Source: Lentisphaeria bacterium (GTDB taxonomy: Bacteria > Verrucomicrobiota > Lentisphaeria > Victivallales > Victivallaceae). Taken from it: DNA of 64,000 nt. Shown piece by piece: positions 1-64,000 of the stretch. The DNA lies in NCBI GenBank assembly GCA_017457105.1, contig JAFTIA010000104.1:24593-88592 (forward strand), written 5' to 3'. A program made the position numbers and the translations under genes. Numbering within the stretch: position 1 is the stretch's first letter; each line of letters starts with the position of its first letter. The notes beneath the pieces are model-generated. The model was not told the origin of the DNA. It ran no database searches and saw only the letters and a program-made list of their open reading frames with translations.

Positions 1-23
1 CCAGGTCACACCACCGTCATAAC

Positions 24-309
24 TTACGGCTTCAGCCATGCCTTCCGATATTTGCCGAAATTGTCCGTAACCATAACTTCCTTACGGGTATAATATTCCG
101 GATATCCTTCATAAATATCTAATGCAGCAAGATCGTTTTCGGAAATCTCATACAGAGCCCCGTTAACGCATTCGCCCGGACATTCTTCGATATCGGCATA
201 AGTGCGTTCCACAAGTTTCCAGCCGTTAAGGACCGCCGGAGAAATCCCGATTGAATCAGGACAGCGCCCTTCATCTGTTCAACATTAAGATTATTGCTTG
301 AATGTTGAT
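24..309 (-). pseudogene. Gamma-glutamylcyclotransferase (AIG2/GGCT-like) remnant, frameshifted
   Basis: Read on the minus strand, positions 276 to 27 encode family features in order: RCPDS, GWKL, YADIEE, then LYEIS and LDIYEGYP followed by a Tyr pair. Upstream of about 270 this frame is closed by TGA at 281-279. The next frame carries SSNNLNVEQMKG over about 309-270, which matches the family's usual YGSNL..QM..RCP beginning. One missing base near 268-270 would join the two halves. The conserved YFAYGSN start is not recognisable, and the frame ends at TAA (26-24) straight after AWLKP, so both ends look eroded. A GTG at 212 could start a 62-residue peptide, but this would lack the substrate-binding N-terminus. 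Family assignment is fairly secure; loss of function is inferred. Confidence 0.55.
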
Positions 310-508
310 AGATTTTTTGATCCGCTTTTTGAATTCCTGAAAAAGAGCAAGGAAGCCGGTTTCATGTCGCAAAAAGCTTTTGCCATGCTCCACTGCGGCA
401 GAACCCCCGAAGAACTTTTTGAAAATTTTCAATAAAGACGTCAAACTTTTCCGGGAAAGCTTATTTCTTGCCCGCCCAGCTCGGGTGTGCAAAAACATAA
501 AAAAGATG
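310..508. other. Intergenic stretch, nothing recognised
   Basis: Short open frames cross this stretch on both strands, but none shows a family motif or a convincing ribosome site. It lies between the cyclotransferase remnant and the promoter of the heparinase-like gene. It may include the lost 5' end of the remnant. Confidence 0.4.
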
Positions 509-537
509 TTGTATTTTGATTCAAAGGGTGATATAGT
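509..537 (+). promoter_or_regulatory. Sigma70-like promoter of the heparinase-like gene
   Basis: TTGTAT (509-514), a 17-base spacer and TATAGT (532-537). Transcription would start near 544, giving a leader of about 35 bases ending in a strong AGGAGG site before the ATG at 580. Confidence 0.45.
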
Positions 538-579
538 ACTATCGGGTGTATTACTGCAGGAGAAAAAAAGGAGGTTCCC

Positions 580-3500
580 ATGAGTCAGAAGTTGTTGGGC
601 AGTGCGTTGTTATGTTCCTTGTTTGTGTCTTTGCTGGCGGCGTCCCCGGCTTTCGCGCCGGAAAAAGCGTTGATCAATAAGACTTCCGGCCAGCCGGTCA
701 CGGTGGAAAAGGGGGTGTTTTCTGTAGCCAATCTCAAGCCGGGAAGGTATTCCGGTATGTTTTTCAATCTTGCCGGAATGACCTGGCAGGACGATTTGAA
801 GCTGGTTTTTGAATACCGTACCACGATCCCGGCGGGCGGCAAAGTCCGTTATGTCGGGGTGGCGTTCCACAGCAAAACAAAGGGGATGAGTTTCAACGCC
901 TTCGATATATCGGAAAAGTGGCAGACGGCTTCTCTGGACTTCAAAAAATTGAAGTTCCATAAAAAAATACCTCTTGTTGCCGGAGATGAATTGACGAAAC
1001 TGCACATTTATTGCCGTATGCCGGACGATGCTCAAGGGACGGCAAAGCTGGAGTTGCGGAACATCCGTTTTGAAGTGAGCAGTCCGGAAACGGATTTTAA
1101 TGCAGTCAAATCCTTTGTCCGCAATAAAATTACCATTTCCGACGGTTCCAAAGACGGCATTTTTATTTCGGAAAACAAAGTGCCCGCCAATTCCGTCCCG
1201 GTGACTTTCAATTTGAACGGGATGCCGTATCGCCCGGAATACCGGATGTGTTTTGAATACCGGAGCAAAGTTCTTTCCGAAGGCAAAGAGCGTTATATCG
1301 GGATCAACTTTGCCCATCGGACCGGAGGGACCACATTCAGCAGTGTACCTGCATCTACGGAGTGGGCAAAGGGCAGTGTGGTTCTGGCAGGGTTGAAGTT
1401 CCACAAGGCTGGAAAGTTGAAAGCCGGGGAACCTTTGCAGCGGGTGACCATTTACAGCCGTCTGGAGGCTCCCGGTTTGAGCCGTCTGGAAGTCCGGAAC
1501 GTGCGGTTTGAAAAAGATCCTTTGTACGATGCCAAAGCCAATGTCCGTCTTTCCTACTCTGCTCTGCCGCTCATTTCCTGGGCGGGCGAACAGGGGGAAA
1601 TCTATACGGTGGATTGTTCCCGGAACGGGGAAACCGTTTACTCTGTGGACTGCAACACCCCCTATTTCGTACCGGAAAAAGTGATGAAGCCCGGCATGTA
1701 CGATTTCCGGGTGACTGCCAAAAAGACCGGGAAACTTCTTGCCAGTGAAGAAATCGAGATCCCGGAAAAGTTCCACTCCTGGGAACTGCCCGCATACGAT
1801 TTTGCGGCATTTGCCGCCCGCCCCCGTCCCCGGCTGAAGAAGTTGGCGCAGTTTTTCAACCCCGATGCGGAACAGGTGATCTCTTCTGCCCGGCGGAACG
1901 GCCCTTCCACGAAGATCCCTCCCAATCCCGAACCTTACAAAGAGGGGGCTGACCCCAACATCCGTTCCTGGGTGGAATGGTATGGCAAGGTTGCCGGCGG
2001 CATTGTGGCCCGTACCGGCGGGAAATTGCAGCAGCTCGGTCAGGCGGCAGTATTGTCTGATGATCCGGCTTTGCAGAAACTTGCCGGGGAAAAGGCTCTG
2101 ATCATCGCCCGCACCTGGGATCCGGACAGTGGTTCCAGCATGTCCCGGGGCGACTTGCAGGCGGCATCCCTTCTGCGGGGGCTTGTCTGGTGCTATGACG
2201 GTGCGTACAATGTTTTGACTCCTGCGGAACGCAAAGAATTGGCATCCTGCATCCGTGTCCGCGGCAATCAATTCTGGAAATCCACCTATCCCTTCCGCTC
2301 CAACGAATCCCAGAACCATCCCTGGGACCGGGCGGAAGCGGCGGCGTTTGCCGCCGTGGGGCTGGCGGAAGAGCCGGATATGCCGGTGCGTTTTGATTAT
2401 ATTGCCCGTTTGTATGCCTACCGGATCCTGCCCAGTCTGGGCTTTAAGGGGGAAAATAATGAAGGCTTGAAGTACTGGAGTTACGGTCTGGGGCTTGCGG
2501 TGCGTTTTGTGGATGTGGCACGCTATGCGGTGGGCCTCTCTTATTACGGACACCCGTGGCTGAAACAGACAGCCCGTTTCCCGCTGTACGGGATGCCCGC
2601 CCGCGGGGTGATCCTCTCCTTCGGGGATAACGGGGTCCCCAATCACGCTTCCATCGGACCTCTGAACCGGCCTTTTACCGGGAAACTGGCGGCGGAAGCC
2701 GGAGATGCAGCGGCGTTATGGTATGCCGGGTACCCGGAACGCAACGGCGTTGCCGCCAAGCCCCCGGTGGATATCCCGCAATCCATTGACTACGATCACC
2801 TTGGGATCGCTCTTTTTAATACTTTCCTTGCGGACGGCAGGGAAAATGTGGCACTGGGGTTTCACAGCGGCAAATTCTTTGCCGGACACCAGCACCCGGA
2901 CAATAACAGCTTTATCATCAATGCTTACGGCGACAAACTTGCTATTGACGGCGGCTATTATGACTGGTACGGCAGCCGCCACTTCAAGGCATATTCCTTT
3001 ACTACCAAGGCACATAACACCATTCTGGTGAACGGCAAAGAACAAAAGCCCCGTGTCCCCGGCGGCGATGGAAAGATGACCGGCTACTTTGATTCCCCCA
3101 ACTTCGGGTTTGTTTCCGGCGATGCCTCCAACCCCAAGATCTACATGGGGGAACTCAAAAGGTTTGACCGTGACATCCTTTTCCTCAAGCCGGATTTTGT
3201 GGCGGTTTATGACCGTCTGGCGGCGGACAAGCCTTCCAAATTCCAGTGGCTCATGCACTCTCACTCGGCAAAACCCATGGATTATGCCGCCGGAAAGTTC
3301 AGCTTTGAGCGGCCCCTTGCCCGGATGTCCGGCGTGATGCTCCTGCCGGAAAAGTTCACCGGATTTGTGGCACCTTCCTATTCGCCGGAAGTGGGCCCCG
3401 TTCTGGGTTATTCCGAAACGAAAAACCCCGATCCCCAGCCGGAATGGACCCTGACCGTGGAAAATGCTGATGCGGCAAAGGAAACTGAATTCCTTTCCGT

Positions 3501-4572
3501 AATGCAGATCGCCCGGGCCCGGGAGGCCTGCAATGCGGAATGGCGCAAGGCCGTTACGGAAAGTGCTGTTGCCGCCATGTCCAAAAATGCGGCAGTGATC
3601 TTCCGCCGTACCGATTCCGGAGCGGCCGTTGCAGGGCCCTTCAAGACGGATGCCCGTGCCGCCGCCGTGATCCTGAATGATGACGGAACTGTCTTTGATG
3701 CCATGATGAAGGACGGAACCAGTCTGGAATACAACGGGAAAACTCTGTTGAAGGGCAAGGGGTCTCTTGCCCTCAAGAAGACTGCCGATGTGGAAAATCG
3801 CAAAGTGGCATTCAAAATGGACGGCAAAACCATCTCCGCAGATTACCGGATCCAGCGTCTGGCATTCGGGCGGGAGATCCATCTTTTGACCGGCGTGACG
3901 GATATTGCCGCCGGAGCCCACTGCTGGGCGGTGGAGGGGGCCATCGGAACTGCTCCGGTCAGCATCATTTTTATGCAGCAGGACCGTTTCCTTTGCGGCG
4001 ACAGCGGTACGGCGAGAGCTTATTTTTTGAATGAGGGCAAAGTGGCGTTCTCTTTTGCCTCATCCAAGCCTTTCCGCCTGCCGGAATTCATTTCCATGGG
4101 GGATATGAAGATCCTGAAAGGGAAAGCTATGCCCACAGGCTGGCAGCCCCCCGCCAATGCAGTGAAGTTTGAGGCGGAAAATATGTTTAAAAAGAGCGAT
4201 CCGGCAGCCGTCGTTGCGGAACGGCCCTCTGCCTCCGGCGGCCGTGCCAGCTGTCATTGGAACGAGGAGGGGCAGTGGGCGATCTGGAAATTCACGGTTC
4301 CGGCAGATGGAAAATATCAGCTGGGTATTGCTTACGCCACCACCCTTTCCCGGGTGGAGCGGGAGCTGATGATCGACGGGAAATACCTTTGCTCCGATGC
4401 GGCGGGGATGACCATGCCTTCCTCCGGCGGGTTCGGATACGCTCCGGCGGAGTGGCGTTGGTGCCTCTTCCCCCGCACCATTGAATTAAAGGCAGGGGAA
4501 CACGAACTTTATCTTGCGATGATGCAGGGAACTGCCAATCTGGATGCCTTTACCCTGATCCCCGTCAGGTAA
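580..4572 (+). CDS. Secreted heparinase II/III-like polysaccharide lyase
   Basis: The 1330-residue protein has a clear signal peptide (hydrophobic residues about 6-24, ending SPAFA). Residues about 40-165 and 190-310 are two similar beta-rich modules; both contain an FEYR segment, a central KFH and a final RN(I/V)RFE, so they are a tandem duplication. An alpha-helical lyase region (about 400-720, with NHPWDRAEAAAF near 577) leads into the heparinase II/III C-terminal region, with GHQHPDNNSF near 770 and FTTKAHNTILVNG near 805. A final module (about 1195-1330, FEAEN start) resembles carbohydrate-binding or sugar-associated beta-sandwich domains. Expected role: beta-elimination of uronic-acid glycans (heparin-, chondroitin- or alginate-like) outside the cytoplasm; the substrate cannot be told. 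The start is supported by AGGAGG 6 bases upstream. Glycerate kinase follows after 4 bases. Confidence 0.8.
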   Translation: MSQKLLGSALLCSLFVSLLAASPAFAPEKALINKTSGQPVTVEKGVFSVANLKPGRYSGMFFNLAGMTWQDDLKLVFEYRTTIPAGGKVRYVGVAFHSKTKGMSFNAFDISEKWQTASLDFKKLKFHKKIPLVAGDELTKLHIYCRMPDDAQGTAKLELRNIRFEVSSPETDFNAVKSFVRNKITISDGSKDGIFISENKVPANSVPVTFNLNGMPYRPEYRMCFEYRSKVLSEGKERYIGINFAHRTGGTTFSSVPASTEWAKGSVVLAGLKFHKAGKLKAGEPLQRVTIYSRLEAPGLSRLEVRNVRFEKDPLYDAKANVRLSYSALPLISWAGEQGEIYTVDCSRNGETVYSVDCNTPYFVPEKVMKPGMYDFRVTAKKTGKLLASEEIEIPEKFHSWELPAYDFAAFAARPRPRLKKLAQFFNPDAEQVISSARRNGPSTKIPPNPEPYKEGADPNIRSWVEWYGKVAGGIVARTGGKLQQLGQAAVLSDDPALQKLAGEKALIIARTWDPDSGSSMSRGDLQAASLLRGLVWCYDGAYNVLTPAERKELASCIRVRGNQFWKSTYPFRSNESQNHPWDRAEAAAFAAVGLAEEPDMPVRFDYIARLYAYRILPSLGFKGENNEGLKYWSYGLGLAVRFVDVARYAVGLSYYGHPWLKQTARFPLYGMPARGVILSFGDNGVPNHASIGPLNRPFTGKLAAEAGDAAALWYAGYPERNGVAAKPPVDIPQSIDYDHLGIALFNTFLADGRENVALGFHSGKFFAGHQHPDNNSFIINAYGDKLAIDGGYYDWYGSRHFKAYSFTTKAHNTILVNGKEQKPRVPGGDGKMTGYFDSPNFGFVSGDASNPKIYMGELKRFDRDILFLKPDFVAVYDRLAADKPSKFQWLMHSHSAKPMDYAAGKFSFERPLARMSGVMLLPEKFTGFVAPSYSPEVGPVLGYSETKNPDPQPEWTLTVENADAAKETEFLSVMQIARAREACNAEWRKAVTESAVAAMSKNAAVIFRRTDSGAAVAGPFKTDARAAAVILNDDGTVFDAMMKDGTSLEYNGKTLLKGKGSLALKKTADVENRKVAFKMDGKTISADYRIQRLAFGREIHLLTGVTDIAAGAHCWAVEGAIGTAPVSIIFMQQDRFLCGDSGTARAYFLNEGKVAFSFASSKPFRLPEFISMGDMKILKGKAMPTGWQPPANAVKFEAENMFKKSDPAAVVAERPSASGGRASCHWNEEGQWAIWKFTVPADGKYQLGIAYATTLSRVERELMIDGKYLCSDAAGMTMPSSGGFGYAPAEWRWCLFPRTIELKAGEHELYLAMMQGTANLDAFTLIPVR

Positions 4573-4576
4573 AACC

Positions 4577-5653
4577 ATGAAGATCCTTCTGGCTTTTGAT
4601 TCATTCAAGCACTGTATGCGTGCTTGTGATGTGTGCAGTTGCGTACGGGAGGGGATTTTGCAAGCCGTCCCGGAGGCGCAGGTGCTTTCTTTCCCGCTGG
4701 CAGACGGCGGGGAGGGGACGGTGGATGCCGTTTGCCGCATTGCAGGAAAAGGGCCGGAAATGATTGTGGTAACAGGCCCGCTCGGGGAACGGCGGGAGGC
4801 CCCCGTGCTGATCCAAGGGGATTTTGCCGTACTGGAAGCGGCTTCCGCCTGCGGGATCGAATGGGTGCCGCCGGAGAAGCGGAACCCTTTCCGGACAACC
4901 ACTTACGGTGTGGGGGAACTCCTTGCCGCTCTGGCTGCCCGGGGTGTCCGGAAATGCGTTGTCGGGCTGGGCGGCAGTGCTACCGTGGATGGCGGGATCG
5001 GTATGCTCCGGGCATTGGGAGGGCATTTTTATGATGCTTCCGGCAGGGAAACCGGTTCCCTTGTGGATGTGGTGACCATGGATGCCCTGCCGCCCATGCC
5101 GGAAATGGATATCCTCCTTGCCAGTGATGTGGAAAATCCCCTGTGCGGCCCCCATGGGGCGGCGGCAGTCTTCGGCCCGCAGAAAGGGGCTGGAGAAGAG
5201 GATATCCCGGTTCTGGACAAGGCTTTGTGCCATTTTCAAACCCTGTTTCATGCCCATGATCTCCCCGGGGACGGTGCCGCAGGCGGGCTTGGGTTTGCAT
5301 TCCGGATGCTGGGGGCCGCAAGAACCTCCGGCGCACGCTGGATGCTGGAATATGCCGGGATAAAAGAGGCGTTGCAGGGGGCAGATCTTCTGATTACCGG
5401 TGAAGGCCGTTCCGATGGCCAGACTGCTGATGGAAAACTGCCGTGGATCGCCGCCGGATATGCCGCCTGTGCCGGAGTTCCGGCTGTCCTCCTTTCCGGC
5501 GCATTGGGGGAGGGCTGTGAGGCGTTGGAGGAGCGTTTTACGGCATTGTGCAGTCTGGCTCCCGGGCCCATGACACTGGAGGCGTGTTTGCAGGCTGCGC
5601 CGGAGCAGTTGCGGCGGCAGGGGCGCAATCTTGCCCGGCTGCTGGCTCTTTGA
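4577..5653 (+). CDS. Glycerate kinase (GckA/GlxK type)
   Basis: 358 residues, a normal length for glycerate kinase type 1. It starts MKILLAFDSFK, has the conserved DGGEGT loop near residue 47, VVGLGGSATVDGG near 130, and TGEGRSDGQT near 274, all typical of this family. It phosphorylates glycerate to a phosphoglycerate, feeding glycolysis. It begins 4 bases after the heparinase-like gene with little ribosome site of its own, so translation is probably coupled. The pairing suggests that uronate or related sugars released by the lyase are routed through glycerate, but other genes of such a route are not here. Confidence 0.88.
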   Translation: MKILLAFDSFKHCMRACDVCSCVREGILQAVPEAQVLSFPLADGGEGTVDAVCRIAGKGPEMIVVTGPLGERREAPVLIQGDFAVLEAASACGIEWVPPEKRNPFRTTTYGVGELLAALAARGVRKCVVGLGGSATVDGGIGMLRALGGHFYDASGRETGSLVDVVTMDALPPMPEMDILLASDVENPLCGPHGAAAVFGPQKGAGEEDIPVLDKALCHFQTLFHAHDLPGDGAAGGLGFAFRMLGAARTSGARWMLEYAGIKEALQGADLLITGEGRSDGQTADGKLPWIAAGYAACAGVPAVLLSGALGEGCEALEERFTALCSLAPGPMTLEACLQAAPEQLRRQGRNLARLLAL

Positions 5654-5655
5654 AG

Positions 5656-6234
5656 TTACCCCTTCAGAAAACGGAAAAAACGGTCTTCCAATTCTACAGA
5701 AATCTCCTCTGTAACTTTGCAGGAATCGTAAACTTCCTGAATGGAAAGATGGACCGCATCCGTTTCCAGCCCGCCTCCCGGGTAAAGCGTTTGGCGGCTT
5801 GTCAGCAGGAATCCCGCATCCGTCAGCATTTTTGCTTTTTCTTCATTGCCCTGAAAGCCGTGGAGCATTTTCCGTATTTGCGGGAAGGGTTTTATTTCTG
5901 CCAGAAGCTCCGGATATGCCCGGACGCAGTGGAACACCACCGGTTTCCCGCAATCTGCCGCGGCTTCCAGCACGGCACGTAAATATTGCCGCTGTATGTC
6001 CATTGCAGGGCCTTGCAGCCTGTCCAGGCCCACTTCGCCAATGGCATCTGCCTGCCGGATTTGATTGAGAAAATTCTCCGGCAGTTCCGTAAAACTCTCC
6101 GGCAGATTCCACGGGTGGAGTTCCAATGCAAAAAAAACTCCCGGCAAATCTTCTTCCGGGAGTTCGGCGGCGGAAAGCAGTTTTAAAACCTGTTCCGCCG
6201 GTTTTGCATTATGCGTATGAAAGTCGCAAAACAT
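5656..6234 (-). CDS. TatD-like metal-dependent hydrolase (short form)
   Basis: 192 residues, shorter than the usual 255-265 of TatD. It keeps the metal-ligand pattern: HTH at 6-8, GEVGLD with Glu67, His102 in VFHCVRA, His125 in LHGFQGN and the late LETD. The family comprises amidohydrolase-fold phosphoesterases/DNases; the exact substrate is unknown. The ATG shares its A with the TAA stop of the upstream symporter, so the two genes are translationally coupled. Its 3' end meets the glycerate kinase stop tail to tail with two bases between, and no terminator was seen there. Confidence 0.78.
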   Translation of the reverse strand: MFCDFHTHNAKPAEQVLKLLSAAELPEEDLPGVFFALELHPWNLPESFTELPENFLNQIRQADAIGEVGLDRLQGPAMDIQRQYLRAVLEAAADCGKPVVFHCVRAYPELLAEIKPFPQIRKMLHGFQGNEEKAKMLTDAGFLLTSRQTLYPGGGLETDAVHLSIQEVYDSCKVTEEISVELEDRFFRFLKG

Positions 6235-8675
6235 TATTTTTCTTCTTGCGTATCTTTCTTTTCTGTGCTCTGCTTTTCAGCTTCCGCCACCTTGGCAAGG
6301 TCGGCGGCACTGATGTTGCCGATCACGCGGCCGTCATCCAGCGCGTTCGCTTCCTTGGCCGCCAGATCCTTGAAGAGGCGGAAGAGGTCACGGGTACCGC
6401 AGATGGAGAACCAGATGGTAGTCACGATCCCCACGCAACCTGCATAAAGAATGCTCTTGACGAAGAAGAAGGTACTCCAGTTGTTTGCCGTCCACGGATC
6501 CAGCAGGTCCCAGATCACCACCCCCACAAAGAAGGAGAGGAAGAAGATCCCGAAGGAGGAAACGAATACGGACCAGGCGAGGATCTTGTCCCCGGTGGTG
6601 TAGTTGCTGTCGATCCCCACCATCTTGCGGAACACCAGATTGCGGAAGCTGAACGGCTCTTTCTTGAGCTGCGTGGCCTGATCGTCCGCATAGATCCCGC
6701 GATGGAGCATGCGTTCCATATTGAAGGGCTTCCGGCAGGTGACCAGAGATACCACCATGTAGATGATCACAGTAGCTGTATTGGCAATAAAGGCAATTTC
6801 CTGGGAGTTGATGGGGAACTTCCGGGGATTGATTTCCCAGACGATATAGGGATTGAAGGGCTTGGAAAGGGCGGTGAGGACTTCCTGCACCGGTTCCAGC
6901 AGGTTGGCACCTTCCAGCCAGGGATAGATGTAGCCGGCCCAGTAGTACTGGCCGAAAATTCCTGTCAGAGCAATGGCGGCACCGAGGATCAGGGCAGAGA
7001 ACGCCCCGGCACTGGTACCACGGCTCCAGTAAAGCCCCAGTGTAATGACCACGCCTGCCCCGGACCAGATGGCACCGGTGATCATAAAGAACATGGCAAT
7101 GTAGTCAATCTGGGCAAAGAACAGACTGAAGAGGAAGACAAAGACCGCCACCCCGGCAATCGTGATACGCAAGGTCCGCAGCTGCTGTTCCGGCGTGAAT
7201 GCTTTTTTCCGCAGCGGAACAACAAAGTCCTGCACGATGATGGAACCCCAGCTGTGCAGATAAGTGGTATCCGTGGAAAGCAGCAGGAAGATCATGAGGG
7301 CGCAGAAAATACCCGTAATACCCATGGGCAGGATCTCCCGGGTGGCCAGCGGCACGATCATCTGCTGATAGATCGTACGGAAAGTCTGCACCTGTTTTCT
7401 GGCCTCCGGCGTATTGATTTTACGGAGTGCTTCTTCTGCAGCCAGAGGATAGGGGTCATCATTTTCCGCATGGAACTTTTCAAGAGCACTCTTTTCCACT
7501 GCATTCCGGTGAGCAATGGCGGCATCTTTTTCCGCCTTGGTCTTGGCATTGCGCACAGCGGCCTTGGCCGCAAGGATCTCTTCGGTGCCGTAAGTGGCAC
7601 TGAAGGTGGTACGCACCGGGATGGCTTTGAATTTGGCTTTTACTTCTTCCCGGACTTTATCCATACCGGGGCCGACAATGATATCATCGGCCACTTTGCA
7701 GGCAAGCTGGGTACGGACTTCTTTGGCCTCCGGAGCAAATTTCTGGTTGTGCAGATAAGCATAAACTGCCACCGTGAGCAGTGTGAAGATCATTACGCTC
7801 AAGCCGGAACGCCAGGAACCGAGGACACCCCCCATTTTCGCTTCGTGCGGGTTCTTGGCCGCCCCGAAATAACCCTGACTCCCACCCCAGCTCATACGAT
7901 TGAGGAACATACTTGCCACACCGACAAAGACATAGAACAAGTTGAAGTCACGCATGTTGTAAACATCGTACGGGTCCATGAAGCTCAAGCCGGGCCCGCG
8001 GGCGATCAGTGTTGGCGCCATATCTTCGGTCCAGCTGAAACGGTACACCAGATATGCCACCACAATGACGTACATGGGGTAACTCAAAAGCCCCTGCACG
8101 CAGTCCGTCACCATGATGGTGACCTGACCGCCCACCAGCGCAATGGTAAGAGCCGCTCCGAGGAAGAGGACCATCAGCAAGGCAAATGTGGGGCAGTGCC
8201 AGCCGAAAATATTCAGATACATGGGCAAGTCCAGGAAGTAGATCAGGAACCGGGCCCCTACTGCCGGGAAGATGGCGTAGTTGAGGATCCCGGAAACAGA
8301 CTGGATGATGGATGCCGTGACCCGCATGGATTTGCAGTAACGGATTTCAAAGAACTGCCCCATGGTCATGGCTTTGGTTTCCCGGAAACGGTAGGTGCAG
8401 AACCCGATCAGCCCAAGCACCATACTGATAGGCAGCACGATGGTGGACCAGAAGGAATACGCAAATCCGCACTGGTAATGCATTTCCATGGTACACACCA
8501 CACTGATAAGCCCCATGGCTGCTTCCCCGCTGGCCACGGACACCACATAACGCCCTGCCACACGGCCTGCCGTCAGAAAGTCCGCCACACCTTTCACATA
8601 CTTCTGGGACTTGTACGCCAGATAGAACGTGATGATGAGCGGGATCCAGATGATGATCCAGTCCAACCAAAACAT
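6234..8675 (-). CDS. Sodium:solute symporter (SSS family) with large soluble insertion
   Basis: 813 residues, well above the roughly 500-600 typical of the sodium:solute symporter family. The N-terminus (MFWLDWIIIWIPLIITFYLA, then a GRVAGRY segment and a run of hydrophobic helices) fits the family's core. About 130 hydrophilic, Ala/Lys/Glu-rich residues (about 315-445) interrupt the helices, and further helices plus a charged tail (ending KKDTQEEK) follow. It probably takes up a sugar, sialic acid or other organic solute with sodium; the substrate cannot be told. AAGGAG lies 7 bases before the ATG, and a near-consensus promoter lies about 65 bases upstream. TatD-like hydrolase follows with a one-base overlap. 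Confidence 0.8.
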   Translation of the reverse strand: MFWLDWIIIWIPLIITFYLAYKSQKYVKGVADFLTAGRVAGRYVVSVASGEAAMGLISVVCTMEMHYQCGFAYSFWSTIVLPISMVLGLIGFCTYRFRETKAMTMGQFFEIRYCKSMRVTASIIQSVSGILNYAIFPAVGARFLIYFLDLPMYLNIFGWHCPTFALLMVLFLGAALTIALVGGQVTIMVTDCVQGLLSYPMYVIVVAYLVYRFSWTEDMAPTLIARGPGLSFMDPYDVYNMRDFNLFYVFVGVASMFLNRMSWGGSQGYFGAAKNPHEAKMGGVLGSWRSGLSVMIFTLLTVAVYAYLHNQKFAPEAKEVRTQLACKVADDIIVGPGMDKVREEVKAKFKAIPVRTTFSATYGTEEILAAKAAVRNAKTKAEKDAAIAHRNAVEKSALEKFHAENDDPYPLAAEEALRKINTPEARKQVQTFRTIYQQMIVPLATREILPMGITGIFCALMIFLLLSTDTTYLHSWGSIIVQDFVVPLRKKAFTPEQQLRTLRITIAGVAVFVFLFSLFFAQIDYIAMFFMITGAIWSGAGVVITLGLYWSRGTSAGAFSALILGAAIALTGIFGQYYWAGYIYPWLEGANLLEPVQEVLTALSKPFNPYIVWEINPRKFPINSQEIAFIANTATVIIYMVVSLVTCRKPFNMERMLHRGIYADDQATQLKKEPFSFRNLVFRKMVGIDSNYTTGDKILAWSVFVSSFGIFFLSFFVGVVIWDLLDPWTANNWSTFFFVKSILYAGCVGIVTTIWFSICGTRDLFRLFKDLAAKEANALDDGRVIGNISAADLAKVAEAEKQSTEKKDTQEEK

Positions 8676-8741
8676 GTTGTTTCTCCTTTTTGTTTTCTTA
8701 TGCTAAAAAAAATATTTCGGAAAATAAAAATACACTTGGCT

Positions 8742-8769
8742 ATTATACATGTTTTTAGAGAAATGTCAA
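8742..8769 (-). promoter_or_regulatory. Consensus sigma70-like promoter of the symporter operon
   Basis: Minus strand: TTGACA (8769-8764), 16-base spacer, TATAAT (8747-8742). Both boxes are perfect consensus. The leader to the ATG at 8675 is about 60 bases. Confidence 0.7.
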
Positions 8770-8922
8770 GCAGAGGAAAAAGGAAATAACCGAAAAAATG
8801 GGCTGGCTGGCAGGGCATATTGCGCAGCGCACAGGGTGCAGGCAATGGAATACGGAGGGGCACATGGCTGCGTGGGAGCTATGCGCTCCGGAAATTCCAT
8901 AGCACATGGCTTCCGGGGTATG

Positions 8923-8956
8923 AAAAAAACTGCCGGACAATGTTTTGTCCGGCAGT
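8923..8956 (-). terminator. Intrinsic terminator after der
   Basis: Minus strand: ACTGCCGGACA, a short loop, TGTCCGGCAGT, then a run of T (8929-8923). An 11-base perfect stem followed by T's sits just after the der stop, ending the gltX-clc-pyrF-der unit. Confidence 0.85.
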
Positions 8957-8965
8957 CGGGGGAAC

Positions 8966-10402
8966 TTATTTCTTTTTCTTCCGGGGAGAGCGGGTCGGAG
9001 AGTGGAAACTTGCCACTTTCCGTGGTTTTTCCCGCAGGATCAGTTCCACCGGCAGTCCGGTGAGCCCGAATGCCTGACGCATTTCATTTTTCAGGTACGT
9101 CAGGTAGTGGGAGGCGCAATATGCCGGATTGTTCACAAAAAGCAGGAACCGGGGCGGCAGATCGCAGATCCGGGAGGCGTAATACATTTTGAGCGGTGCC
9201 GCACCGATGACCGGCGGCGTGCGTTTTTCAAAAGCATCCGCAAGCACACGGTTCAAAAGCGGCGTTCCGATCCGGATACGGGTCTGTTCCAGCACCACAG
9301 CGGTGGTATCCAGCAGTCTTCCCAGATTCCGCTTTTCTTTGGCACTGATAAAGACCACAGGCGCATAATTCATCCCCGGGAGAGATTCACGGAGAGATTG
9401 CTCCAGTTCTTTGACCTGATGTTCGTCCCGCTGCAAGTCAAACTTGTTGCACACCAGCACACAGGCTTTCCCTGCATCCTGGATCAGGGAGGCAATGCGT
9501 TTATCCTGCGCCGTCACCCCGTCCGGAGAGGCTTCCAGCACCAGCAGGACAATGTCTGCCCGGCGGATGGCGTTTTCTGTACGCATCCCGCTGAAAAATT
9601 CCACCACCGTATCCACTTTTCCTTTCCGGCGGACACCGGCGGTATCCACCAGGACGGCAGGACGGGATTCCCCCTGAAATTCAAAGAGAAAATGAATATC
9701 CACCGCATCCCGGGTGGTGCCGGGAACATCACTGACGATGACCCGTTCTTCCCCGAGAAGCGCATTCACCAGAGAGGATTTCCCCACATTGGGCCGTCCT
9801 GCAACGGCGATCCGGAAAGGTTTTTCCTCTTCCGTTTCCCCGTCTTCGGTGACCGGTGCTTCCGGCAGTGTACGCAGAAGGGAATCCAGCAGATCCTTCA
9901 ACCCTTTGTTGTGCATACAGGAAATGGGGTACACATGCTGGAACCCCAGTTCGGCAAATTCCACGGCAGCGGCAACGCCTTCATCATTGTCGCACTGATT
10001 GACGGCCAGCAGGACTTTTTTGCCGGAAGTACGCAGTCTTTGCGCCACTTCCTTGTCCAGCTGGTGAAGCCCTTCCCGGACGCTGGTGACAAAAATCAGC
10101 ACATCCGCCCCTTCGATGGCGGCGGCAGATTGTTCGGCAATGACCTTGTCCCACCGGTCAGCGGAACGCTTTTCCCCGTCCAGCAGACCCAGACCGCCGG
10201 TATCGATCAGCTGAAAATGGCGGCCCATATAAGAGGCGGGCGCAACCACCCGGTCCCGGGTGACACCGCTTTCCTCGTGGACAATGGAGATCCGCCGCTT
10301 GAGAATGCAGTTGAAGAGAGAGGACTTGCCCACATTGGGCCGCCCCACGATAGCCACGCTGGGAAGCGTGTTTTCCGGTACAATGATCCTCGGCATTAAC
10401 AC
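8966..10402 (-). CDS. der: Ribosome-biogenesis GTPase Der (EngA)
   Basis: 478 residues with two G domains in tandem: GRPNVGKSSLF near residue 18 and GRPNVGKSSLV near 197, each with its downstream DTAG/DTGG switch and a NKxD-like element (NQCD, NKFD). A KH-like domain and a basic tail (RSPRKKKK) end the protein. Der is essential for 50S subunit assembly. The start overlaps the pyrF stop by 7 bases, so it is read in the same transcript; an internal ATG two codons in (MPRII) is an equal candidate. A strong terminator follows. Confidence 0.96.
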   Translation of the reverse strand: MLMPRIIVPENTLPSVAIVGRPNVGKSSLFNCILKRRISIVHEESGVTRDRVVAPASYMGRHFQLIDTGGLGLLDGEKRSADRWDKVIAEQSAAAIEGADVLIFVTSVREGLHQLDKEVAQRLRTSGKKVLLAVNQCDNDEGVAAAVEFAELGFQHVYPISCMHNKGLKDLLDSLLRTLPEAPVTEDGETEEEKPFRIAVAGRPNVGKSSLVNALLGEERVIVSDVPGTTRDAVDIHFLFEFQGESRPAVLVDTAGVRRKGKVDTVVEFFSGMRTENAIRRADIVLLVLEASPDGVTAQDKRIASLIQDAGKACVLVCNKFDLQRDEHQVKELEQSLRESLPGMNYAPVVFISAKEKRNLGRLLDTTAVVLEQTRIRIGTPLLNRVLADAFEKRTPPVIGAAPLKMYYASRICDLPPRFLLFVNNPAYCASHYLTYLKNEMRQAFGLTGLPVELILREKPRKVASFHSPTRSPRKKKK

Positions 10403-11214
10403 CCCCGGTACTGATTGATGGTGTCACGGAGCGTTTCCGTGGCTTTTCTGGCGGCTTCCGCAAAATCCGCTTCCGCAGAAGCGTAGATGATCCCGCGGGA
10501 AGAGTTGATGATAAGTCCGTAACCGTCTGCGGTACAGCCGTTTTTCACCACGGCTTCCACATCGCCCCCCTGGGCACCCACACCGGGGACCAGGAGCGGC
10601 ATATCCGGACAGACCGCACGGACACGGGCCAGTTCTTCCGGACAGGTGGCCCCCACCACCAGTGCGGCATTGCCGTTCACATTCCACTGGTCCCGGGCCA
10701 GTTCGGCAACATGGATAAAGACGGGTTTCCCGTCACAGATCAAATTCTGCAGTTCACAGCCGCTGGGATTGGACGTGCGGCAGAGGATCACCACACCCTT
10801 GTCCGTCCGGTCATAAAAGGGTTTGAGGGTATCCGTTCCCATGTAGGGGTTCACTGTGGCGGCATCGGCACCGTAGCAGTCAAAGGCTTCTTTGGCATAC
10901 ATGGAAGCGGTGGAGCCGATATCGCCCCGTTTGACGTCCAGAATCACCGGGATTTCCGGGCAGGTTTCCCGCAGGTATTCCATGGTCATCATCAGCTGAT
11001 CTTCCGCCTGCTGCCCGGCGTAGAACGCCGCCTGGGGCTTGTAGGCACAGACAGCGTGGCAGGTGGCATCGATCAACGCCTTGTTGAAGGCGAAAATGGG
11101 ATATTTTTCATCTTTCAGCACGGCAGGGAGTTTTTTCAGATCCGGATCCAGTCCCACGCAGACCATGGAGTCATTTTTGCGCCAGGCAGTGTTCAATTTT
11201 TCTGCAAAAGTCAT
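10396..11214 (-). CDS. pyrF: Orotidine 5'-phosphate decarboxylase, type 2
   Basis: 272 residues, the length of type 2 PyrF rather than the short type 1 enzyme. It has VCVGLDPD near residue 20, AFNKALID near 43 and the catalytic block VILDVKRGDIGST near 90-102, with the Asp-Lys-Asp charge network. It makes UMP from orotidine monophosphate, the last step of de novo pyrimidine synthesis. GGAGG lies just before the ATG. It sits between the ClC channel gene and der on one strand. Confidence 0.95.
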   Translation of the reverse strand: MTFAEKLNTAWRKNDSMVCVGLDPDLKKLPAVLKDEKYPIFAFNKALIDATCHAVCAYKPQAAFYAGQQAEDQLMMTMEYLRETCPEIPVILDVKRGDIGSTASMYAKEAFDCYGADAATVNPYMGTDTLKPFYDRTDKGVVILCRTSNPSGCELQNLICDGKPVFIHVAELARDQWNVNGNAALVVGATCPEELARVRAVCPDMPLLVPGVGAQGGDVEAVVKNGCTADGYGLIINSSRGIIYASAEADFAEAARKATETLRDTINQYRGC

Positions 11215-11244
11215 TTCATACCTCCAAAGATTAGTTGAATACAG

Positions 11245-13062
11245 TTAAAACGAATCCGCATCCCGCACCAGTTTCCGGTATTGGGCAAAGATGGGGCCTT
11301 TATAAACGATCCCTTGAAACGTCCCGTCTGCCAGACAGACCGGCAGACTGTCCATTTTGGTCATTTCAAAACCTTTCATCGCCACGGCAAGGTCATCTTC
11401 CGGGCGCAGGATACAGCGGGGCGTTTCCATAAGGTCAAAAACCAGAAGATGCGAGTACACATCTTTATTCAGCATGGCGTTCAAAATCCGCTGGAGATAG
11501 ACCACGCCGAGGAGTTTGCCTGCTTCATCCAGTACCGGATAGATTTCCTCCCCGGTATGTTCCACCATTTCGATCACATCTGCCAGCGGAGCATTTTCCG
11601 GCAGCGGATGATACCGGCGGATCACATTCTGCCGCACCGAGAGGCGGCGCAGCATGGATTGATCCCGGTCATTGTCCAGAAATTTATTTTCCACCAGAAC
11701 TTTGTGATAGATGGAATTGGGCTCCGCAAAGCGGGCGATAAAACAGGATACGGAGGAAACGATCATCAGCGGCACCAGAAGAATGTAGCCGCCTGTCACT
11801 TCCGCGATCAGAAAGATTCCCGTCAGCGGGGCGCGCATGACTGCACTGAAAACCCCGCACATCCCCACTGCAATAAAATTGACCACCTGCAGCTGGATCA
11901 GGCCTGTCATATTCACCGCATGGGCAAAGGTGAAGCCGGTGACCGCCCCCATAAACAACGCCGGGGCAAAGATCCCGCCGTCCCCTCCGGATTCCACCGT
12001 CAGTACCGTGGCAATGACTTTCAGCAAAACCACTGCCGCCAGAAGAAGCAGGATCAGCCAGGGATTTTCCGGCCAGAACTGCCAGCTTTTGCCGTCTGCA
12101 AAATTCAATTCCCCGTTGCCGATTTGGAACAGCGAGGCGATCATGCTGTACCCCTGCCCGCGCAATACCGGGACGCAGAAAAGCAGGGTGGAAAGCATGA
12201 TGCCGCCCACCGCCAGTCGGAGCAGGGGTTGACGGAATTTTTTCTTGAGCAGTGCCCCGGCACGGTACGCCATGCGGATGATGTAAACCCCCACCATGGC
12301 GCAGACGATCCCGCAGAGGAAAAAGTAAGGTACTTCCTCCGTGTGGTACGGGGCCTGTGTTGCGGGGAAAAAGGCCAGCGTGCCCATCAGAACACGGCTT
12401 GTCACCGCCGCCACTGCTGAACTCATCACCATGGGGACCAGTGCGGAAACACTGAATTCCGGAAGCAGGACTTCCGCCGTAAAAAGCACACCTGCAATGG
12501 GACTGTTGAAGATGGCGGAGATGGCCGCCGCCGACCCGCAGGCAAGGAGCAGTGTCCGGTGTTTGGGGGCGATCCGGAGATAACGCCCCACATTGGCACC
12601 GATGGCGGACCCTGTCAGCACGCTGGGGGCTTCCAATCCTGCCGAGCCATTCAGCCCCACCGAAAGTCCGCTGGAAAGCATGTGGGAAAAGGTTTCCGGG
12701 AAGGGAATGGCCGTTTTTCTGCGGCTCAATGCCAGGATGAGAGGACTCAAACTCTTGGCATAACGGGGCCCCCCGATCAGCCGCTGCACAAGATACGCCA
12801 GGGCGATCCCGATCAGGGGGAGCAGGAAAAAGAGCAGGACATATTTCCAGTCCCGGGTGGTCACTGCTCCCGTCTGGATACGCATGGCGAATTCAGACAG
12901 CGTGTGTACCAGCCAATGCAGTGCCGCCGCCGCCGTTGCCGCCAGAATACCGATCACAATGGAAATGCAGAGAAGCACCCCCCGGCTGCCGGCATGTTTG
13001 GTGATATACTGCAGCAGTCGGGTGATCATCCGGCGGATCTGGCGTTGTACGGGCAGTCCCAT
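11245..13062 (-). CDS. ClC-family chloride channel/transporter with CBS domains
   Basis: 605 residues: about ten to twelve membrane helices in the first 430 residues and a cytoplasmic pair of CBS domains at about 465-600. The gating-glutamate region reads GSAGLEAPS with Glu144, in place of the common GREGP. At the internal proton-glutamate site the text is FTAEVLLPEF: the second Glu of the E. coli exchanger (EE) is Val, as in channel-type ClC proteins. It may therefore conduct chloride without proton exchange; this is inference. The start at 13062 is not the only option; an ATG 11 codons in (MITRLLQYI) is possible. It lies 14 bases after gltX. Confidence 0.87.
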   Translation of the reverse strand: MGLPVQRQIRRMITRLLQYITKHAGSRGVLLCISIVIGILAATAAAALHWLVHTLSEFAMRIQTGAVTTRDWKYVLLFFLLPLIGIALAYLVQRLIGGPRYAKSLSPLILALSRRKTAIPFPETFSHMLSSGLSVGLNGSAGLEAPSVLTGSAIGANVGRYLRIAPKHRTLLLACGSAAAISAIFNSPIAGVLFTAEVLLPEFSVSALVPMVMSSAVAAVTSRVLMGTLAFFPATQAPYHTEEVPYFFLCGIVCAMVGVYIIRMAYRAGALLKKKFRQPLLRLAVGGIMLSTLLFCVPVLRGQGYSMIASLFQIGNGELNFADGKSWQFWPENPWLILLLLAAVVLLKVIATVLTVESGGDGGIFAPALFMGAVTGFTFAHAVNMTGLIQLQVVNFIAVGMCGVFSAVMRAPLTGIFLIAEVTGGYILLVPLMIVSSVSCFIARFAEPNSIYHKVLVENKFLDNDRDQSMLRRLSVRQNVIRRYHPLPENAPLADVIEMVEHTGEEIYPVLDEAGKLLGVVYLQRILNAMLNKDVYSHLLVFDLMETPRCILRPEDDLAVAMKGFEMTKMDSLPVCLADGTFQGIVYKGPIFAQYRKLVRDADSF

Positions 13063-13076
13063 GGCTGATTTTTCTT

Positions 13077-14540
13077 TCAGTTCAATTTCTGCAAAGCAAC
13101 ATCATACCGCTTCATGGCTTCTTCTTTCCCGAGGATCTCCATGATCTCTCCGGGGCCGCCGGGGGTGACCATCTGGCCGGAAACAGCAATCCGGACTGCC
13201 CACATGGGAAGCCCCAGTTTGCAGGTGCGTCGTTCCGCACAGCCGGAAAGTACGGCAGAAATGGCAGGAGCCGTCCAATCGGCAAGATTTTCAAATTCCG
13301 GCCGCAGTTCCAGCAGGATCTCTTTGGCGACTTCGGGATTGCACTTGCTCTTTTTGTTGTTGAAGATTTCGATTTCGTATTCCGGAAGAGCGTGGAGGAA
13401 CGCGATTTTTTCCGGGATCTCATCAAGTTTGTTCACCCGCTGCTGGAGCATGGGGGCAAAACCTGCCCACCGGGCTTCCAGCGGAGTCCCCGCCACACCG
13501 GCAAAGGGGAACGATGCCGCCGCAAAGGCTTCCGGCGTCATGGCTTTCAAATATTCGGTATTCATCCACATCAGTTTATCGTAGTCAAAAATCGCCGGGG
13601 CTTTGTTCAAGCCATCCACCTTGAAGATGGAAATAAGTTCTTCCAGTGTAAAGATTTCACGATCGTTTTTCGGCGACCATCCCAGCAGGGCGATGTAGTT
13701 GATGACCGCTTCGGCAAGATAGCCTTCCTGCATCAGATTTTCAAAACTCACCGAGCCGTGCCGCTTGGAAAGTTTTGCCACATTTCCTTCGGCATCCCGC
13801 CCCATGATGAGGGGCAGATGGACGTATTGCGGGATCTCCCAGCCGAATGCCCGGTACAGCATGTTGTATTTGGGCGTGCTGGGCAGGTATTCCGCCCCGC
13901 GCACCACATGGGTGATATTCATCAGGTGATCGTCCACCACGTTGGCAAAATTGTAGGTGGGCATCTTGTCCTGTTTGATCAGGATCTGATCATCCAGAAC
14001 ATCATTGTCGATTTCGATATGCCCGAACACGGCATCATCATAAGCACTTTTTCCGGTACGGTCGATTTTCTGCCGGATCACAAAAGGAACGCCGGAAGCG
14101 GCTTTGGCAGCGGCTTCCGCGGGATCCAGATCCCGGCAGTGACCGGGGCAGGTTTCGTGGGGATCGGTACCGGCTTCCTGGGTTTCGCCTTCCTGTTTGT
14201 CGCAGAAGCAATAGTATGCCGCACCTTTTTTCACCAGTTCTTCGGCGTAAGGCAGATAAAGGTCCCGGCGTTCACTCTGGATATAGGGGCCGTATTCACC
14301 CCCCTTGTCCGGACCTTCATCATGGACCAGACCGGCACGGGCGAGGGTGTTGTAAATGACTTCCGTGGCACCTTCCACAAAACGCGCCTGATCCGTATCT
14401 TCAATGCGGAGGACGAATGTCCCCCCCTGGGATTTTGCCAGCAGAAAGGCATACAATGCCGTACGCAAGTTCCCCACATGCATGAATCCGGTGGGGCTGG
14501 GGGCAAACCGTGTCCGGACTGTTTTATTGGTGTTTTCCAT
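13077..14540 (-). CDS. gltX: Glutamyl-tRNA synthetase
   Basis: 487 residues. The class I signature is RFAPSPTGFMHVGN (HIGH-type motif, HVGN), the second motif is KLSKRHG near residue 245, and YCFCDKQ...CPGHC forms the usual zinc-binding insertion near 110-135. It charges tRNA-Glu (and possibly tRNA-Gln if the organism uses the amidotransferase route; not decidable here). AGGAG stands before the ATG, with a promoter immediately upstream. First gene of a four-gene minus-strand unit with the ClC gene, pyrF and der. Confidence 0.96.
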   Translation of the reverse strand: MENTNKTVRTRFAPSPTGFMHVGNLRTALYAFLLAKSQGGTFVLRIEDTDQARFVEGATEVIYNTLARAGLVHDEGPDKGGEYGPYIQSERRDLYLPYAEELVKKGAAYYCFCDKQEGETQEAGTDPHETCPGHCRDLDPAEAAAKAASGVPFVIRQKIDRTGKSAYDDAVFGHIEIDNDVLDDQILIKQDKMPTYNFANVVDDHLMNITHVVRGAEYLPSTPKYNMLYRAFGWEIPQYVHLPLIMGRDAEGNVAKLSKRHGSVSFENLMQEGYLAEAVINYIALLGWSPKNDREIFTLEELISIFKVDGLNKAPAIFDYDKLMWMNTEYLKAMTPEAFAAASFPFAGVAGTPLEARWAGFAPMLQQRVNKLDEIPEKIAFLHALPEYEIEIFNNKKSKCNPEVAKEILLELRPEFENLADWTAPAISAVLSGCAERRTCKLGLPMWAVRIAVSGQMVTPGGPGEIMEILGKEEAMKRYDVALQKLN

Positions 14541-14581
14541 AAAAATGAACTCCTGATTTTCAAAAAATATGCAATCTCTTT

Positions 14582-14610
14582 AATATACATCTGAAACCGC
14601 GATTTTTCAA
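14582..14610 (-). promoter_or_regulatory. Sigma70-like promoter of gltX
   Basis: Minus strand: TTGAAA (14610-14605), 17-base spacer, TATATT (14587-14582), about 40 bases before the gltX ATG. It is back to back with the promoter of the phosphatase gene, 25 bases away. Confidence 0.6.
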
Positions 14611-14635
14611 CTGAAAAAGGGGGATATTTCCGCTG

Positions 14636-14664
14636 TTGAAAATCATGGTCCCCGATGCTATATT
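14636..14664 (+). promoter_or_regulatory. Sigma70-like promoter of the inositol-monophosphatase-like gene
   Basis: TTGAAA (14636-14641), 17-base spacer, TATATT (14659-14664). Since the -10 box covers the upstream ATG at 14655, translation cannot begin there and the ATG at 14688 is preferred. Confidence 0.6.
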
Positions 14665-14687
14665 ACGCAAAAATGAAAGGATATGAA

Positions 14688-15461
14688 ATGATCGATTTTC
14701 TGAAAGAAACTGCGTTGATGGCAGGAGCTCTTGTCAAGGCGGGCCGGGAACGGCTTTCCGCTGATGCCATCCATGCCAAAGGAACGCCCACCGATATGGT
14801 GACGGATATTGACCGGGAGGTGGAAAAGTTTATTGTAACCCGGGTTCGGGAGCGTTATCCGGATCACGGATTTATCGGGGAGGAATACGGAGCCAGTGCC
14901 GCTGAACGGGAATATTGCTGGATCATAGACCCTATTGACGGAACGACCAGTTTTATCCATGATTTTCCGTTTTACGCCGTGTCCATTGCCATTTACAGAA
15001 ATGGAAAACCCTTTGCCGGAGCGGTATTTGCGCCTGCCATGAATGAGTTTTTTCTTGCAGAATCAGGGAAGGGGGCTTTTTTGAACGGCCGTGCCATCCA
15101 TGTTTCCGGGTGTGCCAAACTGGGGGAATCGCTTCTGGGGACGGGTTTTGTCTGCGTCCGGGCTGGGATCAAGCCGGATAATTTCGACTATCTTCCCGCC
15201 ATTGCTTATGCCACACAGGGCTTCCGCCGCTGCGGTGCGGCTTCGCTGGGGCTGTGTTATGTGGCGGCAGGGCGGTTTGAGGCGTATTGGGAACTGCTTT
15301 TGAATATTTACGACATTGCCGCCGGTGCCCTGATCGTTCAGGAGGCGGGCGGGCAGGTAACGGATCTCCGCGGTGGTGGCGCCTATCCGGCAAAAGGGAT
15401 CCTTGCAAGCAACGGTCTTATTCACGAACCCATGCTGGACTTTTTCCGGGAGAAAAAGTAA
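14688..15461 (+). CDS. Inositol monophosphatase family protein (SuhB-like)
   Basis: 257 residues from the chosen start. It has the metal-binding signatures GEEYG near residue 66, the DPIDGT motif near 84 and, late in the protein, WELLLNIYDIAAG where family members usually have WDxAAG. It hydrolyses inositol-1-phosphate or a related sugar phosphate; some members act in transcription antitermination or on PAP, so the substrate is open. AAAGG 7 bases upstream and the promoter position select ATG 14688 over the in-frame ATG at 14655. Confidence 0.87.
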   Translation: MIDFLKETALMAGALVKAGRERLSADAIHAKGTPTDMVTDIDREVEKFIVTRVRERYPDHGFIGEEYGASAAEREYCWIIDPIDGTTSFIHDFPFYAVSIAIYRNGKPFAGAVFAPAMNEFFLAESGKGAFLNGRAIHVSGCAKLGESLLGTGFVCVRAGIKPDNFDYLPAIAYATQGFRRCGAASLGLCYVAAGRFEAYWELLLNIYDIAAGALIVQEAGGQVTDLRGGGAYPAKGILASNGLIHEPMLDFFREKK

Positions 15462-15489
15462 GTCCCGGTCAGGAATTCCTGCCGGGACT
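15461..15489 (-). terminator. Possible intrinsic terminator between two convergent genes
   Basis: AGTCCCGG and CCGGGACT arms enclose a loop containing GAATTC. On the minus strand the stem is followed by TTACTTTTTC, a fair U tract for ending the aldo/keto reductase transcript; on the plus strand there is no clear T run. Confidence 0.45.
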
Positions 15490-15513
15490 CTGCCGGATCG
15501 TTTTGCAAATCAG

Positions 15514-16644
15514 TTATTTTGCAAAACGCCGGTGGGCGTCTTTCAATAATTCCCGGATGGGGAGTTTCTGCGGACACTTTTTCTCGCAGAGCCCGCACTG
15601 ACTGCAGGCATTGGCGGCGGTTCCGGGGTGGAAACGGTCGCCGATCTGGGAGTAACAGAGTTTTCCGGCATCCGGCATCCCGTACACTTTGTCGTAAATA
15701 AGGGATGTCATGATATCCGGGATACGGACCTCTTTCGGGCAGGGCTGGCAATAGGCACAGCCGGTGCAGTACACGGTTTTCAGCTCGTTGAGTTTGGCTT
15801 CCAACTCTTCCACTGCGGCAAGCTCTTCCGGTGTGAGCGGATCCGGATCGGATGCCACACGGACATTGTCTTCCAGCATCTCCATATTGCCCATGCCGGA
15901 AAGCGCACAGCTTACTGCCGGGTTGGAAAGAACGAATTTCAATGCCAGTTCCGGCGTGGTCCAGCGGGAACTCACATTTTCAAAGACGCCTTCCTTGAAT
16001 GCCAGTCTGCCGCCGCCCACCGGCCCCATGATGCAGACCCCCAGTCCTTTTTTGTGGGCGTATTCAAACCCTTCCACCAGGGTGCGGTCCAGAAGATTGT
16101 ACTGGCAGAGGACGGAACTGAACGCATCCGTATCGATGATCTCTTTCATCAATGCCGGAGTATCGTGGAAAGAGAAGGAGAGGTGCCGGATCATTTTCTG
16201 ATCCAATGCCTTTTCTGCAAGGTCGATCAGTTTGAATTTGCGGACGATATTATCCCAGCGGTCCTGATTGAGGGCGTGCAGATGATAGAAATCAATGTGA
16301 TCCGTCTGGAGCCGTTCCAACTGCTGTTCCAGAAAACGGAAGAAATCATCCGGCTCCTGAACCAGCCAGGTGGGGAGTTTGGTGGAAAGAACGATCCTGT
16401 CCCGGCGGCGGTCCTGCGCCAGCCCCATCCCTACAGCTTTTTCACAGCGGCCGCCGCAATAGCCCCACGCCGCATCCACATAGGTAATTCCGGCATCCAC
16501 CCCGGCTGCCACCAGATTGGCGGCTTCTTCCAGATCGTCGGTACGGTCTTTCAGTGCCGGATCATCGTTGATCGGCAACCGCATGGTGCCGAATCCGAGG
16601 CGGGAGATTTTCACGCCGGTTTTTCCAAAATCACAATATTGCAT
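15514..16644 (-). CDS. Aldo/keto reductase with C-terminal 4Fe-4S ferredoxin domain
   Basis: 376 residues. Residues about 1-270 are an aldo/keto reductase barrel: GFGTMRLP start, VDAAWGYCGG with the catalytic Asp/Tyr pair, STKLP (Lys) and FYHLHAL (His). The last 110 residues hold cysteine clusters CTGCAYCQPC and CSQCGLCEKKCP, which fit two iron-sulfur centres of the ferredoxin type. This fused family is common in anaerobes and probably transfers electrons between ferredoxin and a carbonyl substrate; the substrate is unknown. It is divergent from nothing nearby: the two small prepilin genes lie upstream on the same strand. Confidence 0.88.
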   Translation of the reverse strand: MQYCDFGKTGVKISRLGFGTMRLPINDDPALKDRTDDLEEAANLVAAGVDAGITYVDAAWGYCGGRCEKAVGMGLAQDRRRDRIVLSTKLPTWLVQEPDDFFRFLEQQLERLQTDHIDFYHLHALNQDRWDNIVRKFKLIDLAEKALDQKMIRHLSFSFHDTPALMKEIIDTDAFSSVLCQYNLLDRTLVEGFEYAHKKGLGVCIMGPVGGGRLAFKEGVFENVSSRWTTPELALKFVLSNPAVSCALSGMGNMEMLEDNVRVASDPDPLTPEELAAVEELEAKLNELKTVYCTGCAYCQPCPKEVRIPDIMTSLIYDKVYGMPDAGKLCYSQIGDRFHPGTAANACSQCGLCEKKCPQKLPIRELLKDAHRRFAK

Positions 16645-16720
16645 ATAAAATACCCCCGCCCGGATCGATCACTCCGGGATCCCGTGATTTAAAACGATTG
16701 ATTTTGTGCAGACGGACCGG

Positions 16721-16984
16721 TTACTCGATGCCGTCAGCACCCAGTTCTTTGGTCAATTCTTCGGAAGACTTGTCTGCTTTTTCATGTGCTTCGCCGCCCA
16801 GAGTTTTGGTTGCGCCGGTGATCATGTCCCGGAGACGGTCGCTGAATGCGGTCAGCACAAAAAACGCCGCCAGTGCAACCACGACCACGAGGATCACATA
16901 TTCCACAACAGCCTGTCCTTTTTGTCTTCTTTTCCACTTGCCTCTGCGAATCATGCCGCACACTCCTTTCTTGCCGTGGATCAC
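16721..16984 (-). CDS. Small Flp-type (type IVb) prepilin-like protein
   Basis: 87 residues: a basic leader of about 22 residues ending KG, then QAVVEYVILVVVV, a hydrophobic helix and a charged tail. The G|xxxxEY pattern is the class IVb (Flp) prepilin cleavage signature. The tail (KSSEELTKEL) is longer than in typical Flp pilins. It overlaps the upstream prepilin gene by 4 bases (ATGA). No prepilin peptidase, Tad ATPase or secretin is in the window, so its assembly machinery must be elsewhere. Confidence 0.65.
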   Translation of the reverse strand: MIHGKKGVCGMIRRGKWKRRQKGQAVVEYVILVVVVALAAFFVLTAFSDRLRDMITGATKTLGGEAHEKADKSSEELTKELGADGIE

Positions 16985-17166
16985 GGATATTCAATACTCA
17001 CTGAATCAGTCATTCGTTCGCCGTAAAGGTTGAAATAATAGGAGAATCCCAGTACGCCCAGCGCAATGAGCAGAATGATCACCAGCATAATGACATATTC
17101 CACGATCACCTGCCCGGATGCTTTGCTGAATGCTGGTTTATGGTGTACGGATCCTGCTTTTTTCAT
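16981..17166 (-). CDS. Very small Flp-type prepilin-like protein
   Basis: 61 residues. A basic leader ends in SG, followed by QVIVEYVIMLVIILLIAL: the G|xxxxEY class IVb cleavage motif and a single hydrophobic helix, then a short polar tail (ERMTDSVSIEYP). It could be a major Flp pilin or a minor TadE-like subunit. It is the first gene after a near-consensus promoter, and its stop overlaps the next prepilin by 4 bases, so the two are probably made together. Confidence 0.65.
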   Translation of the reverse strand: MKKAGSVHHKPAFSKASGQVIVEYVIMLVIILLIALGVLGFSYYFNLYGERMTDSVSIEYP

Positions 17167-17187
17167 TCAAACAGCCCTTTCACTGAT

Positions 17188-17216
17188 AATATAGTCTGTT
17201 GTATGAATTTTGTCAA
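17188..17216 (-). promoter_or_regulatory. Near-consensus promoter of the prepilin pair
   Basis: Minus strand: TTGACA (17216-17211), 17-base spacer, TATATT (17193-17188), about 20 bases before the first prepilin ATG. The short leader carries GGGC only, so the ribosome site is weak. Confidence 0.65.
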
Positions 17217-17241
17217 GCGGCAGTTTTTTCCGGAGAAATAC

Positions 17242-17270
17242 TTGCGAAAACCGGAATGGGCATGTATGTT
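17242..17270 (+). promoter_or_regulatory. Candidate promoter of the LptF/G-like gene
   Basis: TTGCGA (17242-17247), 17-base spacer, TATGTT (17265-17270). Both boxes depart from consensus at two positions or fewer in the key bases; it is divergent from the prepilin promoter. Confidence 0.4.
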
Positions 17271-17317
17271 ATAAATATGATGTAAAGTATTGTAAACATT
17301 TCAGGACTGGAATCATT

Positions 17318-18403
17318 ATGTGGATATTGAATTGGTATGTGACCCGCGGGTTTCTTCTGGCGTTTTTTATGGCCATCGGTATTCTTACATTCGGGATGAC
17401 CGGGGCGAATATCGTGAAAGTTCTGGATTTTTTGGCGCAGGGGATCCCCCTGATGACCTTCTGCAAGTTCACCCTTTACCTCATGCCGGTGATCCTGACA
17501 TTCACTGTGCCGTGGGCGGTGATGGTGGCGGTGATGCTGGTTTTCGGCAGATTGTCTGCGGATTCCGAATTGACTGCCATGCGGGCTTGCGGGGTTTCCA
17601 TTCTTCAGATCGTTTCCCCGATCCTGCTGATCACAGTGGCGTTGACCGGGCTCTGTCTTTATCTGCAGATCGAACTGGGGCCTCCTTTGCTGGGGCAGTC
17701 CCGGGAATTGCTGAAAATGGAAGCGATCAACCAGCCGCTTGCACTTTTTGAACCCGGGCGGCAGATCCTTTATGAAAACACGATCATTACCATTGCAGAC
17801 AAAACCCCGGACGGGAAGTTGAAGGGGGTTCAGCTGTATAAACTGGCGGACAAGGATACGCTGGCACTGGATATTTCCGCCGCTTCCGGCAAGCTGGAAA
17901 TGGATAAGGAAAATCAACTGCTGAAAGTGATCCTGTACGATTGCGTTCTCCACGACAAACGCTCTGATCCGGAGACCCGCATGTTCCATAAAGAGTTGGA
18001 ATTTGCCTTCAATTACGGGAAAAAATTGAACAGTATGAACCTTACCACCCGGGCAAAATATATGACCGTCCGGGACTTGATGGGGTTGATCAAAGTCACC
18101 CGGCAGATGAATCAGGATACCACCAAACTGGAAGTGGAACTCAATCAGCGGATCGCTTTTGCCCTTTCTCCCATTGCATTTCTGCTTCTGGGGCTTCCGC
18201 TTGCCATTCGCACCAGCCGGAGAGAGACTTCTGTGGGGCTCTTTTTGAGCGTGATCCTTGCCGGGGTGTTTTTCCTTTCCATCATTCTGTGTGAGTCGTT
18301 TGTGCGTTATCCCAAAATGTATCCCCAGTATCTTCTCTGGCTGCCGAATATTATTTTCCAGGTGGTGGGGGCGTACATGACTTACAAGGTGAGTCAGCGA
18401 TGA
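17318..18403 (+). CDS. LptF/LptG (YjgP/YjgQ) family permease
   Basis: 361 residues from ATG 17318, which begins MWILNWYVTRGFLLAF like the family; an upstream GTG/ATG extension has no such homology. Two to three helices at the N-terminus (about 10-125), a soluble beta domain (about 130-270) and three helices at the C-terminus (about 285-355, with LPLAIRTSRR) match the LPS-export permeases, which pull LPS from the inner membrane with LptB. Only one of the usual LptF/LptG pair is present here. AGGA precedes the ATG. It overlaps the next gene by 4 bases (ATGA). Confidence 0.83.
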   Translation: MWILNWYVTRGFLLAFFMAIGILTFGMTGANIVKVLDFLAQGIPLMTFCKFTLYLMPVILTFTVPWAVMVAVMLVFGRLSADSELTAMRACGVSILQIVSPILLITVALTGLCLYLQIELGPPLLGQSRELLKMEAINQPLALFEPGRQILYENTIITIADKTPDGKLKGVQLYKLADKDTLALDISAASGKLEMDKENQLLKVILYDCVLHDKRSDPETRMFHKELEFAFNYGKKLNSMNLTTRAKYMTVRDLMGLIKVTRQMNQDTTKLEVELNQRIAFALSPIAFLLLGLPLAIRTSRRETSVGLFLSVILAGVFFLSIILCESFVRYPKMYPQYLLWLPNIIFQVVGAYMTYKVSQR

Positions 18404-20226
18404 ACCGCAGTTTGTACTGCAAGGTGGTACTGACGCTGCTTCTGGCGGCAGTGATTTTCTTTGGCATCATGATCGTCAATGCTTTGGACAGGGTCCATGG
18501 GGCGTTGCGGGAGCTTGCGGCTCACGGCATTGTCCGGCAGACCGCGGAAGCTGTTCCGGCAGATGCCGCCCCTGCTGAAAAAGCTGCTCCGGCTGCCAAT
18601 CAGGAGTTTTTTGATCCTGATGCCGTTCCCGGCGGCAGACTTGTTCAAGCCATCAGTGCCGACACCCAGAATTTGAATCATTTGATCAATGCGGATGCCT
18701 ATGTGGCGGCATTTCAGGGGCTTGCCAATTCCAGTCTGGGCGCGCGCAACTATGCCCGCCCGGAAGAGTGGGAGCCTTTGATGGCGGAAAAGTGGGTCGT
18801 TTCCGAAGATTGCAAGACTTACCACATCTATCTCCGGAAAGGTATTCTCTGGCAGGATTTCACCGATCCTGTGACCGGGAAAAAGTGGGAGAAAAAAGAG
18901 GTCACATCGGTGGACTTCAAGTTTTTCATCGATTTGATCCGGAATCCGGATGTAAACTGTGAACAGTGGCGGGATTATTACCGGGATCTGGAGGCTCTGG
19001 AAATCATCGGCCCCTATGAATTCCGTGTCCGCTGGAAAGAGCCTTTTTACGGCTCCAAAAGTTTTACGCTGGGGATGAGCCCCATGCCCCGGCATTTGTA
19101 TGAGGATTATCCGGAACCTTTTGATGGGAAACGCTTTAATGACGATCACCGGCGCAACCGTATTCTGGTTGGCTGCGGACCTTACCAGCTGGTCAAGTGG
19201 GAAAAAGATGTACGGGTGGTGTTCAAGCGGTTTGAGGGATATTTCGGCAACCGCCTCGGGATCGGGCCCGCACTGGAACATGTGGTCTTTGAATTGATCC
19301 GGCTTCCCAACAGCCGTTTTCAGGCTTTGACTGCCGGGAAACTGGATCTTCTTTCCCTGACACCGGATCAGTGGATCAACCGTACCGGGATCAGGGCCTT
19401 TCAGGATGGAGATTTGCGCAAATACCGTTATCTTTCCCGCAGTTTCAGTTATATCGGCTACAATTTGCGGAATCCGCTTTTCTCTGATGTTCGTGTCCGC
19501 CGTGCCCTGACCATGCTTGTTGACCGGGAAAAGATTTTGAAAGATGTGTATTTTGACCTTGGTGTTGTTACGCCCGGGCCGTTTTTCCCGGAAAGTCCCT
19601 ACGCTGATCCCTCCATCAAGCCCTGGCCTTTTGATGTGGAAGGGGCAAAGAAACTGCTTTCAGAAGCCGGGTGGAAGGATTCTGACGGGGACGGCGTGCT
19701 GGAAAAAGACGGAAAGAAATTTATTTTTACCATTCTTCAGGTGGCATCCCACCCCATTCAGCAGCGGATGCTGCCCATGATCAAAGAAACCATGGCACAG
19801 GCGGGGATCCAGATGCAGATCCTGCCGGTGGAATGGTCCGTGATGCTTCAGCGCATCGACCGCCGGAACTTTGAAGCCTGCACGTTGGGGTGGACGATTT
19901 CCCTTGATCCGGATATGTTCCAGCTTTTTCACTCCAGTCTGGCGGAAAAAGAGGGCTCCGGCAATCTGGTGGGTTATCAGAATAAAGAGGTGGACCGCCT
20001 GATCGAACAATTACGGCGGACCTTTGACGAAAAGGAACGGGTGAAGATCTGCCACAGGATCGGGGCGATCTTCCATGCGGATCAGCCCTATACCTTCCTT
20101 TTTACCCCCAGTTCTCTTCTGGCTCTTTCCGGGCGTTACCGGAATGCCCGGGTATTTCCCGGGGGACTGGCGGAGGATATTCTCTGGACGCCAAGGGCGG
20201 AACAGCGGAAGGTGCCGGGCCTGTGA
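18400..20226 (+). CDS. Membrane-anchored peptide-type ABC substrate-binding protein (SBP_bac_5)
   Basis: 608 residues. An N-terminal hydrophobic helix (about 9-27) is not followed by a lipobox or clear cleavage site, so it may stay as an anchor. An Ala/Pro-rich linker (about 45-70) leads to a family-5 binding fold: WEPLMAEKWVVSEDCKTYH, then FYLRKGILW-like text and DVRVRRAL-type motif (FSDVRVRRALTMLVDRE) near 365. Such proteins deliver oligopeptides or similar ligands to a permease, but no ABC permease or ATPase is adjacent. It overlaps the LptF/G-like gene and the next gene by 4 bases each. Confidence 0.8.
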   Translation: MNRSLYCKVVLTLLLAAVIFFGIMIVNALDRVHGALRELAAHGIVRQTAEAVPADAAPAEKAAPAANQEFFDPDAVPGGRLVQAISADTQNLNHLINADAYVAAFQGLANSSLGARNYARPEEWEPLMAEKWVVSEDCKTYHIYLRKGILWQDFTDPVTGKKWEKKEVTSVDFKFFIDLIRNPDVNCEQWRDYYRDLEALEIIGPYEFRVRWKEPFYGSKSFTLGMSPMPRHLYEDYPEPFDGKRFNDDHRRNRILVGCGPYQLVKWEKDVRVVFKRFEGYFGNRLGIGPALEHVVFELIRLPNSRFQALTAGKLDLLSLTPDQWINRTGIRAFQDGDLRKYRYLSRSFSYIGYNLRNPLFSDVRVRRALTMLVDREKILKDVYFDLGVVTPGPFFPESPYADPSIKPWPFDVEGAKKLLSEAGWKDSDGDGVLEKDGKKFIFTILQVASHPIQQRMLPMIKETMAQAGIQMQILPVEWSVMLQRIDRRNFEACTLGWTISLDPDMFQLFHSSLAEKEGSGNLVGYQNKEVDRLIEQLRRTFDEKERVKICHRIGAIFHADQPYTFLFTPSSLLALSGRYRNARVFPGGLAEDILWTPRAEQRKVPGL

Positions 20227-22004
20227 AAAATGTATTCCTGCAAAGGTTTGCCCTCCTCTTTCTGGGCTTTCTTTTGCTTCTTCCCCTGCGGGGAGAGGTG
20301 GTATTGGAGCCGGGGACGCCTGTTTTTACGGCTCCGGCTCATAATCAGCCTATTACAGCGGTGGCACAGCAGGCGGTTGCGGTGGAAAGTCTGCCGGAAA
20401 CCATGTCCATCATCAGTAAACACCCGCTTGCAAGATATTTCTATTTCACCCCTGTGCGTCTGCCGGATGGAAGGACCGGTTTTGCGGATCTTTCGGCAAA
20501 ACTGCAAGTGTCCGGTTCCGGAAAAAATACCCTTGTCATGACACCTTACCGCCCATTGTGGCGCAATTTTGTCATGGCTTTGGCCGCCGTCGGGATGGTG
20601 CTTCTGGGGTACGACTGGTACCGGAAAAAGCAGGGGGCGTGGTATCATCATGCGGGGGTGATCACGCTGTTGCGGCTTTTGCTTTTGATGATCCTGATCC
20701 AGCGGGCGGGGAACATCATTGCCACGCCGGTGGATGAATTTGGTTATTACGGCAATCTGGAATCTTTTTTGAAGGGGGATTTCTCCAAGCCGTGGCATTT
20801 TACGGTGGGTTTGAGTATTCTTTATGCACCTTTTGCATGGCTTGCACACGCCCGGCATGTGGGGGATATTGTGATCCCCTTTTCGCTGTTTTCCAGTATG
20901 GTGCTGGCTCCGGGAATGCTGGTCATGGGATATTTTATCGGGCGGAAGATCACCGGGAGTCCCCTGAAAAGCTTTTTTGCCATGCTCATGTGGGCGGTAT
21001 GGCCCTTCTTCAATCATCATTTTGCGGGGTTCGGCATCAAACAGTTCTGGAGTTATCTGGCACTGCCGTCTGCCAATTATGACTTTGCCCATTATGTGAA
21101 CCTGATCGGGACATCTTATAACGCCATGAGTGATACGCCGTCCACCTTTTTTGTTTTGGGGGTGATGGTGTCGCTCCTCTTTATCCGCCGCCGGCAGGCG
21201 GCTGCGCTGACGGCGGGATTTCTGTACGGATTTGCCTGCATGATACGCATCAATAACATTCTTTTTTTCCCGGCATTGTTCGCCATGGTTTTCTTTTACC
21301 GGAAAGAATGGCTGAAAGACTGGAAATTTTATCTTCTGGGCGGTAGTGCATTTATTCTGGGATTCCTGCCGCAATTCTGTGCCAACAGTTTCTTTTTCGG
21401 CAGTCCCTTCCGCTTTTCCTACACCAATTATGCGGGCGGGGCGCACACCTATTTGCATTGGATCTTTTTCCGTACAACTGCGGCGTATTACGGGGCGGCA
21501 AACCACTGGTGCTGGGTGCTGGCGGCATCGGGATTATGGGTCATGCGGGATAACCGCCTCCGGCTTCTGCTGGCACTCTGGGCGGTTCCTGTGATCCTCT
21601 TTTTCACGTTTTACAGCCACGGGACGGATGATGCGGTACGGTTTATCATGACAAGTTATCCCGCATTGTTCCTTGCCGTGACAAGCTGCGGCATCTGGGA
21701 GAAACTTTCCTGCCGGGGATGGGTTTTGGCGGCATCGTTTCTTGCTGTGCTGGCGTGGATCCCATGCAATGTCACCCATGCGGGGAAAGGGATCTGGTAC
21801 TTTTACCGGAACAGCATCCCTGCGGCGGGGATCTGCCTTGCCGGAAAGAGCCGGACGGTGATCTTTTTCGGGATGATCACCATTCTGCACCTTTTCGGCA
21901 ACGGGTGGATTTTGACATTTCTCCTTGCCGGAGCGTTGATGGCGGCAATTATTCAGAGTCTTCTTCCGGAGCGTTTCCGGAGCGTTCTTTGCCGATCCCG
22001 ATAA
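20223..22004 (+). CDS. Polytopic GT-C-like membrane protein with N-terminal periplasmic domain
   Basis: 593 residues, starting at a GTG whose bases overlap the upstream TGA. A signal-like segment (about 5-25) is followed by about 90 soluble residues with an SH3-like look (LEPGTPVFTAP ... VRLPDGRTGFADLS), then about a dozen helices. In the membrane part, VDEFGYYGNLESFLKGD (near 170) sits after the first helices of that part, where GT-C glycosyltransferases place their acidic catalytic motif. This supports a family-39-like glycosyl or glycan-modifying enzyme, but no specific family is certain. Its 3' end overlaps the convergent rsmI by 56 bases. Confidence 0.6.
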   Translation: MKNVFLQRFALLFLGFLLLLPLRGEVVLEPGTPVFTAPAHNQPITAVAQQAVAVESLPETMSIISKHPLARYFYFTPVRLPDGRTGFADLSAKLQVSGSGKNTLVMTPYRPLWRNFVMALAAVGMVLLGYDWYRKKQGAWYHHAGVITLLRLLLLMILIQRAGNIIATPVDEFGYYGNLESFLKGDFSKPWHFTVGLSILYAPFAWLAHARHVGDIVIPFSLFSSMVLAPGMLVMGYFIGRKITGSPLKSFFAMLMWAVWPFFNHHFAGFGIKQFWSYLALPSANYDFAHYVNLIGTSYNAMSDTPSTFFVLGVMVSLLFIRRRQAAALTAGFLYGFACMIRINNILFFPALFAMVFFYRKEWLKDWKFYLLGGSAFILGFLPQFCANSFFFGSPFRFSYTNYAGGAHTYLHWIFFRTTAAYYGAANHWCWVLAASGLWVMRDNRLRLLLALWAVPVILFFTFYSHGTDDAVRFIMTSYPALFLAVTSCGIWEKLSCRGWVLAASFLAVLAWIPCNVTHAGKGIWYFYRNSIPAAGICLAGKSRTVIFFGMITILHLFGNGWILTFLLAGALMAAIIQSLLPERFRSVLCRSR

Positions 22005-22659
22005 CGAATTCCCCTTTCAGCACGCCCGGATTTGCCGCCAGTTCTGCGGCGGTGCCCCGGCGGATCTCTTCATGGAGTTTGGTGGCTTCCCGGATGAGCG
22101 CCACTTGTGTTTCCGGACCGATCCAATCTGCGATCTCCTTCAATGTTTTGGCGATCCGGTGGACGGATTCGTAGAAAAATACCGTCTTGTCTTCGGCGGC
22201 GATCCGGTCAAAAAACATTTTCCGTCTGCCTGATTTGATGGGGGGAAAGGCGTAAAAAGCAAATTTATCCACCGGCAGCCCGGAGGCTGTGGCGGCAAAT
22301 GTCAACGCCGAAACCCCGGGGATCACCACCGGTTCAAACCCGGCTTCGATGGCAGCCCTTGCCAGACAGTAGCCCGGGTCGGCAATGGACGGGGTCCCCG
22401 CATCGGAAACCGCCGCAATGGAACGGCCCTGCCGGAGTTCTTCCAGCAATTCCCCCACTCGGGCGTGTTCGTTGAAGGCGTGACAACTCACCAGTCTGGT
22501 GTGAATATCAAAGTGCGCCAGCAGTTCCCGGGTGTGCCGGGTATCTTCTGCCGCCACCAGATCCACCTGTTTGAGGACCGAAAGTGCCCGCAGGGTGATG
22601 TCTTCCAGATTGCCGATCGGCGTACTGACCAAATACAATGTTCCAGCTTGAATATCCAT
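21949..22659 (-). CDS. rsmI: 16S rRNA (cytidine1402-2'-O)-methyltransferase RsmI
   Basis: 236 residues from ATG 22659 (MDIQAGTLYLVSTPIGN). Motifs follow the family: STPIGNLEDITLRAL, AAEDTRHT, AVSDAGTPSIADPG and VIPGVSALT. It 2'-O-methylates C1402 of 16S rRNA in the decoding centre. AAGGA 7 bases upstream supports this start over a much longer in-frame extension that has no homology. Divergent from the pseudouridine synthase gene, and overlapping the membrane-protein gene tail to tail. Confidence 0.94.
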   Translation of the reverse strand: MDIQAGTLYLVSTPIGNLEDITLRALSVLKQVDLVAAEDTRHTRELLAHFDIHTRLVSCHAFNEHARVGELLEELRQGRSIAAVSDAGTPSIADPGYCLARAAIEAGFEPVVIPGVSALTFAATASGLPVDKFAFYAFPPIKSGRRKMFFDRIAAEDKTVFFYESVHRIAKTLKEIADWIGPETQVALIREATKLHEEIRRGTAAELAANPGVLKGEFVIGIGKERSGNAPEEDSE

Positions 22660-22705
22660 TTGCAAATCCTTCCATTCAGGTGTAAAATAATACACGGGAG
22701 AAAAA

Positions 22706-23428
22706 ATGCAAATGGAAACTGTGCGATTAGTGAAATTCTTGAGCGGATGCGGGGTCCTTTCCCGGCGTGCCGCAGGAGATGCCGTCCTTGCCGGACGGGT
22801 GAAGGTCAATGGGGAAGTCACTTTGAATCCGGGACTGCAGGTGTCAGAGAAAGACCAAATCTCTCTTGACGGAAATGTTGTGGCGCAGGAGGGGCACAAA
22901 TATTATATCATGCTCAACAAGCCCCGGGGATACACCTGCAGTGCCGATGACCGGTATGCGGAACATCTGGCTCTGGAATTGATCGATCTGCCGGTACGGC
23001 TTTTTTCGGCGGGGCGTCTGGATAAAGAGAGCGAGGGGCTGATCCTCTTTTCCAACGATGGCGATTTTATTGAACGCCTGACCCATCCCCGCCATGCGGT
23101 GCGGAAGCGTTATGTTGTTACGGTATCCCGCTCTTTGTCAGCAGGGGATATCCGCCGCCTGACTTCCGGCATTACCGATGAAGGGGAACGCCTTGCCGCC
23201 CTTGCGGTGAAACCTTTGGATAATAACCGCTATATGTTCACGCTGGGAGAGGGGAAAAAACGGGAGATCCGCCGGATGGTCGCCGCATTGAATGCCAAAA
23301 CCCTGCGGTTGAAACGCATTGCAGTGGGTAATCTCCTGCTGGGGGCGCTTCCCGCAGGGAAATGGCGGGAATTGACCCCGGAGGAACGGGATCAGGCTTT
23401 GATGACCCCTGCAAGCATTTCAGAATAA
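22706..23428 (+). CDS. RsuA/RluB-type rRNA pseudouridine synthase
   Basis: 240 residues: an N-terminal S4 RNA-binding domain (about 6-50, LVKFLSGCGVLSRRAA) and a catalytic domain with GRLDKESEGLILFSNDG near 105, which carries the catalytic Asp. KYYIMLNKPRGY and GEGKKREIRRM are further family marks. It isomerises a uridine in 16S or 23S rRNA; RsuA, RluB and RluE cannot be separated by eye. GGGAGA lies before the ATG. It is divergent from rsmI (46 bases), so two rRNA modification genes share a control region. The 3' end overlaps the M20 gene by 37 bases. Confidence 0.91.
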   Translation: MQMETVRLVKFLSGCGVLSRRAAGDAVLAGRVKVNGEVTLNPGLQVSEKDQISLDGNVVAQEGHKYYIMLNKPRGYTCSADDRYAEHLALELIDLPVRLFSAGRLDKESEGLILFSNDGDFIERLTHPRHAVRKRYVVTVSRSLSAGDIRRLTSGITDEGERLAALAVKPLDNNRYMFTLGEGKKREIRRMVAALNAKTLRLKRIAVGNLLLGALPAGKWRELTPEERDQALMTPASISE

Positions 23429-24447
23429 TCCCGGATACAGTCCAGATCTGCCCATTCTCCGTCGGAGTGGCAGCCTTCGCCCTCGATCCCCAGAACCGCC
23501 ACAGGCGTATCGGCAGGGAAATGCCGGGCATCTGTGGCTCCGCACATGCGGGTGAGCCCGATTTCCCGGTGGAATGCTTTTTCCATGGCAGAACGCAATT
23601 CTTTCAGGGCAGGAGCTTCGGGATCACAAGCCACCGGAGGGCAGCAATCGTCGACGCAAAGAACTTCCAATCCGCTCAATGAACGGATTTTTTCAATGAT
23701 TTTTTCCTTGTCTTCCGGGTTTACATAACGGATATTCAACTTCATTTCCGCCCGTTCCGGAATGCGGTTGATCACGCTTCCCGCCTGACAGATCGTGGCG
23801 GCAAGAGAGTCTGTATAGTGGGCTTCCGACATGGCGGGCCATGCGTTGCGTACTTTTACATAGCCATCGATCAGGCGGTCAAGGGCGTTGTCCGCTTCCC
23901 ATGGGTGGGCGGCATGTCCGGCTTTCCCGTGGGCAGTCAGTGTCAGATTCAGGATGCCTTTCTGGGCGTAATTGATGCTCCACGGGCTGGCATCCAGAAT
24001 GATCACAAGTTTTTTTGCCTTGTAATCATGCCGGACCATCCACGCCGTGGTATCGCCGCCGATTTCTTCATCCGCAGAAAAGAAGGCTCCGGCTTTGCCA
24101 TCCTGCCCTGCCAGCACCAGTGCCCGGGCAATGGCAACGGCACAGCCCAGGCAGTCATTGGAGCCCCGGCCGTAAATGCGGCTGCCCTCCACATAGGGGG
24201 AGAACATGGATTCCTGTGCCGGGACCACGTCCAGATGAGCATTCAGGAGGTACTCCGGTGATTTGCCGTCACGGGGAGCGGCGTAGAGGATCTTGCGGCC
24301 GTCCGGGGCATCTTCCAGCGTGCAGTGCAAGCCGTGACCTGCAAGGAAATCCCGCATGAGTTCCGTGGCTTTGTTGACTGCCGGAATATCCGTGGAAACG
24401 GGCCGGCACCGGATCAGGTCTTCCAGAAGTTTGATGTATTCAGTCAT
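23392..24447 (-). CDS. M20-family metallopeptidase/deacylase
   Basis: 351 residues. The di-metal ligands of the M20 fold are visible: NAHLDVVP (His-x-Asp), GRGSNDCLG (Asp), SADEEIGG (Glu-Glu) and a late EGCHSDGEW (His), with a dimerisation lid between about 165 and 270. It cleaves a small peptide or N-acyl amino acid; ArgE, DapE, PepT-like or carboxypeptidase activity cannot be told apart. It overlaps the upstream lipoprotein gene by 4 bases. Confidence 0.87.
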   Translation of the reverse strand: MTEYIKLLEDLIRCRPVSTDIPAVNKATELMRDFLAGHGLHCTLEDAPDGRKILYAAPRDGKSPEYLLNAHLDVVPAQESMFSPYVEGSRIYGRGSNDCLGCAVAIARALVLAGQDGKAGAFFSADEEIGGDTTAWMVRHDYKAKKLVIILDASPWSINYAQKGILNLTLTAHGKAGHAAHPWEADNALDRLIDGYVKVRNAWPAMSEAHYTDSLAATICQAGSVINRIPERAEMKLNIRYVNPEDKEKIIEKIRSLSGLEVLCVDDCCPPVACDPEAPALKELRSAMEKAFHREIGLTRMCGATDARHFPADTPVAVLGIEGEGCHSDGEWADLDCIRDYSEMLAGVIKA

Positions 24448-26015
24448 TTGCTGTATCCTTTCAGAAATGTATTATCCAGAGTATCGGCAACATCCAGAAG
24501 CCGCCGGAAATCCTGTTCCGGATAGAGAAAACGGCTTTGCAGAAAACTTGCCAGTTTCCGGCAGCTGTTCAAATCCCTGATGGAAAAAGTGTGTATTTTG
24601 CCGCCCACTGTCAAAATCCGGACTTCGTCCCGGTGATTCAGCGGCCAGTCCATGATCAGCGGAAAATCTGCCGGTGTCTGCCGGGTGGAGCCTCCAATGT
24701 AAATGTAGGAACAGTTGTCTGCTGTAAAACTTTCGGCATTTTTTGCGGCTGTATCGCCGGTGGCGGCGGGGCAGAGAAGCTGTTCCGGGGTAATCCATTT
24801 TTCTTTCAAAAGTTCCCGCAAGCCTTCCACACTGTGTGGAACCGGGTATTTGCCGCCATGTTTTTCCGCATAGTTTTCCAGTGCTGTCCGGAGTTTTTCC
24901 AGCTGCACGGTGCATGCGGATTCTTCCGTCAGAGAATTTTTTGTCTCCGGCGGCATTTCCACGCTTTGAAAAATTTCTGAAAAAGGGGCAATGGGGGCAA
25001 GGACTGCCGGGAGAAGCCATTGCTCGCTGACTGGATCCCAGTCCGATACCGATTGCAGGATCAGGGCTTCCGGTTTGGCTGTCAGTACCGCAAGAATACC
25101 GGGCGTGGCAGCCCGGTCAGGCTGGAGATATTGACCTGCGGACGGCGAGAGATAGAAGAATCCGGCCCCATTGGCATCCAGATACGCCAGGTGCTTAAGG
25201 ATTTGAGGATTGTCCCCGAGGGTTCCAGCCGGTGGCTCCGTCTTTTCCCCAATGGCAAGAGTCAGGCGTCCGGGCTGGAAAAGGAATGTGATTTCCGGGG
25301 AAAATTCACTTTGCGGCGCGTATTTTGTACCATCTTCCCGGGTCGGGAGGATGGATTGCAAAAGTGCGGAAAAATGGCTCCGGGGATCCGGCAGGGTGAT
25401 TTCTGTATAAATGCCGTCTTTCCCCGGAAGACAGACAAATTCCCATACGCCGGCAAGCCCCTCTGCAATTTCCGGAGGGAAGGGGCGCATTTCTCCGGAA
25501 AGGGTGTTGACTGTTTTTCCGAACAACCGGAAAAGGTGCTCTGTGCGGACTTCAACTGCACCCGCCGCAATGGTGTTTGCAGGGAGCGGGTTCAGTTTTT
25601 CCCCGATACGGATCGATTGCGGAGCGAATATTTGCCACAGAAGACCGGGGGGCGTGGAGGTTGTCCCCAAAACTCTGGTGGTACGGAACAGCGGTTTTTC
25701 TCCGGGGAGCCGGACACTGGATGTGCCGCTGAAGAGGTTTTCATCCAGCCCGGATGCCCCGGCAGTCAGCCGGAGAGCGGAAAGGCGGATGCTCCACTTT
25801 TCTTTTTCACGGTCAGGGAGTTTGGAATGAAGGATATGCAGATGAGCATTGTCTGCAATGGTGTTCAAATTCCGGAAGAAAAAATGATAATCTGTAATAT
25901 GATAATATGTATTGCTTTCCGGCAGGTATCCGGCAGCTCCCTTTGCATTGTCCACGGCGCATCCCGCCAGAAGCAAGACAGATAATGCGCCGGTCAGCAG
26001 CAGAAATGACTTCAT
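24444..26015 (-). CDS. Hypothetical lipoprotein with pseudopilin-like C-terminal region
   Basis: 523 residues from ATG 26015, chosen because GGAG precedes it and it opens a lipoprotein signal (MKSFLLLTGALSVLLLAGC, Cys at 19). Most of the protein is not recognised. Near residues 385-490 the text CTVQLEKLRTALENYAEKHGGKYP, spread over two pieces, then LLCPA and SYIYIGG resembles the globular part of type II secretion G-like pseudopilins that are abundant in Lentisphaerae, although here the hydrophobic pilin helix is missing. The gene overlaps the M20 peptidase gene by 4 bases. Function unknown. Confidence 0.6.
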   Translation of the reverse strand: MKSFLLLTGALSVLLLAGCAVDNAKGAAGYLPESNTYYHITDYHFFFRNLNTIADNAHLHILHSKLPDREKEKWSIRLSALRLTAGASGLDENLFSGTSSVRLPGEKPLFRTTRVLGTTSTPPGLLWQIFAPQSIRIGEKLNPLPANTIAAGAVEVRTEHLFRLFGKTVNTLSGEMRPFPPEIAEGLAGVWEFVCLPGKDGIYTEITLPDPRSHFSALLQSILPTREDGTKYAPQSEFSPEITFLFQPGRLTLAIGEKTEPPAGTLGDNPQILKHLAYLDANGAGFFYLSPSAGQYLQPDRAATPGILAVLTAKPEALILQSVSDWDPVSEQWLLPAVLAPIAPFSEIFQSVEMPPETKNSLTEESACTVQLEKLRTALENYAEKHGGKYPVPHSVEGLRELLKEKWITPEQLLCPAATGDTAAKNAESFTADNCSYIYIGGSTRQTPADFPLIMDWPLNHRDEVRILTVGGKIHTFSIRDLNSCRKLASFLQSRFLYPEQDFRRLLDVADTLDNTFLKGYSK

Positions 26016-26119
26016 TTGATCTTCTCCCATTGATGGTTTTTCCGGGGTTAATGTAGCACATATTTCCAACAGGTAAAGAGAGGATATTTGTTTTTTTCGG
26101 TGTTTTTTCTGAAATATAT

Positions 26120-26147
26120 TTGAAAAATTTGCAAAACATGCTAAAGT
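26120..26147 (+). promoter_or_regulatory. Promoter of rpsT (TTGAAA-N16-TAAAGT type)
   Basis: TTGAAA (26120-26125), 16-base spacer, TAAAGT (26142-26147). The same pair and spacing recurs before purH and before the gene at 55767. Confidence 0.55.
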
Positions 26148-26217
26148 AATAAATCGACATACAGTCGGAAAAGAGATCTAACAAAAACTGAATTAAAAAA
26201 TAGAAGGAAAAACAATT

Positions 26218-26487
26218 ATGGCTATGACTTCCAAGTCCGCCGCGAAGCGTCTGCGCAACAGCGTGAAGACCAACCTCCGCAACCGTGCCCGCAAGAGCGA
26301 GCTCAAGACCCTCGAAAAGAGTTTCCGTGCCGCTGTCGCCGCCGGTGATAAGGAAGCTGCCGCCGCTCTGTGCAGCAAGTGCTGCAGCAGGTACGACAAG
26401 GCTGTGAAGGCCGGTACCTATCATGTCAACAAGGCCGCCAACAAGAAGGGCCAGTTCGACAAGCTGCTCGCCGGGATGCAGGCATAA
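26218..26487 (+). CDS. rpsT: 30S ribosomal protein S20
   Basis: 89 residues, the usual size for S20. The basic start (TSKSAAKRLRNSVK) with helix-rich Lys/Ala text and the end HVNKAANKKGQFDKL are diagnostic. It binds 16S rRNA early in 30S assembly. GAAGGA lies 9 bases before the ATG. It stands alone with its own promoter and a strong terminator. The protein has two neighbouring cysteines (CSKCC) that are unusual for S20. Confidence 0.96.
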   Translation: MAMTSKSAAKRLRNSVKTNLRNRARKSELKTLEKSFRAAVAAGDKEAAAALCSKCCSRYDKAVKAGTYHVNKAANKKGQFDKLLAGMQA

Positions 26488-26510
26488 TCAAAAGCCTCAT
26501 TCAAAGGGTA

Positions 26511-26547
26511 AAAAAATCCGCTTGATTCGTTCAAGCGGATTTTTTTT
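26511..26547. terminator. Bidirectional intrinsic terminator
   Basis: ATCCGCTTGA and TCAAGCGGAT arms with a TTCG tetraloop, flanked by an A run on the left and eight T on the right. It serves rpsT on the plus strand and the LolA-like gene on the minus strand. Confidence 0.88.
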
Positions 26548-26564
26548 GTCCTGATTTCAGAAGG

Positions 26565-27320
26565 TTATCTGGAAATTTTTTCCTTCATCCCCCGGAAGGG
26601 GGGCAAGACACCCACGGGCGGTACGGAAAGTTCCGCCTGGTGGAAGGTGACGCGGCTTCTCCAATCCGGACCGTGAAGATTGATCACTTCTGCGTAATAA
26701 AGATCATTTTTCTTCCGGAAAGAACCGATTTCCAGTGTCCGGAGAAGATTTTGATTTTTTTCCGCTGAAGCGGCGTCTGCAAAAAATTCCACTTTCAGGG
26801 GGAAATAGTAGTCCCGCAAAATATAGACGCGGACGGCTTCTCCACCTTTGGAGGCCAGCACCAGGATCCGGCAGGGCAGCCCCTTGATCCTGCCCGGGGG
26901 CAGCTCTTTTACCAAATCGTAGTGCAGAAAGCCCATGGTCAGGTCTGTGGGGTTCAACCCGTACCGCAGAAGCCGGGATTGTTCCGGGCGTGTCCGCATG
27001 GGGCGGACGGCAATGGTCACACCGCCGGCGGCGGACTGGCGCAGAAGCTGGTCGATCCAGTAGCCCTCATCTTCATTGAGGATCAACTGGCCCCGGGTTT
27101 TGCCCGGTTCGATCAAAAGCCCCAGATAGATCGGCACACTTTCCATGGTACCGCCCTGTTTTTTGTACTGCATGATGCCATCCAATGCCGCCATACTCCG
27201 TCCGGTACGGGGATAACGGGCACGGTCCAGAAAGGCTTCGGCAGAAAGTTCACTTTTTTCTGCCGCTCCGCAGAACACTGCGGCTGACAAAATCGCCAGG
27301 GCTGTGATCAATCGCTTCAT
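26565..27320 (-). CDS. LolA-like outer-membrane lipoprotein-sorting family protein (putative)
   Basis: 251 residues with a signal peptide (MKRLITALAILSAAVFCGAA). The rest is beta-rich: an early helix with SELSAEAFLDRARYPRTG, then GIMQYKK, and later GLPCRILVLASKG and YYFPLKVEFF, an arrangement seen in the LolA/LppX-like 'outer membrane lipoprotein-sorting' families. It would act in the periplasm on a lipid or lipoprotein. Homology is by overall pattern only. The ATG shares a base with the lon stop, so it is coupled to lon. Confidence 0.55.
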   Translation of the reverse strand: MKRLITALAILSAAVFCGAAEKSELSAEAFLDRARYPRTGRSMAALDGIMQYKKQGGTMESVPIYLGLLIEPGKTRGQLILNEDEGYWIDQLLRQSAAGGVTIAVRPMRTRPEQSRLLRYGLNPTDLTMGFLHYDLVKELPPGRIKGLPCRILVLASKGGEAVRVYILRDYYFPLKVEFFADAASAEKNQNLLRTLEIGSFRKKNDLYYAEVINLHGPDWRSRVTFHQAELSVPPVGVLPPFRGMKEKISR

Positions 27321-29692
27321 TATTTTTCCTTTTCCAGAGCCAGTCTGACGGCATCTTCAAATTTCTCAATAAAGTGGATGGTGACTTGTTCTTTGACTTC
27401 CTCCGGCAAATCTTCCGTATCTTTCCGGTTGGCTTCCGGCAAAAGGACCGTATGGATCCCTGCACGCAGGGCACCGATCACCTTTTCCCGGATGCCGCCC
27501 ACGGCTGTAATGTGGCCCCGGAGATTGATTTCGCCAGTCATGGCAAGGCGGGGTTTGACCGCCCGCCCTGTTAGATGGGAAAGCAGTGCCGTCGCCAATG
27601 TGACCCCCGCTGACGGACCGTCTTTGGGTGTCGCCCCGTCCGGAACGTGGATATGAAAATTGTTTTCTTCAAAGTGTTCCGGCGCAATGCCCCACTTTTC
27701 CGCCTGACTGCGGATGTAACTGTATGCGGCATTGGCACTTTCCTGCATGACTTTGCCGAGGGATCCGGTGAGTTTGAGTTCGCCTTTTCCGGGCATGGAA
27801 ATCACTTCCACCGGGAGGACGGTGCCGCCGCAGCTGGTCCATGCCATGCCGGTGGCGCAGCCGACCTGCGGGGTCTTTTCCGCTTCGTCCATCAGGAACT
27901 TGCGGGGACCCAGAAGTTCCCGGACCATTTCGGCATTGACGGAAACTTTGCTGTCCGGCGGGATCTCTCCGGAAACGATCTTGCGAGCCACTTTGCGGCA
28001 CAACTGGCCCACCGTCCGTTCCAGCTGGCGGACCCCCGCTTCCCGGGTGTAATAGTTGATCAATTCATTGATGGCGGAAAGCCGGACGGTGATGCGTTTG
28101 GCACTCAAGCCGCACTGTTCCAGCTGCCGGGGAACCAGATGGCGTTTGGCGATCTCCCGCTTTTCAATGGCGGTGTAGCCGGGAAGTTCCACGATCTCCA
28201 TACGGTCCCGCAGAGGACCGGGAATGGTTTCCAGCATGTTGGCTGTCGTCAGGAAAAAGACCCGGCTCAAATCATAATCCGCTTCCAGATAGTGATCCTG
28301 AAAAGCACTGTTCTGTTCCGGATCCAGCACTTCCAGCAAAGCAGAGGCAGGATCCCCTTTGACATCGTGGGAAAGTTTATCGATTTCATCCAGCAGGAAG
28401 ACGGGGTTGACGGTTCCTGCTCGTTTCATCCCCTGAATGATCCTGCCGGGCAGAGCCCCCACGTATGTGCGGCGGTGCCCCCGGATCTCTGATTCATCAT
28501 GGACGCCGCCCAGTGCGGCCCGGATGAATTTCCGGTTCATGGCGCGGGCAATGGATTGCCCCAGAGAGGTTTTTCCCACGCCCGGAGGACCTGCAAGACA
28601 GAGGATGGGGGACTTCCGGTCCGGCTTGAGCTGGAGGACTGCCAGAAATTCCAGAATACGATCTTTTACTTCCTGCAAGCCGTAATGGTCTTCATCCAGA
28701 ATTTTTGCCGCATGATTCAGGTCCAGAGTATCCATGGATTCCTCGGTCCACGGCACATCCAGCAACCATTGGATATAGGTGTAGGCAATATGGTATTCCG
28801 GCGCCGCCTGCGGGATCAGTTCCAGCCGGGCAAGTTCCTTGCGTACCATGGCTTCCACCTTTTCCGGAAGGCGTTTATTCTTCAATTTTTCCTCGATCAT
28901 GGGGATATCCGGATTGCCGAATTCCTCCCCCAGTTCCCGGCGGATGGCACGCAGCTGTTCTTTCAGGAAATATTCCCGCTGGGGCTGGCTCATGGCTTCG
29001 TGGACTTCGCTCTGGATCTGGTTGCCGAGATGGTGGACTTCCACTTCACGGTTCAGCCATTCCAGAAGCATGGCAGAACGCTGTTTGACCGATTTTTCAT
29101 GCTGCAGCAGGACTTTTTCCGAGGTGGAAAAGTGATAGTTGTCCGCCAGAAGTTCCGTCAGGCGTTCCAGACTGCCCTGATTGGCCGCCGCCATGCGGAA
29201 TTCTTCCGGGAGAGGCAGCTCTGCAAGCATCTGCTGCAGGGCTTTTGCCGTACCTGCCGCCTGATCCTGCGGGATGGAAACGGCATCGGAAATGCGGGGC
29301 TCGTAAACAGAGCCCCGGCATTCGCTGATCTGGCAGTTCCGGAGATGCCGGATCCGTTTGAGGGAGCGGACCAGCACCCGGATCCCGCCATCGGGCAGGT
29401 TGACGACTTTGACGATCTTTGCCAGGATCCCAGTCTGCAACGCTTCTTCCTCTGCGCCGCAGTTGAAGCTGGGCAGTGCACGAACATCTTCATTGTCTTC
29501 AAAGGTGATTTCGTGATAAACAGCAATCAGCCGGTCCCGGCGCATGGCAAGTTTCATGGCTTCGGTATTGGCTTCGCCCTGAACAGATATTTGCGTCAGG
29601 CTGTAGGGGAACAGCACCGGGGTGGGCAAAAGGATCATCGGGGCGAGCTGTTCAAACCCGCCTCCTGCAACTGTTACATTCAAGTTATCCAT
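27320..29692 (-). CDS. lon: ATP-dependent protease La (Lon)
   Basis: 790 residues: an N-terminal LON substrate domain (about 15-205), an AAA+ module with Walker A GPPGVGKTSLG near 365 and sensor/arginine regions, and the protease domain with PKDGPSAGV (Ser near 692) and GIREKVIGA (Lys near 735), the Ser-Lys dyad. It degrades misfolded and regulatory proteins in the cytoplasm. AGGAG precedes the ATG. It lies 43 bases after folC in a tolB-folC-lon-lolA-like unit. The window also encodes ClpXP. Confidence 0.97.
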   Translation of the reverse strand: MDNLNVTVAGGGFEQLAPMILLPTPVLFPYSLTQISVQGEANTEAMKLAMRRDRLIAVYHEITFEDNEDVRALPSFNCGAEEEALQTGILAKIVKVVNLPDGGIRVLVRSLKRIRHLRNCQISECRGSVYEPRISDAVSIPQDQAAGTAKALQQMLAELPLPEEFRMAAANQGSLERLTELLADNYHFSTSEKVLLQHEKSVKQRSAMLLEWLNREVEVHHLGNQIQSEVHEAMSQPQREYFLKEQLRAIRRELGEEFGNPDIPMIEEKLKNKRLPEKVEAMVRKELARLELIPQAAPEYHIAYTYIQWLLDVPWTEESMDTLDLNHAAKILDEDHYGLQEVKDRILEFLAVLQLKPDRKSPILCLAGPPGVGKTSLGQSIARAMNRKFIRAALGGVHDESEIRGHRRTYVGALPGRIIQGMKRAGTVNPVFLLDEIDKLSHDVKGDPASALLEVLDPEQNSAFQDHYLEADYDLSRVFFLTTANMLETIPGPLRDRMEIVELPGYTAIEKREIAKRHLVPRQLEQCGLSAKRITVRLSAINELINYYTREAGVRQLERTVGQLCRKVARKIVSGEIPPDSKVSVNAEMVRELLGPRKFLMDEAEKTPQVGCATGMAWTSCGGTVLPVEVISMPGKGELKLTGSLGKVMQESANAAYSYIRSQAEKWGIAPEHFEENNFHIHVPDGATPKDGPSAGVTLATALLSHLTGRAVKPRLAMTGEINLRGHITAVGGIREKVIGALRAGIHTVLLPEANRKDTEDLPEEVKEQVTIHFIEKFEDAVRLALEKEK

Positions 29693-29735
29693 ATATCTCC
29701 TGTTGACTCTGCCGGGAAAAATCCGGCGTTAAAAA

Positions 29736-31025
29736 TTACAGATCAAAAACCGTTTCCGGCGCATATTCCCGCAGGACTTCCCCCACAAGGTACAGCGATC
29801 CCGCCGCCAGTACCGGCAAATTTCCGGCAAGGGCAAGTGCCGTTGCCTCTTTACTGTTTTCCGCTCCGGAGTACGGAGCAGCAGAGCCTGCGTCTTTTGC
29901 CATGTTTGCCAGATTTTCCGGCGTATGGCTGGGGCGGTCTGACTCAATGGGGGTAAAATACCAGTGCCCGGCCAGCGGCGCAAGCAATCGCAGATTTTCT
30001 GCCACATCCTTATCCTTGAATCCGGCAAAAACGACTGCGAATTTCTGCCCCGGATGGGCTTCCTGCATAGCTTGCACAAGTGCCGCCGCTCCGTCCGGAT
30101 TGTGACCGCCATCCACCGTCAGGCGTTCATTTACCAGCTGACAGCGGCCCGGCCAGCGTGCTTCGCAAATGCCGTCCAGGGCTTTTTCCAGAGAAAAATC
30201 GAACTTTTCCGCCAGATAACGCAAAACCGGCACTGCCGTCCGGAAATTCCGCCGCTGCATGGCTCCTGCAAGATGCAGCCGTATTTCCCTGCCGCCATAG
30301 AAGAAGGATTGATACAACCCCTGTTTATCACTGCGGTAAATTGCCTTTTCCCCCGTTGCCTCCGGATCCGGCCCGGCCATGGGGCAGTGGAGTTCAGCAG
30401 CTCTGGCGGCGATCACTTCCTTTGCCTCCGGAGCAAGAAAGCCAGTAAAGAGAGGAACTCCCTGCCGCAGGATCCCGGCTTTTTCTCCGGCGATCTCCCG
30501 CAGTGTTCCCCCCAGAAAATGCTCGTGATCCATGGCAATATTGGTGATGATATTGGCCAGCGGATTCACCACACTTGTGGCATCCAGCCTGCCGCCCATG
30601 CCGGTTTCCCAAATCACAAAGTCGGTTTCCGCCTCCTGAAAAATCAGAGCCGCCATGGCGGTGGTGACTTCAAAAAAGGTAGGACTTGCCCCCTCTTTCC
30701 GCATGGTTTCCGCCGCCGCATCCACCTTGCTGAAAGCCCGGGCAAGGGTTGCTTCATCCACCGATTTCCCGTTGACCCGGAACCGTTCCCGCACATCAAT
30801 AAGGTGCGGCGATGAATAGAATCCAGTACGGAATCCGCAATGCCGCAATGCCGCTTCCAGCATAGCGCCCACAGAGCCTTTGCCGTTGGTTCCGGCGATA
30901 TGCAGATAATTCAGATCCAAAGGTGCGCCCGATCGTTCGAACAACACTGCAGTCTGATCCAGACCCAGTTTGATGCCGAACATACTCAGCCGGTCAAGCG
31001 CCTGCCGGACTTCCGCCGGATTCAC
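29736..31025 (-). CDS. folC: Dihydrofolate/folylpolyglutamate synthase
   Basis: 429 residues from GTG 31025 (VNPAEVRQALDRLS). The Mur-ligase-type P loop is HIAGTNGKGSVGAML near residue 46; SSPHLIDVRERFRVNG and the DGGHNPDG element near 315 are FolC signatures. It glutamylates folates. The GTG overlaps the tolB TGA as GTGA, and AAGGAG lies 4 bases upstream; the longer in-frame extension into tolB has no homology. Confidence 0.93.
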   Translation of the reverse strand: MNPAEVRQALDRLSMFGIKLGLDQTAVLFERSGAPLDLNYLHIAGTNGKGSVGAMLEAALRHCGFRTGFYSSPHLIDVRERFRVNGKSVDEATLARAFSKVDAAAETMRKEGASPTFFEVTTAMAALIFQEAETDFVIWETGMGGRLDATSVVNPLANIITNIAMDHEHFLGGTLREIAGEKAGILRQGVPLFTGFLAPEAKEVIAARAAELHCPMAGPDPEATGEKAIYRSDKQGLYQSFFYGGREIRLHLAGAMQRRNFRTAVPVLRYLAEKFDFSLEKALDGICEARWPGRCQLVNERLTVDGGHNPDGAAALVQAMQEAHPGQKFAVVFAGFKDKDVAENLRLLAPLAGHWYFTPIESDRPSHTPENLANMAKDAGSAAPYSGAENSKEATALALAGNLPVLAAGSLYLVGEVLREYAPETVFDL

Positions 31026-32221
31026 CGGACTCCTTTCGACCAGCTGGGCATGGAAAGGTGGTTCCGGGTGATCAGGAGCTGACGGGCTTTGCCGGTCCAG
31101 GTGTCCACAATAAAGAGAGAGGCACGGGGCCCGTCGGACCGTTTGCAGACCACCTGCCGGTTGTCCGGCCCCCATGAGGGCGATTCCCAACGGCCGGGGA
31201 CGGTGGTGGCGCGCATATTTTCGCCGGTTTTCAAATCCAGTACTGCCAGAGTGTAACTGCCGCCGACAGTGGTGGCATAGATGATCTGGTCATCGTTGGA
31301 CCAGTCCGGAGTGACCGCTTCCCGTCCCACGCTGGGCAGTTGTTTCGGAGTGCCGCCGGTCACCGGCACAGAATAGATCCGGGGGCGGCCGTTCTGGTCG
31401 CTGACAAAGCACACATTTTTCCCGTCCGGACTCCAGCAGGGGGAGGCTTCCACCGCCCGGCCTCTGGTAAGGCGCAGAAGTTTATTGCTGGCAAGCGGGC
31501 GCACATACAGATCCACCTGATGATCCGGACTGAGGATCATGGCTACATTGTTTTTATCCGGGCTGACAGCCACGCCGGTATTCAAGCCGGGGAAAGAGGT
31601 GATGATCCGGCTTTGCAGGCGGGGGAAGAACCGGGTTTCCACGATTTCGGTTCTGGATTGGGCATAGCGTGTATAGGCAATGGATTTGCCGTCCGGGAAC
31701 CAGCAGGGTTCCACGCAAAGACTGTTGAAACGGGTGACCTGCTTAATGTCATTGCCGTCAATATCGCAAGTGTAGATCTCTTTGATCCCCCGTGCGGTAT
31801 CTGCACAGAAAGCGATGCGGGAAAAGCAGAGATTTTTGACATTGAAAAGTTTTTCCAGCAAGGTATCCACCAGCAGTTTGGCGGTTCTCCGTTCATCCGG
31901 GGAATGGACGGTCCATGCCGCCAGCGGTGCGCCGCCCATGGCGACCTGCAAAGTGGTACGGCCTCCGGAACTGCTGCCGGTTATGGTGTAATCGGCATTG
32001 TCCTGATGGACCACATCAAACCAGCCGCAGGCTTTCAGGAAAGAGCCGACGGCGGCGGAAACATTGCTGTCTCCGGTGATCCCTTTGAAGTTCAAAGTGG
32101 GATTTTCCCGGACGCGTCCCTGGATACGCAACCCTTCTTCCGCTCCGGCACTTTCCGGAATTGCCGCCGCGCAGAAACACATTGCTGCAAGGCAAAGAAA
32201 CAGATAACGCAAATTCACCAT
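31022..32221 (-). CDS. tolB: TolB-like periplasmic beta-propeller protein
   Basis: 399 residues with a signal peptide (about 1-27). Residues about 28-135 form the TolB N-terminal domain (NFKG, FDVV, YTITGS), and about 140-399 the propeller, with repeats such as CWSPDGKNVCFVSDQNG and SPSWGPDNRQVVCKR. TolB works with Pal and TolA/Q/R in outer-membrane constriction and integrity; the other Tol genes are not in the window. GGGAGG before the ATG and a near-consensus promoter upstream. It is the first gene of the operon with folC and lon. Confidence 0.88.
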   Translation of the reverse strand: MVNLRYLFLCLAAMCFCAAAIPESAGAEEGLRIQGRVRENPTLNFKGITGDSNVSAAVGSFLKACGWFDVVHQDNADYTITGSSSGGRTTLQVAMGGAPLAAWTVHSPDERRTAKLLVDTLLEKLFNVKNLCFSRIAFCADTARGIKEIYTCDIDGNDIKQVTRFNSLCVEPCWFPDGKSIAYTRYAQSRTEIVETRFFPRLQSRIITSFPGLNTGVAVSPDKNNVAMILSPDHQVDLYVRPLASNKLLRLTRGRAVEASPCWSPDGKNVCFVSDQNGRPRIYSVPVTGGTPKQLPSVGREAVTPDWSNDDQIIYATTVGGSYTLAVLDLKTGENMRATTVPGRWESPSWGPDNRQVVCKRSDGPRASLFIVDTWTGKARQLLITRNHLSMPSWSKGVR

Positions 32222-32264
32222 AAAAACCTCCCTGAACGGATAGAATCCGGATATTGTTATATAT

Positions 32265-32293
32265 TTTATATACTATAGCACAGTTCGTGTCAA
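32265..32293 (-). promoter_or_regulatory. Near-consensus promoter of the tolB-folC-lon operon
   Basis: Minus strand: TTGACA (32293-32288), 17-base spacer, TATAAA (32270-32265). No heat-shock (CIRCE) element is seen, so lon appears to be read with tolB from a housekeeping promoter. Confidence 0.6.
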
Positions 32294-32379
32294 ATGCAAT
32301 TGTTTTCCCGTGGTGTTTCAATACGGTTTCCGGAGAAAAAAATTTTGATGAAATGAAGTGTATTTTTTTGTCCGGACAG

Positions 32380-32408
32380 TTGCAGAAAAGGGGAATCCGG
32401 TGTAGATT
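32380..32408 (+). promoter_or_regulatory. Candidate promoter of the PurF-like gene
   Basis: TTGCAG (32380-32385), 17-base spacer, TAGATT (32403-32408), about 40 bases before the ATG at 32451. Confidence 0.4.
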
Positions 32409-32450
32409 AAAGGCACGACAAAATAGAACTGCAAGACACAGGAGCAAACT

Positions 32451-33869
32451 ATGGGCGGCTTTTTTGGAGTTGTATCCGACCATGATTGCGTGAGCGATCT
32501 TTTTTACGGAACTGATTATCATTCCCATTTGGGGACCCGCCGGGGCGGGATGGCGGTATCTTCTTCCGGAGGGATCTACCGCAAGATCCATGATATTTCC
32601 AGCGTGCCTTTCCGGGCGAAATTTGATTCGGATATCGACTCTTTCCGGGGCAATGCCGGGATCGGTGTGATCAGTGATACGGAGGATCAGCCGTTGACCA
32701 TTACTTCCAAACATGGCACTTATGCCATTGTTACGGTGGGCAAAGTCGGCAACCTGCCGGAATTGGTCTCCAAAATTTTTGCCGAGGGCAATGCACATTT
32801 TGCGGAAAGCTGTGAAGGGGAAATCAATCCCACAGAGCTGATCGCCGCTTTGATCAACCGGGGGAACGATCTGGTGGACGGGATCGTGAAGGCCCAGGAG
32901 GCCATCAAGGGTTCCTGCTCCATGCTGATTTTGCACGATAACTTTGTGTATGCCGCCCGGGACCGTTACGGAAGAACCCCGGTGGAGATCGGCAGGAAAA
33001 AGGGGGCGTACGCCGTCAGTATGGAAAGTTCTGCTTTCCCGAATCTGGATTACACCTTCTGTCACGAACTGGGCCCCGGGGAGATCGTTCAGCTTTCCGC
33101 CAACGGCTTTGAGCAGAAAAAAGCCCCGGGCTGTACGCGGAAATTCTGTACCTTTTTCTGGGTTTATTACGGATACCCCTCTTCCACATACGAAGGCGTC
33201 AATTCCGAATACGCCCGCTGGCGGAACGGGTCTTCTCTGGCAGAGGGCGATAAAGGGATGGAAATCGACTCTGTGTGCGGGATCCCGGATTCCGGTATTC
33301 CCCATGCCATCGGGTACTCCTATGCCGCCGGGAAACCTTATTTGCGGACATTTGTAAAATACACGCCCACCTGGACGCGGTCTTTCATGCCCCAAAGTCA
33401 GAAGGTGCGGGAAAATATCGCCCGGATGAAGCTGATCCCGGTGAAAGAATTGATTGCCGGGAAGCGACTGCTTTTCTGTGACGATTCCATTGTGCGGGGG
33501 ACCCAGCTCAAAGATACGGTCAAGCGTTTGTATGCAGGAGGAGCCAAAGAGATCCACATGCGTTCGGCCTGTCCTCCTCTGCTGTACGGCTGTCCCTTCC
33601 TGAATTTCTCCCGTTCCCGTTCCGAATTGGATCTGGCTGCCCGCCGTGCCATTGCTGCTCTGGAAAAGGGGGAGATCACTGCGGAAAAGATGGAAAAATA
33701 CAAGGATCCGGAATCTGCAGAATACAAGGCTATGGTCGAATACATCCGCAAGGAGTTGAATTTGACCACGCTGAAATATCAGACGCTGGAACGGCTCCTG
33801 AATGCCATCGGGCAGGATGCGGAGAACGTTTGCACCTATTGCTGGAATGGAAAAGATATTGATGCTTGA
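32451..33869 (+). CDS. purF: PurF-like amidophosphoribosyltransferase lacking the catalytic Cys
   Basis: 472 residues. It begins MGGFFGVVSDHDCV: the position of the nucleophilic Cys2 in PurF (MCGIFG) is Gly. The N-terminal Ntn-type domain is otherwise recognisable (YHSHLGTRRGGMA), and the PRPP loop LLFCDDSIVRGTQLKD (Asp344-Asp345) in the C-terminal phosphoribosyltransferase domain is intact. Cysteines line up with the 4Fe-4S ligands of Bacillus PurF: one in CTFFWVYYGYP, one in YGCPFL, and Cys461/Cys464 in CTYC. It should still bind PRPP but would need free ammonia or another amide donor, or be regulatory. Similar MGGFFG-type proteins are annotated as PurF in other anaerobes. Note DSVCGIPDSG with an extra Cys. 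Whether a normal PurF also exists is unknown. Confidence 0.8.
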   Translation: MGGFFGVVSDHDCVSDLFYGTDYHSHLGTRRGGMAVSSSGGIYRKIHDISSVPFRAKFDSDIDSFRGNAGIGVISDTEDQPLTITSKHGTYAIVTVGKVGNLPELVSKIFAEGNAHFAESCEGEINPTELIAALINRGNDLVDGIVKAQEAIKGSCSMLILHDNFVYAARDRYGRTPVEIGRKKGAYAVSMESSAFPNLDYTFCHELGPGEIVQLSANGFEQKKAPGCTRKFCTFFWVYYGYPSSTYEGVNSEYARWRNGSSLAEGDKGMEIDSVCGIPDSGIPHAIGYSYAAGKPYLRTFVKYTPTWTRSFMPQSQKVRENIARMKLIPVKELIAGKRLLFCDDSIVRGTQLKDTVKRLYAGGAKEIHMRSACPPLLYGCPFLNFSRSRSELDLAARRAIAALEKGEITAEKMEKYKDPESAEYKAMVEYIRKELNLTTLKYQTLERLLNAIGQDAENVCTYCWNGKDIDA

Positions 33870-33894
33870 CAAAATATCTCTTCTGTGTTATATT
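33866..33894 (+). promoter_or_regulatory. tig: Near-consensus promoter of tig
   Basis: TTGACA (33866-33871), 17-base spacer, TATATT (33889-33894). The -35 box overlaps the last bases of the PurF-like gene. Confidence 0.65.
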
Positions 33895-33918
33895 ATTTGA
33901 AATGTATTTCATCGCGAT

Positions 33919-33940
33919 TCTTCCCCCTGATCGGGGGAGG
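33919..33940 (+). promoter_or_regulatory. Hairpin in the tig leader
   Basis: CTTCCCCC and GGGGGAGG arms around a TGATC loop form an 8-pair stem (one G-U), about 40 bases before the tig ATG. No T run follows, so it is not an intrinsic terminator. It could protect the transcript or control translation. Confidence 0.45.
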
Positions 33941-33980
33941 ATTACAGAGAACCATTAGAAGCTGAAAGGTTTGTAAAGTC

Positions 33981-35285
33981 ATGGCCAAGTCATTTGCCGA
34001 TGCGATTTCCATGGAAATCCGCTCCGATGTCCCCTGCCGCAAAGATTTTGTGTTCACCGTTTCTCCGGAAGCTCTCCGCAAGGAGTCTGCCCGCGCACTG
34101 CAGCGTGTCGCCATGGCGGTCAATATTCCGGGGTTCCGCCGCGGCAAGGCCCCTGCGGCTCTTCTCCAGAGCAAGTATGCCGGAGACATTGAAAACGAAG
34201 TCAAATGTATGCTGGTTTACTTCGCTTACGATAAGATCGATGCCGCTGATGCCGGTGAAATGCTGAACTGCAATCTGGAAAAGGATATCCAGATCAGCAA
34301 AGATGCGGATACTGTTTTCACCATGATCGCTGATATTGCTCCTGAATTTGAAGTGGGCGACTACAAGGCTCTGAAGGTGGATGTTGCCGCTGCGGAAGTC
34401 ACTGATGAACAGGTGGAAGAGCGGGTGAATTTCTACCGCACTATGTATGCCAACTATGCGGAAGTGGCCGAAACTGCCGCCGCCGGGGATATGCTGAAGG
34501 TCAATTATACCAGCGATTTCCCGATGCCGGAAGATGCTTCCGCTTCTTTGAAGCGCCAGCTCCAGGCCGAAGACGGCTATGTCTGGTTGAGCGAACCGGA
34601 AATCATTCCGGGCTCCATGGCTGCTCTGACCGGTGTGAAGGCCGGTGATGAACGCACCTTTGATGCTGTTTATGCCGAAGATTACCGCGAAGCCGCTCTG
34701 GCCGGCAAGACCGTGAAGTACACGGTGAAAGTTCTGACCGTCCAGCGCAAGAAGGATCTGACGGACGAAGAACTTTGCAGCAAGACCCAGGCTCCCTCCA
34801 TGGATGAATTCCGCAAGATGCTCCGCACTGCGCTGGAAAATGAAGCCAAGGGCCGCCGTCAGCAGGAACTCTCTGAAAAGATCTACGAAGAACTGGACAA
34901 GGCTGTGCCGCAGTTTGATCTGCCCCCGGCTATTCTGGCCAGCGAAACTTCCCGCGAACTCCGTAAGATCGCCAACGAGCTGGTGAAGAGTGCCGAAGAT
35001 GCGGAAGCCTTCCAGAAAGATACCGCCAAGCACAATGAAGCCGCTGGGGAAGCCGCCAAAAAGACGTTGCGCCGCACCTTCATTCTGCGGAAGATCGCCC
35101 AGAAGGAAAACATCACTGTCGGTCAGGACGAAATCAATGCCCAGATCGGTAACATGAGCCGTTACTATGGCTACAAGCCCAACGAACTGCGTAATATGCT
35201 GGAAAAGACCGGTGGCATGGGCGAATTGGAACTGGATATGATGAACGGCAAGGTGCTGGATTTCCTTGCCGGCATCTGCGGTTAA
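33981..35285 (+). CDS. tig: Trigger factor
   Basis: 434 residues with the three-part trigger factor layout: a ribosome-binding domain carrying GFRRGKAP near residue 51 (usual GFRxGKxP), an FKBP-like peptidyl-prolyl isomerase domain (about 160-245) and a helical C-terminal chaperone arm (about 265-434). It binds nascent chains at the ribosome exit tunnel. AAAGG precedes the ATG. It is followed by clpP after 29 bases, the classic tig-clpP-clpX order. Confidence 0.93.
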   Translation: MAKSFADAISMEIRSDVPCRKDFVFTVSPEALRKESARALQRVAMAVNIPGFRRGKAPAALLQSKYAGDIENEVKCMLVYFAYDKIDAADAGEMLNCNLEKDIQISKDADTVFTMIADIAPEFEVGDYKALKVDVAAAEVTDEQVEERVNFYRTMYANYAEVAETAAAGDMLKVNYTSDFPMPEDASASLKRQLQAEDGYVWLSEPEIIPGSMAALTGVKAGDERTFDAVYAEDYREAALAGKTVKYTVKVLTVQRKKDLTDEELCSKTQAPSMDEFRKMLRTALENEAKGRRQQELSEKIYEELDKAVPQFDLPPAILASETSRELRKIANELVKSAEDAEAFQKDTAKHNEAAGEAAKKTLRRTFILRKIAQKENITVGQDEINAQIGNMSRYYGYKPNELRNMLEKTGGMGELELDMMNGKVLDFLAGICG

Positions 35286-35314
35286 TGCACTGAACAACGG
35301 GGGGAGAGATCGTT

Positions 35315-35914
35315 ATGAAAGATGTAAATTCCTATATGGTGCCGATGGTCGTGGAACAGACCGGTTCCGGCGAGCGGGGGTATGATATTTATTCCCGTCT
35401 TTTGAAGGACCGGATCATTCTTCTGGGGACTCCGATCGATGACGAAGTTGCCAATCTGATCATTGCACAGCTGTTGTTTTTGCAGGCGGAAGATCCCAAG
35501 AAGGATATTGACCTGTATATCAACAGTCCCGGGGGCAGCGTGACTGCCGGTCTGGCGATTTACGATACCATGCAGATCCTCTCCTGCGATGTCAAGACTT
35601 ACTGCCTCGGTCAGTGCGCCTCCATGGGGGCGGTGCTGCTGGCGGCAGGGGCGGCGGGCAAGCGTTATGCGCTGCCTAATTCCCGTATTATGATCCATCA
35701 GCCCTGGGGCGGGGCGCAGGGGACGGCGTCGGATATCAATATTCAGGCCAAAGAGATCCTGCGTTTGCGTACCATGCTCAATGGGATCCTTGCCAATCAC
35801 ACCGGGCAGACACTGAAGAAGATCGCTTCCGATACGGATCGGGATTTCTTCATGTCCGCTGAAGAAGCAGTTGCTTATCATCTGGTGGATCAGGTTCTGA
35901 CCCGGGGCGCATGA
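35315..35914 (+). CDS. clpP: ATP-dependent Clp protease proteolytic subunit
   Basis: 199 residues. The catalytic triad is visible: Ser103 in CASMGA, His128 in MIHQPWGG and Asp173 in [25 protein letters not shown] forms the handle-side signature. It makes the 14-subunit chamber that partners ClpX. GGGGGAGAG lies 8-9 bases before the ATG. The hairpin after it may lower clpX transcription relative to clpP. Confidence 0.97.
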
Positions 35915-35974
35915 TTTCAAGCGGGGATCGCCGGTTTTCCGTCGGTTCCCGCCGTGCTGTTCCGGCTGAGTGAG

Positions 35975-36019
35975 CCGTTCTCCTTTGTTCGGAAACAGCA
36001 GGAGAACGGTTTTCTTTTT
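35975..36019 (+). terminator. Intrinsic terminator or attenuator between clpP and clpX
   Basis: CCGTTCTCCT and AGGAGAACGG arms followed by TTTTCTTTTT. It lies 60 bases after clpP and 30 before clpX. Since no separate promoter for clpX is obvious, it may act as a partial terminator within the operon. Confidence 0.75.
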
Positions 36020-36048
36020 GTGTTTTTCTCGGAAGGACTTACAAAACT

Positions 36049-37332
36049 ATGAGCAAGTCAAAGATCATTTGTGCTTTTTGCGGGCGGCCGGAATCCAAAA
36101 ATGTGATGATCGCCCGCAGCGGCATTGAGGGCGTGGGGATCTGTACGGATTGCCTGCGTACCGGATATACCAACTTGTGTGCAGAAGAACCTGCGGGCCA
36201 TGGGAAAGTTCCGGCAGAGATCCGGGCGCTGATCCGTGATATGCAGCTGCCCAAACCGGCAGATTTGAAGGCCAGTCTGGACAGTTACGTCATCGGGCAG
36301 GATCGAGCCAAAAAAACCTTGGCGGTGGCCGTTTACAATCACTACAAACGCCTCAAGGCCGGGTTGGAGAATGCGGAGGACGAGGCCGACGGTGTGGAGC
36401 TGGAAAAAAGCAATGTTCTGCTTCTGGGGCCCACCGGAAGCGGGAAAACGCTGCTTGCCAAGACCCTTGCCCGGATGCTGAATGTGCCTTTCTGTATTTG
36501 CGATGCCACGACTCTTACGGAAGCCGGGTATGTGGGCGACGATGTGGAAAATATTCTTCTCCGTCTGGTTCAGGCGGCGGATTACGATGTGGAGCGGGCG
36601 CAGATCGGGATCATTTATGTGGATGAGATCGACAAAATTGCCCGGAAAACGGAAAATGTTTCCATTACCCGTGACGTTTCCGGCGAAGGTGTTCAGCAGG
36701 CTTTGCTGAAGATCCTGGAAGGAACTGTTGCCAATGTGCCGCCGAAAGGCGGGCGCAAACACCCCCAGCAGGAATATTTACAGGTGGATACCTCCAAAAT
36801 CCTTTTTATCTGCGGCGGTGCCTTTGTGGGGTTGGATAAGGTCATCCAGCGGCGGTGCGGCAAGCAGGTTTTGGGGTTCAAACGCCTTGCGGAAGACGGA
36901 GCGGACCGGAAAGCCGAAGCGGATGCCGAAGCACTCCGTACCAATCCTCTTGACTTCTGCGAGCCGGAAGATCTGATCCGTTTCGGTCTGATCCCGGAAT
37001 TTGCGGGGCGTCTGCCGGTGATGGTGAATCTTTCCCCGCTGGATCGGGAAGCATTGATCCGGATTTTGACGGAACCCCGCAACTCTCTGGTCCGGCAGTA
37101 TCAGAAGTTGATGAAGATGGAGGATGTGGAACTGGAATTTTCGCAGGATGCTCTGGAAGCCATTGCAGACAAGGCGGTGGAACGGGGTACCGGTGCCCGC
37201 GGTTTGCGTGCCATTATGGAAGATCTGATGCTTGATGTCATGTACTCTGTTCCCTCCGAAGGTCCTCTCCGGAAGATCCGGGTGGATGGCGGTGCTGTGC
37301 GTGGTGAACACGCTCCGGAATTGGTGAAATGA
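36049..37332 (+). CDS. clpX: ATP-dependent Clp protease ATP-binding subunit ClpX
   Basis: 427 residues. The N-terminal zinc-binding domain has Cys8, Cys11, Cys32 and Cys35. The AAA+ part has Walker A GPTGSGKT near 127, the pore loop GYVGDD, Walker [20 protein letters not shown] (RKH loop) and sensor text [14 protein letters not shown] near 285 takes the place of the IGF loop that docks on ClpP. It unfolds substrates for ClpP. GAAGGA lies 10 bases before the ATG. Its stop overlaps the ATG of a protein kinase gene by 4 bases. Confidence 0.97.
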
Positions 37333-38399
37333 ACAGTACGGGTATGGCGACCCGAACCGTGACTGCCCGGCCGGATGAGGAAAGCGGATTGGTCAAACCT
37401 CCGGATTTCCGGCAGAAAACGAATCGGCAGTACAAGTTTATCCGGAGCATCGGCTTTGGCGGCATGAAGGCGGTATTGCTTGTTTATGACATGGATACCG
37501 GCCGGGAGGTTGCCATGGCGATGATGCCGGATTTTCAGAACCGCAGTCAGGCGGATTTGAACCGCTTTATGGTCGAAGCCCGGATCACGGCCCGGCTGGA
37601 ACACCCGAATATCATCCCTGTTTATGATATGGGGCTGGATAAGCAGGGGGCTCCCTTTTTTACCATGAAATATTTGCGGGGGGAAAGTCTGGCGCAGTTT
37701 CTTCAGCGTGTTCGGGAAGGCGATCCGCAGGCTGCGGCGGAGTATTCCATGGCTCGGGTTTTGCAAATTTTCATCCGCGTCTGCAATGCCGTCAACTTTG
37801 CCCATTCCCGTAATGTACTGCATTTGGATATCAAGCCCAACAATGTAAGTCTGGGGGATTTCGGGGAAGTTTCGGTGCTGGACTGGGGGCTTGCCGCGGA
37901 GATCATTATCGGGCCGGATGGCAAACGCCGTTTGCAGCGGCCGGTCAGTAAAGGTACGCCGGGATTTATGTCGCCGGAACAGATCATGGGCGGGACGGAG
38001 ATGGATGAACGGGCAGATATTTATTCTCTGGGGGCCCTGCTTTATACCATGCTGACCTTGCGGAATCCTTTGTGCGGCAAGAGCCCGGATGATATTCTGG
38101 AGGCGGCTATGCAGGACAGGATCCCGCTGCCGTCGCAAGCGGAGCCGGACCGGGATATTCCGGCGGCATTGGAGGCCGTGGTCCAGAAAGCCATGGCGTT
38201 CCGGCCGCAGGACCGTTATATTTCGGTGCAAGAATTGCGTGACGATGTGGTCAAATTTCAAGCCGGATTTGCTCCGCAGGCGGAAAATGCTTCTTTTTTG
38301 CGGCGTGCGGCGTTATTTATCAACCGCAATTTTGTGGTTACAGTTCTTTTGGGGATCATTGCGGTACTGGTAACGGTATTGGTTTTTGTCCTGCAGTGA
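37329..38399 (+). CDS. Membrane-anchored Ser/Thr protein kinase with WNK-like displaced lysine
   Basis: 356 residues: kinase domain about 35-310, one membrane helix about 332-354, almost no outer domain. The usual VAIK lysine is absent: the strand reads REVAMAMMP (Ala64 in its place). Instead Lys47 sits in the glycine loop, IGFGGMKAV, the position used by eukaryotic WNK kinases (GRGSFKTV). Other essentials are present: Glu83 of helix C (FMVEAR), HLDIKPNN with Asp167 and Asn172, DWG (Asp185) in place of DFG, and [10 protein letters not shown]. It should therefore be active. ATGA overlap couples it to clpX. Phosphorylation of Clp components or substrates is a possibility, not shown. Homologues in PVC bacteria commonly have DWG. 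Confidence 0.85.
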
Positions 38400-38413
38400 T
38401 GCGGGATCAGGGA

Positions 38414-38442
38414 TTGCATTTTATACAGAACAGGTGTATATT
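38414..38442 (+). promoter_or_regulatory. Promoter of the heptose/Kdo operon
   Basis: TTGCAT (38414-38419), 17-base spacer, TATATT (38437-38442), about 50 bases before the first ATG. Confidence 0.55.
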
Positions 38443-38490
38443 CCTCCTGTGCAGGCGTGAGGTGTAAGGTTTTCAGCGGAGAAGGGAAAA

Positions 38491-38973
38491 ATGGCCGGAG
38501 CTGCGAAATTTGATAAAAGTCTTTTTACCGCAAATTTCAAGCGGGATTATGTGGCGTTCAGTGCGGTGGCGATTTTTGTTTTGATCGTACTGGCAGAGGT
38601 CGGGCTTGCGGTGAGCATTCCCACCTACTTTGTCCGGTCGAATTTGTGGGAACTGCAGATTGCCCGGCAGGATTTGCTGAAGGATTTTGACAGTTTGCGG
38701 GGGCAATGCAACCGCTTTGTTGGAAAAACACCGGAACTGACCGAAGAAAACAATATTCTTGCATGGAATCTGAATTTGATGTCCAACTATATCCGGATCA
38801 ACCAGAAAAAACTTCAAAGAGACGAGGTCCGGAGTTTGAAGGAGGATCTGCAGCAGATGCGGCAGTTGCAGGGGCGGTTGCGCAGCGGGAAGCCGTTCAA
38901 TCGGCCGCTGAAATTGAAATCGGAAAAGATCCTTGCATCTTTTCGCAATGAATTGGCCCGGGGAGGGAAATGA
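38491..38973 (+). CDS. Hypothetical small membrane protein with coiled coil
   Basis: 160 residues. A short basic N-terminus, one strong helix (about 22-46, AVAIFVLIVLAEVGLAV), then a Leu/Gln/Lys-rich heptad-like region (about 55-135) and a basic tail. No family recognised. The topology (anchor plus coiled coil outside) and its place as first gene before hldE, kdsB, kdsA and an LptA-like gene suggest a role in the envelope. Its stop overlaps the next ATG by 4 bases. Confidence 0.55.
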   Translation: MAGAAKFDKSLFTANFKRDYVAFSAVAIFVLIVLAEVGLAVSIPTYFVRSNLWELQIARQDLLKDFDSLRGQCNRFVGKTPELTEENNILAWNLNLMSNYIRINQKKLQRDEVRSLKEDLQQMRQLQGRLRSGKPFNRPLKLKSEKILASFRNELARGGK

Positions 38974-39965
38974 TGAGTGAAGCGTTGCTGAAATATATTG
39001 ACTGTTTTGCGGATATGCGGGTCGCTGTTCTCGGCGATCTGATGCTGGATGTGTATTTTTGGGGAGATGCCAAAAGGATCTCTCCGGAAGCACCGGTGCC
39101 GGTGGTGGATGTTAAGCGGATCACCCGTTGTCTGGGCGGTGCCGGAAATGTGATGAGCAATATCGTTACATTGGGTGGCCACTCTCTGGCATTCGGGATG
39201 ATCGGCGGCGATGATGCCGGGAAACGGCTTCTGGCAGAGTTGGACCGGTTCGGTGTTGACCGGAGCGGCGTTCTGGTGGATGGTGAGCGGCGTACCACGG
39301 AGAAACAGCGGGTACTTGCCGGGCATCAACAGCTGCTCCGGCTGGATCACGAAGATGTCAGCAGTGCTCCGGAGGCTCTCCGGGAAAAATTGGTGGATCA
39401 ACTGCTTACATTGATCCGGGACCGCCGGATCGATGCATTGATTTTTGAAGACTACAAAAAAGGTCTGCTTTCGGAAGCCATGTTGGAAGTTCTTGTGCCG
39501 GAAGCCGCCCGTTATGGGGTGAAAACCGCTCTGGATCCCAAGCCCGGGAGTTTGCTCCCTGTCCCCGGGATCACGGTGATCAAGCCCAACCGCAGTGAGG
39601 CCATTAAGATGTGCGGGCTGGATCATGCCGATTCTCTGCCGCTGGAAACGGTGGCGGATGCTTTGCTGGAAAAATGGCAGCCGGAACACCTGTTGATCTC
39701 TCTGGCGCAGGACGGTATGGCACTTTTCAGCCGGAATGGCGGAAAAACGGTGATCCCCACCCGGGCAAAAGAAGTTTTTGATGTTTCCGGGGCAGGGGAT
39801 ACGGTGGTTGCTTCCTACATGTTATCTCTTGCGGCGGGGGCTCTGCCGGAGGAGGCGGCGGAAATCAGCAATTATGCCGCCGGTGTCGTGGTTGGCAAAG
39901 TCGGGACATCCCCGGTTACAGCAGAAGAACTCCGTCATGAAATCAATTTCGGGAAAAGAATATGA
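38970..39965 (+). CDS. hldE: D-glycero-beta-D-manno-heptose-7-phosphate kinase (HldE N-terminal type, RfaE1)
   Basis: 331 residues, matching the kinase half of HldE; the nucleotidyltransferase half is absent. PfkB-family marks: GDLMLDVYFWGDAKRISPEAP near 22-42, GGAGNVM near 58, ALDPKPG near 188, VIKPNRSEA and the catalytic-base loop SGAGDTV near 272. It adds the C1 phosphate of heptose bisphosphate for LPS core synthesis. It overlaps both neighbours by 4 bases and precedes kdsB and kdsA. Confidence 0.93.
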   Translation: MMSEALLKYIDCFADMRVAVLGDLMLDVYFWGDAKRISPEAPVPVVDVKRITRCLGGAGNVMSNIVTLGGHSLAFGMIGGDDAGKRLLAELDRFGVDRSGVLVDGERRTTEKQRVLAGHQQLLRLDHEDVSSAPEALREKLVDQLLTLIRDRRIDALIFEDYKKGLLSEAMLEVLVPEAARYGVKTALDPKPGSLLPVPGITVIKPNRSEAIKMCGLDHADSLPLETVADALLEKWQPEHLLISLAQDGMALFSRNGGKTVIPTRAKEVFDVSGAGDTVVASYMLSLAAGALPEEAAEISNYAAGVVVGKVGTSPVTAEELRHEINFGKRI

Positions 39966-40693
39966 AAAAGACAGTGATTGCAATTCCGGCGCGCTACGGC
40001 AGTACGCGTTTCCCCGGGAAACCCCTGGCTCTCCTTTGCGGGAAGCCGATGATCCAGCATGTTTACGAAAAAGCAGCAGCCTCCAAAGCCGCCGCTGTGG
40101 TGGTTGCCACGGATGACCAGCGTATTTTTGATGCCGTGCAGGCTTTTGGCGGTATGGCGGTAATGACTTCTCCGGATCACCCCTCCGGGAGTGACCGTAT
40201 TTGTGAAGCGGTGAAGGATCTGGATTGCGATGTAGTCATCAATGTTCAGGGGGATGAACCGTTGATCCCCACTTCTGTGATCGATCTTCTGATCGATACG
40301 ATGAGTGGCGGGAATGCCCCGGATATGGCGACTGTGGCGGTCCCCGGCACCCGGGAGGAACTTGCCGGGAATCCCAACAAAGTCAAGGTGGTGTTCGGTG
40401 CGGACGGCATGGCACTTTATTTCAGCCGTTCCCCCATTCCGTATCTGCGGGAGGGGGGCGAAGATGTGCCGTTGTATCTGCACTGGGGGATCTATGCCTA
40501 TCAGAAGCCGGTTTTGCAGCGTTTTGTCACACTTCCTCCGGGAAAACTGGAAATGTGCGAAAAACTTGAACAGCTCCGGGCGCTGGAAAACAATATCAGT
40601 ATCAAGGTTCTGCTTTCGGACTTGCAGAGTGTGGGTGTGGATACTCCGGAAGATCTGGTGCAGGCCGAAGCCCGTATGCGGGAGGATGCTTGA
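39962..40693 (+). CDS. kdsB: 3-deoxy-manno-octulosonate cytidylyltransferase (CMP-Kdo synthetase)
   Basis: 243 residues with the nucleotide-binding start IPARYGSTRFPGKPLA, VATDDQRI near 54, VINVQGDEPLI near 95 and HWGIYAYQ near 180. It activates Kdo with CTP for lipid A attachment. The ATG overlaps the hldE stop by 4 bases. Confidence 0.96.
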   Translation: MKKTVIAIPARYGSTRFPGKPLALLCGKPMIQHVYEKAAASKAAAVVVATDDQRIFDAVQAFGGMAVMTSPDHPSGSDRICEAVKDLDCDVVINVQGDEPLIPTSVIDLLIDTMSGGNAPDMATVAVPGTREELAGNPNKVKVVFGADGMALYFSRSPIPYLREGGEDVPLYLHWGIYAYQKPVLQRFVTLPPGKLEMCEKLEQLRALENNISIKVLLSDLQSVGVDTPEDLVQAEARMREDA

Positions 40694-40695
40694 AG

Positions 40696-41520
40696 ATGCA
40701 AGTGATCAAACTGCGGGACAATGTGGTTTTCGGCAACGGTCAACTGGTGTTGATCGCCGGGCCGTGTATGGCGGAAACGCTGGAAGTTTGCATGGAAACC
40801 GGTGCTTTTTTGAAGGATCTGACCAGCCGTCTGGGGATCGGTTATGTATTCAAGGCATCCTATGACAAGGCGAACCGTACCAGCGGCAGTTCCCGGCGGG
40901 GACCGGGGCTGGAAGCCGGACTTGCCATGCTTTCGGAAGTGAAGGCAAAACTGGATGTCCCGGTCATTACCGATGTTCACGAATCTGCCGAAGTCGCCCG
41001 GGTGGCGGAAGTGGCGGATATGCTTCAAATCCCGGCATTTCTGTGCCGTCAGACGGATCTGCTGACTGCCTGCGGTGCCACCGGGAAACCGGTCAATATC
41101 AAAAAAGGGCAGTTCATGGCTCCGGAAGATATGCGCGGTGCGGTGGAAAAAGTCCGCTCTGCCGGTTCTTCCCCGGTACTTCTGACGGAACGGGGAAGCT
41201 CTTTCGGCTATCATAATCTGGTGGTGGATTTCCGCAGTTTCCCGGTGATGAAGGGGTTTGATGTGCCGGTGGTATTTGATGCCACTCATTCGGTACAGCT
41301 TCCCGGCGGACTGGGGAATGCTTCCGGCGGCAACCGGGAATATGTGCGTCCGCTTGCCCGTGCGGCGGCGGCGGTGGGGATCGATGCCCTGTTTACGGAA
41401 GTCCATCCCCGTCCTGCGGAAGCGTGGTCGGACGGGGCAAACAGCCTGGATTTTGCTTCTGCTGAACAGGTGATCCGGGAAGTGAAAGCCATTTACGATC
41501 TTGTACGGGGGGATGCCTGA
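40696..41520 (+). CDS. kdsA: 2-dehydro-3-deoxyphosphooctonate aldolase (Kdo-8-phosphate synthase)
   Basis: 274 residues from ATG 40696 (a TTG two codons earlier, overlapping the kdsB stop, is the alternative; GGAGG at 40681-40685 suits either). Marks: IAGPCMAE near 20-27, KASYDKANRTSGSS near 50, DVHE near 92 and ERGSSFGYHNLVVD near 168. Cys24 in AGPC is the residue that defines the metal-dependent class of KdsA. It condenses arabinose-5-phosphate with phosphoenolpyruvate. Confidence 0.96.
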   Translation: MQVIKLRDNVVFGNGQLVLIAGPCMAETLEVCMETGAFLKDLTSRLGIGYVFKASYDKANRTSGSSRRGPGLEAGLAMLSEVKAKLDVPVITDVHESAEVARVAEVADMLQIPAFLCRQTDLLTACGATGKPVNIKKGQFMAPEDMRGAVEKVRSAGSSPVLLTERGSSFGYHNLVVDFRSFPVMKGFDVPVVFDATHSVQLPGGLGNASGGNREYVRPLARAAAAVGIDALFTEVHPRPAEAWSDGANSLDFASAEQVIREVKAIYDLVRGDA

Positions 41521-41522
41521 AA

Positions 41523-43910
41523 ATGATTCTGCCGGGAAAAGTGTGGGCGGTATTGCTCGGTGGTCTCTTGCTGATGCCGATGGCGGAGGGGGCAAATGCC
41601 TTGAGTGAACTGCGGGGCTTGCGGACCAGAGAGTCCCGGATCCCGGTGTATAACAAAGAACGCCTGCAGCTTTTGCTTTACAGTGCAGAGTGTTTTCAAA
41701 AGGGCCGATTGCTGGAAATGACCGGTCCGGTGATGGATATTATCCGTTCAGATGCGGATATCGACACTATTGATACAGGGAAAAACACAAAGATCTACCC
41801 CCTCGGGGCGTCTTTTGCTGACATTGTAACATTCTGGAGCGGTCATCTTTTCAGTGACGGCGTGGTGGTGACCGGAAAGGCGGATATCGATCAGGAGAAT
41901 AAACTTGCTGCGGGGGGCGGCAAGGTGTATTTCCGTTCTCCTCTGCTGGACTTGAACGGCGTGGGATTTGATGCGGATTACGGGAAAAAGTCTATTTTTG
42001 TCCGGAAGGATGTGAATATTGTTTTGCGTACAGCGGCATCGGATCCCCTGAAAAGCATCAAAAGCGGCAAAATGCCGGAAAAATATGAATTTCTCCGGGG
42101 CACGTCGGATACGCTGACGATCGATATGACCAAACGGCTCATTACCCTGTCCGGCAATGTCCGGGTGGTGGAGGATCGGGGGGTGATCACCTGTGAGCGT
42201 ATGTTTATTGTTCTCCCGCCGGAAAAGGATAAAAAGAAGGTTGCCAAAGGCGATGAAATGAGTATCCGGGGGGTGTCGCAGGTGATTTGCGAGGGCCGGG
42301 TACTGGTCAACCGTACCGGCGGACCGGAATTGCAGCAGGCTTCCGGGGAGCGGATGGTTTATGATTTGAAGAAAGGTCTGCTGTCGCTGACCGGCACTGT
42401 GGAAACTTTGCCGCAGCTTCGGCAGGGCGGGAATACGCTTCAGGGGCGCCGGATCCATATTTTCCGCAATGAGGAACGGATGCTGGTCATGCAGGATTGC
42501 TGTCTGGCTTATATGCAGAAGGATGAGGCCGGGAAACCGGTTCCCATGCGGGCGTATTCGGACCGGATGGATTTTAACAACCGGAGCAATCTTGGTGTGC
42601 TGACCGGCAATGTCCGGGTGGAGGATCCCCGGTTTACTTTGCAGTGTGCCCGGATGGATATCCAGTTGCAGGATACCGGTACTCCGGACAAAAAGCAGCA
42701 GGCGGCGGTGTCTGAAATCACCGGGATGCCGGAATTTGCGCCGGGCGGTAAAAAAGAGTTGAAGGATATGCACTGTTACGGCAATGTGTATCTGGTGCAG
42801 ACTTCTGCCGGGGAAAATGCTCTCCGTGCCGCCCATGGCAAAGCCGGGAAAACTTCCGGGAGTGCGGGGCAGACTGCGATCCGTTCCGATCGAGCTGATT
42901 TCGGCTATCTTACCAATCTTCTGGTATTCTCCGGGAATGTAAAAGTGCGTGATTCCCGGATGGAACTGGATTGTGATAAGATGGATATTTATCTCAAGAA
43001 CGGCAGTTCTTCTGCCGGAACTTCCGGCGAGACCGGAATTGCTTCGATTGCCGGGGCGGATGGCAAAAAACAGCTGGATAAAATCATTTGTACCGGCAAT
43101 GTGGAAACCCGTGAACCCCGGATGAAAATGGATTGCGACAAACTTTCACTTTTCTTTCGGCAGGTGACGGATCCTGCCCGGAAAAATGCTCCCGGGATGT
43201 TCCAAAGCCGGGATACCGAACTTGTGGCGGTCCATACTGATGGCAATGTGGTGATGGAAAGTATTCCGGATAAAAAAGCCGCTTCTGCTGATAAAAAGGA
43301 CAACAAGAGCAAAACTGCCGGGATGCCCTCGTTTGGTGCCGGGAATGCCATGCGGATGACGGCGGATATGGGCCGGGTGGATCTGATCAAAAATATTTCG
43401 GAGTTTCACGGAAATGTAAAGGTCCGGGAAGAGCAGGGTCAGCTGGATTGTCAGGATTTGTATTTGTACGGCAAAGAGGCTCCTGCGGCGAAGGCCGCTT
43501 CTGCGAAGGCCGTTCCCGCACAGGAAGATGCGTTTGCCGGACTTGACAGTCTGGATGATGATCCCTTTGGCAAAACCAATGCGAAAGAGGTTCCGCAGGT
43601 CATTGCTCTTGGGGATGGCAGGGAACTGGATCGTGTAGTGGCGTTAAAGGATGTGGTCCTGATCCGGAAACTTGCTTCCGGCGGGGAACAGCGCGCCACC
43701 GGGCAGAAAGCGGAATATTTTGTTTCCCGCCGTCTGGTGGAGTTGACCGGCGATGCGCCGGAATACGCACAGGTCATCGATGCCAACCCGCAGAACAACG
43801 GACGGGGCCGGAAAATCACCGTATTCCTGGATCGGGAATCTGTGGCGTTTGACGGCCGGGTGCAGATGGAATTTGATGCCAAAAAAGGTACTCCCGGAGT
43901 CGATCTCTAA
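41523..43910 (+). CDS. Multi-repeat LptA/OstA-like periplasmic protein
   Basis: 795 residues with a signal peptide (about 1-24). Repeated OstA-type strands follow: GNVRVVEDRG near 209, GNVRVEDPRF near 361, GNVKVRDSRM near 472, GNVETREPRM near 526 and GNVKVREEQG near 633, each followed within about 15 residues by a C(E/A/D/Q)(R/K/D)(M/L) segment that marks the next strand pair. LptA is normally about 180 residues with a single such domain; this one is four times longer, with Lys/Ala/Asp-rich linkers (about 600-620, 645-680). It probably forms an extended beta-jellyroll carrying LPS across the periplasm, or merges LptA with part of LptD/LptC. It begins 2 bases after kdsA. Confidence 0.75.
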   Translation: MILPGKVWAVLLGGLLLMPMAEGANALSELRGLRTRESRIPVYNKERLQLLLYSAECFQKGRLLEMTGPVMDIIRSDADIDTIDTGKNTKIYPLGASFADIVTFWSGHLFSDGVVVTGKADIDQENKLAAGGGKVYFRSPLLDLNGVGFDADYGKKSIFVRKDVNIVLRTAASDPLKSIKSGKMPEKYEFLRGTSDTLTIDMTKRLITLSGNVRVVEDRGVITCERMFIVLPPEKDKKKVAKGDEMSIRGVSQVICEGRVLVNRTGGPELQQASGERMVYDLKKGLLSLTGTVETLPQLRQGGNTLQGRRIHIFRNEERMLVMQDCCLAYMQKDEAGKPVPMRAYSDRMDFNNRSNLGVLTGNVRVEDPRFTLQCARMDIQLQDTGTPDKKQQAAVSEITGMPEFAPGGKKELKDMHCYGNVYLVQTSAGENALRAAHGKAGKTSGSAGQTAIRSDRADFGYLTNLLVFSGNVKVRDSRMELDCDKMDIYLKNGSSSAGTSGETGIASIAGADGKKQLDKIICTGNVETREPRMKMDCDKLSLFFRQVTDPARKNAPGMFQSRDTELVAVHTDGNVVMESIPDKKAASADKKDNKSKTAGMPSFGAGNAMRMTADMGRVDLIKNISEFHGNVKVREEQGQLDCQDLYLYGKEAPAAKAASAKAVPAQEDAFAGLDSLDDDPFGKTNAKEVPQVIALGDGRELDRVVALKDVVLIRKLASGGEQRATGQKAEYFVSRRLVELTGDAPEYAQVIDANPQNNGRGRKITVFLDRESVAFDGRVQMEFDAKKGTPGVDL

Positions 43911-43924
43911 AAGAACATTTGCAA

Positions 43925-45235
43925 ATGTATATTGATACATCAGCAATTCCAATTCGCGGATGGAACAGCTATGACGGTTACGGTGCTTCCATCTGCGAAG
44001 CGGAAGTTCTGGAAAATCTTGAGATTTTTCTGAAAAAACTCAAGCCGGCCGGGTATGAATATTTCTGTCTGGACGCCGCATGGTATGCCGATGGCGGGGC
44101 AGAAGAGTGGAGCCGGCTGGCGGCAGAGGGGAAATACCGCTATATGCACATGGATGCGTGGGGGCGTTATATCCCATCTCCGGAGCGGTTCCCTTCCGGA
44201 TTGAAAAATATTGCAGACCTCTGCCACCGGGCTGGCGTGAAATTCGGCGTTCACATGATGCGCGGACTGCCCCGGCGGGCGGTTCTGGAAAATACCCCCG
44301 TATGGGGGACCTCTTATCATGCGCGGGATTTGTATGATCCGGAAAATGATTGCCTCTGGTGCAAATATTGGGCATCCGCCAAAGCCGATCACCCCGGAAC
44401 ACAGGCGTTTTATAACAGTGAAGTGGAATATCTGGCCAACGGGCTGGAAGTGGATTTCATCAAACTGGATGATGTTACTGAACATCCCCGGCATGTGGAA
44501 CTTTTTGCCAATGCCGTTGCCCGGGTGGAACGGCCCATTGTGTTGAGTCTTTCGCCGGGGAATGAGGTTTGGAACGGTACTTACCGGGCAGTTCTTCCTT
44601 TTGCCAATATGATGCGTACCACCGGGGATGTGTGGGATAATGATGCGGACAATCTCCGGAAACTGGAACGCTGGTATGCGCTGGAATCCTGCAATGATCC
44701 CCGGTGCCGGTTGGATTTTGACATGATCCCCATGGGAGGCTTGCAGGTCAATGTTCCGCAGTTGGACAAGGCATCGCTGGGGCAGTCCCGGCAGTCCCGG
44801 TTGAGTGCCGGGGGCAAACGGACGCTGATGACGATCCTTGCCATGACCGGGTCCCCCCTGATTTTCGGTGGGGCATTGCCGTTTACGGCGGAGGAGGATC
44901 TGGAGCTTGTGACCCATCCTGAAATGCTGGCGTGTCAGCAGGCCTGTCAGGTCGGGCGGCGCATGAGTTGTTTCCGGCATCTGGATATCCGGCGGTCTGT
45001 TTCCCGGGTGGATGAATATACCGGCTGGATCGGGCTTTTCAATACAACGGGCATCGACCGGCTTTTCCATGTATCGGCAGAAGAGCTGGGATTGTCTGTG
45101 TGGCCGGAACTGACGGATGTGTGGACGGGACAGCCGGTAACGCCCGGAGAAAACGGTCTCTGGGAAGCTGTGATCCCTGCCAATGGAAGTTGTTTCTGGA
45201 AATATCACATCTTATGCGGCCGGAAAAGCTGCTGA
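43925..45235 (+). CDS. GH27-like glycosidase (alpha-galactosidase clan D)
   Basis: 436 residues from ATG 43925; a TTG two codons upstream is possible. The barrel starts GWNSYDGYG, the GH27 opening (GWNSW). FCLDAAWY near 40, FIKLDDV with Asp182 at the nucleophile position (KYDxC in GH27), and TTGDVWDND with Asp235/Asp238 near the acid/base position follow; a beta-sandwich C-terminus (about 345-436) ends it. No signal peptide is seen, so it may act in the cytoplasm on imported oligosaccharides. Substrate (alpha-galactoside, N-acetylgalactosaminide or other) is undecided. The ribosome site is weak. It starts 14 bases after the LptA-like gene. Confidence 0.8.
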   Translation: MYIDTSAIPIRGWNSYDGYGASICEAEVLENLEIFLKKLKPAGYEYFCLDAAWYADGGAEEWSRLAAEGKYRYMHMDAWGRYIPSPERFPSGLKNIADLCHRAGVKFGVHMMRGLPRRAVLENTPVWGTSYHARDLYDPENDCLWCKYWASAKADHPGTQAFYNSEVEYLANGLEVDFIKLDDVTEHPRHVELFANAVARVERPIVLSLSPGNEVWNGTYRAVLPFANMMRTTGDVWDNDADNLRKLERWYALESCNDPRCRLDFDMIPMGGLQVNVPQLDKASLGQSRQSRLSAGGKRTLMTILAMTGSPLIFGGALPFTAEEDLELVTHPEMLACQQACQVGRRMSCFRHLDIRRSVSRVDEYTGWIGLFNTTGIDRLFHVSAEELGLSVWPELTDVWTGQPVTPGENGLWEAVIPANGSCFWKYHILCGRKSC

Positions 45236-45271
45236 AGATCAACGTAAACTGCTTATAAGGAAGATTCGAAA

Positions 45272-45991
45272 ATGAACATCAACGGTAAAAAAATTCTGGT
45301 GACAGGCGGCGGCTCCGGATACGGCAAGGGCATTGCCGGTGTTCTTGCAAAATGCGGCGCAGAAGTCTGGATCACCGGCCGCAGAGAGGAAAAACTTAAA
45401 GCCGCCGCTGCTGAGTTGGGCGTAAAATACTGCTGTGCAGATGTTGCAAACCCCTCCGACTGGGATAAGGTGATTTCCCTTATGGGCGGTATAGATGTTC
45501 TGGTGAACAATGCCGGTTGGGGCGGCAACCTTGTGCCGGTAGCAGAGCAGCGCGATGAAGATATTATTGCAACCATCAATACCAATCTTACCGGTGTTAT
45601 CATGGGCTGTTCCCGTGCGGCAAAAATCATGCAGCAGCAGAAATCCGGAACCATCATCAATATTTCAAGTGTCTGTGCTCTTTATGCCTGGCCCGCCTGG
45701 AGTGTTTACACTGCTGCCAAAGCCGGCCTTGCTAAATTCAGTCACGGTCTTTATACGGAACTGCGGCCATACGGAGTGCGGGTCACCTGCCTTACGCCGT
45801 CATGGGGGCAGACCGAATTCAACACGGCGGCGAACATCTCGGGAGCATCGGAGAACCCGGAACTTGCCGGGAAATGCACCTCTCCTGAAGAACTGGGAAA
45901 TCTGGTCAAAACAATACTGGAAACCCCGGATCATCTGGTGATTCCCGATGTCACGATTCAGCCCATGGTCCAGGATATCACTCCGTTTTAA
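45272..45991 (+). CDS. Short-chain dehydrogenase/reductase (SDR)
   Basis: 239 residues, classical SDR: TGGGSGYGKGIA (dinucleotide loop) near 11, VNNAG near 79, NISS near 128 with the catalytic Ser and YTAAK near 145. It oxidises or reduces an alcohol/ketone, probably a sugar, with NAD(P). AAGGAAG lies 7-8 bases before the ATG. It is followed after 2 bases by an FAD oxidoreductase, so the pair may act on the same compound. Confidence 0.9.
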   Translation: MNINGKKILVTGGGSGYGKGIAGVLAKCGAEVWITGRREEKLKAAAAELGVKYCCADVANPSDWDKVISLMGGIDVLVNNAGWGGNLVPVAEQRDEDIIATINTNLTGVIMGCSRAAKIMQQQKSGTIINISSVCALYAWPAWSVYTAAKAGLAKFSHGLYTELRPYGVRVTCLTPSWGQTEFNTAANISGASENPELAGKCTSPEELGNLVKTILETPDHLVIPDVTIQPMVQDITPF

Positions 45992-45993
45992 AA

Positions 45994-47949
45994 ATGAAAC
46001 TCTTTTTTGAGGCAGAAACCTTTGCCGATCCGGGCGGCTGGGTGATCGATACGCAGAGTTACGAAACCTGCGCCTTTGCCTATTTGCTTGCGCACGGCAT
46101 CGGGAAAAAGGTTGCCGATGCCCGGACGGATGCGGTCATCCCTCAAACTGGCACTTACCGTGCCTTTGCGCACACCAGAAACTGGAGTGCCGTCTGGAAC
46201 CGGGGGACTCCTGCAGGAAAATTTCTGCTCAAAATGGACGATGTACCTTTTGAACACACGTTGGGGACAGCTTCTCAAAACTGGAGCTGGCAATTTGCCG
46301 GTGTTATGGAACTTTCCGCAGGCAAACACACTTTATCGCTTGAAGACCTTACGGGATTTGATGCCAGATGCGATGCCGTTTTGTTGACGGATGAAGCTGA
46401 CTTTGTGCCGCCTGAGAGCAAAGACGAGCTGATCAGGTTCCGCCGAGAGTGCTGCAATACGGTCATAGAGGATGATCCTGAAGTTTATGACCTGTTGATT
46501 ACCGGCGGCGGTTTTGCCGGGTTATGCATGGCGATCTCGGCGAAAAAACTCGGTCTTAAAGTGAAAGTCATCCACGATCGTCCGGTGGGCGGCGGCTGTG
46601 GAAGTTCTGAAGTGCGTGTATGGGTGGGGGGCGATGCACATACGGGTATTTATCCCAATATCGGTCATGTTGCCGCGGCAATAAGTCCGGTTGCAGGTGT
46701 CCCCGGCATGAAGAAAGAGAAACGCTTTTTTGAGGATGAACGCAAAACCATTCTGCTTGATGAACCGGCGGAACTGCTGTTGAACGAACTTGCCGTTGCC
46801 GTAGAAATGGAGCCGGATGATCCGCAGAAAATCCGTTCGATTGTCACCCGTTCGGTGAGAACAGGCCGGGAAACCCGCCGTTTCGCCAGAATGTTTGCAG
46901 ACTGTTCCGGAGACGCATTTGTAGCCAGAAAAGCCAACTGCCGTACCATGTACGGTTGCGAAAGCCGGGATGAGTTCAATGAAAGTCTCGGCCTGGAAAA
47001 GGTTTCCAACATGGTGATGGGGCACTCGACTTTGTGGGAGACCCGCCGTATGGATCACCCGGTGGATTTTCCTGACATAGACTGGGGAATCGAATTGAAT
47101 GACCGGAATGCCCTTGCACGGCTCAATTGCTGCTGGGATTGGGAGTGCGGACAATTCAGAAATCAGGTAACGGACATTGAATACATCCGCGATTATGGGA
47201 TCATGACCTGTTACGCCAACTGGTCATTCCTTAAAAACCGCTCCGCCCAAAAGGAGCAATGGCGCAATATGGAACTTGAATGGCTCTCCCCCATCGGCGG
47301 AAAACGGGAAAGTTACCGCGTGGTGGGAGATTTGATTCTTACCCAGAATGATATTCAGAACGATGTTGTCTATCCTGACGGATCCGCTTCTGCGTCCTGG
47401 AGTATAGATTTACATCTTCCTGACCCGGAAAATATGGAAAAGTTCAGTGAACCCTTCCAGTCTTGTGCATACCATGTGGGATTGCGCAAGCCCTATCCCA
47501 TCCCGTACCGCTGTCTTTATGCGGCAGATTGTTCCAATCTTCTGCTGGGCGGCAGGTGTATCAGTGCCACGCATGTTGCTTTTTCGTGCATACGGGTCAT
47601 GCGTACGCTCGGCTGTCTTGCCGAAGTTGCGGCGATGGCCGCCGAAATTTGTTTCAGACACGATTGCACATTGCGTGAAGTGTATTCAAAATATCTCAAT
47701 GAGCTCAAAGATTCCATGAAAGAAGGCATTCCCGATATGGGGCAGCCCTGCGCATGGGGGACCGGATATCATGAAGCGTATCACTTTATGCGTCCTGTCG
47801 GCAGTGTCGGCAATGAAGATGATGAAAATTGCTGGATCCGCCTTGATGAAAACAGCGTGCCGAAAAATCCGCTACACCCGGAACTGCAAAAGGCACTTGA
47901 AAAACTTGATATCATTCAGCAGAACGGTAAAAAATTTGAGCTGTCCTGA
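45994..47949 (+). CDS. FAD-dependent oxidoreductase with N-terminal beta-sandwich domain
   Basis: 651 residues in two parts. Residues about 1-145 look like a carbohydrate-binding-type beta sandwich (FEAETFADPGGW, TGTYRAFAHTRNW, SAGKHTLSLEDLTGFDAR). Residues about 165-600 are an FAD oxidoreductase of the FAD_oxidored type: LLITGGGFAGLCMAISAKK near 167-185, VGGGCGSSEVR, and a late LLLGGRCIS element. A signal peptide is not present. It probably oxidises a sugar or sugar-derived compound. Little ribosome site; coupling to the SDR gene 2 bases before is likely. This domain order is seen in Lentisphaerae and Planctomycetes as far as I recall. Confidence 0.75.
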   Translation: MKLFFEAETFADPGGWVIDTQSYETCAFAYLLAHGIGKKVADARTDAVIPQTGTYRAFAHTRNWSAVWNRGTPAGKFLLKMDDVPFEHTLGTASQNWSWQFAGVMELSAGKHTLSLEDLTGFDARCDAVLLTDEADFVPPESKDELIRFRRECCNTVIEDDPEVYDLLITGGGFAGLCMAISAKKLGLKVKVIHDRPVGGGCGSSEVRVWVGGDAHTGIYPNIGHVAAAISPVAGVPGMKKEKRFFEDERKTILLDEPAELLLNELAVAVEMEPDDPQKIRSIVTRSVRTGRETRRFARMFADCSGDAFVARKANCRTMYGCESRDEFNESLGLEKVSNMVMGHSTLWETRRMDHPVDFPDIDWGIELNDRNALARLNCCWDWECGQFRNQVTDIEYIRDYGIMTCYANWSFLKNRSAQKEQWRNMELEWLSPIGGKRESYRVVGDLILTQNDIQNDVVYPDGSASASWSIDLHLPDPENMEKFSEPFQSCAYHVGLRKPYPIPYRCLYAADCSNLLLGGRCISATHVAFSCIRVMRTLGCLAEVAAMAAEICFRHDCTLREVYSKYLNELKDSMKEGIPDMGQPCAWGTGYHEAYHFMRPVGSVGNEDDENCWIRLDENSVPKNPLHPELQKALEKLDIIQQNGKKFELS

Positions 47950-47998
47950 CCGTTGTTGAGAAATCAAACTGCCGGCGGCGAATATTCTGCTTGCGTAT

Positions 47999-48027
47999 TT
48001 GACAAAACTTCTGCACGGCGGTATATT
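47999..48027 (+). promoter_or_regulatory. Near-consensus promoter of the serine hydrolase/mannosidase unit
   Basis: TTGACA (47999-48004), 17-base spacer, TATATT (48022-48027), about 70 bases upstream of the ATG at 48100. Confidence 0.6.
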
Positions 48028-48056
48028 GCTTCACTAACCTTAATATAATGTGTAAC

Positions 48057-48086
48057 AGGGGAGGGCAGGTGTATCCCCCCTTTTTT
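48057..48086 (+). terminator. Terminator-like hairpin in the leader of the serine hydrolase gene
   Basis: AGGGGAGGGC and CCCCCCT arms (one mismatch) followed by six T, between the promoter at 47999-48027 and the start codon. It could end the upstream transcript or act as a leader attenuator for the downstream genes. Confidence 0.45.
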
Positions 48087-48099
48087 ATGTGAGGAAAAA

Positions 48100-49170
48100 A
48101 TGGATTATCAGAAGATTCTGACGGATATTCTGCAGGCGAATGTTGATGCCGGCCGGGAGGTCGGGGCGCAGGTCTGCCTGATGAAGGACGGCAAGCTGCT
48201 TGCGGATGTTTGTGTGGGCAATATGGGGCCGGGTTTGGAAGACCGGCCGGTGCAGTCGGATACATTGTTTCCGGTATTTTCCACCGGCAAAGCCTTTTTT
48301 TCCACCGCCGCATTGCGGATGGTGGAGCGCGGAGAACTGGAACTGGATATGCCGGTTCGGGAAATATGGCCGGAATTTGCCTGCAACGGCAAGGAAAATG
48401 TGACGGTCCGGCATATTTTCATGCACCGTTCCGGAGTCTGTGTGCGTCCTTATTACCGGGAAATTGCGGAAATCAATGATTGGAATTTGATGCGGAGCCG
48501 GGTGGAACAGCACGAGGCAAAGTTTCCGCCGGGGACGGCGACCCGTTATCAAACGGTGAATTACGGCTGGCTTCTGGGGGAATTGATGATGCGGCGGGAT
48601 CCGGCAAAGCGGGATTTGCGGACGATCATTCAGGAGGAAGCTCTGCAGTTCAGCGAACCCCGGGAAATCTGGTTCGGGGTGGATGACGAAGCGGCGGCAA
48701 AGACCGTGACGCTGGTGGAATACGAGTTCCCGGAGGGGATCCCCGCTGATCCGCCGCCCTGGGATTATGAACTTTCTTTGATCATGAATACGGACAGTAT
48801 CCGGCGGGATTGTCTGCCCGGATTCAACTGTATTGCTTCTGCCAGAGGGATGGCGGCGCATTTTGATGCACTGCTTCAGGGAAAGATTTTGCAGAAATCC
48901 ACGATTGATGCTGCTTGTGTGGATATTTCCAAACCGGGTGATATTGCTTCTCACGGATTGGGTTACGCCGTATTTGATAACGGACGGCGTTTCGGTCACG
49001 GCGGCTACGGCGGATCTTTTGCCGGATGTGACCGGGAAACCGGTATTTCGTATGGTTATACCCGGGTGAAAATGGGCCCCGGCCCTTTCCATGATCAGCT
49101 GATGGCATTGATTGCGCCCGGTGCGGAAGCGGTGGAAGTGGATTTGAAAACAGGGCAGCGGATCAACTGA
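48100..49170 (+). CDS. Serine hydrolase of the beta-lactamase/transpeptidase-like family
   Basis: 356 residues. Active-site elements: Ser61-Thr-Gly-Lys64 (SxxK), RYQTVNYGWLLGE with the family Tyr near 148, and GHGGYGGS near 307. No signal peptide, unlike true beta-lactamases. This cytoplasmic type often has esterase activity; with a mannosidase directly after, removal of an acyl group from a glycan is a plausible role. TGAGGA lies 6 bases before the ATG. Confidence 0.85.
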   Translation: MDYQKILTDILQANVDAGREVGAQVCLMKDGKLLADVCVGNMGPGLEDRPVQSDTLFPVFSTGKAFFSTAALRMVERGELELDMPVREIWPEFACNGKENVTVRHIFMHRSGVCVRPYYREIAEINDWNLMRSRVEQHEAKFPPGTATRYQTVNYGWLLGELMMRRDPAKRDLRTIIQEEALQFSEPREIWFGVDDEAAAKTVTLVEYEFPEGIPADPPPWDYELSLIMNTDSIRRDCLPGFNCIASARGMAAHFDALLQGKILQKSTIDAACVDISKPGDIASHGLGYAVFDNGRRFGHGGYGGSFAGCDRETGISYGYTRVKMGPGPFHDQLMALIAPGAEAVEVDLKTGQRIN

Positions 49171-49196
49171 TCCGGCAGAAGGGAAGCGGTTATATC

Positions 49197-52100
49197 ATGC
49201 AGGAAAAAACATTTGAATTTCAGTTTCGCCGTGCGGAACTTTTTCTGGATCGGCTGCAGGGGACTTTTTTGACAGATGCCCGGCCGTTGACGGCACTTTT
49301 TGCTTTTTCGGAGAACCCTGTTCCTGTGGAAGAATGGGCGAAGTTGAACTACGAACCTATTGAAAAAGGGGCAAATTGGGCGCAGGACAAAGCATGGAGC
49401 AGCGGTTATTTTGTATTGTCCGGCAAAATGCCTGTGCAGGAAGCTGCGGGGCGTGTCCCTGCGGTGCGGCTGAATTTTTCAGGCGAACTTCTGGTAACGG
49501 ATATGGCGGGGAAATGCCGTTGCGGTCTGACAAGTTATTCGGTGTTTGAGACGCATTGCACCCGGGAATATCACCGTATCGGCGATTTGGTGGCTGCGGA
49601 CGGGACATTTTCTTTCCGGGTGGAAGCGGCGGCCAATCATCTTTCCGGGATCCACATGCCGTGGGAGTATCTTCCCCGGGAAAATGCGGACCGCAATTAC
49701 TACCATACCTGTATTGAACACATGGATTACGGCTGGTTTGATGAAGATCGGTTCCAGCTGGCCATGGATGTGCAGCTTCTTCTTCAGCAGGCGCAGTTTC
49801 TGAAGGGTCGTCAGATCCGTGTCCGCCGTATCGTGGCGGCTCTTGCCCGGGCGATCGATGTTTATGCAGAAAATCCGGAAAACAGTGCCGCCGCCCGGAA
49901 TGAGCTGAAAGCGGTGCTTGCATGTCATGCAGATGCTTCTTCTTTGCAGACTACGGCCGTGGGGCATTCCCATATCGATACCGCCTGGATGTGGCCGGTA
50001 CGGGAATCCATCCGGAAATGTGCCCGCACCTATGCCTCCCAGCTGGAATTGATAGCGCGTTATCCGGAATACATCTTCGGCGCGTCTGCCCCCCAGCATT
50101 TTGCTTTTCTGAAGCAGCACTATCCGGAATTGTATGCCCGTGTGAAAGAGGCTGTCAAGGCGGGCAGGATCGAACTTCAGGGCGGCATGTGGGTGGAGGC
50201 CGATACCAATCTCACTTCCGGGGAAAGTCTGATCCGGCAGTTTGTGCATGGGAAAAACTTTTTCCGGGACGAATTCGGTGTGGAAGTCACCAATCTGTGG
50301 ATCCCGGATGTGTTCGGTTATTCCGGCGCATTGCCGCAGATCGTCCGCAAAAGCCGGTGTGATTTTTTCCTGACCCAGAAACTTTCGTGGAACAAATATA
50401 ACACTTTCCCGCACAATACATTCCGTTGGATCGGGATCGACGGCAGTGAAGTGGTGACTCATTTCCCGCCGGAAAATACCTACAATTCCCGTCTTCTGCC
50501 GGAAACGCTGGTGGAGGCCGGGGAACGGTTTGTGGAAAATGATTTTCTGACAGAATCCATGTCGCTTTTCGGCATTGGTGACGGCGGCGGCGGGCCCCGG
50601 GAGGAATATATCCAGGCGGGATTGCGGCAGAAAGATCTGGAGGGTTCGCCCCGCATTTCCTTTGGCACTGCGGACAGTTTTTTCCGGCGGGTGCTGAAAA
50701 TGCGGGACAGGCTCGCCAGCTGGCACGGCGAATTGTATTTTGAAACCCACCGGGGGACTTATACCACCCAGGCCAAAACCAAAAAGATGAACCGGAAAAA
50801 TGAATACGCCCTGACAGCGGTGGAAATGCTGTGGAGCATGCTGCCGGAAAAGGATTATCCCAGAGAGGATTTGGACCGGTTCTGGAAATTGCTTTTGCTG
50901 AATCAATTCCATGATATCCTTCCGGGTTCCTCCATCAAACTGGTTTATGACACTACGGAAGCGGAACACCGTTTGATTGCGGAAGGGTGTGAAAAACTTC
51001 TCCGGCAGGCTGCGGAAAAGATGTTCCAAAACAGTCCGGATACGGCCGTGGCGGTGAATCTCCTTTCTTCTCCGGTGGAAAGAAGTTTCAAACTGCCGGA
51101 AAATTGGCAGGCGGCAGAACGGGCCGATGGTGAAGCCGCATTGTCCGGAAACGGTTACCTCCGGACGGTGATCCCGCCCTTTTCCGCAGTCACTCTCCGG
51201 AAAAAGGAGGCGGCTGTTCAGGAACCCTGCACCGTCACCGGCGGAACTGTTCTGGAAAACGACCTTATCCGGTATATATTCAACGGTAACGGCGAACTGA
51301 TCTCCGCCGTGGACCGTACCTCCGGCAAGGAACAGCTTGCCCCCGGCGGCCGTGGCAATATTCTGACTTTGTATGCGGATATTCCCAATAACTACGATGC
51401 GTGGGATGTGGAGGAATTTTACCGGGATAAGCCCTTTGCCCACGCCCGGCTGACTTCCATGCGGCGGCTTGATACGCCTGTGCGGCAGACTCTTTTCTGC
51501 AGATATGAAATCGGCAGTTCCGCAGTGGAACAAGTCATTTCTCTGGATGCCGGGAGCAGGGGACTGCGTTTTGACACCCGGGTGGACTGGCAGGAGAACC
51601 ATAAATTTTTGCGTACTGCTTTTGAGACGGCATATACCCATGTTCAGAACGGTATTTTTGACATCCAGTACGGTTATCTGACCCGTCCGGCGTACGTGAA
51701 TACCTCCTGGGATGCGGCACGGTTTGAGAGTTGCGCCCACCGGTTTGCGGATTTGTCGGATATGGAAAGCGGCGTTGCGCTGTTGAATGACTGCAAATAT
51801 GGTTATTATGTGCGTGAAGGGGTACTGGATCTGGCATTGCTGCGTTCTCCCCGGACGCCGGATCATCTGGCGGACAAGGGTGAACAGTTATTTACGTACC
51901 TTTTCCTGCCCCATACCGGAGCTTTAGCGGAATCCGAGGTGCAGGATCGTGCGGCAGAGCTGAACCGTCCGCCGCTGGTGTTTGACGGATTGTCCGGCAG
52001 CCTGCCGGTGCCGTTCCGTCTGGACGGTGATGGCGTCACGCTGGGCGCAGTGAAACGGGCGGAAAAGTCGGAAGATCTGATCATCCGTCTGGCGGAAAAG

Positions 52101-52262
52101 TCCGGCAGACACAGCAAGGCGGTTTTGACATTCCCGCAGAGTGTCTGTATCAGTGCCTGCGACATGCTGGAGTGGGAAGATCTTTCGCCGGCGGAATCCA
52201 CCGATCGTCTGGAACTGGAATTTACGCCCTTTGAAATCAAAACATTGCGGATCAAACGCTGA
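49197..52262 (+). CDS. GH38-type alpha-mannosidase
   Basis: 1021 residues, the normal size. The GH38 zinc/catalytic region is clear: VGHSHIDTAWMWP near 254-266, GGMWVEADTN near 333 and WIPDVFGYSGALPQ with nucleophile Asp371. FHDILPGSS near 580 and a long beta-sandwich C-terminus match bacterial family members. No signal peptide is seen. It removes alpha-linked mannose from imported glycans. AAGGGAAG lies about 13-14 bases before the ATG. Codon use matches the neighbours. Confidence 0.93.
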   Translation: MQEKTFEFQFRRAELFLDRLQGTFLTDARPLTALFAFSENPVPVEEWAKLNYEPIEKGANWAQDKAWSSGYFVLSGKMPVQEAAGRVPAVRLNFSGELLVTDMAGKCRCGLTSYSVFETHCTREYHRIGDLVAADGTFSFRVEAAANHLSGIHMPWEYLPRENADRNYYHTCIEHMDYGWFDEDRFQLAMDVQLLLQQAQFLKGRQIRVRRIVAALARAIDVYAENPENSAAARNELKAVLACHADASSLQTTAVGHSHIDTAWMWPVRESIRKCARTYASQLELIARYPEYIFGASAPQHFAFLKQHYPELYARVKEAVKAGRIELQGGMWVEADTNLTSGESLIRQFVHGKNFFRDEFGVEVTNLWIPDVFGYSGALPQIVRKSRCDFFLTQKLSWNKYNTFPHNTFRWIGIDGSEVVTHFPPENTYNSRLLPETLVEAGERFVENDFLTESMSLFGIGDGGGGPREEYIQAGLRQKDLEGSPRISFGTADSFFRRVLKMRDRLASWHGELYFETHRGTYTTQAKTKKMNRKNEYALTAVEMLWSMLPEKDYPREDLDRFWKLLLLNQFHDILPGSSIKLVYDTTEAEHRLIAEGCEKLLRQAAEKMFQNSPDTAVAVNLLSSPVERSFKLPENWQAAERADGEAALSGNGYLRTVIPPFSAVTLRKKEAAVQEPCTVTGGTVLENDLIRYIFNGNGELISAVDRTSGKEQLAPGGRGNILTLYADIPNNYDAWDVEEFYRDKPFAHARLTSMRRLDTPVRQTLFCRYEIGSSAVEQVISLDAGSRGLRFDTRVDWQENHKFLRTAFETAYTHVQNGIFDIQYGYLTRPAYVNTSWDAARFESCAHRFADLSDMESGVALLNDCKYGYYVREGVLDLALLRSPRTPDHLADKGEQLFTYLFLPHTGALAESEVQDRAAELNRPPLVFDGLSGSLPVPFRLDGDGVTLGAVKRAEKSEDLIIRLAEKSGRHSKAVLTFPQSVCISACDMLEWEDLSPAESTDRLELEFTPFEIKTLRIKR

Positions 52263-52318
52263 AAACGCCTTGCTTGCCGCCGGGACTTTTTTGCTGTGGA
52301 AAAAGTCTGTTCCGGTGC

Positions 52319-52346
52319 TTGAAAAAAAGCGATTTTGTGGTAAAGT
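52319..52346 (+). promoter_or_regulatory. Promoter of the AICAR transformylase gene (TTGAAA-N16-TAAAGT type)
   Basis: TTGAAA (52319-52324), 16-base spacer, TAAAGT (52341-52346), about 40 bases before the ATG. Confidence 0.55.
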
Positions 52347-52386
52347 ATCCTGACTGATATATTTATAGTATAAGGAGAGCTGTTTT

Positions 52387-53505
52387 ATGGCGAATGAACT
52401 TAATCGGGACACTTATTTGTCCAAGCACGTCGGGGATTTTGCAGATACCTGCGTGATCAATGGCGTGACTTATCAGAAAGTGGATGACCTGCGCTACGGG
52501 ACCAATCCCCATCAGTGCGCCGCTTATTACAAGCCCGTCGGAGCGGATTGTGTTATCGGCGATATGAAGGTTTTGAAGAATGGCAAGAGCGGTCTTTCCC
52601 AGACCAATCTGGAAGATATTTCCTACGCTTTGAACATCGTCAAGTTTTTTGACCGGCCCGCCTGTGCGGTGATGAAGCACGTCAACCCCTCCGGTGCGGC
52701 GGTCCAGTGCGGAAACGAAACGCTGAAAGCCATCTATCTGAAAGCCCGTGATGCAGATGCCCGTGCGGCTTTCGGCAGCGTAATCGCTTTCAATGAAGAA
52801 GTGGATGCCGATACCGCCCGTGAGATCATGTCCACCTTCTGCGAATGTGTGGTGGCTCCCTCTTATGCGGAAGGCGTGCTGGACATTTTCAATGACGGCG
52901 AAACCTACAAATTGAATAAGCATATCCGCATCCTGCAGTGCGGCGATCCCCGGAAACTGCCCCGGTATGTGGGGGATAATTCTGTCGGCCATAACACCAT
53001 GAAGGTTCTGGCGGATGGTTCTGTGGTGATTGCCGAACCTTTGATGACCAATCTGCGTTCTGCGGCGGATCTGCGCCTTGCGGAAGCGGAAAACAAGCGT
53101 TGCGGTTTCCAGAAAGCGGCTTGTCAGGCTTCTCCGGATCAGTTGGATGATCTGCTGTTTGCCTGGTATGTGAATTTGAGCGTGCGGTCCAACGGTGTGG
53201 TCATCGCCCGTCATGGGCAGACCCTCTGCGTGGGGACCGGTGAACAGGATCGTGTGGGTGCCATTGAACAGGCTGTGGTCAAGTTCGGCGAGAAGTATCA
53301 GGGGGCGGAAACACTGCAGGGTGCAGTGATGGCCAGCGACGGCTTCTTCCCCTTTGCCGATGGTCTGGAAGTTGCCGCCAAGGCCGGGATCACGGCGATC
53401 ATCGCTCCCTCCGGCTCTCTGCGGGATGCCGATGTGATCGCCCGTGCCAACGAGCTGGGTGTTGCGCTCTATCATGCTCCGGAACGGATCTTCTCCCACC
53501 ACTAA
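52387..53505 (+). CDS. purH: Stand-alone AICAR formyltransferase (PurH C-terminal domain)
   Basis: 372 residues that correspond to the second half of PurH; the IMP cyclohydrolase half (about 200 residues) is missing. Marks: LRYGTNPHQCAAYY near 38, KHVNPSGAA (the KHxNPCG active-site motif, with Ser for Cys) near 98, DADARAAFGS near 121 and GITAIIAPSGSLRD near 340. It adds the C2 formyl group in the ninth step of purine synthesis. AAGGAG lies 8 bases before the ATG. It must rely on a separate cyclohydrolase. Same genome has a divergent PurF in this window. Confidence 0.88.
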   Translation: MANELNRDTYLSKHVGDFADTCVINGVTYQKVDDLRYGTNPHQCAAYYKPVGADCVIGDMKVLKNGKSGLSQTNLEDISYALNIVKFFDRPACAVMKHVNPSGAAVQCGNETLKAIYLKARDADARAAFGSVIAFNEEVDADTAREIMSTFCECVVAPSYAEGVLDIFNDGETYKLNKHIRILQCGDPRKLPRYVGDNSVGHNTMKVLADGSVVIAEPLMTNLRSAADLRLAEAENKRCGFQKAACQASPDQLDDLLFAWYVNLSVRSNGVVIARHGQTLCVGTGEQDRVGAIEQAVVKFGEKYQGAETLQGAVMASDGFFPFADGLEVAAKAGITAIIAPSGSLRDADVIARANELGVALYHAPERIFSHH

Positions 53506-53527
53506 TTTAAAATAAGGATATTACTTT

Positions 53528-54190
53528 ATGGCGATTGCAAAGAAAATGCGGGACCGGAAGGCCCTGGATGCCGAAATCAAGAACAGTTTGAGCGGCGGCA
53601 TTGGTGAGTTTGAACTCTTTTTTGCGGAACACTGGAAAGCGTTGGTCGTTGGCGGTCTGGCCGTAGTTGTGGCTATTGGCTGTATTTTCGGTGTTCGCAG
53701 TTGGATGCAGGAGCATGAGCGTGCGGCGCAGAATGCTCTGTCTTCTGCTCAAACGGTGGAACAGTTGGAAAAGGCCTTGCAGGAATATGGTTCAAACAGC
53801 AGTGCGGTGTTTGCCCGTATCCGTCTTGCACGGCTTTACATGGATGCCAAAAAGATCAAGGAGGCGGATGCCCAGTACAAGAAGCTGGAAACAAGCGGCC
53901 TTCCGCCGGAAATGCTGCTCCGTGTCAGGATCGACCGTGGATACCTTCTGGAAAAAACCGGTGATTTGAAAGGTGCCGCCGCCCACTTTGCCGCTTGCGC
54001 CGTGACACCCGGTGCCGCTTCTGTACTCCGTGCCGAAGCGGATTTCGCCGCGGGCCGCCTTTACGCAGCTCTGAACAACAAGGATCTGGCAAAGAAACAT
54101 CTGGAAAGTTGTGTCCGCCTGCAGAATCAGGTTGGCATGGCCGGGCAGCAGTGGGTTTCCTTTGCACAGTTCCTGCTCCGTGGAGAATAA
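53528..54190 (+). CDS. Membrane-anchored TPR-repeat protein (YfgM-like layout)
   Basis: 220 residues: a charged N-terminus, one helix at about 38-58 (ALVVGGLAVVVAIGCIFGV), then TPR-like helix pairs (ARIRLARLYMDAKKIKEADAQYKK; GYLLEKTGDLKGAAAHF). The layout resembles YfgM, an ancillary factor at the SecYEG translocon, but sequence family is not certain. It begins 22 bases after purH. Confidence 0.65.
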   Translation: MAIAKKMRDRKALDAEIKNSLSGGIGEFELFFAEHWKALVVGGLAVVVAIGCIFGVRSWMQEHERAAQNALSSAQTVEQLEKALQEYGSNSSAVFARIRLARLYMDAKKIKEADAQYKKLETSGLPPEMLLRVRIDRGYLLEKTGDLKGAAAHFAACAVTPGAASVLRAEADFAAGRLYAALNNKDLAKKHLESCVRLQNQVGMAGQQWVSFAQFLLRGE

Positions 54191-54194
54191 GGAA

Positions 54195-54947
54195 GTGAAT
54201 CTTGCCAGAGCGCAGCAGACATTGCTGCGCAGTCTTTATACCCGTCACGGCCGGAAAAAATCCGGCCTGTGTGTAGCCGAAGGCATCCGGTCGGTGGGCG
54301 AATTATGCGCCGCCATTCCGGATGCCGTTGAATTTTTTGTGTGTCTTCCCGGTGTGCGCCCCCCCGTGGACTGCGCTCCTGTGTACGAAGTTTCCGAGTC
54401 TGTATTTTCCTCTTTGTCCGCTACGGTCAATGGGCAGGGGCTTCTGGCAGTGGCACGCATCCCAGCTCCGGCAGACAACAGTATCGTGCCAATGGATCCC
54501 TATTTACTGGCATTGGACCGGGTGGGGGATCCGGGGAATTTCGGGACGATCTGCCGCACGGCCAAGGCATCCGGCCTGCAGGAACTCTGGCTTACAACCG
54601 GGTCGGTGGATCCTTACGGGGATAAGGCACTCCGGGCGGGGTTGGGCTCCCAGTTTTCCATGCGGATCCGTTTTTTTGCCGATTTGCAGAGCCTTGCAGA
54701 GGCCGCCAATGCTTTCGGATACGGGCCGGTTTGGCTCACGGATCCTCATCAGGGGGAAAATTTGTATCATGTGGAGGATCTGTACCGGAAAAGTGTTCTG
54801 GTGATCGGCAGTGAGGGCGCAGGTGTGGGCGAGTTGGCAGGTGCGAGCCGTGTGACCATTCCCATGCCCGGCAACTTTGAATCATTGAATGCGGCGCAGG
54901 CGGCCACTATTTTTCTCTTTGAAGCTGTTCGCCGTCAATTTTCATAA
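54195..54947 (+). CDS. SpoU/TrmH-family RNA 2'-O-methyltransferase
   Basis: 250 residues from GTG 54195, selected because GGAG stands 9 bases before it; GTG 54180, which would overlap the TPR gene, is the alternative. The N-terminal part (KKSGLCVAEGIRSVGEL) is a substrate-binding domain like RlmB/TrmH. The SPOUT core shows LDRVGDPGNFGTICRTA, VIGSEGAGV and IPMPGNFESLNAAQAA, the knot that binds S-adenosylmethionine. It methylates rRNA or tRNA; target unknown. Confidence 0.88.
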   Translation: MNLARAQQTLLRSLYTRHGRKKSGLCVAEGIRSVGELCAAIPDAVEFFVCLPGVRPPVDCAPVYEVSESVFSSLSATVNGQGLLAVARIPAPADNSIVPMDPYLLALDRVGDPGNFGTICRTAKASGLQELWLTTGSVDPYGDKALRAGLGSQFSMRIRFFADLQSLAEAANAFGYGPVWLTDPHQGENLYHVEDLYRKSVLVIGSEGAGVGELAGASRVTIPMPGNFESLNAAQAATIFLFEAVRRQFS

Positions 54948-54957
54948 GCGTGAATAT

Positions 54958-55593
54958 ATGATGAAAAGGAAAATTCTTATTACAGCCGGTCCGACCCGGG
55001 AAAAATGGGATGCGGTGCGTTTCCTTTCCAACCGCTCCACCGGGAAAATGGGCTATGCGCTGGCGGAAGCCGCCCGGGATGCGGGGTACGATGTCACGCT
55101 GGTTTCCGGGCCGGTCGATCTTGCGCCGGTGGAGGGGGTCACCATGGTGAAGATCGAAAGTGCCGCCGAAATGGCGGAGGCCGTAAAGTCCCGGTCGCCG
55201 GAAATGGATGTGGTGATCATGGCGGCGGCTGTGGCAGATTACCGTCCTGTACATATCCATCAGGGAAAAATGAAAAAACTTCCGGGAAATCTCACGCTGG
55301 AATTGGAACGGACGGAGGATATTCTTGCCTCTCTGGGGCAGATGAAACCGGAAGGGCAAATCCTGGTGGGGTTTGCCGCAGAAACGGATGATCTGCTTCT
55401 CAATGCCGCCGGGAAACTGCAGCGGAAAAATCTGGATTGGATCATCGCCAACGATGTCAGCAAGCCGGATCGCGGGTTTGGCACAGCCACCAACGCCGTC
55501 ACCATGCTGGGGAAAGATGGCCGGAACATCGATGTCCCGCTGGCATCCAAAGCCGTGATAGCCGCTACGATTCTTGAAACGATTCTTGCCTGA
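54958..55593 (+). CDS. coaB: Phosphopantothenoylcysteine synthetase (CoaB, stand-alone)
   Basis: 211 residues. KILITAGPTREKWDAVRFLSN-type start (RFLSNRSTGKMG), VSGPVDL near 45, MAAAVADYRP near 90 and VGFAAETDD near 140 are CoaB features. In most bacteria CoaB is the second half of CoaBC; the CoaC decarboxylase half is missing here. It couples cysteine to 4'-phosphopantothenate in coenzyme A synthesis. Either of two adjacent ATGs (54958, 54961) may start it. Confidence 0.9.
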   Translation: MMKRKILITAGPTREKWDAVRFLSNRSTGKMGYALAEAARDAGYDVTLVSGPVDLAPVEGVTMVKIESAAEMAEAVKSRSPEMDVVIMAAAVADYRPVHIHQGKMKKLPGNLTLELERTEDILASLGQMKPEGQILVGFAAETDDLLLNAAGKLQRKNLDWIIANDVSKPDRGFGTATNAVTMLGKDGRNIDVPLASKAVIAATILETILA

Positions 55594-55708
55594 CCCCGGT
55601 TGCCGGATGTTTTTTTACATTCTTCCGTCCCTGGATGATCCGCGGGGCATAGCCGTCTGTATAGCAAGTGCGGTCTTGTTCCGGCCTGTACTTTGCAGAG
55701 ATCCAGAC

Positions 55709-55736
55709 TTGAAAAAAAAGAATTCGGGATTAAAGT
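55709..55736 (+). promoter_or_regulatory. Promoter before the coiled-coil gene and ribosomal cluster (TTGAAA-N16-TAAAGT type)
   Basis: TTGAAA (55709-55714), 16-base spacer, TAAAGT (55731-55736). It is 31 bases before ATG 55767, and no other promoter was noticed before rplV, so it may drive the ribosomal operon. Confidence 0.55.
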
Positions 55737-55766
55737 AAGTGTTTCATGTATAAAAGCGGAGACAGG

Positions 55767-56633
55767 ATGAAAAAAATTCAAAAATTTTTTAAAATGGACT
55801 GGAAAATTCTGCTGACTGCATGTATATTATTGGACCGATTTATGTTCGGAGGCGTGTGTGCATTCGGGCATAACGGGGAGTTTGACGATCAGGAAATGGC
55901 CGGGATCGTAGTGCGTGTGAAGCCGGAAGATGCGAAACGGCAAGCACTTGCAGGAGATCTCCGGCGCCAGTTGGATGAAGCAAAACTCGCTTCGGCAAGA
56001 CTGGAGGCGGAGAACCGTGCATTACGGGCTTCGGCAGACCGCAGTCGTCATGAGTTGATTGAGTTAACAAAGATGTATCAAGTGCAGAATGGGCAGTATC
56101 GCCGGCTCCAGCTGGTTCTGTCCGGCGCGTTGGCAAGCGGAAAAGTGCGAAGCGCCGGGGAACGGGAAGAACAGCTGTTGAAAGCTTTATCCGATACAGC
56201 CATGAACGGCGGAACGCTTGCCATGAAAACCGTTCAATTCTGCGAACAGATGGAGAATGAGCTTCGGCGTTTGCCGGTCGGGAAGGTCCGGCAGGCGGAA
56301 CTTCAGCTGGTGCTGGAGGATTTGAAGCGCAATTCCCGTCAGTTCATCGGTCAGACATCTCCGGGGGATGATCAGAACCGGCTGGAAAAATGCCGGATCC
56401 TGGCAGTAAACCGGGAGTTGTCGATCGTTATCCTGCCAGTGGGGGCGGTCCATGGTGCGTTTTATGGGCTGAATTACCACGTTGGGAAGGGCCAAGCCGA
56501 GTTGCGAGTGGTCGGGATACGGCCGTTTGTCGCGGCAGCTCGGGTTGTATCCGGCAGGATTGAAGACCTGTCTCCGGGAATGGAGGCCGCGGCAACCAAA
56601 CAACAAGCGGTGGAAAAATTCCGCCAGAAGTAA
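55767..56633 (+). CDS. Hypothetical exported coiled-coil protein upstream of rplV
   Basis: 288 residues from ATG 55767, chosen because GGAG lies 5 bases upstream; an ATG 7 codons earlier is possible. A basic start and a hydrophobic stretch (about 13-34, WKILLTACILLDRFMFGGVCAF in part) suggest a signal or anchor. A heptad-rich coiled coil (about 60-110) and a beta-rich end (AVNRELSIVILPVGAVHG ... LRVVGIRPFVAAARVV) follow; such ends are found in several envelope proteins of Verrucomicrobia/Lentisphaerae as I recall. It is 14 bases before rplV. No function assigned. Confidence 0.5.
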   Translation: MKKIQKFFKMDWKILLTACILLDRFMFGGVCAFGHNGEFDDQEMAGIVVRVKPEDAKRQALAGDLRRQLDEAKLASARLEAENRALRASADRSRHELIELTKMYQVQNGQYRRLQLVLSGALASGKVRSAGEREEQLLKALSDTAMNGGTLAMKTVQFCEQMENELRRLPVGKVRQAELQLVLEDLKRNSRQFIGQTSPGDDQNRLEKCRILAVNRELSIVILPVGAVHGAFYGLNYHVGKGQAELRVVGIRPFVAAARVVSGRIEDLSPGMEAAATKQQAVEKFRQK

Positions 56634-56647
56634 GAGAGAACCGGATT

Positions 56648-56989
56648 ATGGAAGTTAAAGTTAGAGCTTTGACGAAGAATGTGCGGATATCTCCGGAAAA
56701 GGCGCGTCAGGTGTCGCGTCTGATCCAGGGCAAGTCCGTGCAGGAAGCCCTGGCGATCGTCGAGTTGAGCCCCCGGAAGGCCGCCCGTCTCATCGGTGAG
56801 ACGTTGCGTTCTGCGGTGGCCAATGCAGAGAACAACATGAGTTTGAACCGTCAGGATTTGAGCGTTCATGCTGCTCTGGTCAGCCCCGGGCCGATCATGA
56901 AGCGTTTCCGTCCGAAAGCACGCGGATCTGCGGGCCGGATTCGGAAACGGACCAGTCATCTGGAAATCGTTTTGACGAACAACCAATAA
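56648..56989 (+). CDS. rplV: 50S ribosomal protein L22
   Basis: 113 residues, normal size. [20 protein letters not shown] and the C-terminal loop [18 protein letters not shown], which lines the exit tunnel, identify it. It is the first ribosomal gene of this cluster; the genes that usually come before it (rpsJ, rplC, rplD, rplW, rplB, rpsS) are not here. Confidence 0.97.
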
Positions 56990-57000
56990 GGGACAGTATC

Positions 57001-57735
57001 GTGGGACAGAAAGTTAATCCTATCGGATTGAGAACCGCGCTGACCAAGGATTGGGAATCCCGTTGGTTTGCCAACAAAGCGCAGTTCGGTGAATGGCTCC
57101 ATGAAGACTTGCGGATCCGCAAGTTCATCAAGGAAGAATACAAAATCAATGGCAAGGAAAAAGGTAAGACGGAATTGGCCGGCAACGCTGCCGCCATCGC
57201 GCGCATTGTGATCGAACGTTTTGCCAGTCGTGTCCGCGTCATTATCTACTCTGCCCGCCGCGGCGTCCTGATGGGGCGCAAAGGTGAGGAAGTCGACGCT
57301 CTGCGTCAGGCTATTGCCAAGTTGCAGCCGGGTAAGGAAGTGCTGCTCGAAGTGGTGGAGATCCGTCACTCCGAAGTGAATGCACAGCTGGTTGCGGAAA
57401 GTATTGCTCAGCAGTTGGAACGCCGCATCGGTTTCCGCCGTGCGATGAAGCGTGCCATCCAGCAGGCCATGGATTTGGGCGTGGATGGTATCAAGATCAA
57501 CTGCGCAGGCCGTCTCGGCGGTGCCGAACTGGCCCGTGAAGAGCAGTACATGGAAGGCCGGGTGCCGCTGCACACGCTGAAGGCGCGCATCGACTACGGT
57601 TTTACCGAAGCGGAAACGACGTCCGGAAAGATCGGCGTCAAGGTATGGATTTGCCACAAAGAGGGTATGGAGGATCAAGATTATGCCGCTAATGCCAAAA
57701 AGAGTAAAGTACAGAAAGGTACAGCGCGGAAGTAA
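57001..57735 (+). CDS. rpsC: 30S ribosomal protein S3
   Basis: 244 residues from a GTG at 57001 ([11 protein letters not shown]). KH RNA-binding domain near 60-110 ([16 protein letters not shown]) and the ARxGG-type C-terminal domain are standard. Residues after about 225 ([19 protein letters not shown]) form an extra tail whose codons overlap the beginning of rplP by 53 bases. Confidence 0.97.
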
Positions 57736-58096
57736 CGCTGGTCTTGCCACCAGCAATAACAAGCTGGATTTCGGCGACTTTGCGCTCCAGACGCTGACCC
57801 GCGGTTTTGTTTCCAATAATCAGATTGAAGCAGCTCGTGTGGCGATCACCCGTCACCTGAAGCGCCGCGGTAAAGTGTGGATCCGGCTGTTCCCCTACCG
57901 TTCGTTCACCAAGAAACCCTTGGAAGTCCGTATGGGTAAGGGAAAGGGTAACGTTGAAGGCTGGAACGCGCCGGTGAAACCGGGCCGTATCCTGTTTGAA
58001 GTGTCCGGCTGCAGCGAAGCTGTGGCCCGCGAAGCGATGAGCCGTGCGGCGAACAAGCTCTGCTTGCGTTGCAAGTTTTTGTCTCGCGAAGGGTAA
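57683..58096 (+). CDS. rplP: 50S ribosomal protein L16
   Basis: 137 residues. It starts [16 protein letters not shown], as L16 does (an ATG three codons in, MPKR, is the alternative). [16 protein letters not shown] and [12 protein letters not shown] elements confirm it. The start lies within rpsC, in another frame, so the rpsC tail and L16 head are read from the same 53 bases. Confidence 0.97.
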
Positions 58097-58105
58097 GGTG
58101 CCGAT

Positions 58106-58312
58106 ATGAAGAGCAAGGAAATTCGTGAACTGACCGACGCGGAACTGGTCAGCCGGATCGGCGAACTCCGCCGGGAGAAGTTGAATCTGAAGATCCAGCT
58201 GCGCACTGGTCAGCTTGAAAAGACCGCGCGCTGCCGGACGGTCCGCCGCGATATCGCCCGTCTGCTCCAGGAGCAGGGTGTTCGCGCAGCCAAAGCAGAA
58301 GAGGTGAAATAA
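58106..58312 (+). CDS. rpmC: 50S ribosomal protein L29
   Basis: 68 residues: [18 protein letters not shown] start, and [13 protein letters not shown] with a basic second helix, as expected. It ends one base into the rpsQ start (TAATG). Confidence 0.96.
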
Positions 58313-58587
58313 TGAGCGAAGCAACTGTTCAGACCCGTGGGTACCGCAAGGAGCGGATCGGCGTGGTGGTCAGTGACGTTCAGGATAAGACCATTGTGGT
58401 GAAGGTCGACCGCCGGACTCAGCATCCGATGTACAAGAAAGTCGTCAAGGTGCGCCGGAAGTTTACCGCCCACGATGAAAAGAACGAAGCCAAGGTCGGC
58501 GATACCGTGCGTATTGCTGAAACCCGTCCGCTGAGCAAAAACAAGTGCTGGCGGCTGATCGAAATCATCAGCCGTTCTGCGGAATAA
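58312..58587 (+). CDS. rpsQ: 30S ribosomal protein S17
   Basis: 91 residues. [33 protein letters not shown] and [16 protein letters not shown] match S17 closely. Start shares a base with the rpmC stop. Confidence 0.97.
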
Positions 58588-58605
58588 AACGCCGGGAGAC
58601 AAAAA

Positions 58606-58971
58606 ATGATTCAGATGCAAACTGTTCTCGACGTTGCCGACAATTCCGGCGCCCGCGCCCTCCGTGTGATCACGGTTCTGGGGCAGGCCCGTACCATTGC
58701 CGGTGTGGGTGATATTGTGACCGCCGCTGTGATCGAAGCGATCCCGGACGGGACCGTGAAGAAGAAGCAGGTCGTCCGTGCTGTTGTGGTCCGTACGAAG
58801 GCCAAGATCCGTCGCGCAGACGGTTCCTACCTGAGTTTTGACAACAACGCCGGCGTGGTCATCGACAAAGAAAACAACCCGGTGGGTACCCGTATCTTCG
58901 GACCGGTTGCCCGTGAACTGCGTGACAGAAACTTCATGAAGATCGTTTCTCTTGCGCCGGAGGTGTTGTGA
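58606..58971 (+). CDS. rplN: 50S ribosomal protein L14
   Basis: 121 residues, standard length. [17 protein letters not shown] start and [16 protein letters not shown] near the end are diagnostic. GGGAGA precedes the ATG. Confidence 0.98.
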
Positions 58972-59243
58972 TGAAGCGTTATCATGTGAAAAAAGGCTCC
59001 AAAGTCTTCGTGAATTCCGGCAAGTGGAAGGGCGAAGTCGCCACCATCAAGGCGATCCTGACCGACAAGGATCGGGTCGTTCTTGAGTTTGCTGACGCCA
59101 AAGACCGCAAGATCGGTCGCCGTACGCTGAAGCGCAGCCAGGCCAATCCGAATGGCGGCATGGTGGAGCGTTCTGTGTCGGTTCACGTTTCTAACGTCGC
59201 TCTGTTCGATGAGAGCAAAGCGGACAAAAAAGCGGAGAAGTGA
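58971..59243 (+). CDS. rplX: 50S ribosomal protein L24
   Basis: 90 residues from ATG 58971, which shares a base with the rplN stop (TGATG). The start is [14 protein letters not shown] with a KOW-like motif (SGKWKGEVATI); GTG 58968 is a less likely alternative. Confidence 0.95.
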   Translation: MKRYHVKKGSKVFVNSGKWKGEVATIKAILTDKDRVVLEFADAKDRKIGRRTLKRSQANPNGGMVERSVSVHVSNVALFDESKADKKAEK

Positions 59244-59246
59244 TCT

Positions 59247-59798
59247 ATGCCCGACATGATGCAGAAATATAAGCAGGAAGTGCGTCCGGCGCTGCAGGCC
59301 AAACTGGGCTGCAAGAACGTCATGCAGATTCCGAAGCTTGAAAAGATTGTCATTTCCACCGGTATGAAAGCCGGGGTGGAACGGGATACGTTTGCCGAGG
59401 CTCAGAAGCAGATCGGTCTCATTACCGGTCAGCAGCCCGTCATCACCAAAGCCCGCAAGAACGTCGCGAACTTCAAACTCCGCGTCGGCATGCAGATCGG
59501 TGTGATGGTGACCCTGCGCGGTTCCCGTATGTATGAATTCCTGGACCGTTTTGTCCACAACGCCATGCCCCGCGTCCGCGACTTCCGCGGTATTTCGCCG
59601 AAGGGCTTTGACGGTGCCGGTAACTACAACGTCGGCATTCCGGACATTGCAGTCTTTGCGGAAATCGACCAGGATAAGCTGAAATATCCGCTGGGGATGA
59701 ATATCACCATGGTGACGACTGCCACCAATGATGCGGATGCTTTTGAGCTCCTGAAGATGCTGGAGATCCCCTTTGCGGATCAGGGAAAGAAGGAATAA
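59247..59798 (+). CDS. rplE: 50S ribosomal protein L5
   Basis: 183 residues. QIPKLEKIVISTG, TGQQPVITKARK and RDFRGISPKGFDGAGNY are L5 signatures; it contacts 5S rRNA. Confidence 0.98.
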   Translation: MPDMMQKYKQEVRPALQAKLGCKNVMQIPKLEKIVISTGMKAGVERDTFAEAQKQIGLITGQQPVITKARKNVANFKLRVGMQIGVMVTLRGSRMYEFLDRFVHNAMPRVRDFRGISPKGFDGAGNYNVGIPDIAVFAEIDQDKLKYPLGMNITMVTTATNDADAFELLKMLEIPFADQGKKE

Positions 59799-59804
59799 GA
59801 CAAA

Positions 59805-59990
59805 ATGGCAAAAACCAGTTTGATTGCGAAATCCATTCGCGGCAGCAAGTTCAAAGTGCGGAATTATACCCGTTGCAAGGCTTGCGGTCGTCCCCGCGCC
59901 TATATCGGCAAGTTCCAGCTCTGCCGTATCTGTTTCCGGGAATTGGCCTCCAAAGGTCAGATCCCGGGTGTGACCAAGGCCAGCTGGTAA
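59805..59990 (+). CDS. rpsN: 30S ribosomal protein S14, zinc-binding type
   Basis: 61 residues, the short S14 form with four cysteines, Cys24, Cys27, Cys40 and Cys43 (CKAC, CRIC), that bind zinc. The end IPGVTKASW is typical. It belongs to the C+ class used by many Gram-positive and some other bacteria. Confidence 0.97.
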
Positions 59991-60011
59991 GCGAAAGGGG
60001 AGGTATAAATC

Positions 60012-60407
60012 ATGAGTATGCAAGATCCGATCGCCGATATGCTCACCCGCATCCGTAACGCCGGTACTGCCGGTCTGGAAGTGGTGTCCATGCCGGGGTC
60101 CAAGGAAAAGGCCGCCATCGCTGAAGTGCTGAAGCAGGAAGGCTACATTGCCTCTGCTGAACTGAAGGTCGAAGGCGTGAAGAGTACGCTCGTTATTGAG
60201 CTGAAGTATTTTGAGGGCAAGCCGGTGATCGAAGGTCTCCGGCGCATCAGCAAGCCCAGCTGCCGTGTCCATTGCGGCGTCCGTGATATTCCGCGGGTGC
60301 GTAACGGTCTTGGCACAGTGGTGCTGAGCACGCCGCACGGGATCATCAGCGGCAAGCAGGCTGCTGCACAGAACGTCGGCGGCGAAATCCTCTGCTATGT
60401 CTGGTAA
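60012..60407 (+). CDS. rpsH: 30S ribosomal protein S8
   Basis: 131 residues. MQDPIADMLTRIRNA start and the end VLSTPHGIISGKQAA are characteristic. GGGGAGG stands before the ATG. Confidence 0.97.
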   Translation: MSMQDPIADMLTRIRNAGTAGLEVVSMPGSKEKAAIAEVLKQEGYIASAELKVEGVKSTLVIELKYFEGKPVIEGLRRISKPSCRVHCGVRDIPRVRNGLGTVVLSTPHGIISGKQAAAQNVGGEILCYVW

Positions 60408-60429
60408 AAGAGCGAAGGGATGACAGAAA

Positions 60430-60963
60430 ATGTCTCGAATTGGTAAAAAATTGATTGCCATCCCCAATGGCGTGAAGGTTGCCATCAACGGCACCGACGT
60501 GCAGGTGGAAGGCAAAGCGAAGCTTTCGATGACGCTTCCTCCGCTCACTGCTGCGGAGGTCAAGGACGGTCAGATTTCTGTGAGCCGTTTGGATGACAGC
60601 CGTCAGTCCAACGCCATGCAGGGGTTGGCCCGGAGCCTGATCAACAACATGATCATCGGTGTCACGGAAGGTTTCAAGAAGGAACTGACCATCGTCGGTG
60701 TTGGTTACAAGGCTGCTGTGAGCGGTCAGAAGCTGACGCTGAACCTGGGTTTCTCCCACCCGATCATCTTTGAAGCTCCGGAAGGGGTCAAAGTGACGGT
60801 CGCTGATGGCGGGAAATTGATCATCGAAGGTGCGGATAAGCAGAAAGTCGGTCAGGCTGCGGCCACGATCCGTCGTTTCCGTCCGCCCGAACCCTACAAG
60901 GGCAAGGGTATCCGTTATGTCGATGAAAAGGTCATTCTCAAGGAAGGCAAATCCGCCGGTTAA
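60430..60963 (+). CDS. rplF: 50S ribosomal protein L6
   Basis: 177 residues: SRIGKKLIAIPNGV start, VGVGYKAAVSG in the middle, EPYKGKGIRYVDE near the end. Confidence 0.97.
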   Translation: MSRIGKKLIAIPNGVKVAINGTDVQVEGKAKLSMTLPPLTAAEVKDGQISVSRLDDSRQSNAMQGLARSLINNMIIGVTEGFKKELTIVGVGYKAAVSGQKLTLNLGFSHPIIFEAPEGVKVTVADGGKLIIEGADKQKVGQAAATIRRFRPPEPYKGKGIRYVDEKVILKEGKSAG

Positions 60964-60981
60964 TCGCGGGAAGGATGAAAG

Positions 60982-61350
60982 ATGTCTGCAACTAATAAAG
61001 AATTACGTACCCGTCGTCATGCGCGGATCCGCAAGAAGGTCTCCGGCACGGAGTCCCGTCCGCGTTTCTGCGTCAGCATCACGGCGAACAATATCTATTG
61101 CCAGTTCATCAATGATGAGCCGGAGACTGGCTGCCTGACTCTGGCGGCGGTTTCGACGCTTGACGCGAAGTTCAAGGCGGAGAACGGCAAACCGAACATG
61201 GCCGGTGCTGCATTGCTCGGCAAGCTCGCGGCGGAAGTCGCCAAGGGCAAGGGCATCTCCGAGGTGGTGTTCGACCGTTCCGGTTATCGCTATCATGGCC
61301 GGATCAAGGCAATTGCCGAAGCCGCCCGTGAAAACGGACTGAAATTTTAA
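60982..61350 (+). CDS. rplR: 50S ribosomal protein L18
   Basis: 122 residues. [15 protein letters not shown] start and [20 protein letters not shown] end are typical; it binds 5S rRNA with L5. AAGGATGAAAG precedes the ATG. Confidence 0.97.
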
Positions 61351-61361
61351 GGGGCACCATC

Positions 61362-61883
61362 ATGGCTAAACGTGAAAATTTCAAGAACGAAGAAGCACTC
61401 GGCGAAGAGATGGGTGAATCCGTCATCTGCGTCAATCGCAGTGCGAAGGTCGTCAAGGGCGGTAAGAACTTCAGTTTCGGCGCCCTGGTGGTCGTCGGGA
61501 ACCGTGCCGGTCGTATCGGCTATGGTTACGGCAAAGCCAACGAAGTCTCTGATGCTATCCGCAAGGGCGGCGAAGCTGCCCGCCGGAATATGTTTGATGT
61601 TCCGATGAACGGTCAGACTCTGCCTCACGAGATCCTCGTGAAGTACTGCGGGGCGAAAGTCCTGCTGAAGCCTGCCAGTGCCGGTACCGGTTTGATCGCC
61701 GGTGGTGCTGTCCGTGCGATCCTGGAACTTGCCGGGGTCCAGGACGTGCTGGCCAAGAGCCTCGGTTCTGCCAACGCTGCCAACATGGCGAAAGCCACGT
61801 TCAAGGCGATTGCTGAACTGCGCACCCGTCAGGCTGTGATGATCCGTCGCGGCAAAACTGCGGATGCAGAAGCTGCCAACTGA
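61362..61883 (+). CDS. rpsE: 30S ribosomal protein S5
   Basis: 173 residues with the double-stranded-RNA-like fold marks [15 protein letters not shown] and [17 protein letters not shown], and [18 protein letters not shown]. rpmD (L30), which usually follows, is absent: rplO starts 16 bases on. Confidence 0.97.
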
Positions 61884-61899
61884 GGAAAGGGAATAGATC

Positions 61900-62349
61900 A
61901 TGATCAATTTGCATGAAATGAGTCCGAATCCGGGTTCCCGCAAACGCCGCAAACGCGTCGGCCGCGGTGACAGCTCCGGCATGGGTAAGACCTGCTGCCG
62001 GGGTGAAAAGGGGCAGAAGTCCCGTACCGGTGCCAAGATCCGTCCCTTCTTTGAAGGCGGTCAGATCCCGTTGTTCCGTCGGTTGCCGAAGCGTGGTTTC
62101 AACCACCCGCAGCATATGGAATATGAGCTGGTGAACTTGACCATCATCAACGAGCATTTCGAAGCCGGTGAAACGGTGGACGAAAGCACGTTGCGGGCCA
62201 AGAACCTGCTGGCCAAGTCGCTCCGTCCGATCAAGGTGCTCGCCAATGGCGAAATCACCAAGGCTGTGACGGTGCGCGCAGCGAAATTCTCCGCTGCTGC
62301 TGTCGCTAAAATCGAAGCAGCCGGCGGTAAGACTGAAATCGCTGAATAA
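61900..62349 (+). CDS. rplO: 50S ribosomal protein L15
   Basis: 149 residues. The Gly/Arg-rich start (RKRRKRVGRGDSSGMGKT), GQIPLFRRLPKRGF and VRAAKFSAAAVAKIEAAGG identify it. A long hairpin separates it from secY. Confidence 0.97.
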   Translation: MINLHEMSPNPGSRKRRKRVGRGDSSGMGKTCCRGEKGQKSRTGAKIRPFFEGGQIPLFRRLPKRGFNHPQHMEYELVNLTIINEHFEAGETVDESTLRAKNLLAKSLRPIKVLANGEITKAVTVRAAKFSAAAVAKIEAAGGKTEIAE

Positions 62350-62358
62350 GTAAAACAG

Positions 62359-62398
62359 GAAGTTTCCGGCCGGGATCATCCCCGGCCGGGACTTCTTT
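62359..62398 (+). terminator. Hairpin between rplO and secY (terminator-like or attenuator)
   Basis: Arms GAAGT..CCGGCCGGG and CCCGGCCGG.ACTTC (loop ATCATC or similar) are followed by only three T. It sits 9 bases after rplO and 18 before the secY ATG, so it may hold down secY expression rather than stop it. Confidence 0.5.
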
Positions 62399-62415
62399 AA
62401 CCATTGGATGACGAT

Positions 62416-63774
62416 ATGTTTGCTGCATTCAAAAATCTCTGGGTCGTAAAAGAGCTCAGAAACCGGCTGTTGTTTACCGCCCTTATTATCATTCTGGTCC
62501 GGGTGGCGAGCAATATTCCGTGTCCCGGTGTGGATCCGGCTGCGTTGGAAGACTATTTCGAGCAGATGACGGCCAATGCCGGAGACAAGAGTGGCTTTAT
62601 GGCCATGATCGACCTCTTTTCCGGCGGCGCTCTGGCGCACTTTGCGTTGGGGGCTCTGGGGATCATGCCTTACATCACTGCTTCGATTATTCTGCAGCTG
62701 CTGGTGCCGGTGCTTCCGCAGTTGGAAAAACTTTCCCGGGAAGGTGATGCCGGGCGGCAGCAAATCTCGCAGTACACCCGTTACCTGACCATTGCTGTTT
62801 GTATTGTTCAGGGCGTGATGGTGTCTATGGGGATGATCAATCCCGGGCGTCTGGGTTTGCCGGAACCGGCGGCTCCGCTGTTTTTGGGCTCTCCCTCTGT
62901 TTTTGTCTTTGTGACCACCGTGGTGCTTACCTGCACGACCATGGTCTTTATGTGGATGGGGGAACAGGTTACCGAGCGTGGTATCGGTAACGGGGTCTCC
63001 ATCATCATTACCATCAACATCGTTTCCCGTATGCCGCACTCGGTGATCGAGCTGGCGCAGATGGCGTGGAAAGGGGAAACTCCGGACGGGACCAGTTTCC
63101 GTATGGTTCAGCTCCTGCTGCTCCTCCTGGTCTTTGCTGCGGTGACCGCTGCTACGATCCTGCTTTCCCAGGGCTATCGCCGGGTTCCGATCCAGATGGT
63201 TCGCAAGACGGTGGGCAATCAGATTTCCAGCGGCTCCACCTACATGCCGTTGAAGGTCAACTTTGCCAATGTGATGCCGATCATTTTTGCCGGTGCGATC
63301 CTGATGTTCCCCGGTTACATTTTCAGCTACCTCCATTGGACGCGGCTTGCCACCTGGTTCCAGCATGACGGTCTGGCGTATAACGTTACTTACGGTCTGC
63401 TGATCCTGGCATTCAGCTATTTCTGGGTAGCCAATCAGTTCAACCCGATCCAGATCGCTGAAAATCTGAAGAAGGAAGGCGCATACATTCCCGGTATCAG
63501 CCCCGGAAATCCCACGGCAGAATACCTGGATACGACCATGACCCGGGTCACCTTTGGCGGTGCTGTGTTCCTGATGGCACTGGCTCTGTTCCCGGTGGTG
63601 CTTTATGCACAGTTCCGGATCCCCTTTATGGTTGCCCAGTTCTTCGGCGGTACCAGTTTGCTCATTATGGTGGGCGTGGTGCTGGATACCATGCGTCAGT
63701 TGGAATCTCATTTGACCATGCGTCATTATGAAGGATTTCTGAAGAGCGGTCGTTTGCGCGGCCGGTCCAACTGA
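62416..63774 (+). CDS. secY: Preprotein translocase subunit SecY
   Basis: 452 residues from ATG 62416 (MFAAFKNLWVVKELRNRLL); a TTG four codons earlier is possible. Ten membrane helices, with PCPGVDP in the first periplasmic loop, FALGIMPYITASII-like text (ALGIMPYITASIILQLL) and the plug and loop regions, identify it. It forms the SecYEG channel. Confidence 0.97.
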   Translation: MFAAFKNLWVVKELRNRLLFTALIIILVRVASNIPCPGVDPAALEDYFEQMTANAGDKSGFMAMIDLFSGGALAHFALGALGIMPYITASIILQLLVPVLPQLEKLSREGDAGRQQISQYTRYLTIAVCIVQGVMVSMGMINPGRLGLPEPAAPLFLGSPSVFVFVTTVVLTCTTMVFMWMGEQVTERGIGNGVSIIITINIVSRMPHSVIELAQMAWKGETPDGTSFRMVQLLLLLLVFAAVTAATILLSQGYRRVPIQMVRKTVGNQISSGSTYMPLKVNFANVMPIIFAGAILMFPGYIFSYLHWTRLATWFQHDGLAYNVTYGLLILAFSYFWVANQFNPIQIAENLKKEGAYIPGISPGNPTAEYLDTTMTRVTFGGAVFLMALALFPVVLYAQFRIPFMVAQFFGGTSLLIMVGVVLDTMRQLESHLTMRHYEGFLKSGRLRGRSN

Positions 63775-63793
63775 TTGCCCGATGATGATTTTG

Positions 63794-63821
63794 AAACCCG
63801 GTTGCAAAACCGGGTTTTTTT
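63794..63821 (+). terminator. Intrinsic terminator after secY
   Basis: AAACCCGG and CCGGGTTT arms with a short loop and a run of seven T's overall. It ends the ribosomal protein-secY transcript. Confidence 0.85.
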
Positions 63822-63901
63822 ATGTTTGGCTGTGTACTAAACAATGACTGATTTTTCTATATAGCAATTTATTTGCTGTGCACTTGGTCTCTGCGAGGCT
63901 G

Positions 63902-63930
63902 GGTTCCGCGTGCTGAACGCACGCAGAACC
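63902..63930. other. Perfect-ended hairpin in the right-hand intergenic stretch
   Basis: GGTTCCGCGTGC and GCACGCAGAACC arms (one mismatch) around a TGAAC loop, with no T run. It is near the right edge, in a 226-base stretch after secY in which no gene was recognised. Confidence 0.4.
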
Positions 63931-63942
63931 GCAAGGCCCCGG

Positions 63943-63976
63943 AAAAAATCGCAAGCTGATCGCTTGCTGATTTTTT
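63943..63976. terminator. Terminator-like hairpin near the right edge
   Basis: AAAAAATCGCAAGC and GCTTGCTGATTTTTT arms (one-base bulge) around TGATC. The A and T runs on both sides allow termination on either strand; the gene it serves is probably beyond the window. Confidence 0.55.
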
Positions 63977-64000
63977 ATTGGAGCGGGGGGCCGTGGGCGG

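Follow-up and report, generated by a model that had tools for sequence, protein, structure and literature searches.

The kinase gene and its neighbourhood

The window, that is, the whole analysed stretch of 64,000 nucleotides, carries a protein kinase gene that directly follows clpX (Table 1). The kinase open reading frame matches the Pfam family Pkinase with an E value of 1.4e-37 (129.9 bits, against a cut-off of 31.7), its nearest solved structure among the fold matches is that of PknB (3f61), and its AlphaFold2 model reaches a pLDDT of 91 and a pTM of 0.88. Near the C-terminus, the model and the hydrophobic sequence agree on a helix that is likely a transmembrane anchor.

Table 1. Features of the kinase locus, numbered from the first letter of the window; residue numbers are those of the kinase, and "swapped" kinases are defined in the text.
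Feature	Positions	Strand	Basis or remark
clpX	36049..37332	+	immediately upstream of the kinase gene; its stop and the start of the kinase frame share 4 bases
Protein kinase gene, 356 aa	37329..38399	+	open frame; kinase domain approximately residues 35-311
Glycine loop GFGGMKAV, residues 42-49	37452..37475	+	alignment to PknB and WNK1
Lys47, relocated lysine, at the third-glycine position and first residue of strand beta-2	37467..37469	+	406/406 swapped kinases; strand 47-54 in the model
Ala64, VAIK lysine position	37518..37520	+	Ala 403, Gly 2, Thr 1 of 406 swapped kinases
Glu83, helix-C glutamate (equivalent to WNK1 Glu268)	37575..37577	+	418/418 swapped kinases; alignment
HLD, residues 165-167, with the catalytic Asp retained and the HRD arginine substituted	37821..37829	+	
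Ser174, polar, equivalent to the purine-floor residue Leu173 of PKA	37848..37850	+	
DWG, residues 185-187; Trp186 is equivalent to WNK1 Leu369, a chloride-pocket position	37881..37889	+	
Lys208, basic, immediately N-terminal of GTPG	37950..37952	+	
Hydrophobic C-terminal helix, residues 335-355	38331..38393	+	helix in the model and hydrophobic sequence
Gene of a 160-aa protein, after the kinase gene	38491-38973		one likely membrane helix; no Pfam match

The neighbourhood of clpX is a nearly constant feature in the taxonomic family of the window: in 33 of the 34 genomes examined (the exception being G014), clpX directly precedes the kinase gene in the same orientation, at a distance of -95 to +118 bases when starts are assigned by the first-start rule. 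The loci inspected for this context are the best-scoring ones, and thus a subset of the wider kinase family described below. No clpX was found within a flank of about 1.5 kb at nine loci that belong to other families of the order and have open frames of approximately 500 to 1050 aa. The gene order suggests that the kinase may be tied to ClpXP. The gene following the kinase is confined to the window's own genus among the loci L021-L084, where it was found at L021, at its copy L064 and at L022, and its product is therefore not a general partner of the kinase.

The relocated lysine and its distribution

In the alignment with PknB, the kinase sequence GFGGMK-AV is set against GFGGMS-EV and REVAMA-MM against RDVAVK-VL, which places Lys47 at the position of the third loop glycine and Ala64 at that of the VAIK lysine. 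The alignment with WNK1 (rat numbering) gives the same assignment, pairing K233 with K47 and C250 with A64, and furthermore matches E268 to E83, D349 to D167, K351 to K169, N354 to N172 and D368 to D185. An earlier note on this DNA had read the sequence as a kinase that lacks the beta-3 lysine and carries a loop lysine in the displaced position known from WNK kinases, and both alignments bear this out; since they agree, a misaligned lysine is ruled out. The gap-free alignment to WNK that had also been proposed holds from the loop to beta-3 (WNK1 Gly228 to residue 250), but not from beta-3 to the helix-C glutamate, where the spacing differs (18 against 19 residues).

The same arrangement recurs in a large set of homologues. 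A search found 1611 of them, and among the best 120, which were examined, all 119 readable sequences have the loop lysine and lack the beta-3 lysine, as the query does; the remaining one (P0012) is missing its N-terminus and thus unreadable at the loop. The set was widened by two further protein searches from distant members and by genome loci, giving 547 collected rows, of which 536 have letters at the four scored positions. These comprise 431 kinases with the loop lysine, termed swapped here, and 105 canonical ones with the beta-3 lysine, and correspond to 507 distinct kinases. Of the latter, 406 have the loop lysine only and 101, among them a degenerate kinase in the canonical row L192, the beta-3 lysine only, while none has both and none has neither. 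As three protein searches, one contig scan and three of the genome searches started from swapped queries, the set is biased towards the swapped family, and its informative part is the absence of any mixed lysine type; the genome loci alone contribute 65 swapped and 94 canonical kinases. Every relative without a loop lysine accordingly keeps a normal beta-3 lysine, and the conservation of Lys47, for which the earlier note had proposed to search, is complete in the swapped kinases. Between residues 34 and 190, position 47 is the sole one that is basic in 100% of the swapped and 0% of the canonical kinases. Its counterpart in beta-3 is almost always Ala in the 406 swapped kinases (403, with Gly in 2 and Thr in 1), and never Met, His, Arg or Cys. 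Three swapped kinases (L089, L090 and L092, from G237, G223 and G129) carry a basic residue immediately ahead of the position of the lost beta-3 lysine (IAKAIM, IAKAVM and VARAEV), perhaps a second relocation or a chance occurrence.

In the window's own genome, 13 kinase places were located and 11 rows are readable, of which the query is the one swapped kinase (L003 and L005 being the same kinase). A single-sequence contig scan gave seven loci, none of them swapped where loop and beta-3 could be read. Across the phylum of the window, a DNA pattern of GGMK and AMA at fixed spacing is present in at least 84 of 387 genomes, a lower bound because the pattern misses variants; the reversed control pattern gave no match. 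One match, in G206, falls in what looks like a hydrophobic protein and probably arose by chance. Single genomes hold up to 10 exact copies (G223 and G308). The swapped family spans the order and class of the window and extends to further classes of the phylum; going by the names, the class is Lentisphaeria and the phylum Verrucomicrobiota. Named holders include Lentimonas, Pontiella, Lentisphaera and Haloferula, and the swap is also carried by P0133 and P0140, which are labelled Planctomycetota.

Two further observations were made in passing. The genomes G310, G308, G223, G237 and G258, all from one family of the class, show a large expansion of eukaryote-like kinases, a first look having given 98 to 148 candidates in each genome, partly scored; G308, G223, G237 and G258 each hold 7 to 10 exact swap-pattern places, G310 lying outside the pattern search. 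In addition, some swapped kinases are long and carry varied extra domains, such as LRR_4 in L104 and, in the precomputed lists, PF06439 and TPR families.

Catalytic residues, predicted activity and regulation

Pseudokinases are commonly recognised by, among other signs, a missing beta-3 lysine (PMC12599244), and the kinase might in principle be an ATP- or partner-binding switch or scaffold without phosphate transfer, in which Lys47 merely steadies the loop. The absent HRD arginine and the polar purine floor described below would fit such a protein. Against this stands the conservation of the catalytic apparatus: in 418 swapped kinases, the helix-C glutamate, Pro216 and Glu217 are present in all 418, and the catalytic Asp, Lys and Asn, the DFG Asp and the helix-C glutamate are kept together in 416. 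Glu83 would be expected to drift if it had lost its partner, yet it is invariant, and the family appears to be maintained rather than decaying. Simple pseudokinase decay is disfavoured by this conservation. Moreover, the same double change renders PKA hyperactive: when its beta-3 lysine is replaced by Ala and combined with G55K, PKA reaches approximately 400% of wild-type activity without PDK1, while the corresponding combinations with Met or His are inactive alone and reach 1.84% and 2.5%, respectively, with PDK1 (PMC5130182). The pseudokinase interpretation is therefore unlikely in our estimation, in line with the remark in the earlier note that the protein, with its HLD, DWG and SPE motifs (all of which are indeed intact), need not be a pseudokinase.

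We consider it probable instead that the kinase is active, with Ala at the VAIK position and an invariant loop lysine that would grip the ATP phosphates and pair with the helix-C glutamate in the manner of WNK. In WNK kinases, the loop lysine (position 55) is required for catalysis and touches ATP like the usual lysine (PMC1821047). By analogy, Lys47 would take the place of the beta-3 lysine at the phosphates, and Glu83 is its likely salt-bridge partner.

Three further positions distinguish the swapped from the canonical kinases. Residue 166, the position of the HRD arginine, is Leu in 391, Phe in 14 and Met in 1 of the 406 swapped kinases and never Arg, whereas Arg is found in 78 of 101 canonical kinases. 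Residue 174 lies two residues after the catalytic-loop Asn and was matched to PKA Leu173 by counting from Asn171. A hydrophobic letter stands there in 11 of 406 swapped compared to 97 of 101 canonical kinases, the leading letters in the swapped set being Gln (243), Asn (93), His (31) and Ser (18). In PKA, Leu173 is part of the purine pocket and of the catalytic spine (PMC4718504). The residue before GTPG is Lys or Arg in 378 of 406 swapped, but only 12 of 101 canonical kinases. Because the swapped kinases are all related to one another, the counts demonstrate conservation from a common ancestor onwards and not repeated co-evolution, and the co-occurring changes may reflect shared history rather than separate fits. 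In this context, the canonical kinases L105, L106 and L124 (the gene of L091), which stand near the swapped family, combine HLD and a Lys or Arg before GTPG with a hydrophobic residue 174 and a normal beta-3 lysine. This combination suggests that HLD and the basic residue predate the lysine move; it is possible that L091/L124, L105 and L106 (from G166, G307 and G309) are intermediates or revertants. L105 additionally has WD40 repeats in its C-terminal half.

Regulation would have to differ from that of WNK1. In inactive WNK1, Glu268 bonds Arg348 of the HRD motif (PMC1821047), and this latch presumably cannot form in the swapped kinases because the HRD arginine is absent. With neither this arginine nor a leucine-lined chloride pocket, both off-switches of WNK1 appear to be missing, and control of the presumably active kinase would lie elsewhere than in the latch. 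The WNK1 residue Ser382, the activation-loop autophosphorylation serine, is aligned to Val206, in a part of the loop that is gapped. In most kinases the HRD arginine contacts a phosphorylated activation loop; HLD together with the basic residue before GTPG likely makes activity independent of this contact. A polar purine floor likely alters how the nucleotide is held, or which nucleotide, and could also result in weak binding of ATP. The kinase is probably cytoplasmic, tethered to the membrane and produced together with ClpX, and ClpXP or its clients would be the first candidate substrates.

The earlier note offered as a guess that the kinase might sense chloride, for which the displaced lysine of WNK kinases leaves room. 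In such a sensor, chloride bound at the halide site would block autophosphorylation. The lysine does occupy the WNK position, and Gly187 and Leu188, the equivalents of residues that contribute backbone amides in WNK1, are mostly kept. Chloride in WNK1 is held by the amides of Gly370 and Leu371 and by the side chains of Phe283, Leu299, Leu369 and Leu371 (PMC7606576). These side chains correspond to Val98, Phe111, Trp186 and Leu188 of the query, so that one of four is kept, and in the 431 swapped kinases most of them are replaced: the Leu369 equivalent is Trp in 423 and Phe in 8, the Leu299 equivalent (residue 111) is Phe in 422 and Tyr in 9, and the Phe283 equivalent is Val or Ile in 429, while Leu371 is kept in 418. 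In WNK1 itself, the substitution L369F relieves the inhibition and yields a chloride-insensitive, more active kinase (PMC7606576; PMC13397483). Chloride sensing of the WNK type is thus very unlikely. As Trp186 is also common among the canonical relatives (65 of 105), the Trp did not arrive with the swap.

Origin of the swap and relation to known kinases

The swapped kinases score well on a profile built from 57 DWG kinases with a beta-3 lysine (median of 319 bits for the 431 swapped kinases, the lowest being 215), compared to 234 bits for PknB and 106 for WNK1. In a careful tree of 69 rows, the DWG kinases, swapped and canonical alike, fall together on one side, with PknB and three further kinases from the window's own genome on the other (support 100/98). 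Columns 47, 64 and 166 were excluded from all trees. Both results argue against descent of the swapped family and WNK from a shared ancestor that was already swapped. For such descent, it can be said that a tree constrained to unite a single WNK1 sequence with the swapped kinases was not rejected by an AU test (p 0.955), and that it surpassed the result of the free quick search by 44.6 log units. This test is weak, however, as the WNK1 branch is very long (4.79) and the quick search is poor there. The absence of WNK from the 50 fold matches listed is uninformative on its own. Taken together, common descent with WNK is extremely unlikely, and the lysine move is probably a convergence.

Within the DWG kinases, the trees need one or two changes and are compatible with a single origin of the swap. 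A first tree, of 75 of 100 representatives of 418 swapped kinases and 36 representatives of 38 canonical ones, places the swapped rows on one side of a branch with an SH-aLRT support of 97. In a second tree, of 45 of 53 swapped representatives of 431 and 53 of 105 canonical rows, the canonical L091 and L106 fall inside the swapped rows with weak support, and a tree constrained to keep the swapped rows together surpassed the result of the free quick search by 48 log units (p 0.946). The careful tree requires two swap changes, with L107 floating; a single change suffices in 30% of its bootstrap trees.

The swapped family is thus probably a new, convergent variant of the WNK solution. A fuller picture can be drawn tentatively, and as a whole it is possible rather than probable: bacteria would have arrived independently at the WNK solution as an entire clade that reaches from the window's class into other classes of the phylum, with the residue pair that hyperactivates PKA and without either known off-switch of WNK1. 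Its polar purine floor would shift the nucleotide preference, perhaps away from ATP, and in the window's own family the enzyme would be a membrane kinase that is always ready and coupled to ClpXP. If the relocation is as proposed, the lysine move would be separable from chloride sensing, as the swapped kinases appear to combine a moved lysine with no chloride switch. Swapped and canonical relatives, some of them in the cultured genera Pontiella, Lentisphaera and Lentimonas, offer material on why a kinase would shift its most conserved lysine.

In the literature consulted, we found no bacterial family of this kind described; an earlier mention is possible in the 42-family atlas of O'Boyle, in Kwon 2019 or in Piala 2014. 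In the sections consulted, a review of bacterial pseudokinases names WNK and POMK as comparisons only (PMC12599244). Among the families it treats, ActPs1-3, DLHK, GLW, CP1 and DYD, several lack the beta-3 lysine, as the present kinase does, and DLHK has conserved arginines in beta-2; those sections describe no loop-glycine lysine for them, and several are without HRD or DFG, the Asp residues of which are kept here (PMC12599244). The small-molecule kinases of the CAK-chloro type resemble the swapped family in that a shift of the positive charge from position 72 to 55 has been proposed for them, but they have Arg at 55, Met at 72 and Phe in place of the helix-C glutamate and belong to a different kinase family (PMC1821047). 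A later case of lysine relocation is that of the eukaryotic sugar kinase POMK, which has its own loop lysine (PMC12599244). POMK likewise lacks the beta-3 lysine and, by its description, uses a conserved lysine somewhere in the glycine loop; it differs in having lost the helix-C glutamate, in pairing the loop lysine with the Glu of a DLD motif, and in phosphorylating O-mannose instead of protein (PMC12599244).

Closer at hand, the PknB-like DWG kinases of the same genomes (e.g., L011) differ from the swapped ones by a beta-3 lysine and by Gly, Ser or Ala in the loop, and the canonical rows in general by a frequent HRD and a purine floor of mostly Met or Leu. WNK1 shares with the kinase the lysine at the third loop glycine, a beta-3 strand without lysine, and the retained helix-C glutamate, catalytic Asp and DFG Asp. 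It has, however, Cys in beta-3 where the kinase has Ala, HRD (Arg348) instead of HLD, and Leu369 and Leu299 in the pocket instead of Trp/Phe and Phe/Tyr. WNK1 is also far in sequence, as its profile score indicates, and the putative C-terminal membrane anchor sets the bacterial kinase apart.

PKA retains HRD and the activation-loop phosphate. Its engineered form, with the beta-3 Lys changed to Ala and G55K, has the same residue pair as the kinase and the same Ala-Met-Ala in beta-3, as translated from the primers quoted in PMC5130182, and differs in being man-made and eukaryotic and in the presence of Leu173 (PMC4718504). If the present reading is true, the swapped family would constitute another natural case of lysine relocation, with hundreds of members that carry the very pair introduced into PKA.
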